The position numbers and the translations under genes were made by a program. Shown one piece after another: positions 1 through 64,000 of a stretch of DNA of 64,000 nt. A model generated the notes under the pieces. The model did no database searches and was not told the DNA's origin. It was given only the letters and a program-made list of their open reading frames with translations. Every line of letters begins with the position of its first letter. Positions within the stretch are counted from its first letter, which is position 1. This DNA comes from Myxococcota bacterium (GTDB lineage: Bacteria > Myxococcota_C > UBA6777). The stretch spans positions 1 to 64,000 of the forward strand of contig JAKLKB010000007.1 in assembly GCA_023150835.1 (NCBI GenBank), in the 5' to 3' direction.

Positions 1-1
1 A

Positions 2-856
2 AACATCCCCCCCACAAAACCACCCCCACAAAGCGGCCCACAAACACAAAGCTCTCCCCCACGAAACAAAGGACCCGAGCAGCCGCCCAACGGGCAACGT
101 CCACCCTCGAAAAGCCCCGAGCAGCCGCCCAACGGACAACGTCCACCCTCGAAAAGCCCCGAACAGCCGCACAGCACAGCGGAATCCAACACACCACCCA
201 AACCACCCAAAGCGCTCGAAGGAGCACTTGCACTCACCCCCGCACACATCGATCAGATCGCAACCGTCCTTTACCGTAGTGCTTTGCTTGGTGCAACTTA
301 CGCACGTCCGCAGATCCGAGCGATCCGCATCTACTTCCAAAAGATTCTCGATTGCAGCCCTGCCCAACTCCATCGCGTGCGCGATATCCTCAAAAAACTA
401 CAAAGCCAAGAATTCCCCTTGGTTCCGCCCCCACTTGACGATCTCCCTGCGTTGGTCCCGATGCTGAGTTATGCAAAGCGCCTTGCATTCGTCCACAGCA
501 TCCTGTTTTTGCTTGGCTGCAAAACCCTCCAAACCCTCGAAAGATACCGCGACTTTATGAGCGAACTCGCCATCGAGTTGCGCATCGATCCTGCGGATGT
601 CAGCCTTTTCAACCTCTTTGGGATCGGCAGCGACGAGATCCAACTTTCCTTCCAAGACTGTTTGCGCGTCTTGGATGTCGAGATGGACGCGACCGAAAAC
701 GATCTGCGCAAAGCCCATCGCGAACTGGTTCGCCGTTATCACCCCGATCAATTTCACTCCAAAGGCCCTGAATTTGTCCGTCTCGCCGAACGTAAAATGA
801 AAGAGGCCAACATGGCTCTGGAGATCCTGCTCTACCGTTCGGATCGCGGAGTCTGA
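2..856 (+). CDS. DnaJ (J-domain) protein, C-terminal part, 5' end outside window; Pro-rich linker then J-domain
   Basis: Frame 2 is open from base 2 through the listed ORF 284..856; C-terminus LRKAHRELVRRYHPDQFHSKGPEF has the J-domain HPD motif; Pro-rich linker repeats SPEQPPNGQRPPSK. Confidence 0.8.
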   Translation, partial: NIPPTKPPPQSGPQTQSSPPRNKGPEQPPNGQRPPSKSPEQPPNGQRPPSKSPEQPHSTAESNTPPKPPKALEGALALTPAHIDQIATVLYRSALLGATYARPQIRAIRIYFQKILDCSPAQLHRVRDILKKLQSQEFPLVPPPLDDLPALVPMLSYAKRLAFVHSILFLLGCKTLQTLERYRDFMSELAIELRIDPADVSLFNLFGIGSDEIQLSFQDCLRVLDVEMDATENDLRKAHRELVRRYHPDQFHSKGPEFVRLAERKMKEANMALEILLYRSDRGV

Positions 857-985
857 TCACAGCCCCTCCCCCACAACCCTTCACACCACGCCTCTCCCCT
901 CCCCCACAACCCTTCACACCACGCCTCTCCCCCACCCCACAACCCTCCACACCACGCCGATCAACCCGACCGCGTCATAGCCGTC

Positions 986-1936
986 TCAATCCAACCACCA
1001 AGCGCCTAGATCTTCGGCGAGTTTCGCGTCGTCCAACGCATCTTCTGGTGTGGGGTACCAACGCACCGCTTCTTTGCGAAACCACGTCATCTGACGTTTT
1101 GCGTACGTTCGCGTTGCTTGCTGGATCTGCGCGGTGGCTTCGAGCGGATCGAGCGAGCCATCCAACACCGCATTGAGTTCTCGATAACCGATGCACTGCA
1201 TGGGCTTCCAACCCGCCGAATATCCGCGCAAGCGCATCGCTTCCACTTCAGCCATCCATCCCGCCCGTAACATCGACTCGATCCGCGCATGGATCCGTTC
1301 ATGTAGCATCGTGCGCGGCCAATCCAATCCAATCAACAAGGCGGGATATCGACGATCTTGGTGCTGATGTTCCCCCACCCATGATGAAAAAGGCCGACCT
1401 GTGGACAAAAACACCTCCAACGCTCGCACAATCCGCGAGCGATCTCGTGGCATGATCTTGATCGTCGCCGCAGGATCGACTTGTTGGAGTTCTTCGTACA
1501 TCTGCGCCAACTCTCCGCACTCTACGCGAGAGAGCAACTGTTCGCGGATCCCATCGTCTGACGGTACGTCAAACAAGCCATGCAACAGCGCACGCAGATA
1601 TAGCCCCGTTCCACCCGCCAAGATCACACGACGGCCTGAACGAGCGATCTGCGCGATCACTTCGTCGGCTTCGCGTTGAAAACGCCCTGCATCGTAATCT
1701 TCCCAAACATCCGCCACATCGATCAAGTGATGCAAGATCCCCTGTCTCTCCTCGCACGTCGCCTTGCCCGTCCCGATATCCAACTCGCGATACACCTGCA
1801 ACGAATCAACGCTCACGATCTCCGCACCGTAGCGCTTTGCCAACTCCACCGCCAAGCCGCTCTTCCCACTCGCCGTCGGCCCCACCACCGCCACCAACGG
1901 GATATCCGAAAGATATGTCACCGACGAGACGGTCAT
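986..1936 (-). CDS. miaA: tRNA dimethylallyltransferase MiaA
   Basis: VAVVGPTASGKSGLAVELAKRYGAEIVSVDSLQVYRELDIGTGK is the MiaA P-loop and signature; start could also be 1963. Confidence 0.95.
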   Translation of the reverse strand: MTVSSVTYLSDIPLVAVVGPTASGKSGLAVELAKRYGAEIVSVDSLQVYRELDIGTGKATCEERQGILHHLIDVADVWEDYDAGRFQREADEVIAQIARSGRRVILAGGTGLYLRALLHGLFDVPSDDGIREQLLSRVECGELAQMYEELQQVDPAATIKIMPRDRSRIVRALEVFLSTGRPFSSWVGEHQHQDRRYPALLIGLDWPRTMLHERIHARIESMLRAGWMAEVEAMRLRGYSAGWKPMQCIGYRELNAVLDGSLDPLEATAQIQQATRTYAKRQMTWFRKEAVRWYPTPEDALDDAKLAEDLGAWWLD

Positions 1937-1984
1937 CTCCGCTCCGCTCCTTCCCTTCGCCAAAACAGAAACCGCTTGGATATC

Positions 1985-2095
1985 ATACGAGATCCGCCCG
2001 TTGCGTTATCGTCGGTGTAGGGGCAGCCCCCTGTGGCCCAAGAATCGGGCATCCGCGTACTCTTGTTTGCTGTGTACATCACTCGGATATCGTAT
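1985..2095. repeat. MITE/REP-like element, copy 1 (111 bp) with terminal inverted repeats atacga-[n]-atccgc
   Basis: ATACGAGATCCGCCC...GTAGGGGCAGCCCCCTGTGGCCC...CGGATATCGTAT; matches copies at 6880, 6995, 34466 and 50449. Confidence 0.75.
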
Positions 2096-2111
2096 AACAC
2101 GGCACAACCCC

Positions 2112-2156
2112 AAAAAAAAGCCAAGCCCCACAAACGATCTTGCAAGGCTTGGCTTT
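2112..2156 (-). terminator. Rho-independent terminator for minus-strand transcription
   Basis: 11-bp perfect stem AAAGCCAAGCC (2117-2127) / GGCTTGGCTTT (2146-2156), with an A-run at 2112-2119 that reads as a U-tract on the minus strand. Confidence 0.75.
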
Positions 2157-2199
2157 GTAGAAACAAAAAAGCAGCAAAAAAACGGTTTTTCCACAAGGG

Positions 2200-2620
2200 T
2201 TGTTTGGATGCGAAGGCGAAGGCCCGTTTCACGACGCGGGCGTGCGCCCAGTCGTCATGCACGTCCCGCGTCGAGGGCCGAAGCCGAAGCGCCGCTGGTT
2301 TTCGGCGAAAGGCGAAAACGTGCAGTGCCAGCTCTCAGGCCGGGCGTTGGGCGATCGCTTGTTCCTTCCTCTTGCGCTGGGCGTGGGGATTTCACCGCCT
2401 TTCGCCGTCCGTGCTGATCTTTTCGACTCGGACGCTCCGCGCTGGTATTCCGACGCTCGCTCGAACCTTGGGTCAAACACCTTTCTCCTCCCCGCTCGTA
2501 TCGCAAGCGGATCTACGGAGAAAACTTCAAGTTTTGTTGTGTTGGGTTTGGATGCGCTTCCCTACCGTTTCCTTTTTGCTTTGCGATCTCGTTCGCGCAC
2601 GTTCGGCTTGTGACCACGAC
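2200..2620 (-). ncRNA. Candidate structured non-coding RNA (unidentified) between mutL and miaA
   Basis: No convincing ORF; nested hairpin GGCCC..CGACGCGGG-CGTGC/GCACG-CCCGCGTCG..GGGCC at 2221-2279; 12-bp perfect inverted repeat CGGCGAAAGGCG (2303-2314)/CGCCTTTCGCCG (2396-2407); terminator at 2112-2156 on the same strand. Confidence 0.3.
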
Positions 2621-2951
2621 CTCGCCCGACACCTTGAAGTGATCGGCTATGTCCACAAAGACACAACACCCGATCAAGGAGCCTGCTTTTCTTTTTTTCG
2701 CACTTTTTTGCGCAAATCTTTCTAAAAACAAGAAGGATATGCTTCAAAAAAAGCGCGTCTTGCGTAAGTGATGGTGGATAGCAAAAGTGTCGTATCGTGA
2801 CACACGACGCATAGCGGACTGACGGGGGGTACAACACCCGAACACCGACAGAGCACACCGCAAACAAGAATACACGGACAACGACCAGAGGGTCCCACAA
2901 ACTCAAAGGTAGCGCATCGATCAGATCGCGGAATATGGCAAAGGACAGAGA

Positions 2952-5252
2952 TCATGTGCGGTGGAAACGTTTTTCGATCTCTGCACGCGCCATCTCAAAG
3001 AAGATCGGGCGTCCGTGAGGGCAGTGACCTTTGAACTCGATCTCATCGAGTTGTTGGAGCAAAGCGCGGACTTCTTCAGCGGAAAGCTTGTGCGCGCCGC
3101 GCACCGATCCGTGGCAAGCCATCCGCATCAACACAGCATCCCGTCGCTGATCGAGCGAAGCAGACTTGTAACCTTTGGCGACTTCTTCGAGCAGATCGTT
3201 GATCAAGACCAGCGGATCAGCTTCTTTGAGAAACACAGGGACCGCACGCAAAACAAAGCTTTGCCCCCCAAAGGGCTCAATCGAGACGCCAAGTCGCTCT
3301 AATTCTTCTTGAAATTGTTCAGCTTGTTGAGCAGCGACGATCCCCAACTCGATTTGTGGAGGAACAAGATAGACTTGTTGGGGGATCAAAGAAGAGAGAA
3401 AGCCATCCAGCAGCTTTTGGTAAGTCACGCGCTCGTGCGCGGCGTGTTGATCCAACAAGATCAAGCGATCTTGATGTTCAAAAAGCAGATACATCTGCGC
3501 AAATTGCCCGATGTAGCGAAGAGAAGAAAAAAATCCAACGCGGCCTTGTTCTGCTCGATCGCGGACGAGGATTCCTTCGGGGCGATCGGCTTGCGGGATT
3601 TTTTTCCCCAAGAGATTCGAAGTGTCGAGAGGATTCGAGACATCCTCAGCCAGAGGCGCGTTCCAGTTCGGCAAAAAAGGCAAGTTTTTTTGAGAGGAAG
3701 AAAGCGGAGCAAACCGCGTATCTTCGGGGGGTTCTTCGATGGTCGACTTTTGATCTTGGGCGGCTTTCAAAAACCGCGAACGAAACTCGTCGAAATTTCT
3801 CGGAGCCTCCGCAGCTTCTTGCTTGTGGGCTGTTGTAGTGCTTGTTGAATCCGCAAAGTAGCTTACGGTCGAGGTCTGCGCCCTTGGTGTCGAAGAGGCC
3901 GAAACGGACGGGGAGGCGGTCGTATTTTGGATTGTTGGACGAGCAGGATCTGGCGAAGACCATCGGTTCGCTGTGTTCGAAGGTGCCCGCTGGCTTTTGT
4001 GATCGAGTGCCGCCGATGTCCCCCGCTCCATCGGATCATTTGCGTCGAGAGAAACTTCGTATGAGACCGCAGCGCCTTCGGTGGTTTGTGCAAGAAGAGG
4101 CTTTTCTTCTCCAAAAGGTGCGGTCCCTTCGGGATCATCGAAGGCGTGGTCCATCCCGATATCTTCATTCAAAAAAGGCGGTGGCTCAGGCGCTTCGGAG
4201 ATTCCTTCGGATGCGGCGACACCAACAGCGCGCTCCAGTCGACCGCGACCACGATCCACCCACGGCGTTCGAGCGATGGCGTTGCGCAACGCAGCGTACA
4301 AGCGGTTGTAGATCTCTGTCTCACGGTGAAAACGCACTTCGATCTTTTGCGGGTGGACGTTGACGTCCACCTCGGCTGGATCGATCTCCAAAAACAACAC
4401 AACATGCGGATAACGGCCCTTTTCCATCGCGCCACGATAGGCTTCTTGACAAGCATGCGCAAAGCTACGATGCCGAATGAACCGACCATTCACAAACAGA
4501 TAGATCCCTTTCGGGCTTTGCGCGGTGATATCGGGCCGTGAAAAATACCCGCGCAACTTGACCCATCCATCCGCCATGTCGAACGGGTACATGGCTTCGC
4601 CGATCGGACGGCCTAGCAACGCACCGATCCGTTCGCGCATGTCGTGAGTGGCCGCACAATGTAGCAACATCCGTCGATTGCTGGTCAGCTTAAACCGAAC
4701 TTCTGGGTGCGCAAGAGCGAGGCGTGTTAAGGTTTCCGCAGTATGGGAAACCTCGGTGCTATCGGCTTTTAGAAACTTTCTACGTGCGGGGACATTAAAA
4801 AAAAGATCATGCACTTCGATGGTCGTTCCGATGGAGCGGCCCACAGGCGAGATCACAGGAGGCTTTCCACCCAAGACTTCGAGGTGTGTGCCGTCGGCTT
4901 CTTCTTCGTTGCGTGTCTCCATGACAAAGCGACTGACCGAAGCGATGCTTGGGATGGCTTCGCCTCGAAACCCCATCGTCGTGATGCGAAAAAGATCATC
5001 ATGGCTGCGAAGTTTGCTTGTCGCATGGCGCTGCAACGCCATCAACGCATCTTCGCGTGTCATCCCACAACCATCGTCCACGACGCGGATTAGCTGCTTG
5101 CCACCCCGTTCCAGTTCGATCTCGATCCGCCCCGCCCCTGCATCGATCGCGTTTTCCGCCAACTCCTTTACCACAGATGCGGGCCGTTCCACCACCTCTC
5201 CTGCGGCGATCTGGTTGATCAAATCGTCTGCGAGCAATTGAACTTTACCCAT
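2952..5252 (-). CDS. mutL: DNA mismatch repair endonuclease MutL
   Basis: LADDLINQIAAGEVVERPASVVKELAENAIDAGA..., DGCGM, TMGFRGEAIPSIASVSRF; C-terminal CPHGRPIFFEM. Confidence 0.97.
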   Translation of the reverse strand: MGKVQLLADDLINQIAAGEVVERPASVVKELAENAIDAGAGRIEIELERGGKQLIRVVDDGCGMTREDALMALQRHATSKLRSHDDLFRITTMGFRGEAIPSIASVSRFVMETRNEEEADGTHLEVLGGKPPVISPVGRSIGTTIEVHDLFFNVPARRKFLKADSTEVSHTAETLTRLALAHPEVRFKLTSNRRMLLHCAATHDMRERIGALLGRPIGEAMYPFDMADGWVKLRGYFSRPDITAQSPKGIYLFVNGRFIRHRSFAHACQEAYRGAMEKGRYPHVVLFLEIDPAEVDVNVHPQKIEVRFHRETEIYNRLYAALRNAIARTPWVDRGRGRLERAVGVAASEGISEAPEPPPFLNEDIGMDHAFDDPEGTAPFGEEKPLLAQTTEGAAVSYEVSLDANDPMERGTSAALDHKSQRAPSNTANRWSSPDPARPTIQNTTASPSVSASSTPRAQTSTVSYFADSTSTTTAHKQEAAEAPRNFDEFRSRFLKAAQDQKSTIEEPPEDTRFAPLSSSQKNLPFLPNWNAPLAEDVSNPLDTSNLLGKKIPQADRPEGILVRDRAEQGRVGFFSSLRYIGQFAQMYLLFEHQDRLILLDQHAAHERVTYQKLLDGFLSSLIPQQVYLVPPQIELGIVAAQQAEQFQEELERLGVSIEPFGGQSFVLRAVPVFLKEADPLVLINDLLEEVAKGYKSASLDQRRDAVLMRMACHGSVRGAHKLSAEEVRALLQQLDEIEFKGHCPHGRPIFFEMARAEIEKRFHRT

Positions 5253-5467
5253 CGTCTTCTTCTCCCTCGTTCTTCAAGCGTACGCGCCGAGCCTCTTAGC
5301 ACAGCGCAACGTCGCAACTTGCCACACGACTCCCCGTTGTCTTCCCCCAACACCATCCAAGCCACCCCTTTGGCTCGGCTCCACAAAAACGTTGTTGCAC
5401 GAATCCCAGCGATCTGCTAAAGACGCCCACACCGCGCACCTTGGATCGCGCAAAAGGAGAGAGGTCG

Positions 5468-6370
5468 ATGAAGCTTGTATCGTATGGACCCGCAGGGCGG
5501 GAACTTCCGGGCGTTCTTTTGGATGATGGGCAGATCTTCTGCCTTTTTTCCGCCTCGCATGGCAAGATCCCATCGATCCGAGCGCTGCTTGCGGGCGGAG
5601 AGGCTGCTCTCGATCAGATCTGCCGCTGGATCAGCGCTCCCGACCCTGCATTCTTACACGACGCATCCGCACTCCGCATCGGCCCTCCGCTCACCAATCC
5701 CTCCAAGATCGTCTGCCTTGGCCTCAATTATCGCGGACACGCCGAAGAACAAAACAAACCGATCCCCGAACACCCGCTGCTTTTCTCCAAAGCCACGACT
5801 TCGCTTGCTGGCCCAAATGACCCCATCTGGCATCCGATCGCCGAAGAGCACCTTGATTATGAGGTCGAGTTGGCGCTCGTCTTTGGAAAGCCCGCTTTTC
5901 GCGTACCTGCCGAGCGTTGGAAAGAATACATCGCGGGCTACACCATCCTCAACGACCTGAGCGCTCGTGACACCTTGCGCGCTGACAACAAATGGTTTCG
6001 CGGCAAGTCCTTCGACACCTGTTGTCCGATGGGGCCTTACCTCGTCACGGCGGATGAGATCGCCGATCCCCAGTCTCTGCGCCTCCAAGCCTTCGTCAAC
6101 GGGGAGCGTCGACAAGACGGGAACACCAACGATCTGATCTTTGATCTCGGATACATCGTCGCTTTTTGCACGCAAAACGCCACCTTCCAACCGGGCGACA
6201 TCGTCGCCACAGGCACACCAAGCGGAGTCGGTATCCATCGAAAACCTCCTGCCTGCCTGCATATCGGCGATACGGTCAACGTATCCATCGAGCAATTGGG
6301 TTCCCTTCAAAACCAGATCATCGCTCGTCCCGACGATGCGATCAGCCCTTATCCCTGTCCTGCGACCTGA
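5468..6370 (+). CDS. Fumarylacetoacetate hydrolase family protein
   Basis: IVCLGLNYRGHAEE, LDYEVELALVFGK, GYTILNDLSARD, GDIVATGTPSGVG; RBS aaaggagag upstream of ATG 5468. Confidence 0.93.
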   Translation: MKLVSYGPAGRELPGVLLDDGQIFCLFSASHGKIPSIRALLAGGEAALDQICRWISAPDPAFLHDASALRIGPPLTNPSKIVCLGLNYRGHAEEQNKPIPEHPLLFSKATTSLAGPNDPIWHPIAEEHLDYEVELALVFGKPAFRVPAERWKEYIAGYTILNDLSARDTLRADNKWFRGKSFDTCCPMGPYLVTADEIADPQSLRLQAFVNGERRQDGNTNDLIFDLGYIVAFCTQNATFQPGDIVATGTPSGVGIHRKPPACLHIGDTVNVSIEQLGSLQNQIIARPDDAISPYPCPAT

Positions 6371-6432
6371 GCAAACAGATCACTTTTTCCCTTGGGCCAT
6401 AAGCCCCAAACAGCACTCACAAGGAGATTTCC

Positions 6433-6864
6433 ATGACCATGCAACGCACTTTCTCGATCATCAAACCCGATGCTTTCGCCAAAGGCGCGATCGGCGATAT
6501 CCTCCGTATGATCGAAGCCAGCGGTCTCAAGATCATCGCAACCAAAACCCTCCGTATGACCAAGTCCCAAGCCGAGGGCTTTTACGCCGTCCACAAAGAG
6601 CGTTCCTTCTTTGGTGAGTTGGTGACATTCATGTCCTCCGGTCCTGTCGTGGTTTCCGTCCTCGAAGGCGACAACGCTGTCTTGCGCTACCGCGATCTCA
6701 TGGGTCCCACCGACTCGACCAAGGCCGCCCCCAACACCATCCGAGGCACACACGGCACCAATATCGAACGCAATGCCGTTCATGGCTCCGACTCTCCCGA
6801 AAATGCCGTCATCGAGATCAACTATTTCTTCCCCGAATCCGAACTCCGCGCACTCCTCGGCTAA
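6433..6864 (+). CDS. ndk: Nucleoside diphosphate kinase
   Basis: [15 protein letters not shown]...[13 protein letters not shown] active-site signature. Confidence 0.97.
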
Positions 6865-6879
6865 TTTCAAAAGCAATCC

Positions 6880-6993
6880 TACGATCTCCGAGAGATGTGT
6901 GATCGTAGAACAGTGCGTAGAGGCCCGATTGTTGGGCAGCCACACCTGTCTGCCCCTACATTTTTACGATCACGCAACGGGCGGAGATCGTAT
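6880..6993. repeat. MITE/REP-like element, copy 2 (opposite orientation to copies 1, 4 and 5)
   Basis: tacgatctccgagagatgtgtgatcg...gggcagccacacctgtctgcccctac...cgatcacgcaacgggcggagatcgta. Confidence 0.8.
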
Positions 6994-6994
6994 C

Positions 6995-7108
6995 ATACGA
7001 TCTCCGAGAGATGTGTGATCGTAGGACAGTGCGTAGAGGCCCGATTGTTGGGCAGCCACACCTGTCTTCCCCTACGCTTTGACGATCACACAATGGGCGG
7101 ATCTCGTA
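6995..7108. repeat. MITE/REP-like element, copy 3, head-to-tail with copy 2
   Basis: Near-identical to 6880-6993 and directly adjacent. Confidence 0.8.
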
Positions 7109-7219
7109 CAAGCCGTCGCCTGTTTGGCATCTCGCCCCCCTAGAGTTATTCTACCATCCCCATCCACTCGGACATATCGACCTTTACGAAGACGCAACAA
7201 TCAAAAAAACATCTGTCGC

Positions 7220-8536
7220 CTAACTTGCGCGCCGTCGGATACTATCGGTCAAACGGATGATCAGATCGCGCTGTGAAGCCGAAAGCTCTTGGAAGATATT
7301 CCACATCACGCGCTGCCCAATCGACGGATAATCGGCAAGGATCTGCCGAAAGTTTTCGGGGGAGAAAAACAAGATCCGCAAGCCTTCGCGTTCACAACGG
7401 ATCGTGACGGTGCTGATGGAAGGCCCCAATAAAGCGGCCTCTCCAAAAAAACAACCCGGCGTATAGGTCGCCAACCAGATCGATTGGCGCGTCACTTGGG
7501 CGCGGCCATCCAAGACCATATAAAGCCCGGGGAATTCTTTCTCTTCTTCGATGATGATCTCGGAACCGATATACGACTTGACTTCGCCTGCTTGGAGAAA
7601 AAGCTGCGATTCATTGATATCTAAGTTCTGAAACAATCGCAGCGATCCAAAGATATCTTGCCCCATATCCAGTTGTGTGGCAGCCACCCCATCCCAAGGA
7701 GCCTCCACCCGCAAGGTAATGGCGGTGATATTGTCCTTGCCACCGCGCTCGTTGGCAGAATCGATCAAGCGCGGGATCAAGCGATCGCCGTCTTTTTCTT
7801 GAAAGACGGTCATCAACTCTTCTTCGACAAGATAGTTGTGAAGCCCGTCTGTACAGAGCAAAAATTGATCGCCGGGTTCGAGCGTGAGAAAACCGATATC
7901 CAACTCGATCTTGGGGCTGACACCAAGAGCTTGAAGCAGAACGTTTTTGCCGGGGGCGGCTTTGGCTTGTTCGGGAGTCAGCTCTCCGCGACGGATCCGC
8001 TCGGCAACAAGGGAATGATCGCGTGTCAGTTGGCGAACTTGGTTGTCACGCACGCGATAAAGGCGAGAGTCACCCACGTGGGCGACCACACCGATACGAC
8101 CGCAGATAATCAAGCACGTGACCGTAGTTCCCATGTATTTTCCTTTTGGGAGGGAACGCGTCTGCATACGGATGGTGGTGTGACTGCCCAAAATCGCCCG
8201 ATGGACGAGCTTTTGAACTTCGCGATAATTTTCGCGCGTCGATTCTTTCGAGAAATTGTGCAGGATATCCATATCGTTAAAGAGCGTCGAGCGGATGCTC
8301 TCGACAGCCATCCGACTGGCCTCTCCTCCGCGCTCGCCACCCCCCATCCCATCAGCAACAATAAACAGCCCATTGACGGGATCGATCAAAGAGCAATCTT
8401 CATTCTCTTTGCGTTTACGCCCAAGGTCCGTGCCGCCCCACGCACGAAAACGTAATTCGGATCCTGTTGCGACAAAAGGGCCTGTCCCTGCGATATCGTC
8501 GGGTTGAATGATCCGACTGTTCACTCTTTCTTCCAT
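7220..8536 (-). CDS. PP2C-family Ser/Thr phosphatase with C-terminal cyclic-nucleotide-binding-like domain
   Basis: GGTDLGRKRKENEDC...FIVADGMGGGERGGEAS (PP2C motifs), GDQFLLCTDGL; C-term YMVLDGRAQVTRQ...YTPGCFFGEAALLG (cNMP-binding fold). Confidence 0.92.
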   Translation of the reverse strand: MEERVNSRIIQPDDIAGTGPFVATGSELRFRAWGGTDLGRKRKENEDCSLIDPVNGLFIVADGMGGGERGGEASRMAVESIRSTLFNDMDILHNFSKESTRENYREVQKLVHRAILGSHTTIRMQTRSLPKGKYMGTTVTCLIICGRIGVVAHVGDSRLYRVRDNQVRQLTRDHSLVAERIRRGELTPEQAKAAPGKNVLLQALGVSPKIELDIGFLTLEPGDQFLLCTDGLHNYLVEEELMTVFQEKDGDRLIPRLIDSANERGGKDNITAITLRVEAPWDGVAATQLDMGQDIFGSLRLFQNLDINESQLFLQAGEVKSYIGSEIIIEEEKEFPGLYMVLDGRAQVTRQSIWLATYTPGCFFGEAALLGPSISTVTIRCEREGLRILFFSPENFRQILADYPSIGQRVMWNIFQELSASQRDLIIRLTDSIRRRAS

Positions 8537-9038
8537 AACTCGTCGCCTTCGCTACATGGTGTGCTTGTGTGTGCCGCTTGTGGCGTGCAGAGAACCCAAG
8601 CTTGTGCTGATGTGTCCAAAAAACCCGTTTAGTGTAGCGGTACCGAGCGATCTGTCAAGGGATAGCCTTGGGATGGCTCCGCCAAGAAACCTCTCGTGGT
8701 GCGTTGGTTTGCGGCTTGGCATGGTCTGGGATCTCGGGGGGGACTTGACAGAGGGTGTAGAGTAAAAGCGCGGCAGGTTTTCGAGTGAGTGTGTCGCAAA
8801 GATATTGCAATCCCACTTGAAATGGATATAGGCATGGGAAGGGCTTTTCGCAAAAAACAGCCCGTATGCTGTGGCCCGTTATCCTCGAAAAAATGGCACC
8901 GGCTGTCGGTCGTGCAAACTCCCTTGCACGCGAGCAGGACGATATGCTAGGAGTTTCGGGACATTGCTCTAGAGAGATCCGCAAAGCCTCGAATAGACGT
9001 CGTTGTGGATCTCGATCAAACGAGAAGGATGGACAATC

Positions 9039-10559
9039 GTGGCGAAAGAAAAAAATAAGGCAGCAGCGGAGAATGCAGCAGGTGGCGAGCAAAGCGGTGA
9101 GTTCGAACAGGTCGATGATGATGGGGACTTTGCTGCGCCTGACGACGATCTCTTTGGTGATGTCGAAGAAGTAGACGAGCTTGACGACGATATGGACGAG
9201 TTAGACAGCGACGATCGCGATGACTTGGCGATCCCGCGCCGCGCCTCCGAAGAAGTCGGGCGGATCAAAGAATTTCTCAGCAGTATCTCGCGGGTCCGTT
9301 GCGAGCGCTACAACGCAAACCTGACCGTCATCGGTTGTCATCGTAAAAAAACATCCACACCACAACGATTAAAAAACCGCACGTCTCCCGAAGATGATAA
9401 CATCCAAAATCACCCTTGCTTTGGCTGTTTGGGACCGATCATCATCAACTGGCCCGAAGGCTCTCTCCCGATCACCTTAAAAGCACGCGAACGCCGCCCT
9501 GTGATCGTTCATCCCCTACACGAAAACGCCATGCTCTCGCTGCGTCCGCGACGTGAAGAAAGCCAGCCCCCTTCCACAAGTTCCGCTTCGTTTGGAGGCG
9601 AACCCATCAACTCGGCCCCTGTCTACCTCAAGCCCCCCAACGCCCTGCGCAGCACAGGCGCGATCCCCACCGCCACGCTCCCCCGCCCCTCCGCAACACC
9701 CGCAGCCAAAGCCGCCAAAACCGCACGACCCAAGATCGACGCCGAAGTCGAAGAAGATTACGACGCAAGCGATATCTACGAAGATGTCGAAGATGACATG
9801 GATCTCGGCGGGTTGGAAGACGAGGTCGGAGCCGAACCACTCGAAGACGAAGACTTAGGCGCGATCGGCCTCGAAACCGAAGAAGACTCGTCCGATGACT
9901 TTGGCGACGAAAGCTTCGCAGAAGACAACGACGAAGACGCCGTCGTGGCCAAAGCCGCCAGCAAGAAAAAACCCTCGGACATCCGCGCCAAAAAACAGAA
10001 AGACCACGAAAAAGAGAAAGGCAAGGCTCCGAAAAAAGACCACGAAAAAGAAAAAGCGCCCGACATCCGCGCCAAAAAAGAGAAAGACCACGAAAAAGAA
10101 AAAGCGCCCGATATCCGCGCCAAAAAAGAGAAAGACCACGAAAAAGAAAAAGCGCCCGATATCCGCGCCAAAAAAGAAAAAGAGAAGCTTCCTATCCAGA
10201 AAGAAACCATCGACGAGGATGAAGAGGCCGCTTCCTCCAGCGAACATCTGGTAGACGGGGAACATCCTCCCTGCACGAGTTGCGGAAAAGAGTATACCCC
10301 GAAGTATTGGCGTGGTGATGTTTGCAACGCTTGCTATGCCAAACAACTGCGAGAGCGCAAAAAAACCACCGAAGAAAAGCCTCCACGCAAAAAGAAAGAA
10401 GCCCCCACAGAAGTCGAACACCCCCCCTGCACAAGCTGCGGCAAAGAATACACCCCAAAGTATTGGCGTGGCGATGTCTGCAACGCTTGCTATGCCAAAC
10501 AGCTTCGAGAGCGCAAACGCTCGGAAGATACGGGCGCATCTTCGGATAGCGATGTCTGA
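9039..10559 (+). CDS. Acidic/Lys-rich protein with duplicated GATA-like zinc-binding modules
   Basis: GTG start; two copies of HPPCTSCGKEYTPKYWRGDVCNACYAKQLRERK at about 10262-10357 and 10421-10516; further Cys cluster CERYNANLTVIGC...HPCFGC; tandem DIRAKKEKDHEKEKAP. Confidence 0.75.
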   Translation: MAKEKNKAAAENAAGGEQSGEFEQVDDDGDFAAPDDDLFGDVEEVDELDDDMDELDSDDRDDLAIPRRASEEVGRIKEFLSSISRVRCERYNANLTVIGCHRKKTSTPQRLKNRTSPEDDNIQNHPCFGCLGPIIINWPEGSLPITLKARERRPVIVHPLHENAMLSLRPRREESQPPSTSSASFGGEPINSAPVYLKPPNALRSTGAIPTATLPRPSATPAAKAAKTARPKIDAEVEEDYDASDIYEDVEDDMDLGGLEDEVGAEPLEDEDLGAIGLETEEDSSDDFGDESFAEDNDEDAVVAKAASKKKPSDIRAKKQKDHEKEKGKAPKKDHEKEKAPDIRAKKEKDHEKEKAPDIRAKKEKDHEKEKAPDIRAKKEKEKLPIQKETIDEDEEAASSSEHLVDGEHPPCTSCGKEYTPKYWRGDVCNACYAKQLRERKKTTEEKPPRKKKEAPTEVEHPPCTSCGKEYTPKYWRGDVCNACYAKQLRERKRSEDTGASSDSDV

Positions 10560-11001
10560 GCAAAACGGGATGCGATACATGGGGTTGGATGTCGGCTCCA
10601 AGACCATCGGAGTTGCGGTCAGCGATCCAAGCGGCTGGCTGGCACAAGGGATCACAACTATCCAACGCACTACCCTATCCCGTGACTTTTCTGCGTTGTC
10701 CGCTCTCATCCAAGAATACAATGTGGGTTGTATCGTGGTCGGAATGCCCTACACCATGGACGGGTACGTCGGCCCGCAAGCCGTCTGGGTACAAGGATTT
10801 GTGGAGCGCCTACAAGCTCACCTCCCAGAGATGCCGATCAAAACGTGGGACGAGCGCTTGTCTACTTATGCCGCCGAACAGCCGCTGTTGGAGGCAAAGA
10901 TGCAACGCCACAAACGCAAGGCCGTCATCGACAAACTCGCAGCAAGCTTGATCCTGCAAGGCTTTTTGGACGCGGAAGTCGGAACAGAGGCTCCGCACTA
11001 A
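10552..11001 (+). CDS. ruvX: Putative Holliday junction resolvase RuvX/YqgF
   Basis: MGLDVGSKTIGVAVSDPSG; IVVGMPYTMDG; WDERLSTYAAE; overlaps preceding CDS by 8 nt. Confidence 0.93.
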   Translation: MSEQNGMRYMGLDVGSKTIGVAVSDPSGWLAQGITTIQRTTLSRDFSALSALIQEYNVGCIVVGMPYTMDGYVGPQAVWVQGFVERLQAHLPEMPIKTWDERLSTYAAEQPLLEAKMQRHKRKAVIDKLAASLILQGFLDAEVGTEAPH

Positions 11002-11062
11002 GCGGCCCTTAAAAGAAAAAGTCCATCTTCTTTTCGACTTTTTGGATGGAGACGATCAAAAA

Positions 11063-12556
11063 ATGAACGCGAAAGCGACACAATGGCTGCGGTTGGCCAA
11101 ACGACTGCGCGAACACCCAAGCCGACGTGGCGGCGAGGCTTCGTCGAGATCACCGCAAACGTGGACAAAAGAGTTCTCCGACGCGGAGATCGTGGACTTT
11201 TTGGAGACACGCAAAGCAGCGTTGGCGACGCCTGACGGTTGTTTGCGCCTTGAGGTTGAAGCGGTGTATCAATCCGTCTTAAGCTCTCCCGAAGACGAAG
11301 AAAAGATCTTGGAGCAAGCAGGATTTTTACAAGACGAACGCCGACAACAAGCGCTATACCGCCACGCAGAAGACTACACACGCGAATTAGAACGCCTCGC
11401 CACCCAACAAGAGCGCCTCGTCCAAGCAAACGCACCGACAGGCTTCGGGCGGTTTGTCAAGCTGTTGGTGTTGTTTGTGGCTTTGATCGGGATGAGCGCA
11501 GGAGGTTGGGTGTACCTCCAAGTCCAAGGGATGCGCAGCTTTCTCAAGCGACCAACAGGGGCCAGCGATCTCAAAGGCGAAGTGATCGTCGAGATCCCAC
11601 GCGGCGCAACCGCCGAATTGGCGATCCAAAAACTCAAAGAAGCCCGACTGATCGAAGATGAAGCGCGCTTTCATTTGTTGACTCGGTTCTACCGCGTGTG
11701 GAAGTCTGTCTTGCCCGAACTGAAAGATAGCGGAGAGGTGGTGGTCCGCGCAGGGCGTTACAAGATGAAAAGCGATCTCACCCCCTTGCAGGTCCTCGAA
11801 GAACTGCGCAAAGGCCCACCACGCTTTTCTGTGCGCGTCACCCTGCCCGAAGGATTCAACATCTGGAAGATCGCTGCACGCCTCGAAAGTCGAGAGATCT
11901 GTCGCGCCCAAGACTTTTTGCGCTACGCCCAAAATCCCAGTTATGTCAGCCGCTTGATTGGATGGCAGGCTCCTTCCGCCGAAGGTTACTTGTATCCCGA
12001 CACGTACAAGTTCCACAAAAATAGCGATGCCCAAGAAGTGTTAGCGCGGATGCTTCGACGTTTCCAAGAAGTCTTTCGCAAAAACTTTGCCTCCGCCTTG
12101 CGAGAAAAAGAGTCGATTCGTGGCATGGCATGGGATCCCCATAAGCTCGTCACACTCGCCTCGATCATCGAAAAAGAAACAGGCAAAGGGTTTGAACGCC
12201 CGCAGATCTCGATGGTTTTCCACAATCGCTTGCGTCGAAACTGGAAGCTTGAAACCGATCCCACCGTCATTTATGGACTGATGCCAAACTTCAACGGCAA
12301 TATCACCTCAAAAGACCTGCACAATCCCCATCCCTACAACACTTACAAGCATCGTGGCCTTCCGCCCGGGCCGATCGCAAGCCCGGGATTTGACGCGATC
12401 CGTTCAGCGTTGTTTCCGCGTGCCAAGCGCACTTGCATTATCTTCTTTGTTTCCAAAAACGACGGAACCCACGTCTTTTCCTGCACCAAGCAAGAACACG
12501 AACGATGGGTTGATATCTACCAACGCAAGATCCGCCGCCCCCCTCCAAGAGAATAG
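11063..12556 (+). CDS. mltG: Endolytic transglycosylase MltG (YceG) with long N-terminal cytosolic extension
   Basis: LVTLASIIEKETGK, PQISMVFHNRL, LETDPTVIYGL, YNTYKHRGLPPGPIASPG. Confidence 0.95.
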   Translation: MNAKATQWLRLAKRLREHPSRRGGEASSRSPQTWTKEFSDAEIVDFLETRKAALATPDGCLRLEVEAVYQSVLSSPEDEEKILEQAGFLQDERRQQALYRHAEDYTRELERLATQQERLVQANAPTGFGRFVKLLVLFVALIGMSAGGWVYLQVQGMRSFLKRPTGASDLKGEVIVEIPRGATAELAIQKLKEARLIEDEARFHLLTRFYRVWKSVLPELKDSGEVVVRAGRYKMKSDLTPLQVLEELRKGPPRFSVRVTLPEGFNIWKIAARLESREICRAQDFLRYAQNPSYVSRLIGWQAPSAEGYLYPDTYKFHKNSDAQEVLARMLRRFQEVFRKNFASALREKESIRGMAWDPHKLVTLASIIEKETGKGFERPQISMVFHNRLRRNWKLETDPTVIYGLMPNFNGNITSKDLHNPHPYNTYKHRGLPPGPIASPGFDAIRSALFPRAKRTCIIFFVSKNDGTHVFSCTKQEHERWVDIYQRKIRRPPPRE

Positions 12557-12820
12557 CCAAACATCCAAAGAGGCCGATGCTTGGGCCTTCGTAAGTGGTA
12601 TAAAAAAACAGGCCGAGGGTTGGGCTTTTTTGCGTAGCCGACGGTTTTTCAGCAGGACACGGCCTTGGTGATCTTGGAGGGAATAGTCAAGAAGCATCGT
12701 GCGTTTCAGGGCTGTGTCGTGTTTTTTGTTTTGACAGCGAGGTTCTGGCGAGAAAGCTTGGCCTCGCTTTCCATAAAGTCGTTCGCCTGCGAAATCTTTC
12801 GCCGAAAAGGAGAAAAATGG

Positions 12821-13870
12821 ATGACGCGATCTCGATGGAGTCTGGTGTTGTGGCTGGTTGTTGTGGGAATGGGCTTGGCAGGGCGGGCCAGCGCGGATGA
12901 TCTGGCAGGGTTTGAAGCCCGCCGCCTACCGAACGCAACGTTGAAGGTGTTGCCCAACGGGACAGATGAAAAAGCAGAAGCAACGCTTGTTCCGATGGCT
13001 TCGCTGTTTGGGAAGCCGATCGCCGTCTTGTATTGGAAAGTGGGCGATGCCAAGGCCGAAACAGAACTCAAAGCTTTTCAAGCCTTGCAGCATCTGCCCA
13101 AACTCAAGGATAAACTGCATTTTTTGACCGCCGTAAAAGCGTCTTCGGCTTCAGAAGAGCAAGCCGCGATCAAACGCGCACGAGAATTAAAGCTGTCGGT
13201 GCGGCTGGTGTTGGATCGCGATCAGATCGGGCCTTACCTCGAAGCCTTTTACCAATTCCCCCGCTACGGCTTGATCGACAAAACAGGCGCGGTCAAAGTC
13301 TGGCATTGTGCGCATCTTGCCGAAGTCGTCGGCGCAGGGATGACCTACCTCCAAGCCCTCTACGTTGCGGCAGAAGGCAAAGATATCCCAACCATGCGCG
13401 GCACAACACAGATGAGCAACTCCCACCAACTCATCGGAAAACCCTTTCCTGATGTTGGTTTGGATGGCGTCGATCTCAAGCCCCGAACGCTCAAGACGTA
13501 CTTCACGCCCGGACGTCCTTTGTTGATCGCCTTTTGGTCAGCCACATGCGCGCATTGTCAACGCTTGATCCCCGCTCTGGCCAAGTACTGGAACCTGCGT
13601 CGCGGCAACATCGATCTGCTGACCATCACACGCGCCCCCTCCCAAGAACTCCGCGAGATGATCGTCAAACAACAAAAAGAAAAAGGCATCGAATGGCCCG
13701 TCGCTTACGCTCCTGAAAACGCAACATTAAGCTTCTTCAAGATCGTCAAAGTCCCCACCGTCTTTTTGATCGATCAAAAAGGCGTCTTCCGCTACGTCTG
13801 GATCCAGCCCGAAGATGCTTGGATCGACAAAGTCATCGAAACTTCCTTCGCACGCTTCAGTATCTTTTAA
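12821..13870 (+). CDS. Secreted thioredoxin-like (TlpA/redoxin family) protein
   Basis: Signal peptide LVLWLVVVGMGLAGRASA; AFWSATCAHCQRLIPALAKYWN (CxxC) and KVPTVFLIDQKGVFRYVW. Confidence 0.85.
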   Translation: MTRSRWSLVLWLVVVGMGLAGRASADDLAGFEARRLPNATLKVLPNGTDEKAEATLVPMASLFGKPIAVLYWKVGDAKAETELKAFQALQHLPKLKDKLHFLTAVKASSASEEQAAIKRARELKLSVRLVLDRDQIGPYLEAFYQFPRYGLIDKTGAVKVWHCAHLAEVVGAGMTYLQALYVAAEGKDIPTMRGTTQMSNSHQLIGKPFPDVGLDGVDLKPRTLKTYFTPGRPLLIAFWSATCAHCQRLIPALAKYWNLRRGNIDLLTITRAPSQELREMIVKQQKEKGIEWPVAYAPENATLSFFKIVKVPTVFLIDQKGVFRYVWIQPEDAWIDKVIETSFARFSIF

Positions 13871-13871
13871 C

Positions 13872-14082
13872 CCCCTCTGCTTCGGCCTCTTTCAAACCCT
13901 CTCTGCTTCAGCCTCTTTCAAACCCTCTCTGCTTCGGCCTCTTTCAAACTCCCTCTCCGCTTCAGCCTCTTTCAAAATCCCTCTGCTTCGGCCTCTTTCA
14001 AAATCCCTCTGCTTCGCCTTCTTTTCATCCTCTCCGCTTCGGCCTCTTTTCATCCTCTCCGCTTCGGCCTCTTTCAAACCCC
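13872..14082. repeat. Intergenic tandem repeat, ~25-27 bp unit, ~8 copies
   Basis: Units such as ccctctgcttcggcctctttcaaac / cctctccgcttcggcctcttttcat between two plus-strand CDSs. Confidence 0.9.
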
Positions 14083-14173
14083 CCTCTGGTTGGGGACTAG
14101 ACGCAGCGGCCTCTTTGTGCTTTTTGTCAGCGACGACGATCATGTCTTGGGCGACAGCAGGCGAGGAGAAACG

Positions 14174-16558
14174 ATGCGCAGAGGGAAAAAGCGACCGATG
14201 GTTTGGTTGTATGTCTTTGGTTGGGCGTGCAGTTTGTGGGCTTGTGAAGAGGAGCGCTTTAAAGTCCCCGTCGATGCGCAAGAATTGCCCAAAGACGTCG
14301 CCACTCGTTTCCGCGCCGAAGGTTTATGGAAGCCGAGGCCACGCCCACACACCTCCACGCCTCCGACCGCGCAACTCCCCTCACCTCCCAAAACCCCCAC
14401 GCCTCCGACCTCGCAACCCACCTCGCGCCACAGCACCACCCACCCCACATCCTCGGCTCAACCAAGCACCCGCCCTGCCCCGCTTTTTCCAGCACCACTT
14501 CGTCCGTCTTTTGCTGGCTTCCCTCGCCACGCCTCGATCAACGATCTCGCCCGCTACCCACGCCCAAACTTCCGACTCGAACCGACGTGGGGACACGGAG
14601 ATCACGCCGCTGCGTTGGCCGTCTCGCCTACAGGCGAAGAAGCCCTGACGGGCGGTACAGGACGCGTCCTCTTGCGTTGGTCTCTGCGCTCCAAACAACG
14701 CACCCAAACCCTGCGCGGCTTTTCCGATCCGATCCGTTCGATCAGCTACGCCCCCGATGGGCGGCGTTTTGCGGTGCTTGAAGGCACGCACACCGTCTCG
14801 ATCTGGTCACAAGCAGGAGAGATGTTGCAACGATGGCGGCACACAAACTCCAAGGCTCTCGATCTGCGCTTTGTTCCGATCGAAGATCAGTTGCTCATCC
14901 TCTCGGAAGATGGGGCCTTATCGTTGTGGAAGCCCAACGGCCAACAGATCTGGACGCTGTCCCCTTGTGCAAAAGCAAGCCGCCCGCTCAGTTGGGCCGT
15001 TCAATCCATGCAGCGCTGGTTTGCGGTGGGTTGCAGCGATGGTCTGCTTTGGCTTCGCTCTTGGGAAGCGGGAACGCCCGTCACAACGCGATTTTCAACC
15101 GCGATCACAGCTTTGGCGATCAGCGAAGACGGAGGGCGTTTGGCCGCAGCAACGGAGGACACCCAGATCCACACTTGGGATGTCGACAACAAAGGAGCCT
15201 TGCGTCCGTTGGGTTCGAGCTATGGGCATGTTCGGAAGATCACGCAACTCCAATGGTTCGCCGACGGCCAACGCCTTCTCAGCGGCGGAAAAGACAGCAT
15301 CCTCGGGATCTGGAAGATCACAAGCCAAGGGTTGCACCTCGAACCCTTTCTCCAACACACCGACGAGATCCAAGGGGCGGCATACCACCCCATCCGCAAA
15401 GAGATCGTAAGCCTCGATGTCACGGGTATTTTGCGAACATGGTCTTTGCAGGGAAAACAATTATTTGCCTCAAAAAGACCGTCGGCAGGAGGCCGCAGCC
15501 TCGCCTTTTCACCCGACGGTCGCTTTCTGCTCAGTGATGGCGAAAAAGGCACCGCCGCGTTGTGGAATATGGAGGATGGGCAACGCTTGTTGGCGCTCAC
15601 AGGGCTGCCCTTGCACGTCACGCAAGCCCTTTACGCACAAGACGGAAACCATCTGATCACCATCGATCCGTACAATCTGCTGTTTTGGGATATCCGCGCT
15701 CGCCGACAGATCGACGTGATCCGCGCTCCCAAAGACGATCAGATCGTGGCCGTTGCACGCGGCTACGACTGGGCACAAGCCTTCTACGGCACCACACACA
15801 GCGGTGTGTATCTGTGGACCATCGCAGGACAACGCTTGCTGTATCGACATGCCGCACCGCAGCGCGTATCCGCCGTCGATCTGCATGTGGACACGCGCAT
15901 CGCAGCCGCCGGAACAGCCGAAGGGATGCTCTACCTATACAACCTCGGACAATACCAAGTCACCAAGACGCTCGCCCTCCCAAAAGGCCCGATCAACGGG
16001 CTGCGCTTTTCGCCTGACGGAAAGACGTTGCTGGTCTGGGTAGACCGAACCGCCTCGATCTACAGCGTACCTGCGCTTCAACGCCTCTATCATCGGTCTT
16101 TTTCGAGCCCGTTGCGTTCAGCCAGCTTCTTCCCCAAAGCCGACCGCATCGCTTTAGGCCGCGAAGATGCGCGTTTGGAGATCTGGCACCCTGCGCAAAA
16201 CAAGCACACCGCTTGGACTGTTTGTGAAGGCGCACTCCAAGATATCGCCCATGCCCCCAAACATCCGTATCTTGCGATCGCTTGTTCGGAAGGTGCTGTG
16301 CGGCTGTGGTCTCTCACCAAAGCGTCCGTCGTTTGGACGGGTTGGCCCTTGCCCGACAAAGACTGGTTGTCTGTTAGCGCAGAAGGTGAGATCGCAGCCT
16401 CAAGAGGAGGCATCGGCTACTTCTTTTTTTCGGATACACGGCATCTGTTGACACTCGACAGCTTTGAAGGTGCATGGCTAGACCCCAAAGCCCTACAACG
16501 ACGGATGCAATCGCACTTCGCCTTCCCCCAAACCAAGAAGCCTCCCCTGCCTCGCTAG
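14174..16558 (+). CDS. WD40-repeat beta-propeller protein, predicted lipoprotein, Pro-rich linker
   Basis: WACSLWAC lipobox; repeated motifs such as GHVRKITQLQWFADGQRLLSGGKDSILGIWKI and SLAFSPDGRFLLSDGEKGTAALWNM. Confidence 0.88.
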   Translation: MRRGKKRPMVWLYVFGWACSLWACEEERFKVPVDAQELPKDVATRFRAEGLWKPRPRPHTSTPPTAQLPSPPKTPTPPTSQPTSRHSTTHPTSSAQPSTRPAPLFPAPLRPSFAGFPRHASINDLARYPRPNFRLEPTWGHGDHAAALAVSPTGEEALTGGTGRVLLRWSLRSKQRTQTLRGFSDPIRSISYAPDGRRFAVLEGTHTVSIWSQAGEMLQRWRHTNSKALDLRFVPIEDQLLILSEDGALSLWKPNGQQIWTLSPCAKASRPLSWAVQSMQRWFAVGCSDGLLWLRSWEAGTPVTTRFSTAITALAISEDGGRLAAATEDTQIHTWDVDNKGALRPLGSSYGHVRKITQLQWFADGQRLLSGGKDSILGIWKITSQGLHLEPFLQHTDEIQGAAYHPIRKEIVSLDVTGILRTWSLQGKQLFASKRPSAGGRSLAFSPDGRFLLSDGEKGTAALWNMEDGQRLLALTGLPLHVTQALYAQDGNHLITIDPYNLLFWDIRARRQIDVIRAPKDDQIVAVARGYDWAQAFYGTTHSGVYLWTIAGQRLLYRHAAPQRVSAVDLHVDTRIAAAGTAEGMLYLYNLGQYQVTKTLALPKGPINGLRFSPDGKTLLVWVDRTASIYSVPALQRLYHRSFSSPLRSASFFPKADRIALGREDARLEIWHPAQNKHTAWTVCEGALQDIAHAPKHPYLAIACSEGAVRLWSLTKASVVWTGWPLPDKDWLSVSAEGEIAASRGGIGYFFFSDTRHLLTLDSFEGAWLDPKALQRRMQSHFAFPQTKKPPLPR

Positions 16559-16606
16559 TTGGTATGACTCCAACCTCTTCTGCCTCGCTGGTTGGTATGG
16601 CTCCAA
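16541..16606. repeat. 33-bp direct repeat, 2 copies, spanning the stop codon of the WD40 gene
   Basis: cctcccctgcctcgctagttggtatgactccaa / cctcttctgcctcgctggttggtatggctccaa. Confidence 0.8.
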
Positions 16607-16935
16607 AACGCGAACGGATAGGCTTTCTCGGGTCGTAGAGTGGAGGCTTTTGAGGGGAGCCGATTTTCTTGCGTGTTTGCCGTAGCATCGCCACCCTTTG
16701 AGACGTCAGGATCAACGTGCAAAGGTTGGGACGAAAAACACAAGCCCTCGAATCGTTTGGTTTGGGCCTTGCATCTATGGAAAAGGTCGAATGTATGCAC
16801 CACAAGACGGATGCTCGGAAAGAAAACGACCCCACCGCACGCAGCAGCAAAAAGAACGAACAGCTCCCTGTCTCCCCACAAGAGAGCGCAGGTTCTTTCG
16901 CAGGGACCGATGGATGCGCCCCAAAAGGATCGACG

Positions 16936-17640
16936 ATGGTAAACCAGCTTAAAACCAACCTATCCCTTGTTGAATCGACCCAAGAAGACGCCATTCTTCA
17001 TCTTGTCGAATACTACGCAGAAACCACCCTCCCCACCGAGTTTGGGATCTTTCGCGTTGCAGTGTTTCGTGAGCGCAAAACAAACAAAGAACACCTCGCG
17101 ATCATCAAAGGCGAGATCCAAGGCTCACGCGACTTGTTCGTACGCATACACTCCGAATGTTTAACGGGCGAAGTCCTCCACTCGCTAAAATGCGACTGCA
17201 AAGATCAGCTTCATGCCGCTCTTGCGCTGCTGAACAAAGAAGAACAAGGGATGGTGATCTATCTGCGCCAAGAAGGCCGTGGCATCGGCTTAGGAAACAA
17301 GATCCGCGCCTATGCTCTCCAAGAGCAAGGATTCGATACTGTGGACGCCAACCGCGCATTGGGCTTTGGGGATGATCTGCGCACTTACGATGTCGCAGCG
17401 GCGATCTTGCGACACTTTGAAGTCGAATCCGTACGACTCGTCACCAACAACCCCCTCAAGATGCAATCTCTCCAACGCTTCGGCATCCCCGTGAGTACAC
17501 GCGTTCCGATCTATTGCTTGCCGAACTCTCACAGCCTCCACTACTTCGAGTCCAAAACAGCACGAATGGGACACCTGTTCGATCGAACCTTCTTGGAGAC
17601 CTCACGCGAAACACTTCAGGAAGACCAAAAGAAAAACTAG
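16936..17640 (+). CDS. ribA: GTP cyclohydrolase II
   Basis: VRIHSECLTGEVLHSLKCDCKDQL; YLRQEGRGIGLGNKIRAYALQ; DANRALGFGDDLR; LVTNNPLK. Confidence 0.95.
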   Translation: MVNQLKTNLSLVESTQEDAILHLVEYYAETTLPTEFGIFRVAVFRERKTNKEHLAIIKGEIQGSRDLFVRIHSECLTGEVLHSLKCDCKDQLHAALALLNKEEQGMVIYLRQEGRGIGLGNKIRAYALQEQGFDTVDANRALGFGDDLRTYDVAAAILRHFEVESVRLVTNNPLKMQSLQRFGIPVSTRVPIYCLPNSHSLHYFESKTARMGHLFDRTFLETSRETLQEDQKKN

Positions 17641-17671
17641 GTATCGCGAAAAGAAAACGCGCCAAGGTTTT

Positions 17672-18778
17672 CTAACGAGAGCCTTGTTGTTGTGTACGGC
17701 TGACTTCTTCCAAAAGCTGCACCAAGTCTTCGCGACGAAGCTGTCCGCGTGCGACCATCAGATCGAGCAACCCACGGATGAGGGTGCGTTGTTCTTGAAG
17801 GCGCGATCGGACGGCCTGTTGAAGTTCGTGGATCTCTTTTTTGTGCTGCTCGCGAAGTTGGTTGATCTGTTCTTGGAGGGCCGCCCATTGGGCGTCGTGA
17901 GCGTGGGGAGTGGGCGTCGTGAGTGGACGGGATGGCCCAAAGGTCGCAGGAAGCCCAGAGTAAGAATGCGGATCGTGATCGACGCGCTGAGAAGCGTTTG
18001 GAACGCCGCTGACCTCTTCTTCGAGAAAAGAAGAACCCGAGATCCAATCGTCCTCGTGCGTCTGGATCGGAGGGTTGTGCGAGGGGGGTTGTTGTGCGTA
18101 ATGGGGAGGCGGAACAGGGCTGCGAGGCGAAAGATGCGCAGCCGCCGTCCCCACCGTCGCTGGGGCGGCCCCCAAAGAAGGAACCGAGTGGTATGAGGCG
18201 GGATGACGTGGAGCGTTGGTGTGTGGGATCTCATGGAACGAAACCCCCGAAGGTGCGCGGCCTGAAGCATACGCGCTGGCTTGGCTTGGATCGGGAAAAG
18301 CATCGGGAACAACACGCAAGACTTCTGCGGTGCTTTCGCCATAGAAATAGATGCGCACAGCCCGTCGGATCGCCGTCACTCCCCCCACGAATAATTGAAG
18401 GTCCATTCCTGCGGCTTGGTGGACTTCTTTTAACACATGTTGTTCGGTGGGATCGCTCATCGCGACTTGCAAGAGACCACGGGTGCGCTCCATCCCGACA
18501 GGCAACAGATCATAACGCTCACACAGAGCAACAGGGACGCGGCGCAAGGCGTCAGGGTCGATCTGCCTCATCCCATCGAGCGTTGCGATCGGAAGGCGCA
18601 GTTCGCGGCTGAGGGTCTTGACAAGAAAGTCTTCACGAACGAGACCCATCTCCACAAGCAGAGGCGCAAGACGCCCTCCCCATTGTTGCTGCTCTTGGAA
18701 AACGCGGTTGAGATCCGCAGAAGAGAGGATGCCCGCTCTTCTTAGGATATCGGGGATTTGACTCGCTTGTACGCGCAT
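17672..18778 (-). CDS. Protein with N-terminal GspE/MshE-N-like domain, no secretion ATPase domain
   Basis: IPDILRRAGILSSADLNRVFQEQQQWGGRLAPLLVEMGLVREDFLVKTLSRELRLPIATLD...DALRRVPVALCERYDLLPVG; C-terminal disordered linker and coiled coil. Confidence 0.8.
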   Translation of the reverse strand: MRVQASQIPDILRRAGILSSADLNRVFQEQQQWGGRLAPLLVEMGLVREDFLVKTLSRELRLPIATLDGMRQIDPDALRRVPVALCERYDLLPVGMERTRGLLQVAMSDPTEQHVLKEVHQAAGMDLQLFVGGVTAIRRAVRIYFYGESTAEVLRVVPDAFPDPSQASAYASGRAPSGVSFHEIPHTNAPRHPASYHSVPSLGAAPATVGTAAAHLSPRSPVPPPHYAQQPPSHNPPIQTHEDDWISGSSFLEEEVSGVPNASQRVDHDPHSYSGLPATFGPSRPLTTPTPHAHDAQWAALQEQINQLREQHKKEIHELQQAVRSRLQEQRTLIRGLLDLMVARGQLRREDLVQLLEEVSRTQQQGSR

Positions 18779-19071
18779 GGATGTCCTCGTGGTGGCGATA
18801 CTAACCCGCAAAGCAGGTATCGGTGCGTCGATTTGGAGCAAAAGATCGATCCAAATCAACCCCGCGTGGGATGTTTTGGTCTCTTCTCTCCAACAGAATT
18901 TGGCTCTTGCGTCTGTGCAGAGCGGCCTTTATTCTTGGCGATGAACTTTTTTTTCGCAAGTTCTTTTTGCTTCTATCTGCCCAAATATCGCGCCATTCGC
19001 GCATCGGGCAGTGCCCCCCCCCCAGATCGGCCCAACAGCCGCGTGTCATCCAAGAGGAGCCAAACCATCCG

Positions 19072-22000
19072 ATGCAAATCCGACGGGTCGAAGTCAAAGA
19101 TTTCAAAAGCCACAAACACTTTGCCTGCGAATTCAAGCGCGGAACCAACGCGATCTGTGGCCCCAACGGAGCGGGAAAAACCTCGCTGATCGAAGCGATC
19201 GGCTTTGCTTTGTTCAATGCCTCGCCAAGCAAAAAGATGATCGAGATGATCCGCCGAGGCGGACGCAAACTTGAGATCTATGTGGACTTTCAAGCCAGCG
19301 CAGACGAGCGCCTTTATCGGGCTGTACGCACACTCACACCGAGCAGCGCCAGCGTGTATCGCGTGATCGATCTCGAACTCAACGAGTCTGTGGCTGCGGA
19401 CCAAAAAGAATGCCTCAAAAAACTCAGCAACTTGATGGATCTCCACCCCAACACCGACCTACGAAAACTGTACACCGAGATCTTGGGAGTCCCCCAAGGG
19501 ACGATGACCAGCGCTTTTTTGGCAGGCGACAAAGAGCGCCGCGATATCTTTGGCCCGTTGTTGCGGGTCGACGAGTACGATACAGCCTACAAAGAGATGC
19601 AGCCGAAGTTGTTGCGCGAGATGGAGCATCAAAAGTCCCGATTCGAGGCCCAGATCGAATCCAACGCCAAGCGCTTGCTACAACTTCCCGCAGCGACACA
19701 AGAACTGCACGAACGCCAGAGCCTTGTCGCCACAAACGAAAAAGCCTGCGCGGAACTCGAACAAAAAACGCTGCGCCTTCAACAAGAGCTACAAACCCTC
19801 GAAGCCAGAGAAAAAGTCATCGTTGCTCTTGAGGCAGGGCGACAGTCCGCCCTCACCCTCCTGAGCCGCTGCGAAGCCGAGCAAGAACAGGCCCAAAAGA
19901 ACGCCAACGAAGCGCGGGAAGCTCGCGAGATCATCCAACCCCACCTCCGCTCCGCTGCACGCCACACGGAAGCCAAAAAAGAAGAAGCGAGGCTTCTCGA
20001 ACAAGCCAAGCTTTACCAAAAAACGCGAGATAACCGACAAGACAAACGTCACAAACTCGATCTCGCAGAGCGCGAAGAGAAGCGCCTTCAAGAAAAACGC
20101 CTCGAACAACTCGACGCCCAACAGCGCTTGATCGAGATCGAACCGCTGCTTGCGGATTACCAGAGCGCACGCAATGAGCAAAAGCGCCTCGAACAAGAAG
20201 TGACCGCCCTCAACGCGCTGCACTCACAGATCAAAGAACTCGAACAAGAGATCGCACAATGCCACGCGAATATCGAGGCGTGCCAAACGTCCTTGCGGCA
20301 CTGGCCGCTCGTCGAGCAGCAGCTCGAACAACTCCACAGCCTTCGCAAACAAGAACCCTCCGCGCTTCACCTTGTCTCTCAAAAAAAACTCGAACAACAA
20401 GAACACTTGCGGCGAAAAGACGAGATCGAACAGATCCGCCAAGAGATGGCCAAGATCGTCCAAGAAGGCCAATCCGTCGCTTCGCAACTCAAGCAAGCAG
20501 AAGAAGAACGCGAACCTTGCGCGGAACGCCTTGGACATTGGCAACGCGAAACAAGCCGACTGATGGCCGAGATCACACAACTTGAAGTGCGCATCGAGGA
20601 CGAGACCGATTTTCGCGCCGATGTGTCAGGGGGGATCTGCCCCTTCTTTTCCAAACGATGCAACAACCTTCCAGAAGGCCAAGATCTACGGGACTTTTTA
20701 ACAAAAAACATTGAGCGGTACAGACAAGAACTCGCCGATCGCCAAAGCCAATACGCAAAAGCACAACAAGAAGAAAAAGCTGCACAACAAGCCCATAATG
20801 ACCAAATCGCCCGATATACCGCCCTCTCACAACGAAAAAAAGATCTCGAACAACAGTATCGCGAGCGCAGAAACAACAGCAACGCCCGCGAAAAAGAGAT
20901 GCTTGATCACCCTGACGTGACAGACGAATTGAGCGAAGCCGAAGCGACGGTTCTACGCATCCGAACTGAACTGTCGTCGCTTGAAGGCATCGAAGCCACC
21001 CACAAAGAACTCCAAGGAGTACACGCTCAGCTCGGCTCCAACGAATCGAATTTGCGCGTCAAGCAGGCCTACCTCGATACCAAACACACCGAATCCGCTA
21101 AAAAAGCAGGCGTCGGCTCCTTGCTGCACGAGATCCTCAAACGCATCGAAGCGATGGGCGATCCCGAAGCAGAAGCCCGCAGATGGCAACACATCACCCA
21201 AGAACGCACCAAAACAGAAAAAGAATTGCACTCTTGGGAAGCCAAAGCCACCCAACTACGCGGTGAATGCGCTTCTTTGGACCAAGAGATCATCCAACTC
21301 GGCGAACCCGAAGCCGCGCTCGAACATCTGCGCAACGAATTACGCGAGACCCAAAACAGCTACGAGATGCTGCTTCAACACAAAGCAAAAGCCGAAAGCG
21401 TCGAAAAGTACGAAGCTCTCTTTGAAAAAAAGAGACTCGATTGGCAACAAGCCAGTCAACACCTCGCCAAGCTCGACGCCGATCTTTGCGAAGCCAGAAA
21501 AGACTTTGATCCCGAGCAATTACAAGCACAACGCAAAGCACACGCCGACTGCAACGGACTCTTTGAACGCGCACGCGGAGCCCTCGGACCCGCACGCACA
21601 CTCCTTGAAACCAGCCAGCGACTCGTGGCCGAGCTGATGGAGATCGAAGCCAGACAACAGGAGATACAGAACGAATACACCCGACTGATCGAGGCTTTGG
21701 AGTGTTTCCATCTCCTACGAAAAACCATCCGCGACGCCGGACCCAAGATGACAAGCGCGCTGATTCAATCGATCAGCGGACAAGCCAACCGCATCTTTCG
21801 TGAGATCACACAGCGCCACGATTGGGAGATCCAATGGAATGAAGACTTTCTCGCCGAACTCAAAGAAGGCGAACACAGCCGCAGCTTTGCCAACCTCTCG
21901 GGCGGCGAACAGATGGCCGTCGCTTTGGCCATCCGCCTCGCTTTGATCCGTGAACTCTCCGATATCCGCCTCGCCTTTTTCGACGAACCCACCGCCCACA

Positions 22001-22146
22001 TGGATCAAGAGCGACGCCGTGGACTCGCACAGATGATCCGCAGCGTCTCGGACTTCGATCAACTCTTTGTGATCAGCCACGACGATACCTTCGAATCCAT
22101 GACCGATCATTATGTGATCGTTGGCGAAGAAAGCCGAGGCATTTAA
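19072..22146 (+). CDS. SbcC/Rad50-like SMC-type ATPase
   Basis: MQIRRVEVKDFKSHKHFACEF...AICGPNGAGKTSLIEAIGFALF; long coiled coil; CPFFSKRC hinge; LSGGEQMAVALAIRLAL; LAFFDEPTAHMDQERR. Confidence 0.92.
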   Translation: MQIRRVEVKDFKSHKHFACEFKRGTNAICGPNGAGKTSLIEAIGFALFNASPSKKMIEMIRRGGRKLEIYVDFQASADERLYRAVRTLTPSSASVYRVIDLELNESVAADQKECLKKLSNLMDLHPNTDLRKLYTEILGVPQGTMTSAFLAGDKERRDIFGPLLRVDEYDTAYKEMQPKLLREMEHQKSRFEAQIESNAKRLLQLPAATQELHERQSLVATNEKACAELEQKTLRLQQELQTLEAREKVIVALEAGRQSALTLLSRCEAEQEQAQKNANEAREAREIIQPHLRSAARHTEAKKEEARLLEQAKLYQKTRDNRQDKRHKLDLAEREEKRLQEKRLEQLDAQQRLIEIEPLLADYQSARNEQKRLEQEVTALNALHSQIKELEQEIAQCHANIEACQTSLRHWPLVEQQLEQLHSLRKQEPSALHLVSQKKLEQQEHLRRKDEIEQIRQEMAKIVQEGQSVASQLKQAEEEREPCAERLGHWQRETSRLMAEITQLEVRIEDETDFRADVSGGICPFFSKRCNNLPEGQDLRDFLTKNIERYRQELADRQSQYAKAQQEEKAAQQAHNDQIARYTALSQRKKDLEQQYRERRNNSNAREKEMLDHPDVTDELSEAEATVLRIRTELSSLEGIEATHKELQGVHAQLGSNESNLRVKQAYLDTKHTESAKKAGVGSLLHEILKRIEAMGDPEAEARRWQHITQERTKTEKELHSWEAKATQLRGECASLDQEIIQLGEPEAALEHLRNELRETQNSYEMLLQHKAKAESVEKYEALFEKKRLDWQQASQHLAKLDADLCEARKDFDPEQLQAQRKAHADCNGLFERARGALGPARTLLETSQRLVAELMEIEARQQEIQNEYTRLIEALECFHLLRKTIRDAGPKMTSALIQSISGQANRIFREITQRHDWEIQWNEDFLAELKEGEHSRSFANLSGGEQMAVALAIRLALIRELSDIRLAFFDEPTAHMDQERRRGLAQMIRSVSDFDQLFVISHDDTFESMTDHYVIVGEESRGI

Positions 22147-24395
22147 CGGCGGGTTGGATGCCAAGGTAGGGGCGACCACAGCAACACCGCGTGTTGTTGG
22201 CTCAAACGAATGATCTGCTGGACTTCTGCAAGCGCATGTCGCGGAAACTGCTGTGGAAACATCTGTTGCAATGAGGCAAGCGCCGCAGGCAACACAGGCG
22301 GCTGCTGAAGGCTCGCACGCGCAGACATCAACTCGCGCAACGAAAAAGCAGGCCCACTATGGACGTACATCGGTTCGGCATACGCGGACTTGCTTCTTTT
22401 CTGCGCCCACGCCACAGCATCGTCCAAACCGCCGCAAGCATCGACCAGTTTGTGCTCCAACGCACGAAAACCAAAGTATACCTTCCCTTGCGCAAGAGCG
22501 TGGATCTCGTCACGCGATCGACGTCGTTGCACCGCGACACGCCCAACGAATTGTTCGTACGCTTCTTCCATCTGCCCCCGACGACGGGCGATATCGGCTT
22601 CCGTTGGATCGTGCGTCACAGAAAACAGCCGACTCCCCTCCGTCCCGCCGATCTCCGTCTGATGGATACGCAGCCGCTGAAACAGATCACGCGCAATAAA
22701 CTTCCCACCAAACACACCGATCGAACCCGTCAAACACCAAGGGCTGCTGATGATCCGCTCTGTCCCACACGCCACATAATACCCTCCCGAAGCCGCGTAG
22801 CTTTCGAGAAAAGCCACCACAGGCTTTTCTTCGCTCAGTCGGCGCAACGCATACCAGATCGCCTCCGAAGCCGTCGCCGCACCACCCCGCGAATCGATCA
22901 ACGCCACCACGCCCTTCACACTCGGATCATAACAAAGCTCGTCGATGATCTCTGTCAGACGATTACTCGATGCCGCTTCCTCCCCGCCCATCACAGGATT
23001 GGGCGTCTCTTCCTCCTGAATCGTCCCCACGATCGGCAAGATCGCGATCGTCGGCGTCCGACGCAGCCGCGTCCATCGCAACCAACGCGGTTGACGCGAC
23101 AAAAATTCGTCCAGATCCATCAACGGCAGATCTTCATCCTCGATCGCCTCCGCAGCTTCGGCTTTTTTGGATCCCTCCACAGATTCCTTCACATCCGTAG
23201 ATTCGGACGTTTTCGATGATTCCACAGCTTTCGCATCTTCGGGCGTTTTCGATGCTTCCACAACCTCGGCCTCTTCGGACGATTTCGATGCCTCTACAAC
23301 CTCGGCCTCTTCGGACGATTTCGATGCCTCTACAACCTCGGCCTCTTCGGACGATTTGTCCGTTTCCGAACAAGCGCGTTCGGTCGAAGGTTCGGCCTGT
23401 TCAGCAGGAGAAGTTTGGGAAGAAGCTGAAGCACGGGATTTGTTTTTTTTGCGATGTTTGCGCTTTTTACGACGTTCCGTTTCTTCGAGCAGATGCTTTT
23501 GGGCGTCTTCGGGCGATGGATAGGGCTGTTTGTCGTGGCCTTCAAGAAAGAAAAAGGTGGAGTGGTCAGGAAAACGAATGGCATCGATCAGGCCGGATTG
23601 GAGGGCTTCTTGTGGAGAGAACACGCCACGATCGAAGATCGCAGCGATCTCTTCGGTGGTGCGTTGTTTGCTTTTTGCGATACGCTCGAAACAGAGCGCC
23701 CGATAATCCGCGATCAGCTCGTCGAGATCTTGGCGATTGGTTGCGGAAGGATAGGCGCGTGTAAACAGTTCGGGGGCGTTTTTGTGTTTTCCCTGCTGGA
23801 TAAAGTCAGGTTTGATCCCGAGGTGTTGGAGCATCTCTCCAAAAAAGAAAGGAGCGAGTGCGGGGCTGTGCAAAAAGACGGGTGCAGCAGGAGATATCAC
23901 CAGTTTGTCAGCAGCGGTGGCCAGATACACTTCGCTGAGCGTGAGTTGTTTTGGGACGATCGCAACAGACTTTCCCGTATCACGGAACTTTTGAAGGGCG
24001 ATGCGCAACTCTTCGAGAGCAGGCCAGTCAGCTTGAAGGTGTTCGATGGTGCAAACAATCCCTTTGACGCGATTGGATCGACCGATAGCTTCGAGAGATT
24101 CGCGCCACTCGTCAAGGGTCAGATCTAGGGCCTCGCCCCTCCAACGCTGCAACAAGCTCAGATGATGCCATCGAGGAAGCGTTTCGCGGAGGTTGACCAT
24201 CAGCAACCGCCCTGTCTTGGGCGGAAAGAATGTGCGTATCACATTAAAAGGAAAGAAGAAGATCGTGCGCAAAAGATTCCAGATCAACAAAACGGGCCAT
24301 CGCAGCAACATGCACTTCACCTCAACAAGCAGTCGAACGCCCAACATCGGACACACGACGCGAAGCCCCCTTGATAAGCACGAAACACAGACCAC
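22143..24395 (-). CDS. sppA: Signal peptide peptidase SppA (protease IV type) with repeat-containing insertion; true start probably 24311
   Basis: SNRVKGIVCTIEHL, VYLATAADKLVISPAA; C-terminal domain ASGGYYVACGTERIISSPWCLTGSIGVFGGKF; SSEEAEVVEASK x3 insertion. Confidence 0.92.
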   Translation of the reverse strand: MVCVSCLSRGLRVVCPMLGVRLLVEVKCMLLRWPVLLIWNLLRTIFFFPFNVIRTFFPPKTGRLLMVNLRETLPRWHHLSLLQRWRGEALDLTLDEWRESLEAIGRSNRVKGIVCTIEHLQADWPALEELRIALQKFRDTGKSVAIVPKQLTLSEVYLATAADKLVISPAAPVFLHSPALAPFFFGEMLQHLGIKPDFIQQGKHKNAPELFTRAYPSATNRQDLDELIADYRALCFERIAKSKQRTTEEIAAIFDRGVFSPQEALQSGLIDAIRFPDHSTFFFLEGHDKQPYPSPEDAQKHLLEETERRKKRKHRKKNKSRASASSQTSPAEQAEPSTERACSETDKSSEEAEVVEASKSSEEAEVVEASKSSEEAEVVEASKTPEDAKAVESSKTSESTDVKESVEGSKKAEAAEAIEDEDLPLMDLDEFLSRQPRWLRWTRLRRTPTIAILPIVGTIQEEETPNPVMGGEEAASSNRLTEIIDELCYDPSVKGVVALIDSRGGAATASEAIWYALRRLSEEKPVVAFLESYAASGGYYVACGTERIISSPWCLTGSIGVFGGKFIARDLFQRLRIHQTEIGGTEGSRLFSVTHDPTEADIARRRGQMEEAYEQFVGRVAVQRRRSRDEIHALAQGKVYFGFRALEHKLVDACGGLDDAVAWAQKRSKSAYAEPMYVHSGPAFSLRELMSARASLQQPPVLPAALASLQQMFPQQFPRHALAEVQQIIRLSQQHAVLLWSPLPWHPTRR

Positions 24396-24463
24396 ACAAG
24401 ATCGATCGTCGATCAGAGAACAAAGATCGGGAAGGGATAGGGAAAATGTCTGATCTGAGAAGA

Positions 24464-27061
24464 TTATGGGCGTGCAGGGGGCAGCGGAACAAAGAGTAGA
24501 CTTTGGTTTCCATGCGCATCGATCAGGGCTCCCTGTGGAAGCGGCGTGATGGATGTCGGGAAACTATCGATCGCAAGGCGCTTGCGGATCTCTTGGCGGG
24601 ATGGGTCAAACAGCAAGAGTTGGTTTTTGTAGGGGTCCGTCAGCAAGAGATCGCGCCCGTAGGGCTGCATCCGCCCCGAAAACAGGTCAAGCATCACGGC
24701 ATGATCGAGATTGTTTTGCGGATCGATCAGCGCAAAGGCATCGATCTCGTAAATTCGGCCAAGCTGCGTCAGCAACGAAAAGCGCTGGTTGGAGCGTTTC
24801 AACAGTTGCTGTAAACCGCTTTGGAGGCCGGGAAGTACGAGCTTTCGAGAGGGTTCGATCGGCTTGGTCGACTGTGCAGGGATCGGATACAAGGCAAGAA
24901 GCCGAGAGGCGGTGTCAAAGGTCAAGAGATAGAGCTGTTGTTGGTGTTCAAAAAGGCCGATCCCTTGGACTTGTAGATTCATATACTTGGCAGTCAAGCG
25001 CAGATGATCGAGAAAAAACAAGCGTGCAGGGTGTGTGTCTTGAAGAAATCGAAGCCGCGTCAACGAAGCGTCCCGACAATGCAGCAAGTACAACGTGCCA
25101 TCGTTCAATTCACCGTCGCAGATATCTTGTTCTAGTGTGACAAACTGGACGGGTAGATCGGGATCTTGGAGCGAACGCACTCCCACACGACGCAAGGACT
25201 GATCGACAAAGACAAGATGATCTTTGTAAAGGCGAACCCATGCAGGTGTCGGGATCGAATCGATCGACTTCGGAAAGTCTTTTCTGCGCAGATCCAGCGC
25301 CAAAAGGCGTTGCGATTCTTGCTGAAAGAGCCACACATAGGGCGTTTGAGAAGTTGCATCGGCCACCAAGGGCGTATGCGAAAACGTCCCCCATCTCCAT
25401 TGCAAAAACCCCGAATGTTCCGAGAAAACAAACGATCGAAGCGCTTTTTCATACTGCAAGGCTGCAAACACATGCGTTCCTGCAAGGGCGATCGGCGTAC
25501 TCGGCTGGCGATAAAGCAACGGGAAAGAGTCTCTCGGCATCAACTGCGATCTTACATCCAACGAAAGGGTCGATGCCTTCGGAACCAACGAAGGTCGATG
25601 CAAAGAAAGGCGTTGGGTGGTGGTCTGCTGTTGCAAGTCGATCACAACAAGTTCTTCGCGATCAAGCATCGACAAGATGGCGGTGTGTCCGAGCAGTTGG
25701 ATATGCCGAGGCGAAGTTCCTTGCGGGACAGAGAGATAACGCGGTGGGGTGTCGTCGCGCAAAGGAAGAGACCGAACCATGATGTTGTTTTCGGACGCGC
25801 TAAGTGTCACAAGATAATGCGCATTGACGGCCATCTCCAACGGTTGTCGGTGTGTGCTGCGTGTCACTTCGGTGGTGATCTGCTCCGAGGCGATCGGCTC
25901 TTTGCGCGAGAGGTTTGGCGCGATGCGAAACGAAGAGATATCGTTGGAAAGGGCATTCAACACAAAAAACGATCCGTCCAAGTGCGCGAGGCGCACAGGG
26001 CCTTCTCCCACCGGCATCTTGAGCAAGACCGCCAGTTGTTCGTCACGGGGGTGCAGAAACAAGACCTCGTGGGTATCAAAACAAGCCACGACGAAACTGT
26101 CGCCCCAAAAACGCACCGCGCTCGGCTGTTGGCAAGGAAGAGAAAAGCCCTTTGCAGGGGAATGTACACGCCACGGATCCTGCCGAAGCGCAGAAGCAAA
26201 GTCGAGCCAATGTAGACGAGCGGGCTGCACACAAAGGATCGCCGCCTGTGTACCAAACAGCGCAAGATCACGAGGCTGACAGTCTTTGGGCAGATCGAAT
26301 GTTCCGATAGATTGGGGATATCCGACACGCAGATCCACAAGTCGCAAGGCAGGCGGAGAGGTTTGAAGCAAAAGAAGCTGCTGGCCATTGCTGTGCATCT
26401 GTAGAGGGAAAGCAGGCAGCGAAAGCACCGTCGGGAGTTGGTGAAGACGGCTTAATTGGGGAGTTTGTGGCGTTGTATCGGGCCGGCGAGGAAGTTCGGG
26501 GAGGCCATTTGTTGTTGGAGCAAGCCAAGGATACGCAGAGGAGGGCGTCGAAGGAAGCCATGATTCGGGGAGAACAGGCGGAGGCAAAGGAAGATCGAGG
26601 GGAGGCGGCAAAGCACACAGCGCGTACAAGGGAGGTATCCCCTGCTGCAACGAAAGATCGGCGTAAGCCGCCGATGGCATGGTTCGCGTCCATCGCTGCC
26701 GAATAAACCCGATGGTCGGACCGTTCGAACTCCCCACAGCCTGTTTGGAAAAAGCTTCGACCAGCAGATCCACGTCCCCCAAAGGAAGCTGCGGTAAAAA
26801 GAAGTCCTCGACTCCAAGCGGAACTTCGACAGCCCGTTCTCGCAACAGCGGGGATTGCGTAGCACGTTCCCCCTGACAAGTCGTGATCTGGACACGCAAC
26901 CACCGAACTTGATCGGAGTGGAGTTGTATCCGTAAGCGCGGATACATCGTCTGTATCTGCTCTACAGGCGCACAGCCACACAACCACAACAGCCACACAC
27001 ACAAACAGAGCCAACCGCCCCACCACGAGGCTTTCCGCAAAAACGCACGCATCATACCCAA
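24464..27061 (-). CDS. Large predicted lipoprotein, beta-propeller-like
   Basis: N-term CVWLLWLCGCAPVEQ lipobox; repeated LHWLDFA/DSFVVACFDTHEVLFLHP propeller-like segments. Confidence 0.75.
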   Translation of the reverse strand: MGMMRAFLRKASWWGGWLCLCVWLLWLCGCAPVEQIQTMYPRLRIQLHSDQVRWLRVQITTCQGERATQSPLLRERAVEVPLGVEDFFLPQLPLGDVDLLVEAFSKQAVGSSNGPTIGFIRQRWTRTMPSAAYADLSLQQGIPPLYALCALPPPLDLPLPPPVLPESWLPSTPSSAYPWLAPTTNGLPELPRRPDTTPQTPQLSRLHQLPTVLSLPAFPLQMHSNGQQLLLLQTSPPALRLVDLRVGYPQSIGTFDLPKDCQPRDLALFGTQAAILCVQPARLHWLDFASALRQDPWRVHSPAKGFSLPCQQPSAVRFWGDSFVVACFDTHEVLFLHPRDEQLAVLLKMPVGEGPVRLAHLDGSFFVLNALSNDISSFRIAPNLSRKEPIASEQITTEVTRSTHRQPLEMAVNAHYLVTLSASENNIMVRSLPLRDDTPPRYLSVPQGTSPRHIQLLGHTAILSMLDREELVVIDLQQQTTTQRLSLHRPSLVPKASTLSLDVRSQLMPRDSFPLLYRQPSTPIALAGTHVFAALQYEKALRSFVFSEHSGFLQWRWGTFSHTPLVADATSQTPYVWLFQQESQRLLALDLRRKDFPKSIDSIPTPAWVRLYKDHLVFVDQSLRRVGVRSLQDPDLPVQFVTLEQDICDGELNDGTLYLLHCRDASLTRLRFLQDTHPARLFFLDHLRLTAKYMNLQVQGIGLFEHQQQLYLLTFDTASRLLALYPIPAQSTKPIEPSRKLVLPGLQSGLQQLLKRSNQRFSLLTQLGRIYEIDAFALIDPQNNLDHAVMLDLFSGRMQPYGRDLLLTDPYKNQLLLFDPSRQEIRKRLAIDSFPTSITPLPQGALIDAHGNQSLLFVPLPPARP

Positions 27062-27294
27062 GCAACCTACATCCCAAAAAGGAAGAACACAACGAAGACA
27101 AACCTTGCGCTTTGGGCGGTGTTGTGGTTAGGTGTGAAACATCCGCCTTGTCGTGCAGTTCTCGCCCTTGAGGGTAATCAAGCCGATCCAAGGGGTCAAG
27201 GGAGCGCACAAAAACGCGACCGTAGCGATACGTCGCCGACGAGGTGGGTGTGAGGTTTGTTTTTCGCATTGATTTTTGGGGCATGAGGTTAGAG

Positions 27295-28326
27295 ATGCTT
27301 TGTCGATTCATCCCACAACAAGCTCGTCTCCTTTTGTTGTTTTGCTCGTTCCTTGGTCTTGGGCTGCCCTCTTCCACTCCCTGCTTTGCCCAAGCAAATC
27401 GCGACTTTGTCACCAACCCTTTCCTCAACAAGGGATTGACGCTTTACAACGATCAGCGTTATCCCGAAGCCACACAAGAATTTCTCAAAGTCGCCACAAA
27501 CAACCAATACGCCGTCAGAGAACGCAACCAAGCTCTCAAATACCTCGCCTTCATCCAACTGCTTCAACGCAAACCCAGCACAGCCCGCGATCACTTCATC
27601 GAAGCCCTCAAAAATGATCCCAATTTTGAACTTGATTCCGTTCTCGATCCCCCCAAGTTTTTCGCCTTTTTTCAACTCGTTCGCAAAGACTTTTTGTCGC
27701 GCCGCCAAGTCGTGATCGAAGATCGCTCCCCCACCGAACTCCCCACCGCACAAACCCTTTCGCTGCGCTTTGCGGTGCGCGACGAATTCCAAACCGCCAA
27801 GCGCTTTACGGTGTTCTATCGCGTCGAAGGCAGCGGCCCTTACCAACAAGGCAACCCCACCCTGATCACCGCACAACGCCTCCAAAAAGAACACACCACA
27901 CAACTCGCACAACAAATCTTACAGCGTAGCGACTCTTTCTCTTCTTTTGCGTGTGCTGCCCTCTGCCAAGCCACCCCTGCGGTCACAAAGGCTTACGGCT
28001 TCGATGTCCCCACGCTCACTCCTCCCGATCCCACCGCAGCATACTTCGTCGAATACTACATCGAAGCCTACGACACCCAAGGCCGAACCATCGCAACACT
28101 CGGCAGTACAAGTGATCCCAAACGTGTAAAACGCACCTTGCCCACCACAGGAAACACCAACTACCCCAACTCCAAAGCCACCCCTTTCTATCAAACATGG
28201 TGGTTTTGGACTGTCGTCGGTGTTGTCGTCGTGGGCGGCGTTGTCGCGGGGGTTGTCGTCGGAACCGCCCCCAAACCGATCCCTCCCGCCACCACAGGAA
28301 CTGTGATCGTCACCATCGTTCGTTAA
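27295..28326 (+). CDS. TPR-like protein with signal peptide and C-terminal TM helix
   Basis: LLLLFCSFLGLGLPSSTPCFAQA signal; LTLYNDQRYPEATQEFLKVATN TPR-like; WWFWTVVGVVVVGGVVAGVVVGTA. Confidence 0.8.
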   Translation: MLCRFIPQQARLLLLFCSFLGLGLPSSTPCFAQANRDFVTNPFLNKGLTLYNDQRYPEATQEFLKVATNNQYAVRERNQALKYLAFIQLLQRKPSTARDHFIEALKNDPNFELDSVLDPPKFFAFFQLVRKDFLSRRQVVIEDRSPTELPTAQTLSLRFAVRDEFQTAKRFTVFYRVEGSGPYQQGNPTLITAQRLQKEHTTQLAQQILQRSDSFSSFACAALCQATPAVTKAYGFDVPTLTPPDPTAAYFVEYYIEAYDTQGRTIATLGSTSDPKRVKRTLPTTGNTNYPNSKATPFYQTWWFWTVVGVVVVGGVVAGVVVGTAPKPIPPATTGTVIVTIVR

Positions 28327-28409
28327 ACTACGCGGCCTTTCTCCAAGCGCCTTTTGTGATCGTGGACGCGGAGAAAACGGCTTTTAAAGACATCGGCTAG
28401 GGAAAGAAG

Positions 28410-28877
28410 ATGCTTACGAGATATCGTTGTGTTGTTTGGTTGTTGGGCCTTTTGGCGTGGGTTGGCTTGGGTGCTTGCGCACCGATGGCTGAAGCCCCCG
28501 AGGTCGCGATCCGTGTCGGGGAGCTTCAAGATGGCGTCAACAGCGTGACGCTGTGGATTATCGCTCCCAATTATCCGGGAAGTTCGTCTGTTTCTTGCCA
28601 AGATCTACTCGATCGCAAAACGGTCTTTGATGCCAAAACCTTCGATCAAAAGAAAACCAAATCCGCCATCATCGCTTTCGGTCAGCAAGAAAGTGTGACG
28701 AGTACGATTGAAAGCATCCTGCCCGGAAACTACCTCTTTGTGGTGGGCGGCTACAAAGATGGCTTGCAAGAACTCCCCAACCTGCGCTATATCGGCTGCC
28801 AAGAAGCCAAGGTCGAGGTCGGCAAGAAGCTTGCCCTATCGATCTTTTTGGCGATGGTACCTGTAGCAAAGCCCTAG
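28410..28877 (+). CDS. Predicted lipoprotein of unknown function
   Basis: VVWLLGLLAWVGLGACAPMAEAP lipobox. Confidence 0.7.
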   Translation: MLTRYRCVVWLLGLLAWVGLGACAPMAEAPEVAIRVGELQDGVNSVTLWIIAPNYPGSSSVSCQDLLDRKTVFDAKTFDQKKTKSAIIAFGQQESVTSTIESILPGNYLFVVGGYKDGLQELPNLRYIGCQEAKVEVGKKLALSIFLAMVPVAKP

Positions 28878-28898
28878 TATCGGGCGACTTGGATTTCG

Positions 28899-29669
28899 AT
28901 GACACGTTATCGCTCCCCTGCCTTTTGTTTTTCTAGCCATGCGCATCCTGACGCTCCTGTCCACCTTAAAGATGTTCAAACAGCGATATTCCGGGGACTT
29001 TGGATCTTTATCGTCTGGTGTGTTCTCTTTGGACTCTTGGGATGCCGCCCGATACTGCGCACCCAAGAGCAACTACAAGGCGCCCCCCCCGCACGTGATC
29101 TGCTTGCGGCCTACGTCTTGGATCAACTTCAAACACACCCCGCCAAGTATTTTTCGGTCGGAGGTGTGCGTCTTGGCGATCCCAAAGAACGCGTAGAAGC
29201 GCTTTGGGGAAAACCTTCCCGCCAGACGGGCGATCGTTCAACGTGGGGAGATGCCGATGGAAATCCCCTCTACTCCGTTCTTTGGAAAGAAGTGGTCACT
29301 CGCGTCAGCGCACAATCTCCCCCAAAGCGCGAAAGTCTTGTGGTGCAAATCGACCTTTTTCCCGCTTGTTCCTCCGTCCTCCATCCCGACAACCGCGTGC
29401 TTCTTTCCGAAGCCATCCGCCAAAGCGCTGTCCGTCAAAAACTCTTTGCCGCCATCCCCTTTCCACAACATACCCGACTGGCCAAGCGCTTCTTTTATCT
29501 TCAGCGCGGGTGGGCGGTCGTTTTGTTCTCTGAACTGATCCCCTCACAACAAAAGATCCCTTACGTTGTTCGTCTGTTTTTGGAAACACCCACAACCCCA
29601 CTCCGCCAAGGCACTTCACAGGCGAAACCCACCCAACAACCCCAAACGCACGTCACCGCGAGACTTTAA
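28899..29669 (+). CDS. Predicted lipoprotein/membrane-anchored hypothetical protein
   Basis: IFIVWCVLFGLLGCRPILRTQEQ lipobox; VGGVRLGDPKERVEALWGKPS. Confidence 0.65.
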   Translation: MTRYRSPAFCFSSHAHPDAPVHLKDVQTAIFRGLWIFIVWCVLFGLLGCRPILRTQEQLQGAPPARDLLAAYVLDQLQTHPAKYFSVGGVRLGDPKERVEALWGKPSRQTGDRSTWGDADGNPLYSVLWKEVVTRVSAQSPPKRESLVVQIDLFPACSSVLHPDNRVLLSEAIRQSAVRQKLFAAIPFPQHTRLAKRFFYLQRGWAVVLFSELIPSQQKIPYVVRLFLETPTTPLRQGTSQAKPTQQPQTHVTARL

Positions 29670-29789
29670 CACCGCGTATCCCCAACAGGCTTCCCATCCT
29701 TCCCTCTCGCTCACAGGTTTGGCGTACAAGATCCGCCTTGCTTCGATGGGCCGATATCTGCCCAAATAAATGGGCCTTTGAGGTTTTTG

Positions 29790-31982
29790 ATGAAGATCGT
29801 ATTCGCGACTAGCTTGGTCGGAAATGACCGTTTGATGCGCGCTGAAGCGCTACTCCGCTTTTGCAAAGAACAAGGACACGAAGTCTTTCTCGTCACGCGC
29901 AATCGTTTCGCCGACGCATGGACACCCTCTATCCTTGAAACCTTTCAGATCGCCATCCCTCGACACTGCCCCCCCGAAGAGATGGCCGCAATGACCCTTG
30001 AAAAAAACCGCGCACTGCTCGGAAGAATGGACTATTTTCGCCCGCTGTGCGCGATCATCGACGGCGAAGACTTTGTAGGAAAAGTCGCACAACGACTGAA
30101 CATCCCGACTGTCTGCATCGATCCCAAACACGCTTTTGAAACCACCCGCCTCAGCATCACACTCCCTCCCTTTGCCCTCGAACAACTCCGCTCCTTGCGC
30201 GAAGAACTCCGTCAACGCAGCTTTGAACCCCGCTGGTTTCTCTTGCCTGTCTTTTTCGATGCCCTACCGATCCGCCCCGAAGTGTTGCTTTGTCAGCCGA
30301 TATCCACCTTCACCGATACCCCAAACACCGACACTTCTGACGAGGGGTGGCTGCTTTTGGTCGGATGGCAAGGCGTTGAAGAAGATGTCCGCCCTTTCCT
30401 TGAGCAGCAGATCCGCGTCCGTGTCCACTACCCTGTCCGCCTCGAAAGACCTCGCGAGATCAAACAAGAAGAATCCCTTGATGGCGAAGGAGCCGCTATG
30501 CGCAGACGGCGCTCAGCCCCCCTCTCCCGCTCTCCCGAAGAAGAAGCCGCTGCCGCACGCGCCATGCTCCCCAACTCCGATGCCTATGTTTCTTATTCCG
30601 TCGCCAACGCCGAAGCTTGGCAACAAGATCTCCCCCGCGCCAAAGCCGTGATCCTGCAAGGCGATGCTTCTCAACTTGCCGATGCCATCGCTCTACAAAA
30701 ACCCACCCTCGTCATCCCACAAAAAGATCACTTCGAACAATGGGTTTGCGGCCAATACATCGAAAAAATGGGCGTCGGTGAAACACACACCAAACTCAAT
30801 CGCACCGCCCTCGACGGCTTCCTCGAACGGCTCGACCGCTACAAAGACAAATTACATCAACTCCCCCCAAGCAAATCTCCCAAGATCACCCACGCCCTCC
30901 AAGAGATCTTGACCACCCTCCAATCCGAAGCCACCGCACAACCCCGCCAATCCGAACGCTTCCCCTCTTCGCAACGAAACCGACCCACAACCCGAACCAA
31001 CACATCCCCCACCACACACACAGACGGCTCCCCACCAGAACGCCGCACACCTCGACAAGACGGCGATTCACCGAAACCTCGGACCTTCCGCCAAGATGGC
31101 GATGCCCCGAGACCTCGGACCTTCCGCCAAGATGGTGATGCTCCAAGACCTCGGACCTTCCGCCAAGATGGTGATGCTCCAAGACCTCGTTCTCCCCGCC
31201 CTGATGGTGATGCTCCGAGACCTCGGACCTTCCGCCAAGATGGTGATGCTCCAAGACCTCGGACCTTCCGCCAAGATGGTGATGCTCCGAGACCTCGGAC
31301 CTTCCGCCAAGATGGTGATGCTCCGAGACCTCGGACCTTCCGACAAGATGGTGATGCTCCGAGACCTCGGACCTTCCGACAAGATGGTGATGCTCCAAGA
31401 CCTCGTTTCTCCAATAGAGAGAACGCCCCACGCCCACGGGCTGAGGAAGGGCGGCGCCCCGCATCTTCGGAACGCGGAGAACGCGCAGGCTCCATCGAGG
31501 TGTGGCGTCCTCCCTCGAAACAAGCCGACGAAACGCATTCCACAAACCAACCCCAGACAGCAGGTGGCGAACGGCTGCCACGCCGCAAAAACACCGAAGG
31601 TTCGGGCGAACAAAAGCCTTGGCGCAAAAACACCGAAGGTTCGAGCGAACAAAAGCCTTGGCGCAAAAACACCGAAGGTTCGAGCGAACAAAAGCCTTGG
31701 CGCAAAAACACCGAAGGTTCGGGCGAACAAAAGCCTTGGCGCAAAAACACCGAAGGTTCGGGCGAACAAAAGCCTTGGCGTAAAAACACCGAAGGTTCGG
31801 GCGAACAAAAGCCTTGGCGTAAAAACATCGAAGGTTCGGGTGAACGAAAGCCTTGGCGTAAAAACACCGAAGGTTCGGGTGAACGAAAGCCTTGGCGTAA
31901 AAACACCGAACCAAAAGAAACAAGCGAACGAGGAGCACCCAAACCCAAACCTCCGAAACGTACCCTCCCGCGAGACGAATAG
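29790..31982 (+). CDS. GT-B glycosyltransferase-like protein with C-terminal disordered repeat arrays
   Basis: MKIVFATSLVGNDRLMRAEALLRFCKEQGHEVFLVTR N-term; QKPTLVIPQKDHFEQWVCGQYIEKMGVG; two C-terminal tandem arrays. Confidence 0.7.
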   Translation: MKIVFATSLVGNDRLMRAEALLRFCKEQGHEVFLVTRNRFADAWTPSILETFQIAIPRHCPPEEMAAMTLEKNRALLGRMDYFRPLCAIIDGEDFVGKVAQRLNIPTVCIDPKHAFETTRLSITLPPFALEQLRSLREELRQRSFEPRWFLLPVFFDALPIRPEVLLCQPISTFTDTPNTDTSDEGWLLLVGWQGVEEDVRPFLEQQIRVRVHYPVRLERPREIKQEESLDGEGAAMRRRRSAPLSRSPEEEAAAARAMLPNSDAYVSYSVANAEAWQQDLPRAKAVILQGDASQLADAIALQKPTLVIPQKDHFEQWVCGQYIEKMGVGETHTKLNRTALDGFLERLDRYKDKLHQLPPSKSPKITHALQEILTTLQSEATAQPRQSERFPSSQRNRPTTRTNTSPTTHTDGSPPERRTPRQDGDSPKPRTFRQDGDAPRPRTFRQDGDAPRPRTFRQDGDAPRPRSPRPDGDAPRPRTFRQDGDAPRPRTFRQDGDAPRPRTFRQDGDAPRPRTFRQDGDAPRPRTFRQDGDAPRPRFSNRENAPRPRAEEGRRPASSERGERAGSIEVWRPPSKQADETHSTNQPQTAGGERLPRRKNTEGSGEQKPWRKNTEGSSEQKPWRKNTEGSSEQKPWRKNTEGSGEQKPWRKNTEGSGEQKPWRKNTEGSGEQKPWRKNIEGSGERKPWRKNTEGSGERKPWRKNTEPKETSERGAPKPKPPKRTLPRDE
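31045..31416 (+). repeat. In-frame tandem repeat, 36-bp unit (RTFRQDGDAPRP), ~10 copies
   Basis: cctcggaccttccgccaagatggtgatgctccaaga repeated. Confidence 0.95.
31587..31905 (+). repeat. In-frame tandem repeat, 39-bp unit (KNTEGSGEQKPWR), ~8 copies
   Basis: aaaaacaccgaaggttcgggcgaacaaaagccttggcgc repeated. Confidence 0.95.
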
Positions 31983-32092
31983 GCCGAAGAAGCAAAACAC
32001 GACAACCCAACAAGGGCGCTGTCTATGGCCCGATGTTGGCGGCCCACCATCGAACCTCGCATCGAAATAAACCAACAGAAAGGTCAAGTATC

Positions 32093-33031
32093 ATGGCATC
32101 CAATATCATCGAGGTTGTGCCGCTGCGCTACGATGTTGCTTTTAAAAAAGCGTTTGGGCAGGTCGATGTCTTCAATGCTTTTGTGCGCGATGTTTTGGGG
32201 ATCGAGTTCGAGGTGGATGAAGTGATCCAAGAACACAGCTACCACGAACAGATCGGGCGCGTGAAGATCAAGTACGACCTCTTCGCCGAGGATGAAGAGC
32301 GTCGCATTATTGTTGAGATCCAACACGCCTATGAGTCTGATTTTTTCGACCGATTTCTTTACTACCACCTGCTTGGCATGATCGAACAAGTTCACAACTT
32401 TCACGACTACCGCTTCCAAAAAACCGTCTATACGATCGTCATGTTGACTTCCATGCCCAAAGATACCGAGCGTCTCTTTGCCTCTCTGAATGTTAACTTC
32501 GATTGCCGCGATGAATCCGATCAAATCCACAACCTTTTTCCTCACCGCCTGATCTTTATCAACCCCAATCTGCTCAACGAACAGATCTCCCCACAGCTTC
32601 GCCTCTGGCTACAAGCTGTTCAAGACTCCCTTGATGCAAAGGTCAACCTCAACGATTACAAAAAACACCCTCTTCTCAAAAAAGCCCTTCTTTCGGTTCA
32701 AAAGCAATCCATGACCCCCGAGGAACTCGCCAAACTCAAAGATGAATCCGCTTGGGAACGCACCAAACGCGAAAGCCGTCAAGAAGGACGCGAAGAAGGT
32801 ATTCAACAAGGCATCCAACAAGGCATCCAACAAGGCATCCAACAAGGCATCCAACAAGGCATCCAACAAGGCATCCAACAAACCCGCGAAACGACCGCCA
32901 CAAAGCTGCTCGCCCAAGGTATCACACACGAGATCATCGCAACCGCCACAGGCCTCTCCCTCGAAGAGATCGCTTCCCTCGATTCCACCCACACGCCAAC
33001 CAAGTCACCCACACGAAAGAAAAAGTCATAG
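32093..33031 (+). CDS. Rpn/PD-(D/E)XK nuclease-family (putative transposase-like) protein
   Basis: VPLRYDVAFKKAFGQVDVFNAFVRDVLGIEF...VKIKYDLFAEDEERRIIVEIQHAYESDFFDRFLYY (PD-(D/E)XK-like D..EIQ); C-terminal GIQQ repeats; KLLAQGITHEIIATATGLSLEEI. Confidence 0.88.
   Translation: MASNIIEVVPLRYDVAFKKAFGQVDVFNAFVRDVLGIEFEVDEVIQEHSYHEQIGRVKIKYDLFAEDEERRIIVEIQHAYESDFFDRFLYYHLLGMIEQVHNFHDYRFQKTVYTIVMLTSMPKDTERLFASLNVNFDCRDESDQIHNLFPHRLIFINPNLLNEQISPQLRLWLQAVQDSLDAKVNLNDYKKHPLLKKALLSVQKQSMTPEELAKLKDESAWERTKRESRQEGREEGIQQGIQQGIQQGIQQGIQQGIQQGIQQTRETTATKLLAQGITHEIIATATGLSLEEIASLDSTHTPTKSPTRKKKS
32798..32881 (+). repeat. 12-bp in-frame tandem repeat (GIQQ), 7 copies
   Basis: ggtattcaacaa + (ggcatccaacaa)x6. 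Confidence 0.97.
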
Positions 33032-33075
33032 TATCCTATTGGGCGCGCACCCAGCGGGGTTTCACCGCCCGCGCA

Positions 33076-33116
33076 AACCTCGTATCACCCCAACAACGAT
33101 GGGCGGCCTTTTTTTG
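33076..33116 (+). terminator. Putative Rho-independent terminator
   Basis: CCGCCC ... GGGCGG followed by CCTTTTTTT; long loop (~30 nt) makes this tentative. Confidence 0.35.
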
Positions 33117-33202
33117 AGATGCCCCGAACCGAGCGGGGGGATGATGCGTTGGGGGGACGTATCAAAGAGCCAGACACCTCACAGATTTGGAGGCCATTCG
33201 CG

Positions 33203-34414
33203 ATGAAGCAGGAACATTCGATAGAGATCAGCAGGGTGCAAGATCAAGAAGAGTTGAAGGGGTTGGCGGATGCCTTGCGCCGATCGCTGTGGTTTCCGCG
33301 ATTGGAAGACGATGACTGGACGGTGCGCGAAGGCGTGGAGCGATTGCGGATCGCTCGATTAGACGGAGAAGTTGTGGGGGGGCTTTCGTGCCACCTGATG
33401 GGGCAGTGGTTTGGAGGCCGAAGCGTACCGATGGGAGCGATCCGAGCTGTGGGGATTCGTCCAGATGCGCGGATGTACGGGGTTGCACACACCATGTTGA
33501 CATCCAACCTCACAGAGCTACGAGAAGCAGGCATCCCGTTGGCTTCGTTGTATCCCGCCACACAGCGGTTGTATCGCTCTGTCGGTTATGGGAGTGCAGG
33601 GACGATGGTTTGGTACAGACAGCCGATCTCTGAGCTACATCCGACAACACGAACAGAGCTGCGCGTACGAGGATTGTCTGGTTCGATGGAGATGCTGCGC
33701 GAGGTCTTGGAACCGTTATATCGCGCTCGGGCAGAGCGGACCAACGGGCATTTGGAGCGCAGCGATTGGATGTGGGATCGTTGCTTTTTGAAGCCGGGGG
33801 GAAAACAACCCCGCGATGTCTATGTCGTCGATCGCGATGGAAAAGCCGAAGGATACGTCATCTGCGATCACGAGCGGATCCCAGATCAATTTCGAGGACG
33901 CTTGGAGATCCGTGATTGGCAAGCCACGACGCCCGAAGCGATGCGTCAGCTCTGGTGCTTTGTGGCCGATCATCGCTCGCACATGGAATTTGTGCGATGG
34001 CACGGGCCACGCGCAGAGCCGATGTTGGCGATGCTCGATCAACACCAATGGGAGATCGATGTTTCCTTGACATGGATGACGCGGATCGTCGATGTGGTAG
34101 AAGCCTTGCGCAAGCGCGGTTATTCTCCTGCTCTCTCGACGCAAGTCAGCCTGCGCGTCGAAGATCCTTGCTTGCCTTGGAATCGCGGATGTTGGCGGCT
34201 AGTCGTCGAAAACGGCCTAGCCAACGTCACAGAAACCACTCCCGACTCCAAAACCGCCACGCTCCAAGTCCAAGGACTGTCCTCGTTATACACAGGCTAT
34301 CTTTCACCCTATTCACTCGAACAGATGGGCCTCTTGCAAGGTCCATCCGATACCTTGGCAGAGTTGGCGCTCTTGTTTGCAGGTGGAGAACCTTGGATGC
34401 CTGATATGTTCTAA
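33203..34414 (+). CDS. Eis-like GNAT family N-acetyltransferase
   Basis: GGLSCHLMGQWFGGRSVPMGAIRAVGIRPDARMYGVAHTMLTSNLTELREAGIPLASLYPATQRLYRSVGYG. Confidence 0.88.
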   Translation: MKQEHSIEISRVQDQEELKGLADALRRSLWFPRLEDDDWTVREGVERLRIARLDGEVVGGLSCHLMGQWFGGRSVPMGAIRAVGIRPDARMYGVAHTMLTSNLTELREAGIPLASLYPATQRLYRSVGYGSAGTMVWYRQPISELHPTTRTELRVRGLSGSMEMLREVLEPLYRARAERTNGHLERSDWMWDRCFLKPGGKQPRDVYVVDRDGKAEGYVICDHERIPDQFRGRLEIRDWQATTPEAMRQLWCFVADHRSHMEFVRWHGPRAEPMLAMLDQHQWEIDVSLTWMTRIVDVVEALRKRGYSPALSTQVSLRVEDPCLPWNRGCWRLVVENGLANVTETTPDSKTATLQVQGLSSLYTGYLSPYSLEQMGLLQGPSDTLAELALLFAGGEPWMPDMF

Positions 34415-34465
34415 GCCATCCCGACAAGTCTTTGCTCTTTGCTTGCGGCCTTCGTTGAAGACCTT

Positions 34466-34579
34466 ATACAAAATCCGCTCATCGTGTGATCGCAACACGT
34501 AGGGGCAGACAGGTGTGGCTGCCCAAGAACAGGGCGTCTACGCACGACCCTTCAACCACACATCTTGCGGATATCGTAT
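34466..34579. repeat. MITE/REP-like element, copy 4
   Basis: atacaaaatccgctcatcgtgtgatcg..cgtaggggcagacaggtgtggctgccc...cacatcttgcggatatcgtat. Confidence 0.8.
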
Positions 34580-34762
34580 TACACGCCACCTGAGCGCGTG
34601 GCATCCCCAAAGCCATCGCAACAAGTGGGATTTCCTTTCTGGATCTTTTCGGCTCGATCCGCTATAACCCTTGGCCGTCCGCTCGAAGCACGCAGGAACA
34701 GCAAACGTGCGGAGCAAACGTTTCAAAAAACAAGTTTTTTCCATAAAAGAAAGGCATTTGAG

Positions 34763-35197
34763 ATGAGAACATGGCTCTTGTTTGTTAGCGGTTTTTTCTT
34801 TGCGTGCGTCTCTTTGGTCGCCTGTGGTCCGATCACACCCCAAGCTGCGTGCGAACGCGGCTTGCAAGCCAACTGCACTTACATTCATCGTTGTGCCACC
34901 GCAGAACAAAAACAAAGCAGTCACTTTGAGAAGCTTTTTGGAGCCGATGTTGCGGCCTGTGTCCGCATTCGCCAAGAAGGTGCCACTTCGACCCAAGGAG
35001 GCGTCACCCTCAGCATCGAACCCGCCAAATGCAGCGAAAAAACCGAACAAACATACTGCAAGGATGCAAAGACGCCGATCTATCATCCAGAATTTGTGGC
35101 ACAATGTCATTCCGATTTTGAGACGCAAGCTTGCCCACCAAACCTACTCTTGCCGCCCACTCCCGCCAGTTGCGAAAAAGTTTGCCAAGCCACCTGA
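34763..35197 (+). CDS. Predicted small Cys-containing lipoprotein
   Basis: LLFVSGFFFACVSLVACGPITPQAACERGLQANCTY lipobox. Confidence 0.65.
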   Translation: MRTWLLFVSGFFFACVSLVACGPITPQAACERGLQANCTYIHRCATAEQKQSSHFEKLFGADVAACVRIRQEGATSTQGGVTLSIEPAKCSEKTEQTYCKDAKTPIYHPEFVAQCHSDFETQACPPNLLLPPTPASCEKVCQAT

Positions 35198-35386
35198 TCA
35201 TCCAAGGAAGAACGATGCCCCCCACAACAGCATCCGCCCATCCCAAACAGATCGAGTCCGATCCCATCGCCTCTTGGTGCATTCTGCCTTGTGCGGTTGT
35301 TTTTTTTGATGACAACCCTCAAAAACCGACGTAAACAAAGGGGCATCTTTGCCCCCAAGCAGCGCAGCCAAAGGAGGCCCCCGCGT

Positions 35387-36688
35387 ATGTTAGATCTGCA
35401 TTATATCTTGTCGAATCTCGAAGAGATCCGTGAAAATAACCAACAGCGCAAAGTCCAAGTCGATATGGATCGTTTCGTCGCACTCGCCGAAGAACGCCGC
35501 TTCTTGATCCAAGACGTCGAAGACAAGCGAAGCCGCCGCAACGAAGTGTCCCGCTTGATGAAGGACAAGATCTCCCAAGAACAACGGCAAGCCTTGATCG
35601 AAGAAGGCCGTCAACTCAAAGACGACCTCGAAAACCTCGAGATACGGATGAAACAGGCGCAAGATGATCTTCACGCGCTCCAGCTTCAAATCCCCAACCT
35701 GACCCATCCTGAAGCCCCACGCGGACACACCGACGAAGACAACAAAGAAGTCAAACGTTGGGGTACACCCACCCGTTTTGATTTCACCCCCAAAGATCAC
35801 GTCGAGATCGCCGAAGCCTTGGGCTTGATCGACTGGGAACAAGCCTCGAAAGTGACAGGCTCCAAGTTTTACTTTTTGCGTGGCGATGCGGTTTGGCTAG
35901 AGCTTGCGCTACAACAGTACGCCCTGCGCATCCTCGAACAAGAAGGATTCCAACTGTTCACGACGCCCGATCTCGCTCGCCGCGATATCCTCGAAGGCAT
36001 CGGCTTTAACCCACGCGGCGAAGGCACGCAGATCTATTCGATCGAAAACACAGACCTTTGTCTGATCGCCACCGCCGAGATCACACTCGGCGGATTCCAC
36101 CAAGACCAGATCCTCGAAGAGACCAGCGCCCCCATCCTTTGTGCAGGTCTGTCCCACTGCTTTCGCACCGAAGCAGGTGCGCCCGGGCGCGCCTCGCGTG
36201 GGCTATACCGCGTTCACCAGTTCTCCAAAGTCGAGATGTTCGCCTTTACCACCCCCGAACAATCCAACGCCACCCTCGAACGCTTTCTCGCCATCGAAGA
36301 ACGCATCTTCCAAGGACTGGGCATCCCCTATCGTGTGGTCGACTGCTGCACGGGTGATCTCGGCGGCCAAGCCTACCGCAAATACGATATCGAAGCATGG
36401 ATGCCGGGGCGCGGTGAAGGCGGATCTTACGGCGAAGTGACGAGTGCCTCCAATTGCACAGACTATCAAGCCCGCCGCCTGATGATCCGCTATCGCAAAG
36501 AAGGCGAGAAAAAACCGCTCTTTATGCACACGCTCAACGGCACGGCGATCGCCGCCAGCCGTGGGATCATCGCCGTCCTCGAAAACTATCAACAAGCCGA
36601 TGGCAGCGTCGTGATCCCCGAAGCCCTCCGCCCCTTCGTTGGAAAAGATATCCTCCGCCCCAAAACAGCCCCCTCTTCCGCCGCTTAA
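35387..36688 (+). CDS. serS: Seryl-tRNA synthetase
   Basis: MLDLHYILSNLEEIRENNQQRK; EAGAPGRASRGLYRVHQFSKVEMF; EVTSASNCTDYQARRLMIRYR; LNGTAIAASRGIIAVLENYQ; RBS aaggagg. Confidence 0.97.
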   Translation: MLDLHYILSNLEEIRENNQQRKVQVDMDRFVALAEERRFLIQDVEDKRSRRNEVSRLMKDKISQEQRQALIEEGRQLKDDLENLEIRMKQAQDDLHALQLQIPNLTHPEAPRGHTDEDNKEVKRWGTPTRFDFTPKDHVEIAEALGLIDWEQASKVTGSKFYFLRGDAVWLELALQQYALRILEQEGFQLFTTPDLARRDILEGIGFNPRGEGTQIYSIENTDLCLIATAEITLGGFHQDQILEETSAPILCAGLSHCFRTEAGAPGRASRGLYRVHQFSKVEMFAFTTPEQSNATLERFLAIEERIFQGLGIPYRVVDCCTGDLGGQAYRKYDIEAWMPGRGEGGSYGEVTSASNCTDYQARRLMIRYRKEGEKKPLFMHTLNGTAIAASRGIIAVLENYQQADGSVVIPEALRPFVGKDILRPKTAPSSAA

Positions 36689-36708
36689 ACGCTCTCCATC
36701 GAACTTTT

Positions 36709-37791
36709 TTACGGGCGCAAAAACACCATCGCAGGGAAGCCCAAGACAAACAACGCCATACAAAAAAACATCATACCACGAAACCAAACGCCCCATCCTT
36801 CGAGGCTTTGCGTGTCGTATAGACGTTCAAACACCAACAACGCACCGTACAACAAGCCCTGCGCAACGAACCATCCCAAAACGGGCATCATCTCCATCGA
36901 GGCCCCTTGACGGATCGCAGAGCGCCGCACGATCTCCCACGCCCACAACGCACACAAACACGCCCAAGGAACCGATGTCGCAAACAAAGCCGCATCAAGG
37001 CTCCAAGCCTGAAACAACCGCTGCTCTCGAATCATCCGCACACTACGCCACAGCATCCGCCCCCCCAAAACCGCCCACGCCCCCAACAACCCCCACCACG
37101 CAAGGCGTTGTCCGACCTGCAAAGCCCCTGCACGCTCCACCCAAAGCCCCACGAAACCCAACCCCAGCCCCAACCACCAAGCGATCTGGAACGAAGAACG
37201 AAAAGCCCATTCTCCCCGCAGATAGCGCAAGATCACACCACACCACACCACAAACACACCGCCCAATCCCAACAGCCACCCGCCCGAGGCTCCCCAAAGC
37301 TTCCAGACTTCGCGAGGCCCAGCCCACCATGTGACGCCACCCGCGACCATCACCCCCACCCCAAACCACCACGCTCGACGGCGAAAGATCCACACCGAGA
37401 TCGCCACCGCCACCCACAACAACACAGCACTCCCCCTCCATCGCTCGTTCCCCACGACCGCGACCTTCTGGCCCCACGCCAACGGCCACAAACACACACC
37501 CAACCAAGGCAACAACCACAGCGCACGACGCGCATCCCGCCATTGTGACAAGGCATCTTCTGCCGAAACAACAGGCACTGACATCTCAAAAACAGGTGCT
37601 TCTTCCCAAAAAGCCCCCCATGCTTCGGCCACAAGCAACAGCGCCCCCCCCCACAGCGGCAACCATAACAGCCAACTCAAACGCTCCGATGGGGACGGAA
37701 ATCCCACCGCGACGCCCCCGCCCCCCAAAACAACCAACGTCCACAACACCACACTCCACCCCACCGCACGCGGCATCGGGTGCCTTGTCAT
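36709..37791 (-). CDS. Multi-pass membrane protein of unknown function
   Basis: About 9-10 hydrophobic segments; ATG overlaps upstream kinase stop (tcat on + strand = ATGA). Confidence 0.75.
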   Translation of the reverse strand: MTRHPMPRAVGWSVVLWTLVVLGGGGVAVGFPSPSERLSWLLWLPLWGGALLLVAEAWGAFWEEAPVFEMSVPVVSAEDALSQWRDARRALWLLPWLGVCLWPLAWGQKVAVVGNERWRGSAVLLWVAVAISVWIFRRRAWWFGVGVMVAGGVTWWAGPREVWKLWGASGGWLLGLGGVFVVWCGVILRYLRGEWAFRSSFQIAWWLGLGLGFVGLWVERAGALQVGQRLAWWGLLGAWAVLGGRMLWRSVRMIREQRLFQAWSLDAALFATSVPWACLCALWAWEIVRRSAIRQGASMEMMPVLGWFVAQGLLYGALLVFERLYDTQSLEGWGVWFRGMMFFCMALFVLGFPAMVFLRP

Positions 37792-40700
37792 CTTGCTTCG
37801 TCCTCCAAAAACCACTGTAATCCTGAAAAACGCAAAGCAGGCCACAAGATCGGTAGCGCTTCAGCCGCTTGTTGCCAGCTTTCTCGCGAACGGATCTCAC
37901 AAGCCCGCAGCGCGTTGTGCAAACCTTTTTGCAAGCCTTTCCATTGATCTTCGAGACGTAAAGCGTACAGGCAGCCCATCCACAGTAGGTAATACACAAG
38001 GCTCGTCCATTCGGCTTCAAGCTGCGGATTGTGTTCTTGCATCAACGAAGGGATCATGTTGATCAAAAGCTCTTGTTCCCCAAGGGCCGACCAATGCGTC
38101 AGCATCTCACGAAGCACGCGCAGACTTTGCTCTAGCGCATCGGGCAACCGAAGTTGGATCGCGTATTCGACAGCCTTGAATTGCCAATAAAAGGCTTCTT
38201 TGGGGGCCGCTCCCTGTGAACAAAGCATCGCCACCACAGGAGCGATCGCGACAAGCTCCCGATATCCGCGAGATTGCAACATGGCTTGCGCAGCACGAAG
38301 CGCAAAAGGCGATTGTTCCTGCACAGACAAGGCTGATCGTGCGATATCCCGCAGTATCGGGAAAGAAAAAGCATAGCGTTCATCGTCTCCCCACGAACGC
38401 AACTGGAAAAAACGCAAGCGCAACAACTGATTGATCAGATCCAAGGTTTCAGTACGTTCCGATGCACACACCGCTTGGATCTCTTCGACAGAGAAAGGCT
38501 CGACCAAAAAGGCACAGCCACGCACAGGAACGATCAATTGCGGTGGCAACATCGCCATCCGACTCTCAAGCAACGGACGAATCGCAAGATCCGACGAAGA
38601 AAGTGTGTCCACCCCGTTGGCATCGGCAACCCGCATGAGTGGCTTCGCAGGGCTGTTTCTCCCCAGAGGATGGGGTTTTGCGTAATGGGAGAGGTCGGAT
38701 GAAGTTTGTTGCGTGTGCGTGTAAGTGTTCGTCGGAGACAGCACAGGAGCGTCGACTTCGGTGGTGGCGGGGTATCGGCGAAGATGGGGCGGTGGAGAAG
38801 AAAGCTTGTGTTGGGCCGAGAACGGGGCGGGGCTTTCTTGCAAGAAAGGTTGTTCGCTGGTATCCGCAAATCCCTCCGCACGAGAGGACTCTGCGTGCGA
38901 TGACGAAGCAAATACCGCACGTTGTGAAAGGTTCGATGAAGCCGATGTTTGCGATGACGAAGCAAATACCGCACGTTGCGAAAGGTTCGATGAAGCCGAT
39001 GTTTGCGATGACGAAGCAAATACCGCACGTTGTGGTGGTGGCGATGGGATCGACGTTTGTGATGGCGCAACAAACACCGAATGTTGTGGAGCGGGTGATG
39101 CGGTAGAGGGCGCAACCAAGGGGTTCTCCGAAGGATAGGGAGAAAGGGCATTCACGCCTGTTTGATCGCCTTCTTCATCCTCTTCCAAGGCGAGTTCCTG
39201 CCCGATGCCTTGTTCTGGCTTGTGTTGAGTGGCTTCCCGCCAAGCGATCTCTGCTCGCAGAGCTTCCAACATCGGCATCTTGGACATCACCATCGTCTGC
39301 TCAGAAGACGCCGCATCGACGGCATGTTGTTGTGTACGCGCCAACAAAGCCTGCCCGACGGGGCTTGCGGGATGGATGCCTCCTCCAGAAACGAGATCCT
39401 GCGACCACACACCGAGTCCACCCGAAGGGACATCACGCTGTGATGTACCCAGTCCACCCGAAGGGACATCACGCTGTGATGTACCCAGTCCACCCGAAGG
39501 GACATCGCGCTGTGATGTACCCAGTCCACCCGAAGGGACATCGCGCTGTGATGTACCCAGTCCACCCGAAGGGAGATCACGACGCTGCGCTGAAAGTCCT
39601 TTTGAAGCGGCATCTTTCGGATCTTCGATCTCCAGATCCAGTTCCAATTCCTCGATCTCTCCGGGCTGAAAGAACAAGGGCGGCAAGCTCATCGAAGGTT
39701 TTTGCTGCACAACCACAGCAGGCGAAGAGGACGGTTCACCCGAAACATCCGAAGACTCAGCCCGAACAGAAAACGAAGAGGACGGTTCACCCGAAACATC
39801 CGAAGACTCGGCCCGCGCAGGAGAAGGGAGCCGATCAGTGCTGTCTGGATCGCGATCGTGGCGGTTTGCCTTCCCGTACAGCCCACGCGAAGAAGACGCA
39901 CTATCGACATCCCCTTCGGAGGACAAGACCTTCGCCCTTTTTGTGGGTGGGGACTCGAAAGTTCGCTCTGTCACACGAGGGAGATTGTGTGGTGTCGAAT
40001 CGCTGTTGAGTTCAGAAAGAAGCTCTGCGTCTTCGGCTTGGGAGATCGCAAACAAACCATCTTGCGTGTGGCTTGCTTGTTCTGTAGCCCACGGATTCGG
40101 CTCCATCGTATGACGAGGCTTTTCGCGACGAGCAGACGCCTGCTTCTCGGATCTCGATGACGGCAGAGCCGCAGGATCGGGTGTATGCGACACCGCAGGC
40201 TCCGATCGCATCCCAGCCATCGGCGACGTATCGGCAGCGAATGGCGATTGAAGATCCAAAAGCGTGGCTTTTTCGGCCAACTTTCGGGCAGAAGAGGTCG
40301 CTACGGCAGAAGAGGTCGCTACGGCAGAAGAGGCCGCTGCGGCAGAAGAGGCCGCTGCGGATGCTTTGGTAAAGAGGGGCGGAGCGTTTTGCGAGAAAGA
40401 ATCGACATGAATGGTGGTGAGTTGTGGCCCTGTGACATCCGACTCAAGGGGGGGCAAGCTGGCGACAAGAGAAGAGGATTCGTCGTCTGTGAGCGTGCGC
40501 ACCAAAAGCTTACGGCGGGCATCGGCATCGGAAGTGGAAGTACGGTTGGAAGAGGGCAAGGAAGAGGGGGCGCGCTCAGAAACAGGAGAGAGTGAACGCT
40601 CAGAAACAGGAGAGGGTGAGACCATCTCTTCTTCAAAGAACAGATCAGACAATTGAAGAACTTGTGTTCCTTCGGAGAGAGGAGGTTGTGTGGTGGGCGC

Positions 40701-42518
40701 GGTTTCTTGTTGGGGTGTGGGTTGATCGGGGCGGGCTGTCCACGAAGGGTTGTCTTGTGTGGCGATCCCTACGGCGTGTTCGGCTTGTTGTAACCACCAT
40801 CCTTGGTGCAAAAACTCCAAAGTACGCAGGGGAACTCCATCACTCAAGCGACGTAGCTCTTGCATCGCTTCGGGGCGCGGCCAATGCCCATGAATCTGGG
40901 CCACCAAGGCTGTTTCTTCTTCTTCGGAGAGCGGAGGCAAGGCGATGCGCAACACGCGATCGTCTTGTGGCAAAACAAACCCCGCTTCGGCTTGGCGGCT
41001 GATCGCTCCAACCACCAACAAAGGCAACGAACCCTCTTCCAAAAAGAAAGACATCATCTTGCGCAGGATCAGCAACGAAGCCGCATCCGCATGGTGAAGA
41101 TCATCCAAGAACCAAGCCTGCGGCCCTTCGGCAAACAGATCCAACAACAACGGATACAGCAGGCCCCAGATCTCTTCGGAAGGTTGGCGCAGAGGGGGCA
41201 TCTCCATCGACGGGATATCGAGATGCTCGCGCATCAAAGGCAGGTAATGCGCCAAGATCTGGATACAAGGATCGTGTTGTAGCGCGGTCGGAAGATGAGG
41301 AAACAAACCGAGTAAAAACTCTGCAAGGCTCTGAAACGGCGCATGATGGGGGCGAAACGCCAAGTGGATCACATGATCTAAAGCGTGATGTGCTTGGCGG
41401 GTCATCTCTTCCAAAAACAGGCTCTTGCCGATGCCTGTAGAACCCGAAACCAACACCAAGCCGCCTTGGTGCTTGCGCGACAGCATCTCCAAACGCGCCT
41501 CGATCTCGGCCCGTTCGGGTTCGCGCCCCACCATATCGGGCAACCAATCCCCCACCATCGGAACGCTCGGAACCACCGACGCCGGCAACGACAACGCCAT
41601 CGCAGGGGCCGCTTTGTCTCCGAAAAAATCTTGGTACATCGGGCGCAACGCTGCCCACAAGGCTTTGGCGTTGACATAACGTTTCGTTGCGTCTTTTTGC
41701 ATACAGCGGTGGATCGCTTCGGCCATCAGCGGCGGAAGATCGGGGCAAAACGACGATATCGGCGGAGGTTCTTCTTCCAAGACGGCCATCGCGATCTCGT
41801 GCAAAGCCCGTCCCTTGACGGGGATCGGACGGCGATCCGCAAAACAGATGTACAAGATCACACCCAACGAATACAGATCGGCCCGCCCATCCAATCGCCC
41901 ACGTTCGACGATCTCGGGTGGGGCATACCCCAATGTCCCCAAGAATCCGGCATGTGTGACCATGCTGATATCGTGTCTGAGTTCACGGGCCAAACCAAAG
42001 TCCGCCAAAAAAGCCCGCTCATAGGTTCCATCCAACAAGATGTTGGCAGGCTTGAGATCTTGGTGAACCACCCGATGCGTGTGGATGTAATCCAGCGCCG
42101 AGATGATCTGCGCCATCAACGGCAACAACAAGCGTACCCGCCCCTCCGTCGTGTGGTTTCGCAACTGCTTTTGATAAAAGCTCCACAGATCCGTCCCTTC
42201 GATGTAGTCCATCACAAAAAAGGGGTAATCTTCGTGTTGACCGTAATCATGCACTGCAATCAAGTTCGGATGGCGCAGCTTGGAAAGTAGCCGAAACTCC
42301 CGCTCGAATCGCACACTCCACTTCTTGTCGTTGTTTTGTGGGCCTTGGTGCAACAGCTTGAGCGCGTAGGTCTGCCCTGCGCTGTTTTCCACTTGAAAGA
42401 CCGTCGCCATCCCTCCCCGACCGATCTCTCTGACGATGTGATAGCCGCCTATCTGCTCAAATGGGGGTTGATTTGCCAAGACTTCGGGCCTTTCCTTCGC
42501 AAAAGCGATCCTCGCCAA
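37788..42518 (-). CDS. Giant Ser/Thr protein kinase with AAA-type ATPase domain and repeat-rich linker
   Basis: [80 protein letters not shown] start. Confidence 0.93.
38897..39060 (-). repeat. 54-bp in-frame tandem repeat ([18 protein letters not shown]), ~3 copies, in kinase linker
   Basis: gatgacgaagcaaataccgcacgttgtgaaaggttcgatgaagccgatgtttgc repeated. Confidence 0.9.
39410..39590 (-). repeat. 36-bp in-frame tandem repeat ([12 protein letters not shown]), ~5 copies, in kinase linker
   Basis: gtccacccgaagggacatcacgctgtgatgtaccca repeated. Confidence 0.95.
40288..40362 (-). repeat. 18-bp in-frame tandem repeat (Ala/Ser/Val-rich), ~4 copies, in kinase linker
   Basis: gcagaagaggtcgctacg / gcagaagaggccgctgcg repeated. 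Confidence 0.9.
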
Positions 42519-42892
42519 GCCACCTGATTCTGCGTGATACCTCTTCCTTGTTCCTGTCTTTGGGATGCTGTTCTCTGCGCTTCGTCACATACCGCGCATT
42601 TTATGACAAAAGCAAAGAACGGCGCAACATTCATCTCGACATCGTGCCAAATTCCTGCACCACACAAGACCGCGCCCCCCCCCCAACGCATCTCTACGCA
42701 AGGCACACCAAAAGCCTTGCCAAACAAAAAACCTTCGCTATCATGCAATCCTTACTGTTCGCCCGTACAGGCGAAGACACTTCACACAAAGCCCGAAACC
42801 ACAAGGCTTTTCGACAAGATCGAACGCTTGCTTGGCAGACAACGCAACCCACGCTTTCTTTGCAGACAACGCACGCCAAAAGGTACGAAGAC

Positions 42893-45800
42893 ATGGCCCA
42901 AGACCGCATTGTGATACGCGGCGCACGCGAACACAACCTCAAAAACATTGACGTGGATATCCCACGCGATCAACTGGTCGTGATCACGGGGCTGAGTGGT
43001 AGCGGCAAAAGCTCACTCGCCTTTGACACGATCTACGCGGAAGGACAACGGCGCTACGTCGAGTCGTTGTCTGCTTACGCACGCCAATTCCTTCCGCAGA
43101 TGAACAAGCCCGATGTCGATCTGATCGAAGGGCTGAGTCCAGCGATCTCGATCGAACAAAAGACGACGCACCGAAACCCCCGTTCTACGGTCGGAACCGT
43201 CACGGAGATCTACGATTATCTGCGCCTATTGTACGCACGCATCGGCGTTCCGCATTGCTTTCGGACAGGACTCCCGATCCAAGGCCAAACCACCGAGCAG
43301 ATGGTGGATCGGCTGATCGCGCTCGAAGAAGGTACGCGGATCGTGGTGCTTGCACCTGTTGTGCGCGGTCGCAAGGGCGAATACCGCAAAGAACTCGATC
43401 AATTTCGCCGAGATGGTTTTGTGCGCGTGCGGATCGATGGCAAAACATTCGAGCTATCGGACGAGATCGAGATCGACAAAAACAAAAAGCACGATATCGA
43501 TATCTACATCGACCGCCTCTCGATCCGCGAAGGTGTGCGCAGCCGCCTCGCAGACTCGATCGAAACAGCCCTAAAACTCGGCGAAGGCGTCCTCAAGATC
43601 CTATTTCAAGATGAAAGCGAGTGGCTGTTGAGCCAACACCACGCTTGCATGATGTGCGGGATGTCGTTTCCCGAGATCACCCCACAGATGTTTTCGTTCA
43701 ATTCTCCACAAGGAGCCTGCCCAACCTGCGATGGCATCGGCTTTGAGTCCTACATCGATCCCGACCTTGTGATCCCGAACCCCCGCCTTTCGATCGCCCA
43801 AGGAGCGATCGCGATCTATGGACGCAGCAAAGACTCTCGCATGGGCCAAGTGATCGAAGATATCTGCAAAGCCTACGGCGGCGATATCGAACTTCCCTTC
43901 GAGGAACTTGACGAAGATATCCGCAATCTTTTGCTGCACGGAAGCGGAAACAACAAGCCCAAACGCGGGCGAGGCCGAAGCGCCCCAAGCACCCGATGGT
44001 TCGAGGGGATCATCCCGATGCTTGAGCGTACCCTCCGAGAATCGGACTCCGAAGAGCGCAAAGAAGGCATCGAACCTTATACCCGACAACGGCCCTGTGA
44101 GACCTGCAAAGGAAACCGACTGCGCAAAGAAAGCATGCACATCCTTGTCGGCAAAAAAGATATCGCCGCGATCACCCAACTCGCGATCCGCGAAGCACTC
44201 GACTTTTTCGACCACCTCCAACTCTCCACCCGCGACGAAGAGATCGCCCGCCGCATCCTCAAAGAGATCCGCGAACGCTTGCGTTTTCTCGTCGATGTCG
44301 GCCTTGACTACCTTTCCCTCGCACGCACCGCAGGCACACTCTCGGGCGGCGAAGCCCAGCGCATCCGCCTCGCAACGCAGATCGGTTCTTCTCTGACAGG
44401 CGTGTTGTACGTCCTCGACGAGCCTTCGATCGGCCTCCATCCACGCGACAACAACCGCCTGATCCGCACGCTGACCCATCTACGCGATCTCGGAAATACG
44501 GTGCTGGTCGTCGAACACGACGAAGAGACCATGCGTTACGCCGATCACTTGATCGATATGGGTCCGGGCGCAGGAGTTCATGGTGGTGCGATCATCGCCC
44601 AAGGCCCCGTTGCATCCGTGATCAACGACCCCAACAGCCTTACAGGGCAATACCTTTCGGGAGCCCGCAGTATCGAGATCCCAACCAAACGAAGGAATGG
44701 CTCAGGTCGGATGCTCTCGATACGCGGCGCTTTTCATAACAACCTCAAGCAACTCAACGTCGATCTCCCCCTTGGGATGCTGATCTGCGTCACAGGCGTA
44801 TCGGGATCTGGAAAGTCCAGCCTAATCATCGACACCCTTTATCGCTACACCGCGCTCCATCTTCACGGCTCACGTGGCCGCCTCGGTGAAGTCGAGTCCA
44901 TCGAAGGACTCGAACACATCGACAAAGTCATCAACATCGATCAATCCCCCATCGGTCGTACTCCGCGCTCCAACCCCGCCACCTACGTCGATCTCTTTGG
45001 GCCGATCCGCCAGCTCTTTACGCAGCTTCCCGAGTCCAAGGTGCGCGGCTACGCCGCAGGTCGTTTCTCCTTTAACGTCCCGGGTGGGCGATGCGAATCC
45101 TGCGAAGGGGCGGGCGTGATCCGTATCGAGATGCACTTTCTCCCCGATGTCTTCGTCACTTGCGAAGCCTGCCGAGGACAACGCTTCAACCGCGAAACAC
45201 TCGATGTCAAATACAAAGGCAAGCATATCTCCGAAGTCCTCGACATGAGCGTCGAAGAGGCCCTCGAATTTTTCAACGCACAACCCCCGATACGCCGCCG
45301 CCTTGAAACACTCCATGACGTCGGGCTCGACTACATCAAACTCGGTCAAGCCGCCACCACGCTTTCCGGCGGCGAAGCCCAACGCATCAAACTCTCCAAA
45401 GAACTTTCCCGCCGCTCCACAGGCAATACCCTTTACATCCTCGACGAACCCACTACGGGACTCCACTTTGAGGATATCAAGCGCCTGCTCACCGTCCTCC
45501 ATCGCCTCGTAGACAACGGCAATACCGTGATCGTCATTGAGCATCAACTTGATGTGATCAAGACAGCTGACTGGATCATCGATATCGGACCCGAAGGCGG
45601 CGCACGCGGCGGTGAACTCGTCGCTGCCGGAACCCCCGACACGATCGCACAACACCCCTCCAGTCACACAGGCCGCTTTCTCAAAGACCTTCTCCGTCCC
45701 TCTACCACCACCACCAACGGCACGCACAAACCACCTGACCATGCCTCCTCCACCCCAACAAACATCACCTTGATAAACAACAACGCGGCATCCACCGACA

Positions 45801-46066
45801 AGCTCAACGCTCTTTCCGACAAGATCGCCACATCCACCGACAAGATCGCCACGTCCACCGACAAGATCGCCACGTCCACCGACAAGATCACCACGTCCAC
45901 CGACAAGATCGCCACGTCCACCGACAAGATCACCACGTCCACCGACAAGATCGCCACTTCCACCGAAAAGATCACCGCATCCACCGAGGAAGCCCCCACC
46001 GTTGCAACCCTCCCGACAGAAGCGATGGCTCCAAAACGCGCACCACGAAAAAGAAAGGCGATCTGA
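42893..46066 (+). CDS. uvrA: Excinuclease ABC subunit A with C-terminal repeat tail
   Basis: [60 protein letters not shown]; zinc-finger CMMCG..; [11 protein letters not shown] twice; tail (DKIATST)n. Confidence 0.97.
45818..45985 (+). repeat. 21-bp in-frame tandem repeat (DKIATST), ~8 copies, at the UvrA C-terminus
   Basis: gacaagatcgccacgtccacc repeated. Confidence 0.95.
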
Positions 46067-46908
46067 TGGTTTTTGCTTATGTGTTGACGTTGCTTGCAGG
46101 CTTTGGGATCTTCATGGGAAAAGGATTGCAAAAACGGGGAGTTCGAGATCTTCCGCCGATATCTTTGCGTTGGCCTGTGTTGCGGTTGTTTTTGCGCAAT
46201 CCGTTTTGGGGGGGGGGGTTTGCGCTGGAAATGTTCTGCTCGGTGTTGTCGATCGTTGCGATCGGGATGATACCGATATCGATCTACCAGCCCCTGCTTG
46301 CGACCGGCTTGATCGCGCTTGTGGTGTACGATCGCATCGTCTTGCGCGATCCCACCGCACCGCACGAATGGCTCGGACTTGCGTTGCTCGCTTCGGGTGC
46401 GATCTTGATGGCCGCCACGCTCCAAAAAGGCCCCGACCTCTTCCGCGCCACCCGTTTGTTTGTTGCGTTTGGCTTACTCGTTTTCCTGCTTGGATTCCTT
46501 GAATTTTTGTTTCGCCGACGATGGTGGCTTGAGCTTTCAACAGGTATGATGTCAGGCACCTGCTTTTCGCTCTCCACCATCGCGATGCGTGCTGCGCATC
46601 TCAGCGCTCAACAAGGCGCACACAAGGCTTGGATCGTCGCGGGTGCAAGCGTGAGCTTGATGTGGGCCATCTTCGGATTTTTTCTACAAACGCGCGGCCT
46701 CCGTGTCGGACGAGCTGTACCCATCGTCACTTACGACTCGCTTTGCGCGTGTACGGTATCGATCCTCGTTGGATTGTTTGCCTTTGACGAACCCTTCCCC
46801 ACGTCTCCCCTTCCCCTTTTCTTACGAACCGCTGCACTTGCGTTGATCTTCTTGGGCGTCCCGCTTCTCGCAAAGCAACAAGCCCAACTCAACCAAGCCG
46901 CTCTCTAA
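46066..46908 (+). CDS. DMT/EamA-like multi-pass transporter
   Basis: Multiple TM segments; DMT-like ISIYQPLLATGLIALVVYDRIVL...EWLGLALLASGAIL; TGATG overlap with uvrA stop. Confidence 0.7.
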   Translation: MVFAYVLTLLAGFGIFMGKGLQKRGVRDLPPISLRWPVLRLFLRNPFWGGGFALEMFCSVLSIVAIGMIPISIYQPLLATGLIALVVYDRIVLRDPTAPHEWLGLALLASGAILMAATLQKGPDLFRATRLFVAFGLLVFLLGFLEFLFRRRWWLELSTGMMSGTCFSLSTIAMRAAHLSAQQGAHKAWIVAGASVSLMWAIFGFFLQTRGLRVGRAVPIVTYDSLCACTVSILVGLFAFDEPFPTSPLPLFLRTAALALIFLGVPLLAKQQAQLNQAAL

Positions 46909-46919
46909 TCCCACAAGGA

Positions 46920-48503
46920 TCAGGGGAATCCCCCGCACTTGGCCTTGCAGGACTTCGGGAAAAGACCGGGAATCAAACCATCGCAACACTTCGGCGCTGC
47001 GGGATCTTTGCAATCGGCATCCGAAACACAAGAGCCACTGCCGCCACCACACAACAACGCAGCGGTGGGATCGCTCCCTGCGATGCACATCTTTTGAAGA
47101 CCAAAGAAGTCGCAGCACTTGTCGCCAGAGTTCGGACAATCCGAATCGGTCTTACAACCGCCACCTGTGCTTGCGGGGCATTGGCCTTTGGGAACGCACT
47201 GGGCTTGACCGCCAAACAGCTCACAGCAGTCTTGTGTGTTGGCATCGCAGGCAGGGCTGCACTTGGCCGAAGCACAGGCGCTCGCGGTGCATTGGAGCGT
47301 GGTGGTATTGCAGCAGGTTCCGGGCTGACAGGCTTGGGGACAAGGGCCGCTGCTACCGCCTTTGCATTGACCATCTTTGGGATCGCAAGCTTGACCGGTG
47401 GGACAGGTTTTTCCGGCGCATTTGTTGTCTTCGCAGATGTACGTGACGTTGTTGCAGATCTTGGGAGCTTGGCAGTCTTGGTTTCCGCAACACTCTTGAC
47501 AAGCACCTGTATTGGCGCAGCACTTGGTCCCTGCGGTCGTGCATTTCACTCCCAAGCAAGGGCAAAAACCGAGGATCGGTTTGCAGTACTTGTTGGTGCC
47601 GTCAAAGAAGCAGGTGTAGTTGGCGGTGTCGCTGCATTGGCCTTGTTGCGCACCGCGATTGGCTCCACAGTCCTCCGCACAAAACTTGTTGCCTTTTTCG
47701 TCGGTGACGCAAAGCCCGTCAAGACCGCATTCTTCCTTGCGTGTGCAAGTCTGACAATACGCCACTTTCGGGATGCACTGGCAATTGTTGCTTGGATCGG
47801 GCGTTTGACCTGCTTGGCAATTGGCCGAAGCGCAAGGGCGCGGGCAATTGCCTTGGGCATCAGGCTTTTCTCCGCCCGGGCAGACTTTATCCGCGAGGCA
47901 CTTTCCTGAAGTCCCGTCGCACTTTTCACCAACACCACACTCACAAGGCTTGTCTGCACAAAGGTTTTTGTCACAGCGTTTGATCAACGAGGTGGAGCAA
48001 TTCGCAGTAGCCGAACAAAGAGACGAGGCCGTCCCGCAGTCCGCATCCACCAAACAAGGAACACAGCGACCTGTGGTCACGTCACACTTGAGCGCACCCG
48101 GACAGGGGTTCTTGGCGTCACAAGTCGGCGCGCAACAGCCCGCTGTACAAGTCTCCCCGTTAGCGCAGTCGCTAAAGTTTGCGCAAGGCTTGAGCGTTCC
48201 ACAAACGCCGCTATTTTCGGGGGCTTGCTCGGTTGGTCCGCCATCGTTGGTGGATTTTTCGGTATTTGTCGTGGCTTGGCAATCGCCGCTCACGCACTTC
48301 TTGCCATTCTCGCAGTCCACGTCCGTTGTACAGGTCGCCAACTTCACGCATTTTTGGCTCTTGCAAAAAAAGCCCGTCTTGCAATCATTGTTTTTTTCGC
48401 ATTCGGGCTTGTTTCCGCCATCGCAGGCCCACATCAAGCTCGGAAACAAAAACGCCCCCAACAACAACCAACGCAAAAACATCTGACTTCCATTCACACG
48501 CAT
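46920..48503 (-). CDS. Cys-rich predicted lipoprotein
   Basis: FLRWLLLGAFLFPSLMWACDGG lipobox; repeated CxxxxDCxxGxxCxxxxC modules. Confidence 0.82.
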   Translation of the reverse strand: MRVNGSQMFLRWLLLGAFLFPSLMWACDGGNKPECEKNNDCKTGFFCKSQKCVKLATCTTDVDCENGKKCVSGDCQATTNTEKSTNDGGPTEQAPENSGVCGTLKPCANFSDCANGETCTAGCCAPTCDAKNPCPGALKCDVTTGRCVPCLVDADCGTASSLCSATANCSTSLIKRCDKNLCADKPCECGVGEKCDGTSGKCLADKVCPGGEKPDAQGNCPRPCASANCQAGQTPDPSNNCQCIPKVAYCQTCTRKEECGLDGLCVTDEKGNKFCAEDCGANRGAQQGQCSDTANYTCFFDGTNKYCKPILGFCPCLGVKCTTAGTKCCANTGACQECCGNQDCQAPKICNNVTYICEDNKCAGKTCPTGQACDPKDGQCKGGSSGPCPQACQPGTCCNTTTLQCTASACASAKCSPACDANTQDCCELFGGQAQCVPKGQCPASTGGGCKTDSDCPNSGDKCCDFFGLQKMCIAGSDPTAALLCGGGSGSCVSDADCKDPAAPKCCDGLIPGLFPKSCKAKCGGFP

Positions 48504-48872
48504 CGAACTCCCTCCGATCCTTCTCTCTACACAAATAAGTTACACATCGAACCTTTATACAAACCAACAGGTTACACATCTCGTTCGCACAAAACAAGTT
48601 CGCACAAACCGATCTCGCACAAATCAAACCTTACCACACCTTCTTGACAACACAAACCAAACCTTACCTGTTTTTTTGTTTTTCTCCGTCCTGTCGGACG
48701 TTACGAAACACAACATTCCATTACAAGATCGCTGCGCGGCTTGTAGCATAAGCCGCACAACTGCGCAAGTACAAACAAAGAACACCAAACGGTTTTTTGA
48801 TATAACACACGTTCAAAGAAAAAGAAAAGAAGAAAATGCAAGCAGGCGAGGATTTGCAAGAACGGCAGGAGG

Positions 48873-50306
48873 TCAGGGGCAGGTGGTCGCACAATAGCGC
48901 CGCATCTGGCCTGAGAGGGTTTTGGTGCAACACGAAGTGGGAACGAAGCCGCCGATCTTTGGGCAATCCGAATCGGAAGCGCAAGGCTCGCAGTTGCGTC
49001 CCAAGCCCGCAGCAACGCAGGTTTGACCAGCACAGCACTCGCTATCGGACGAGCAAGATCCCAAAGGATCGGATAATTTGCAGTTTCGGACGGGTGGCCC
49101 ACAGGTGCCGTTGTTGCAGACCAGTCCGCTGCCACCGCAATCGGCGTCCGAACAACAGGCGCGACAAGCGCTGAGGTTCACGCAACACTTGGTTCCGCCG
49201 CTACATGGGGGATTACAGCCCCCCCCGCTGGTTTTGCAGGTGAAGCTTTGGAGATCGCAAGTGGACAAAGGGCAGTGGCTGTCTTGGCAACAATCGTGGC
49301 ATTGGCCGTCTTTTGGGCAGCAATAAAGACCCGAGGGGCATTGGCGGCCCGCGCATTTGTCGAGGCTACAAGAGCCGCTTGTGGGGACGCATTGACGGCC
49401 ATAATCGCCGAGGACTTTGCATGTAAAGCCCGAGGGGCAAGAGTTGACGGTGCATTCTCGTGTGCAAAACTTGGAACCACCGCCAAGATCATTGCATGCG
49501 TTTCCATCGCCGCAGTCGGCGGCTTTTTGGCAGGGATCACAGATCTTGCTGCTTCCGCAGGGCGTACAAGAGCCGTCTTCGTTGCAGCAGTCACCGCTTT
49601 TGGGGCATCCTTTGATCGGCAAGCATCCGGGAGTTTTGCACTTTCCATCGTTGGGATCGCAGCGTTGATCAGCGGGACAGGTCACGCCATCACAGACAGG
49701 GATACATTGATCTTTGTCGTTGCACTTTTGGCCTGTGGGACACTTGCAAGGTGTGGTTCCGCCCTTGCATCGGAAGGTTTGGGGATCGCATTTTTGCCCC
49801 GTGATCGGGCATTCGGCGTCGGACAAACATTGGATGCAAAACCCGGTGGCTCCGCAGCGTGGAGCTTCTTTGGGGCATGAACTATCCCGCAAACAGACGC
49901 AGATATTGCGCGAAGCATCGCAGATCAAGCCGGGTTTGCAGTCTTCTCGAACCGTGCAATTTTCCCCAGTATCCGCTCCATCGGGGTTTTGTTCTGTGTT
50001 GGTGGTTTGTTCGGGAGTGACTTCTGTTCCGCCATCAGCGGGAGAAGGCTCGCGTCCACACAGGCCCCCTTGAAGACACGGTCGACAGCAATTGTCGGTG
50101 TCGCAAAACTCGTTGTTGGCGCAGTCGGCGTTTTTTCCGCACGAGACTCCGCAGGTGTTGGGGCGAGGGATACAAGCCCCTTTGTCGACGTCGCAGATCT
50201 CGTTGGCTGCGCACTTTGGACAGGCGGTTTTGGGCGGATCTTTTTGACATCCCGCCCCCCAAAAAAGACCGAACAAGATGAAACCACAAAGTAGAATCTT
50301 ACGCAT
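48873..50306 (-). CDS. Cys-rich predicted lipoprotein, paralogous to 46920..48503
   Basis: MRKILLCGFILFGLFWGAGCQKDPPKTACPKCAANEICDVDKGAC lipobox and Cys modules; ORF extension to 50546 runs into repeat copy 5, so the shorter start is chosen. Confidence 0.82.
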   Translation of the reverse strand: MRKILLCGFILFGLFWGAGCQKDPPKTACPKCAANEICDVDKGACIPRPNTCGVSCGKNADCANNEFCDTDNCCRPCLQGGLCGREPSPADGGTEVTPEQTTNTEQNPDGADTGENCTVREDCKPGLICDASRNICVCLRDSSCPKEAPRCGATGFCIQCLSDAECPITGQKCDPQTFRCKGGTTPCKCPTGQKCNDKDQCIPVCDGVTCPADQRCDPNDGKCKTPGCLPIKGCPKSGDCCNEDGSCTPCGSSKICDPCQKAADCGDGNACNDLGGGSKFCTRECTVNSCPSGFTCKVLGDYGRQCVPTSGSCSLDKCAGRQCPSGLYCCPKDGQCHDCCQDSHCPLSTCDLQSFTCKTSGGGCNPPCSGGTKCCVNLSACRACCSDADCGGSGLVCNNGTCGPPVRNCKLSDPLGSCSSDSECCAGQTCVAAGLGRNCEPCASDSDCPKIGGFVPTSCCTKTLSGQMRRYCATTCP

Positions 50307-50448
50307 TCCTCGGCTCCGTACAGACAAACACAAACCAGCGGCGAAAACGCCATACAGAGCAAAGTAGAACGAATTAGCGAGCTTTGGCAAGTCCCTGTTG
50401 CACACAAAGGCTTGCGCGAAAACAGCAGACGACTTGGAAGGAGTGGTT

Positions 50449-50563
50449 ATACGAAATCCGCCCATTGTGTGATCGTAAAACGTAGGGGCAGACAGGTGTG
50501 GCTGCCCAACCGTAGGGCATCTATGCACGATCCTTCGATCACACATCTTGCGGATATCGTATT
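50449..50563. repeat. MITE/REP-like element, copy 5 (115 bp)
   Basis: atacgaaatccgcccattgtgtgatcg..cgtaggggcagacaggtgtggctgccc..cgatcacacatcttgcggatatcgtat. Confidence 0.85.
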
Positions 50564-50620
50564 ATGCGTTTGGCGAAAGAGATACCTGTTCTTTTTGGGA
50601 GGGCGCACAAATCGTTCGGA

Positions 50621-50941
50621 CTACTCGGTAGGAGCGGCGGTGCGTTTGGCGGAAGGAAAGGTAATCTTCGGATTTTCACGGTCGCGCAAGTACAACAAGA
50701 CCATCCGACCGAGGACTTGGACGAGAGAGGCGCGGGTGGATTTTGCGAGTTGTTCGGCGATCTCAAGGCGTTCTTCGGCGACATCCATTTGGGGGATCTT
50801 CACTTTGACCAGTTCGTGGGCTTTGAGGCTTTGGCTGATCTGCTTGATCACGTTGGGAGTGACGCCTTGTTTGCCGATAATCAAGCAAGGTTCGAGATGA
50901 TGTCCGAGAGAACGCAAATAGAGTACTTGTTTGCCTGTCAT
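50621..50941 (-). CDS. YhbY-type (CRM domain) RNA-binding protein
   Basis: LTGKQVLYLRSLGHHLEPCLIIGKQGVTPNVIKQISQSLKAHELVKVKI. Confidence 0.9.
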   Translation of the reverse strand: MTGKQVLYLRSLGHHLEPCLIIGKQGVTPNVIKQISQSLKAHELVKVKIPQMDVAEERLEIAEQLAKSTRASLVQVLGRMVLLYLRDRENPKITFPSAKRTAAPTE

Positions 50942-51016
50942 GATTTTTCTTTCTTCGAGATTCCGCGCGGCGGGAAAAGACGGGGCGAGAGCAAAGAGGG
51001 CCTTCGACGGTCTGCC

Positions 51017-53077
51017 TTAGCGCAAGGCTCCAACAGTAGAGATTTGGAGCGACTGGTTGACTTGGATGTGGATAACGCGATTGCTGCTACTGTCAAGCAT
51101 CCACAGACGCACGCATCCGTTTTTTTGTTCGCAAGCTGCATCTTCGCCGTGTACCGCAAAGGTCGGGACACCCGCAAGGCTTGGGGCGGTCAGCGTGACA
51201 CCGCTGAGCGTATCGAATTCAAAGCGCGTATCTTGGGGGATATCCGCGCTTTCGCCCTGCAAGATCTTCAACGAAAAATACGGTGTCACGAGGCTTTCAC
51301 CCACTTTGGTACGCTCTTTTAACATACCCGTCACGCTCCCCACCGCCAAAAACGCCGACTTTGCGCGCACAGCATAACGCCAACGCGCAGGAGGCGGCAA
51401 CACAGCACCGCCACGATCGACCACGACGCGATGTCCGCTGACTTCTTTGATCGGCAATGGGTACAAGGGACAGTCCATCTTGGGGATATCTTCGCCGTCC
51501 AACTCGCCCGTACAGACGACAAAATCGCACGATTCCCCCAAGCGATACGAACAACTGCGTAGGGCCGCTTGGCTCGTCGGTTCCGCAAAACTTGCCAAGA
51601 TCGCGCATTTGCAAGAGGTCAGCGAACGCTTTTGATAAAGCACCAACTGATCGTCGACTTTGACACCTTCTTCTTGAAGATTCAGGTCTTTGTCCACGAA
51701 GCGACCTGCGGAAAGGCTCTCAAACTCTCCTTCTCGGACTTCAAACAATTGGCCTTCGTAGGTCAAGCGCCAGATCTCATCGCGGGTTTGACCATGAAAA
51801 ACTTTGATCGCCTCGCGGGTAAGGGGTTTTCCGTCTTCCCCGTTGACCACATTTCCATCTGTGTCGCGTATCGGCTCACGCTCAAGCTGCGGAAGAACCG
51901 CAAGATTGGTTGGAGTGCGTCCGTTGATCGTGACTTTGACTGGGAGATTGACCGATGCAGCGGGATTCTCATAAAACAAGCGATGATGAAAGCCATCGAT
52001 CAAAAAGCCTCTTCCGCTCGTTGCGGTAGCCCACGCAAAGAAGCCGTTTCCATTTTTTTGTCGGTATGCGTCTACGACGGGCAAAAAATGGACGGTGGAA
52101 AACTGAGCGCTGCGATCTTGGGGATAGAGATTGCGCTCTTCTGGGAAGCGCGTGTCGCCTTGGGGGATCTGTGCGCGCTGCGCGATATCGAACAGAAAGA
52201 TTCCGCCCTCGCGCAGATCAAGCAAATAAAGCACCCGTCCATCGGGCGTAATCGAACCTCCGTTAGAGAGGGTTCCGACATAGATCTCTTTTGTTGCGAA
52301 GGTCGCAAGATCGATCTGATGCACGACCTCACGCGTCGAGTTGGTGACGTACAAGCGTGCGAGGGCCTGATCGAGGATCATCTGTGTGGGGGTTCCTGAA
52401 AGCGCGATGCGCTGGACTTCTTGCCCATAATCGGCCTGCCCTTCGGTCAAGTTGATCACCGCGATCGTTTGAAGGGCTGGGATCAACACAAACCCAAGCA
52501 ACCGCCCCCCTACTTCCCGCACGATGATCTGACGGGGACTCGGCCAGCAATTGCGCTGCACTTCACAACGCGGCAGACGCAACGGCTTTCCGTCATCCAA
52601 AACCTGCGTGCGCTTTTCGGTATCCCAAACACCGATATCCCCGTCCACACCGTGCAAAACAAACATCCGCTTTTGATCGGGCGACACCGCCACGCTGATC
52701 GGATAACGTCCCGTTCGCAAGTACATGATCCCGGGATGACTAAAATCCCGCCCCACCAACACAAATGGAAATCCCGTTCCATCTACATCCACCGCCGTCA
52801 GCCGATCCATATCGGCATTCGCGACGTACAACAAACGCCGTTGCGTCGGGATACACTGCCGACCTGTCGCGCAATGCTTGTCTTGCGTACAAAACGCCCC
52901 ACCCAGATCCCCCGGGAGAGTCGAACACATGAGTGATGTCGTCGTCAAAAAAGCCCCAGACAACGGGCGTTTTAGGTGGGAGATCGGTGGCACAACCGTT
53001 TGTGTGCAAGCTCCCATCATGCTCAACAAGCCGAACACCGCCGCCAAAAACACCAGATACCGCAAAGGCTTTCGCAT
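51017..53077 (-). CDS. Predicted beta-propeller lipoprotein
   Basis: LVFLAAVFGLLSMMGACTQ lipobox; RRLLYVANADMDRLTAVDV...RYPISVAVSPDQKRMFVLHGVDGDIGVWD. Confidence 0.8.
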   Translation of the reverse strand: MRKPLRYLVFLAAVFGLLSMMGACTQTVVPPISHLKRPLSGAFLTTTSLMCSTLPGDLGGAFCTQDKHCATGRQCIPTQRRLLYVANADMDRLTAVDVDGTGFPFVLVGRDFSHPGIMYLRTGRYPISVAVSPDQKRMFVLHGVDGDIGVWDTEKRTQVLDDGKPLRLPRCEVQRNCWPSPRQIIVREVGGRLLGFVLIPALQTIAVINLTEGQADYGQEVQRIALSGTPTQMILDQALARLYVTNSTREVVHQIDLATFATKEIYVGTLSNGGSITPDGRVLYLLDLREGGIFLFDIAQRAQIPQGDTRFPEERNLYPQDRSAQFSTVHFLPVVDAYRQKNGNGFFAWATATSGRGFLIDGFHHRLFYENPAASVNLPVKVTINGRTPTNLAVLPQLEREPIRDTDGNVVNGEDGKPLTREAIKVFHGQTRDEIWRLTYEGQLFEVREGEFESLSAGRFVDKDLNLQEEGVKVDDQLVLYQKRSLTSCKCAILASFAEPTSQAALRSCSYRLGESCDFVVCTGELDGEDIPKMDCPLYPLPIKEVSGHRVVVDRGGAVLPPPARWRYAVRAKSAFLAVGSVTGMLKERTKVGESLVTPYFSLKILQGESADIPQDTRFEFDTLSGVTLTAPSLAGVPTFAVHGEDAACEQKNGCVRLWMLDSSSNRVIHIQVNQSLQISTVGALR

Positions 53078-53127
53078 CTTATCAGAATCCTTCACCAAGA
53101 AAGCAAGAAAACTATGCTCACAACGTC

Positions 53128-53290
53128 CGCTCTCATCGCACCCACAACATCCGCTCTCATCGCCGCCACAATGTCCGCTCTCATCGCACCCACAACATCC
53201 GCTCTCATCGCACCCACAACATCCGCTCTCATCGCACCCACAACATCCGCTCTCATCGCACCCACAACATCCGCTCTCATCGCACCTGCA
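53128..53290. repeat. Intergenic 24-bp tandem repeat, ~7 copies
   Basis: cgctctcatcgcacccacaacatc repeated; between stop of 53306..55351 and start of 51017..53077. Confidence 0.95.
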
Positions 53291-53305
53291 CCAGCAGGGT
53301 CTTTG

Positions 53306-55351
53306 CTATGGGGTGACCTTGAGCGTGGTGTCAATCCCCCGCAGCGCTCCGATCACTTGGTGGCTATTGAGATCGATGATCGAGATCAGCGTGTTGAGAA
53401 AGTTCGCAACATAGGCACGCGGCTTAGGATTGGGCGTCCCTGCGGGCGGATCGTAGATCACCATAAAGTAAGGCCGCTCTCCCACAGGGATCTGATAGAT
53501 CGTCTGCATCGCTTCGACATCGATCACATCGACACGACCGCGCCGCGAAGACACCACATACAACAGATCTGGATAGGGAGCGGGACGATGGCGATACAAC
53601 AGTTGCGCAGGCTCCGTTCCGACGGGCAACGTCGCAACAAGACGCATCGTCAACGGGCTGTCGGGACGTTCACGCAACAGATCGTACACCAACACCACCG
53701 AAGGCAGGCGGCTTGCAACATACAGTCGCGCCCATCCATGCTTGCGATTGATCGCAGCCGTAATCCCCCGCATATCCGCCTGAATCGTCGTCGAAGGTGG
53801 AGCCGTCATATCGACGTTGGTAAACACGACTTGCCCGATATCACGCGGCAACAAGGGGGTGTCTTTGAGCGGTAAGGCGTACACGCGGTTGCTTTGGCGC
53901 GATACCAAGAACAATTCACCCTTCCCACCGAGATCTGTGTGATTGGGCAATAACGCGATCCCTGTCATCCCCAACGGCAAGCCCAACGATTCTTTGTTCG
54001 CGACGATCCCCATCTCTCGGCGATCTTGGGAAGTTGCAGGCAACGACAGCTTGCTCAGATCCAGATCCGCATAACCGCCTTGTTCCAACAACGAAGCAAA
54101 CAACCGCGTATCTTTGCAGCTTTCGTAAGACGCGCAATCGCCGTCCCCTTCGCAATAACGCGGCACTTCCGCCATCGCTGTCCGACAATGCCCGCTTTCG
54201 CAGATCTCGCCTTCCGCGCAGCTTGTGCTGTCGGTGCAACCTTCGATACAACGGCCTTCATCACAACGTGTCCCTTGCGGACAATCGAGATCGACGGCGC
54301 ACAGCTTTCGCGCACAACGCCCCGCAAAACAAGCCAGTCCAATCGGACAATCTGTCGGGGCAACACAAGTCCGCGTCACACAACGTCCCCCCTCGCAGCG
54401 TTCTTCGGCAAGACACGCGCTGTCTTGTTGGCAAGGCTTGCCCGTAGGCCGTTTGGTTCGACAACGCCCGAAAGAACAGCTTTGTCCTTCGGGGCATTGT
54501 GTATCGCCGACGCATCCCGCGACACATCGGCTCACATCGCAACGCTCTCCCGCTTTACAAGCGCCTTTTTGCTGATCGTCTGCGCTACAAACACAGTCGT
54601 TGTCGACTTTGCACGCCCGACGGGCCGTACACACCGCGCCGATCACCAAGCCATACGGATAAAAGTTGGTGGTGCAGTACCCGACGCCTGCGCCCAAACC
54701 CGTTGCAGAGTCTCGCAAACAGCGTTCTTGTCGCGCAAAGACACAATCCGCATCCGTCTCACAGCGCTTGCCAAGCAAAAAGATCTTGTTTTCATCGCCA
54801 CAACGCGGCGCGGGATCCACCTCAAACTTGCCTTCGGCTCCCACGCCACCTGATTTTTCTTTTGGGATGGCCTTTTGCGAGCAAGACAGATGCTCCGCCC
54901 CCCTCTTGTCTGGATCGATACCAAAATGCAAGATCTCCGAAAAGCCGATCGCTCCGCCTTCTCGGCTGTCGTTTCGGATCGAAACAAACCCGCGCCGCCC
55001 GTCCCGAGAAAGCAACACCTCACCCGCAAACGAACCGATCTCGACCGTCGTTCCGGCAACTTGTTTGAGTGTCTTGTACGTCGTCTTCACCCCCAGCAGA
55101 TCCCCCGTGACCTCTTCGTCCTCTGCGGTGTCAAAGACCATCAACGTCCCGCCCGTATAAGCGAGGTCAAAGTTGGAGTTGGCGATGTACAAAAAGCGAC
55201 CGCTCGGATGCACCGCAAGGCCGATCGGATAATGGATCTTGGTGGGATCAGGCGAGATGCCGTTGTATTCGGAGACACAACTGAAGGAGAACAACGTCCC
55301 CATCCATGCAAGCAACAAGATCATCATCAAAGGAATGCGTCTGTTTCTCAT
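53306..55351 (-). CDS. Predicted beta-propeller lipoprotein with internal Cys-rich module
   Basis: LAWMGTLFSFSCVSEYNG lipobox; YPIGLAVHPSGRFLYIANSNFDLAYTGGTLMVFD; CVAPTDCPIGLACFAGRCARKLCAVDLDCPQGTRCDEGRC. Confidence 0.82.
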   Translation of the reverse strand: MRNRRIPLMMILLLAWMGTLFSFSCVSEYNGISPDPTKIHYPIGLAVHPSGRFLYIANSNFDLAYTGGTLMVFDTAEDEEVTGDLLGVKTTYKTLKQVAGTTVEIGSFAGEVLLSRDGRRGFVSIRNDSREGGAIGFSEILHFGIDPDKRGAEHLSCSQKAIPKEKSGGVGAEGKFEVDPAPRCGDENKIFLLGKRCETDADCVFARQERCLRDSATGLGAGVGYCTTNFYPYGLVIGAVCTARRACKVDNDCVCSADDQQKGACKAGERCDVSRCVAGCVGDTQCPEGQSCSFGRCRTKRPTGKPCQQDSACLAEERCEGGRCVTRTCVAPTDCPIGLACFAGRCARKLCAVDLDCPQGTRCDEGRCIEGCTDSTSCAEGEICESGHCRTAMAEVPRYCEGDGDCASYESCKDTRLFASLLEQGGYADLDLSKLSLPATSQDRREMGIVANKESLGLPLGMTGIALLPNHTDLGGKGELFLVSRQSNRVYALPLKDTPLLPRDIGQVVFTNVDMTAPPSTTIQADMRGITAAINRKHGWARLYVASRLPSVVLVYDLLRERPDSPLTMRLVATLPVGTEPAQLLYRHRPAPYPDLLYVVSSRRGRVDVIDVEAMQTIYQIPVGERPYFMVIYDPPAGTPNPKPRAYVANFLNTLISIIDLNSHQVIGALRGIDTTLKVTP

Positions 55352-55411
55352 CAAGATCAACGTACTTTCGGCATCCCTTGCGATGTTCGTTTCGGCGCAT
55401 GCAAGGGAGGA

Positions 55412-58168
55412 TCAGGGTTGTTGGGCCTTTTGCAAGGCAGCTTGTCCAGCCGCCATCAGCGCGATCGGCACACGGTACGGAGAACAACTAACATAATGCA
55501 AACCAAGGTTGTGGCAAAACTGCACAGAACGCGGATCGCCGCCATGTTCGCCACAGATCCCAAGGTGAAGATCAGGTCGGGTGCTACGGCCTTTTTCCAG
55601 AGCGATCTTCATCAACCCCCCAACGCCCTTGGTATCGAGGGTTTGAAAGGGATCATCCGTCAACAAACGTTGCTCGATGTACGCAGGCAAAAACTTGCCG
55701 ATGTCATCGCGGCTAAAACCGTAGGTTGTTTGCGTCAGGTCGTTGGTCCCAAAAGAGAAAAAGTCTGCGTGGCGTGCGATGGCGTCCGCCACCATACAAG
55801 CCCGAGGCAGCTCGATCATCGTTCCAACAGAGTACTTGATCGACAAACCTTCGTCTTGCAAGATCTGATCGGCCACACGGCAGGTGAGAACACGCAAAGA
55901 AGCCAACTCTTCTTCGATCCCCACAAGCGGGATCATGATCGCAGGCAGGACTTTTACACCCTCTTTGGCGATCCGACAAGCCGCACGCATCACTGCCGCC
56001 ACTTGCATCTCCGCAATCTCGGGATATGTCAAGAGCAATCGACAGCCACGATGCCCAAGCATCGGATTCGATTCGTGCAACGCATCGACCAGTTGCTTCA
56101 ATCGCTCTGCCCGACAACCGATCTTTTCCGCAAGCTCCGCGACTTGTTTGGGTTCGTGTGGCAAAAACTCATGCAGCGGCGGATCCAACAAACGGATCGT
56201 CACCTTGCGTTCACCCAGCGCACGAAATAACCCAACAAAGTCTTCTTCTTGTAACGGGGCCAGTTTGGCCAACGCCGCCTCACGACCCGCCCGATCCGTC
56301 GCCAAGATCATCTCTCGCACGCTATCGATGCGATCGCCCTCAAAGAACATGTGTTCGGTGCGACACAGCCCGATGCCCTGCGCACCAAAAGCCACCGCAG
56401 CGACGGCTTGATCGGGCTGATCGGCGTTGGTCCACACTTCCAAACGCCGCGCTTCGCTCGCCCAACGCATCAGCTTTTCGTAAAGCCGATACAACGGCGC
56501 ATCTTCGGGGCGCAGCGACTTTTCCAACAGCACCTGCACCACCTCCGACGCCTTGGTCTTGATCTTTCCATCATAGACCTTGCCTTCAAAGCCATCCAAC
56601 GACAACCAGTCGCCCTGCTTGAGTATACGATCCTTGATCCGAAGCTGCTTGGCGGAATAATCCAGATCCAACGCTTGACAGCCCGAAACACAGACCTTTC
56701 CCATCTGCCTTGCCACCAGCGCCGCGTGCGAAGTCGCCCCGCCTCGCGCCGTCAAGATCCCTTTGGAAACCGCCATCCCACGGATATCTTCGGGGGAGGT
56801 TTCGGTGCGCACCAACAGGATATCATGGCCGTGTTTCGCCATCTCTTCGGCTTCTTCGGCGGAAAACACGATCATCCCACTCGCAGCCCCCGGCCCTGCG
56901 GCCAGACCTCGCGCCAACAATCGACCCGATGTTTCCGCCTTTTTCTTTTCACTCGGATCAAAGATCGGTTGAAGTAGCTGTTGCAAATGACGCTCTGGAT
57001 CGATACGCAAGATCGCTTCCTGCGGCGTAATCAATCCCTCTTCCACCATCTCCACCGCGATCCGCGCCGCCGCGATCCCTGTTCGCTTTCCTGTCCGTGT
57101 TTGCAACATCCAAAGCTGGCCGTCTTGGATCGTAAACTCGATATCTTGCATATCACGATAATGCTTTTCCAACACATCGCGGATACGCAAAAGCTCCGCA
57201 TACAAGGCAGGTTGCATCTCCTCAAGAGACAACACCGTGTCACCTTCGGCTTTTTGGTGCTTTGACAGCGGCATCGGCGTACGTGTCCCCGCCACCACAT
57301 CCTCGCCTTGGGCGTTGTTCAAAAACTCCCCATGCAGCGCGTTGTCACCCAGCGACGAATCCCGCGTAAAAGCCACACCTGTCGCACAATCATCGTTCAT
57401 ATTGCCGTACACCATCGCCTGTATATTGACCGCTGTCCCCAAGTCATGGGCAATTCGGTTCAATTGGCGATAAGACACCGCACGCGGATTGTTCCACGAA
57501 CCAAAGACCGCCCCTGCGGCTTGGCGAAGCTGCGCACGCGGATCGTCGGGGATATCCTGCCCCGTTCTGGTGCGGATAATCGAGCGAAACTCCACGCAAA
57601 GCTGTTTGAGATCGTCGGTGGACATCTCGGTGTCTTGTTGGATGCCGCGTGCGTGTTTGAGCCGATCGATCGCCTTCTCAAAGGGATCGATCCCCTCGTG
57701 TTGTTCGGCTTTTACACCCAACACCACGTCACCATACATCTTGAGAAAACGTCGGTAAGCATCGTACGCAAACCGCGCATTGGTCTGTTTCGCCAAACCT
57801 TCGACGATCACATCGTTCAGTCCGAGGTTCAAAACGGTGTCCATCATCCCCGGCATCGAGACGGGCGCACCCGAGCGCACCGACACCAACATCGGACTGC
57901 TTGGATCGCCAAAACGACGGCCCATGATCTTTTCCATGCGCGCCAACACCTCGTCCACTTGGGGCCTGAGATCATCTGGATAGGTGTGGTTGTTTTTCAA
58001 ATAGTAGTGGCACATCTCTGTCGAGATCGTAAACCCCGGAGGGACGGGAAGTTTCAACCGCGTCATCTCTGCCAGATTCGCGCCTTTTCCGCCCAACAGC
58101 GCCTTCATGCTTGCGTCGCCATCGGCTTCGCCACCACCAAAGAAATAAACGTACTTTTTGCTTACCAC
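55412..58168 (-). CDS. ppdK: Pyruvate, phosphate dikinase
   Basis: YFFGGGEADGDASMKALLGGKGANLAEMTRLKLPVPPGFTISTE; GGATSHAALVARQMGKVCVSGC; GTG start preceded by aggagg. Confidence 0.96.
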   Translation of the reverse strand: MVSKKYVYFFGGGEADGDASMKALLGGKGANLAEMTRLKLPVPPGFTISTEMCHYYLKNNHTYPDDLRPQVDEVLARMEKIMGRRFGDPSSPMLVSVRSGAPVSMPGMMDTVLNLGLNDVIVEGLAKQTNARFAYDAYRRFLKMYGDVVLGVKAEQHEGIDPFEKAIDRLKHARGIQQDTEMSTDDLKQLCVEFRSIIRTRTGQDIPDDPRAQLRQAAGAVFGSWNNPRAVSYRQLNRIAHDLGTAVNIQAMVYGNMNDDCATGVAFTRDSSLGDNALHGEFLNNAQGEDVVAGTRTPMPLSKHQKAEGDTVLSLEEMQPALYAELLRIRDVLEKHYRDMQDIEFTIQDGQLWMLQTRTGKRTGIAAARIAVEMVEEGLITPQEAILRIDPERHLQQLLQPIFDPSEKKKAETSGRLLARGLAAGPGAASGMIVFSAEEAEEMAKHGHDILLVRTETSPEDIRGMAVSKGILTARGGATSHAALVARQMGKVCVSGCQALDLDYSAKQLRIKDRILKQGDWLSLDGFEGKVYDGKIKTKASEVVQVLLEKSLRPEDAPLYRLYEKLMRWASEARRLEVWTNADQPDQAVAAVAFGAQGIGLCRTEHMFFEGDRIDSVREMILATDRAGREAALAKLAPLQEEDFVGLFRALGERKVTIRLLDPPLHEFLPHEPKQVAELAEKIGCRAERLKQLVDALHESNPMLGHRGCRLLLTYPEIAEMQVAAVMRAACRIAKEGVKVLPAIMIPLVGIEEELASLRVLTCRVADQILQDEGLSIKYSVGTMIELPRACMVADAIARHADFFSFGTNDLTQTTYGFSRDDIGKFLPAYIEQRLLTDDPFQTLDTKGVGGLMKIALEKGRSTRPDLHLGICGEHGGDPRSVQFCHNLGLHYVSCSPYRVPIALMAAGQAALQKAQQP

Positions 58169-58190
58169 GTTCTCGACCTCCTGTGAGAGG

Positions 58191-60338
58191 TTATGTGTCT
58201 GTTTCGGCTTCAGTTTCAATGCGCGCAAAGTCAAGGAAGGCCAGCCGTGCCACCGCACGCAACATCGCAAGGCGCGCATCCCGCAACGTCGTATCCTCGG
58301 CCATCACCATCACTTGATCAAAGATGCGATCGATCGGCCCTTGCAAGGTACACAAAGCATCAAATGCACTCTGAAAATCCGCTTGTTCCAGTCCTTTTTC
58401 GAGCTTCCCTGTGGCGGCGTCGTAGGCATCCAACAGCGCCACTTCTGCGCTTTCCTTCAACAGCGAACGCTCCAACACAGGCGCTTCTTCGCGATAATAC
58501 AGCGCCCCCAAACCCGCATACGCCGCGATCACCTCTTTCTTTGCCGCAGCCCGCAAGATATTGTTGACGCGCTTAAAGCTGTAAGCCAGACCCGACAAGA
58601 CACCCGAATGTACGGCATCTTGCAGCGCTTTAAGCAGCCCATCCAGCGCAGGCAACGGATGATGCGCCACCAGATCATCCACACACACCGCATCCACCAG
58701 ATCGCGCTGCCAACCGTCTTTCAGATAAAGACCACTCAAGCGCGTCGTCAAAAACTGGATCACTTCTGCCCGCACCACCGCAGGTTCCGCGAGCCGCTCG
58801 CCCAAGGACGACAACGCCAGATCCACCATCGCTCCCAACGTCCCCTGTAGATGGTTCTCGCGTAAGATGCGCAAGATCCCGATGGCTTGACGACGCAGAC
58901 CATACGGATCCGCACTTCCGCTCGGCTTGAGTCCCACACCAAAACCACCCACCAACGTATCGAGACGATCCGCAAGCGCCAACAATTGACCCACAGGATG
59001 CGTCGGCACAGCATCCTCTTGGCCCGCAGGCAGATAATGATCGCGCAAAGCATCGGCCACCGCCGCTGTTTCGCCATCATGAAGCGCATAATAACGCCCC
59101 ATGATCCCCTGCAACTCGGTGAACTCAAAGACCATCCCTGTCACCAGATCGGCCTTTGAAAGATGCGCCGCTCGACGCGCTTCTTCCGCGTGTGTGGACA
59201 TCCCCAACAACTGCGCCAACACAGGCACTTGCGCTTCCAAACGCCGCACCTTGTCCCCATAACTGCCTAGCTTCGACTGAAACACCACGCCGTCCAAGCG
59301 CGAAACACGGCTCGCCAAGGTCTTTTTGCGATCTTCGTTAAAGAAAAACTGCGCATCCGAAAGCCGCGCACGCAACACCCGTTGGTTTCCATGCAAGACT
59401 TTTTCTTCATCCTTCGAGGGTAGCGCAGACACCAACACAAAATGCCGCATCAATCGGCCTTCTTGATCCACCACCACAAAACATTTTTGATGCGCACGCA
59501 AGCTCGTCTGCAAGACTTCACGCGGAAGCTCCAAGAAAGCCGCATCAAACGTCGCCAATAACGGACGCGCATACTCGACCAAAAAGGCGTTGGTATCGAC
59601 CAGCCCTTCATCTTCGACCAAACGCCCACCACACGCCTCCGCCAAACGATGAGCTTCTTCTCGGATCGTCTTGCGCCGAGATGCCGGGTCCAACACGACA
59701 TAGCGTGCAGCTTGCTCAGCACGATAGCCCGCAGCATCCTTGACCACAAACGGCTCAGGAAACAGAAAACGATGTCCCCGTGATGTCTCTCCGCTCGCAA
59801 CACCCGCATACACAAACGGGATCACCTTCCCCTCAAACAACGCGCACAACCAACGGATCGGTCGCGCAAACGTCTCTTTGATCCGCCCCCAACGCATCGA
59901 CTTTGGAAAACTGATCTGACCCAAAATGCGCGGCAACGCTTCTTGCAAAAGCGCCCTTGTATCCGCGCCTTCTCGCACCACATACGCACAAAGATAAGCC
60001 CCTTTCGGTGTCTCTTTGTGCTCCAAAGCTTCCACCGTCCGACCCACTTTTTCCGCAAACTTTTGCGCCGCCACTTTGGGCCGACCATCCGCCTCAAAAG
60101 CCACCCGCACAGGCGGTCCCAAGACTTCTTCCGTCTCATCCCGCCCGCGCAAACCGACGTCCGCGATCACCACACCCAAACGACGCGGCGTTGCAAACGT
60201 CTCGATCGACCCGTAGCTCACTCGACCTTCTCGCAACGCACCTTCCAACAGCGACACCAACTGCTGCAACGCTGGTTCCACATAACTCGCGGGCAACTCT
60301 TCGCTGCCCACCTCGAAAAACAATTCTGCGCCTGTCAT
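58191..60338 (-). CDS. glyS: Glycyl-tRNA synthetase beta subunit
   Basis: ELFFEVGSEELPASYVEPALQQL; FPKSMRWG; DLVTGMVFEFTELQGIMGRYYA. Confidence 0.96.
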   Translation of the reverse strand: MTGAELFFEVGSEELPASYVEPALQQLVSLLEGALREGRVSYGSIETFATPRRLGVVIADVGLRGRDETEEVLGPPVRVAFEADGRPKVAAQKFAEKVGRTVEALEHKETPKGAYLCAYVVREGADTRALLQEALPRILGQISFPKSMRWGRIKETFARPIRWLCALFEGKVIPFVYAGVASGETSRGHRFLFPEPFVVKDAAGYRAEQAARYVVLDPASRRKTIREEAHRLAEACGGRLVEDEGLVDTNAFLVEYARPLLATFDAAFLELPREVLQTSLRAHQKCFVVVDQEGRLMRHFVLVSALPSKDEEKVLHGNQRVLRARLSDAQFFFNEDRKKTLASRVSRLDGVVFQSKLGSYGDKVRRLEAQVPVLAQLLGMSTHAEEARRAAHLSKADLVTGMVFEFTELQGIMGRYYALHDGETAAVADALRDHYLPAGQEDAVPTHPVGQLLALADRLDTLVGGFGVGLKPSGSADPYGLRRQAIGILRILRENHLQGTLGAMVDLALSSLGERLAEPAVVRAEVIQFLTTRLSGLYLKDGWQRDLVDAVCVDDLVAHHPLPALDGLLKALQDAVHSGVLSGLAYSFKRVNNILRAAAKKEVIAAYAGLGALYYREEAPVLERSLLKESAEVALLDAYDAATGKLEKGLEQADFQSAFDALCTLQGPIDRIFDQVMVMAEDTTLRDARLAMLRAVARLAFLDFARIETEAETDT

Positions 60339-60340
60339 GG

Positions 60341-61294
60341 TCAGCCCTCCACACCCGCTGTTTTCGCCGCATTCGTCGCATTCGCCGCATCCATCGCATC
60401 TGCCGCATCTACCGCATCTTTGAGCAACGGGAACCCCAACGCCCCACGCTGCGCCAACCACGCCTCCGCACAACCTCGCGCCAAAGCCCGCACCCGCCCA
60501 ATATAACGCTGCCGCTCTGTCACAGAGATCGCCCCCCGCGCATCCAACATATTGAACGCATGGCTGCACTTCATACAGTGATCATACGCAGGCATCACCA
60601 ACGCAGGAGAACGCTCCAACAAACGCTTGCACTCGCGCTCATTCATCTCAAACAGATAGCTGTACGAAGGGATATCCGAGGCCTCAAAGCTATACCCCGA
60701 AAACTCCACCTCATCGCGGTGATGCACATCCCCGTACGTAAACGGTGCGCACCACTCCAGATCGTACACGTTATCCACGTCCTGCAAGTACATCGCGATG
60801 CGCTCCAAACCGTACGTCAACTCGCCCGCGATCACATCCAACTCTATCCCTCCGCACTGTTGAAAGTACGTAAACTGCGAGATCTCCATCCCATCCGCCC
60901 ACACTTCCCATCCCAAACCCCACGCACCAAGCGTCGGCGATTCCCAATCGTCCTCCACAAATCGCAGATCATGAACCAGCGGATCGATATCCAACGCTCG
61001 CAACGAATCCAAATACAGCTCTTGGATATTGTCTGGCGATGGCTTCAAGATCACCTGAAACTGATAATACTTTCCCAATCGATTGGGGTTTTCTCCATAA
61101 CGACCATCCGTCGGACGACGACACGGCTCCACATACGCCACATTCCAAGGCTCTGGACCCAATGCACGCAAAAACGTGGCCGGATGAAACGTCCCCGCAC
61201 CCTTCTCCAAGTCATACGGCTGCAAGATCACACATCCTTGCTCCGCCCAAAAACGCTGCAAGCGTAAGATCAACTCCTGAAAATTCAGCGCCAT
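60341..61294 (-). CDS. glyQ: Glycyl-tRNA synthetase alpha subunit
   Basis: [68 protein letters not shown]; stop 2 bp before glyS start. Confidence 0.97.
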
Positions 61295-61363
61295 CGCTTC
61301 TTCTCTGCTCCTCTTGATCTTGCGCGCCTTTACCCTTTGATCTCATCCAAGTTTCTCTTGGAC

Positions 61364-61377
61364 TGAATCGCGATTCA
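61364..61377. promoter_or_regulatory. 14-bp perfect palindrome upstream of glyQ, candidate operator
   Basis: TGAATCGCGATTCA. Confidence 0.3.
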
Positions 61378-61660
61378 TTTTTGTACACGAAAAATGGCGC
61401 GCTGCCAACTAGAAAATCATCGCCCTACCTATCGCTTAGAGCGCGTAGGGATATCTGCCATCGGAATCGTTTGGGGATAGAAGGGAAACAGACCCTATCC
61501 GCGCTTCTCTGCCCTTGTCAAGGGGCGAAACGTACCATGCCGAGATCATGCGCAAAAGCCTACACAAAAAGCAGTCACGCCGTTGGCCAAAAAACTCCCG
61601 TGTTCACAGTCGTCCAAGCGAGAACGTCGTTGGTTTGGAAAGCAGCGATCTTTCCGCCGA

Positions 61661-61715
61661 TAGGGGGTCAAGGGACGCGAGTCTATGGCGAGGTATGGGG
61701 TGGCACCCCACAAAA
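61661..61715 (+). repeat. Hairpin-containing dispersed repeat, copy A
   Basis: GGGGTCAAGGG..GTCTATGGCGAGG..TGGGGTggcACCCCA; inverted relative to copy B at 62810. Confidence 0.65.
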
Positions 61716-61756
61716 ACCATCGAACCGCACAAGTTCCGCAGAAAAAAACGAAGCGA

Positions 61757-62764
61757 TCAAGACGGGCGTCGCAGGCGTACAGACAAGGGAGACAAGCAGG
61801 CTTCGATCTCGTCGGCTTCGGGCGGTCGCGTTCCCCATGCCGACAGAGAGGACGCTTCTTCGGAGGGAGACGGGGTGGGGTGCGAAGGAAAGGAGGTCTC
61901 TGCATCAGAAAGCATCGTCTGCACGGAGGGTTCAAATAAGCGCTGATCGAGATCTTCCAGATAAGGGCGGAGCGCTCGATGAACACGGGACTGAAGGGCA
62001 GATTGCAGATCATCAAGAACAGAGCGAAAAGCCAGAGATTCTGGGCTTTGGAGCGGAAACGAAGCCAGCGCCAATTGAAACAGATGCACAAAGTCCTCGT
62101 GCGGAAAACGCAGCATCCACCGCGCAACTTGCACACGCATCGCAAGATGCGGACTCAGCAAAAGCTCGCGCAAGATATCACGCGCCTCGATCAACGGCAT
62201 CTGCGCCAAAGCCTGCACCAAACGCTCCAAACGCACCGATGTTGCGCCTTCTCGGATCATCCGCGCCATCTTCGGGACAGCTTCTGCTACCTGCCAACGC
62301 CCCAAGGTCTCCATCGCAAGATGCTGGCAGCGCTGTTGCGGAGAATCCAACATCTCCAAAAATAACCTTGCGCTTCGTGGATGCGGATACAGCGCAAGAC
62401 AAGACAACACTTCCAAGCGCATCTGTACAGGCACCGAAGGATCGGACGCGATCACGCACAACAGATCGAACGCACGCAGCGACGCCAACGCCCGAAGCAA
62501 CGCACGTTGCGCCTCCAACGAGACTGGCAACGCATCCAAAGCCCGCTTCAACAACGGTACGGCTTTCGACTCCCCCAGCGCTTGCATCCCCATCGCTCCC
62601 GCGCTCCAAGCCTCTTGATACAAACACTCACAGAAAAAGATCCACGCCTGCACACGATCTTCTTCGATCAGTCTGCGCGCTGTATCCTCCGAAGGAGCCG
62701 CCATATAACGCGACGCCAGATGACGCCAATGCTCTGTTCCGCCTTCCCATGCGAACGCTGCCAT
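61757..62764 (-). CDS. HEAT-repeat-like protein
   Basis: Helical repeats e.g. ALGESKAVPLLKRALDALPVSLEAQRALLRALASL, VLSCLALYPHPRSARLFLEMLDSP, METLGRWQVAEAVPKMARMIRE. Confidence 0.78.
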   Translation of the reverse strand: MAAFAWEGGTEHWRHLASRYMAAPSEDTARRLIEEDRVQAWIFFCECLYQEAWSAGAMGMQALGESKAVPLLKRALDALPVSLEAQRALLRALASLRAFDLLCVIASDPSVPVQMRLEVLSCLALYPHPRSARLFLEMLDSPQQRCQHLAMETLGRWQVAEAVPKMARMIREGATSVRLERLVQALAQMPLIEARDILRELLLSPHLAMRVQVARWMLRFPHEDFVHLFQLALASFPLQSPESLAFRSVLDDLQSALQSRVHRALRPYLEDLDQRLFEPSVQTMLSDAETSFPSHPTPSPSEEASSLSAWGTRPPEADEIEACLSPLSVRLRRPS

Positions 62765-62809
62765 CTTCTTTCAAACCTTTTTCTTTCAGAAGCGACGCCG
62801 TCGGTGGGG

Positions 62810-62872
62810 TGGGGTTGAAACCCCACGCCCCGCCATAGAGCCTTGCCCCCTTGACCCCGTGTTGGCGGGGCG
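62810..62872 (-). repeat. Hairpin-containing dispersed repeat, copy B
   Basis: Plus strand GGTGGGGTTGAAACCCCACGCCCCGCCATAGAGCCTTGCCCCCTTGACCCCG; reverse complement matches copy A. Confidence 0.65.
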
Positions 62873-62943
62873 ATCGAGGGTGTTTCAAACAAACGGCACA
62901 GCCGCTTGAAGCTCTGCGAACACGGCTTTTTTTGTCAACTGCG

Positions 62944-64000
62944 TCACTTCTCTTCTTTTCTGCGTTTCTGTTTTGCTTTTTTTCCTCGCTTGGTCTGTGT
63001 GCTTTTGGCTTGTTTGGTCTTGGGTGGATCTTCGGCCTTGGGTTCGGCCACAAAGGTCAACTGGGCTTGGACTTTGCGCTTGTCTTGCGGGGGGAAAAAC
63101 TTGCGCCCACGCAGCTTCCATAAGAAACAGTCACCGAATCCTTCGGGAAGCGTCGAAGCATCGAGATGGGTGGTTAGTGCGCGCCCATAGCCGCTGATCT
63201 GCAAAGATACGGTGGCTTGGCCTTCTTCGAGGGAGGTTGTTTTTGAGGGCGATGCTGCGGGCTTTTTCTCCGCAGCGTAGCGCTTGCGCATCTGGCGATA
63301 ACACACCGAAAGCGACAAGAGGCGGGCTTCGACGGACTGTTTGAATTTCTCACGGTCGATCACGCCCTTCACACGCACAGAAATCAAACGCACCCGCCCC
63401 TCGGGCAAGACCAGCGGCTTGGTGCGGTATCTTTGATAACGACGACGGATGGAATAGCCACGATAAGGCATCGAACAGGGGGCTGCTTGCGCTAAAAATT
63501 CCGCCGAAGAACGGGCCGATTGAGCAGACCAAGCGGCTGCATCGGTTTGCGCAAAAGCCTTCGCCCCACCGAGATCACCGCCCCACACCCACAACAAAGC
63601 GATCCCTGTGAGACTTGCCGCACGACCAAAGATCCGCACCCGCCGCAAAAAGATATCCAGCAAAAACAAGCAAAGCGCCAAAAACACCAGATACGGCCAC
63701 AAGGGTTTGTGCGCAAGCAAGCGCTCATCAGACTTCCGCGCCCAGATATCGGACTCTTTGGGTTCAAAGAACCCACCGCCCACTTGGGCCGCCGCACGAA
63801 GGCGCGGGATATCGGGACTCGCGCTCAGCCACTCCGCAGGATACGAAAAAGAAGCTGAAGCCTGCGAACGACCGACCGTTTGGCCGTTGCGCTTAAAGGT
63901 GGCTTTGATCACATAAGCTCCGTGGCTCGTCGCGGGGAAGGTTCCTTCGTAAAACCCGGGTCCTGTTTGACGCATCGTCGCTTTGACAGATCGCAGTTTG
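62944..64000 (-). CDS. C-terminal part of a larger membrane protein (TM near PYLVFLALCLFLLDIFLRR), 5' end outside window
   Basis: Frame remains open to the window edge (KLRSVKAT preceding the listed Met); TM segments; Lys-rich C-terminus. Confidence 0.65.
   Translation of the reverse strand, partial: KLRSVKATMRQTGPGFYEGTFPATSHGAYVIKATFKRNGQTVGRSQASASFSYPAEWLSASPDIPRLRAAAQVGGGFFEPKESDIWARKSDERLLAHKPLWPYLVFLALCLFLLDIFLRRVRIFGRAASLTGIALLWVWGGDLGGAKAFAQTDAAAWSAQSARSSAEFLAQAAPCSMPYRGYSIRRRYQRYRTKPLVLPEGRVRLISVRVKGVIDREKFKQSVEARLLSLSVCYRQMRKRYAAEKKPAASPSKTTSLEEGQATVSLQISGYGRALTTHLDASTLPEGFGDCFLWKLRGRKFFPPQDKRKVQAQLTFVAEPKAEDPPKTKQAKSTQTKRGKKAKQKRRKEEK

Follow-up and report, generated by a model that had tools for sequence, protein, structure and literature searches.

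Among the closest described counterparts of the protein considered here are the GATA zinc fingers, in which two cysteine pairs are spaced as CX2CX17-20CX2C, with a basic region after them (PMC8153473, PMC5693882). The wider fold group is that of the treble clefs, which are defined by the order of knuckle, hairpin and helix, with a CPxCG-like zinc knuckle supplying one half of the metal site and with ligands 3 and 4 located at the N-terminus of the helix (PMC4999995). Among the titles listed, none pointed to a paper on bacterial GATA-like fingers.

The window, by which we mean the whole stretch of 64,000 nucleotides that was analysed, belongs to a genome of 7.56 Mb in 239 contigs, and the sample of its phylum consists of five genomes (G000 to G004). 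It encodes a protein that ends in two four-cysteine fingers. These share with the GATA family (PF00320, including the tandem N and C fingers of vertebrates) a predicted place in the treble-clef fold group, a helix at the second cysteine pair, a basic tail, the arrangement of two fingers joined by a short charged linker and, in the genus g1 only, the residues CxxC...TPxxWR...CNAC. They differ from it in having a hairpin that is shorter by about five residues, with a spacing of x13 (or x16) instead of x17-20.

Layout of the gene and its product

The features of the locus are collected in Table 1. The GTG codon at 9039 is most likely the start of the gene; a Shine-Dalgarno-like AGAAGGA lies 5' of it at 9023-9029, and the aligned orthologues have start sites at or adjoining that of the window protein. 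The initial annotation had described the surroundings of the fingers as charged and repeat-rich, which is an accurate account of the protein. The 48-bp repeat region is probably a disordered linker and is not kept in the orthologues, and the linker between the two fingers is probably disordered as well.

Table 1. Coordinates of the tandem-finger gene, its segments and the genes downstream
Feature	Coordinates	Strand	Description
Tandem-finger gene	9039..10559	+	506 aa; GTG start, TGA stop at 10557-10559; basis ORF
Acidic N-terminal region	9039..9254	+	Net charge between -20 and -29 ahead of RCERYNAN (4 full-length orthologues)
N-terminal Cys domain	9255..9515	+	RCERYNANLT-x3-C...NHPCFGC; four Cys, C-x11-C-x26-C-x2-C
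48-bp repeat	10035..10183	+	3.1 copies (Tandem Repeats Finder); 16-aa mixed-charge unit, KDHEKEKAPDIRAKKE-like
Finger 1	10263..10361	+	HPPCTSCGKEYTPKYWRGDVCNACYAKQLRERK; predicted treble clef
Inter-finger linker	10362..10418	+	Charged, Lys-rich; low pLDDT, variable among orthologues
Finger 2	10419..10517	+	Protein identical to finger 1 (HPPCTSCGKEYTPKYWRGDVCNACYAKQLRERK)
ruvX	10552..11001	+	PF03652, E 1.2e-43; 8-nt overlap (10552-10559) with the finger gene
mltG (YceG)	11063..12556	+	PF02618, E 8.1e-80

The finger modules are located at the C-terminus of the protein, comprise 33-34 residues each and have the form CxxC-x13-CxxC, so that the 13-residue loop reported at first is present in the window protein as described. 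The basic residues said to follow the finger are likewise found, as RERKK, RQKKK or RKRKK placed directly after it in the orthologues. Charge is distributed unevenly along the chain: the full-length members are acidic as a whole (net -11 to -34), and the fingers are basic (net +5 to +7), with conserved arginine or lysine in their helices; most orthologues also have linkers and tails rich in lysine. In the window species neither the region before the fingers (net -5) nor the region between them (net 0) is basic.

The N-terminal cysteine domain, which the initial annotation did not mention, is 52-53% identical between genera, with all four cysteines invariant. It corresponds to no family in Pfam or NCBIfam, and the AlphaFold model of it is of low confidence (pLDDT 44) and uninformative. 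Beyond the family, a comparison of this domain with 386 genomes produced only chance-like matches, for example to what we take, by eye, to be HD-GYP-type proteins. The linker between this domain and the fingers is charged and poorly conserved. In the G002 orthologue (L010, 1-772) it is formed by a long Lys-rich repeat of KKATT type, as against the mixed-charge repeats of the window protein; such a Lys-rich repeat resembles the tails of bacterial histone-H1-like proteins.

Predicted fold and the GATA resemblance

AlphaFold2, run on the tandem region with an alignment of five rows, produced a model with a mean pLDDT of 75.6 and with values of 80-89 in the finger cores. In each finger the model has a short hairpin (YW / DV, in the order EE--EE) followed by a helix that starts at the residue after the third cysteine; the two helices (residues 25-40 and 77-97) begin at the CNAC cysteine. 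The hairpin-then-helix order of the treble clef is thus present in both fingers by prediction, and the CxxCG knuckle is invariant in all finger copies. Each finger is accordingly predicted to be a treble clef, and the unrelated zinc ribbon which had been named as the outcome that would speak against the proposal does not appear in the model.

A Foldseek search of the PDB with the tandem fingers returned mostly treble-clef or related zinc domains, the matches having been classed as a set by their names and by general knowledge. The matches include GATA3, the PacI HNH domain, HHARI, LIM domains (PINCH, LMO2), RING, FYVE, uS14, TraR/DksA and a nuclear receptor, with several ribosomal structures among them; none is significant (best E 0.34). 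HHARI superposes at 0.8 A over the finger and PacI (3ldy) at 1.3 A over 39 columns, to which may be added a weak PHROG match to the HNH endonuclease family phrog_1271 (E 5.8e-4). The catalytic residues of HNH nucleases are not seen in the fingers, however, and the Foldseek E-value is not significant. The uS14 ribosomal zinc finger (PF00253) resembles the fingers in being a short treble clef of nearly equal spacing with a CxxC[FL/Y] helix start, but its hhalign alignment covers the knuckle only, with a score of 15.5 that 15 of 60 shuffles reach. The DksA/TraR finger (PF01258) is likewise bacterial and belongs to the same broad class of CxxC-CxxC fingers, but has a spacing of x16-17 and a profile similarity confined to the knuckle. 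Kinship with uS14 and with DksA was rejected, since hhalign reaches only the CxxCG knuckle and shuffles match the scores. The best Pfam matches, to DUF7564 (PF24445) and other small four-cysteine families, are weak (E 0.002-0.03) and fall below the curated cut-offs.

The initial annotation had likened the fingers to those of GATA proteins and had proposed a comparison with AlphaFold and with the Pfam family. What stands of this likeness is the predicted fold group together with a profile similarity above that of shuffled columns; membership of the GATA family does not stand. A profile built from six vertebrate GATA fingers only, which were entered by hand and checked against sequences from the PDB, scores 22.8 with the fingers, compared to 11.2 +/- 2.1 for column shuffles that preserve the cysteines, none of the 60 being as high. 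The g1 copies score 26 on it, and 41 other bacterial four-cysteine fingers have a mean of 12.5 and a maximum of 21.5; the g1 copies and some others lie above nearly all of these fingers, and some orthologues, at 16.6-19.0, fall within their range. Because this comparison was chosen after the resemblance had been seen, it is biased towards GATA.

That the fingers are true members of the GATA family, inherited or acquired from a eukaryote and binding a GATA-like site, is very improbable. The two profile results just given favour this reading, as does the first rank of the GATA3 tandem domain in Foldseek, which is not significant. Against it, in addition to the orthologues whose scores are unexceptional, the spacing is x13 in G000, G001 and G003 and x16 in G002 and G004, outside the range of 17-20, and the fingers reach only 7.5-15 bits with the Pfam model, for which the gathering cut-off is 26.8. 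Other stretches of the genome score higher: when the GATA model was run over the whole genome, the matches listed included unrelated stretches and not the fingers. The T(P)xW(R) and CNAC signature itself is not conserved: W, R and N are kept, but g2 has A or E in place of T, and every orthologue outside g1 reads CNPC where g1 reads CNAC. GATA homology was rejected on the spacing, the score and the non-conservation of T and A, and the resemblance is most simply accounted for by convergence within one fold group.

Distribution and matched evolution of the two fingers

Each of the five genomes in the phylum sample encodes a finger protein with exactly two fingers, and the survey of homologues that had been suggested at first found no comparable match elsewhere. 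About 380 other genomes contain nothing comparable to the tandem-finger protein; a tblastn search of phages and plasmids returned no match to it, and viral contigs yielded no confirmed relative of the finger or of the N-terminal cysteine domain. In the contigs of 84,980 species genomes, searched at a sensitivity suited to close relatives, a single locus was found, in the sister genome. Within the reach of these searches, the protein is restricted to a single bacterial lineage that is small and poorly known. The sole somewhat significant match outside it (E 5.6e-5) is to a protein (L026, 1135-1596) that joins a single CxxCG...CNECY finger to a heavy-metal-binding YbjQ domain and is encoded by the only genome of its phylum in the sample. 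This and the other weak finger matches, to proteins which we took by eye to be TPR-like and DUF721-like, were set aside as generic four-cysteine fingers that are not clear relatives.

The near-identical motif reported at first does occur twice, in frame, with its coordinates shifted by one base from those originally given. Over 34 codons (EHPPC...RERK) the two copies are 100% identical in protein and differ at 12 nucleotides, all 12 of which are synonymous, with 7 of the 14 fourfold sites changed. Because every difference is synonymous, the DNA copies have diverged with the protein held fixed; and because the pair of fingers is seen again in each of the five genomes, the duplication is neither a recent duplication of DNA nor a product of chance.

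Within the five genomes the copies differ from each other by 0, 0, 3, 3 and 4 residues, and between genera by 7-11, with the four cysteines of each finger invariant throughout. In a protein tree the copies group by genome (support 0.87-0.96), and in genus g2 an identical 3-residue insertion is present in both fingers. By these sequence comparisons the pair is subject to concerted evolution, and since the copies cluster by genome and share the g2 insertion, both fingers are constrained alike. At synonymous sites, the two g1 species differ by 7 between their first copies and by 6 between their second, whereas the two copies inside each g1 genome are 12 and 8 differences apart. Like copies are closer across species, and the homogenization seen between genera is therefore old or selective, with the copies kept separately since. 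Such matched evolution suggests that the two fingers have the same ligand.

Candidate functions and genomic setting

The reading to which we would assign about an even chance is that the protein consists of lineage-specific, compact treble clefs in tandem on a charged, disordered protein, and that it probably binds nucleic acid. In each finger the two cysteines of the CxxCG knuckle and the two at the start of the basic helix would together hold one zinc, with a very short hairpin (YW-RG-DV) joining knuckle to helix. The two C-terminal fingers would be connected by a flexible charged linker, and their basic helices and Lys-rich tails, being alike in both, would probably contact nucleic acid mostly without sequence specificity, so that the fingers would most likely grip it weakly and together. 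The acidic N-terminus and the second cysteine domain would then tune this binding or connect it. In favour of this reading stand the synonymous-only divergence of the identical copies, the two-finger orthologues with their clustering by genome and shared g2 insertion, the AlphaFold model, the kinds of domain matched in Foldseek, the basic fingers and the weak HNH match in PHROG. Against it, no Foldseek match is significant, the alignment has five rows, the regions before and between the fingers carry no basic charge in the window species, and the operon is not conserved as such. A bolder reading, which we regard as rather unlikely, is that of a phylum-specific nucleoid- or RNA-associated protein in which a GATA-like pair of DNA-binding fingers evolved independently in bacteria; the short treble clef would then have arisen by convergence, with concerted evolution preserving the likeness of the two fingers.

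The main rival to nucleic-acid binding, possible but on the unlikely side, is a protein-protein scaffold in which fingers of LIM or RBR type bind a partner, perhaps the mltG product or the PP2C-cNMP product, with no role for nucleic acid. It draws on the presence of LIM domains and HHARI among the best geometric matches, on the PINCH LIM domain as the top PDB sequence match (E 0.15), on the acidity of the full-length proteins and on the conserved neighbouring genes, though conserved neighbours do not demonstrate interaction, and the basic fingers with their conserved helix arginines and lysines speak against it. It is quite improbable that the cysteine pairs form a redox switch, an Fe-S site or a metal store instead of structural zinc sites. 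The identity of the metal cannot be read from sequence, and the occurrence of two cysteine domains in one protein fits such a role; a CxxCG knuckle combined with a CxxC at the helix start is, however, the classical treble-clef structural zinc site (PMC4999995). An artefact, whether a mis-called frame or a duplication in assembly, might be suspected in so repeat-rich a region, but has a negligible probability: four other genomes share the two-finger frame with synonymous divergence, and the orthologues have already refuted it.

Should DNA or RNA prove to be the ligand of the fingers, bacteria would have their own equivalent of the tandem GATA architecture, built with a shorter hairpin, which would show how easily treble clefs converge on the GATA signature. 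If they bind protein instead, the family would be one more lineage-specific zinc-finger scaffold, of modest interest. The matched evolution of the fingers offers a direct handle: the same ligand is expected for both.

The gene had been described as lying upstream of ruvX and overlapping it, which is true in the window, but the overlap is found only in genus g1. The ruvX model has no match in G002, G003 or G004, which are large MAGs that are 86-94% complete; it finds the gene in 10 of 14 control genomes, 3 of the 14 being archaea or otherwise without a match. Outside these genomes ruvX is widespread among bacteria. In each of the five genomes the finger gene has an mltG-like ORF on its downstream side, directly next to it in g2, after ruvX in g1 and after an opposite-strand DUF2752 ORF in G003, and a protein combining PP2C and cNMP-binding domains lies upstream on the opposite strand wherever the contig extends that far. 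For PP2C and YceG, Pfam confirms the assignment in the window, and sequence similarity was the basis in the other genomes. In G002 the sequence between the finger gene and mltG contains a terminator-like hairpin followed by a T run, so that co-transcription of the two genes is not assured. An operon is not conserved as such.

Elsewhere in the window, minisatellites occur at 13869-14081, 31056-31405, 31584-31910, 45789-45987 and 53119-53286. Many of their periods are divisible by 3 (36, 39, 42/21, 24), and one is of 26/54/80 bp; they suggest that the host genome encodes unusually repeat-rich proteins. At 6876-7108, a 116-bp unit is present in two head-to-tail copies (91% matches) just 3' of the ORF at 6433-6864, which we take, by eye, to be nucleoside-diphosphate-kinase-like.
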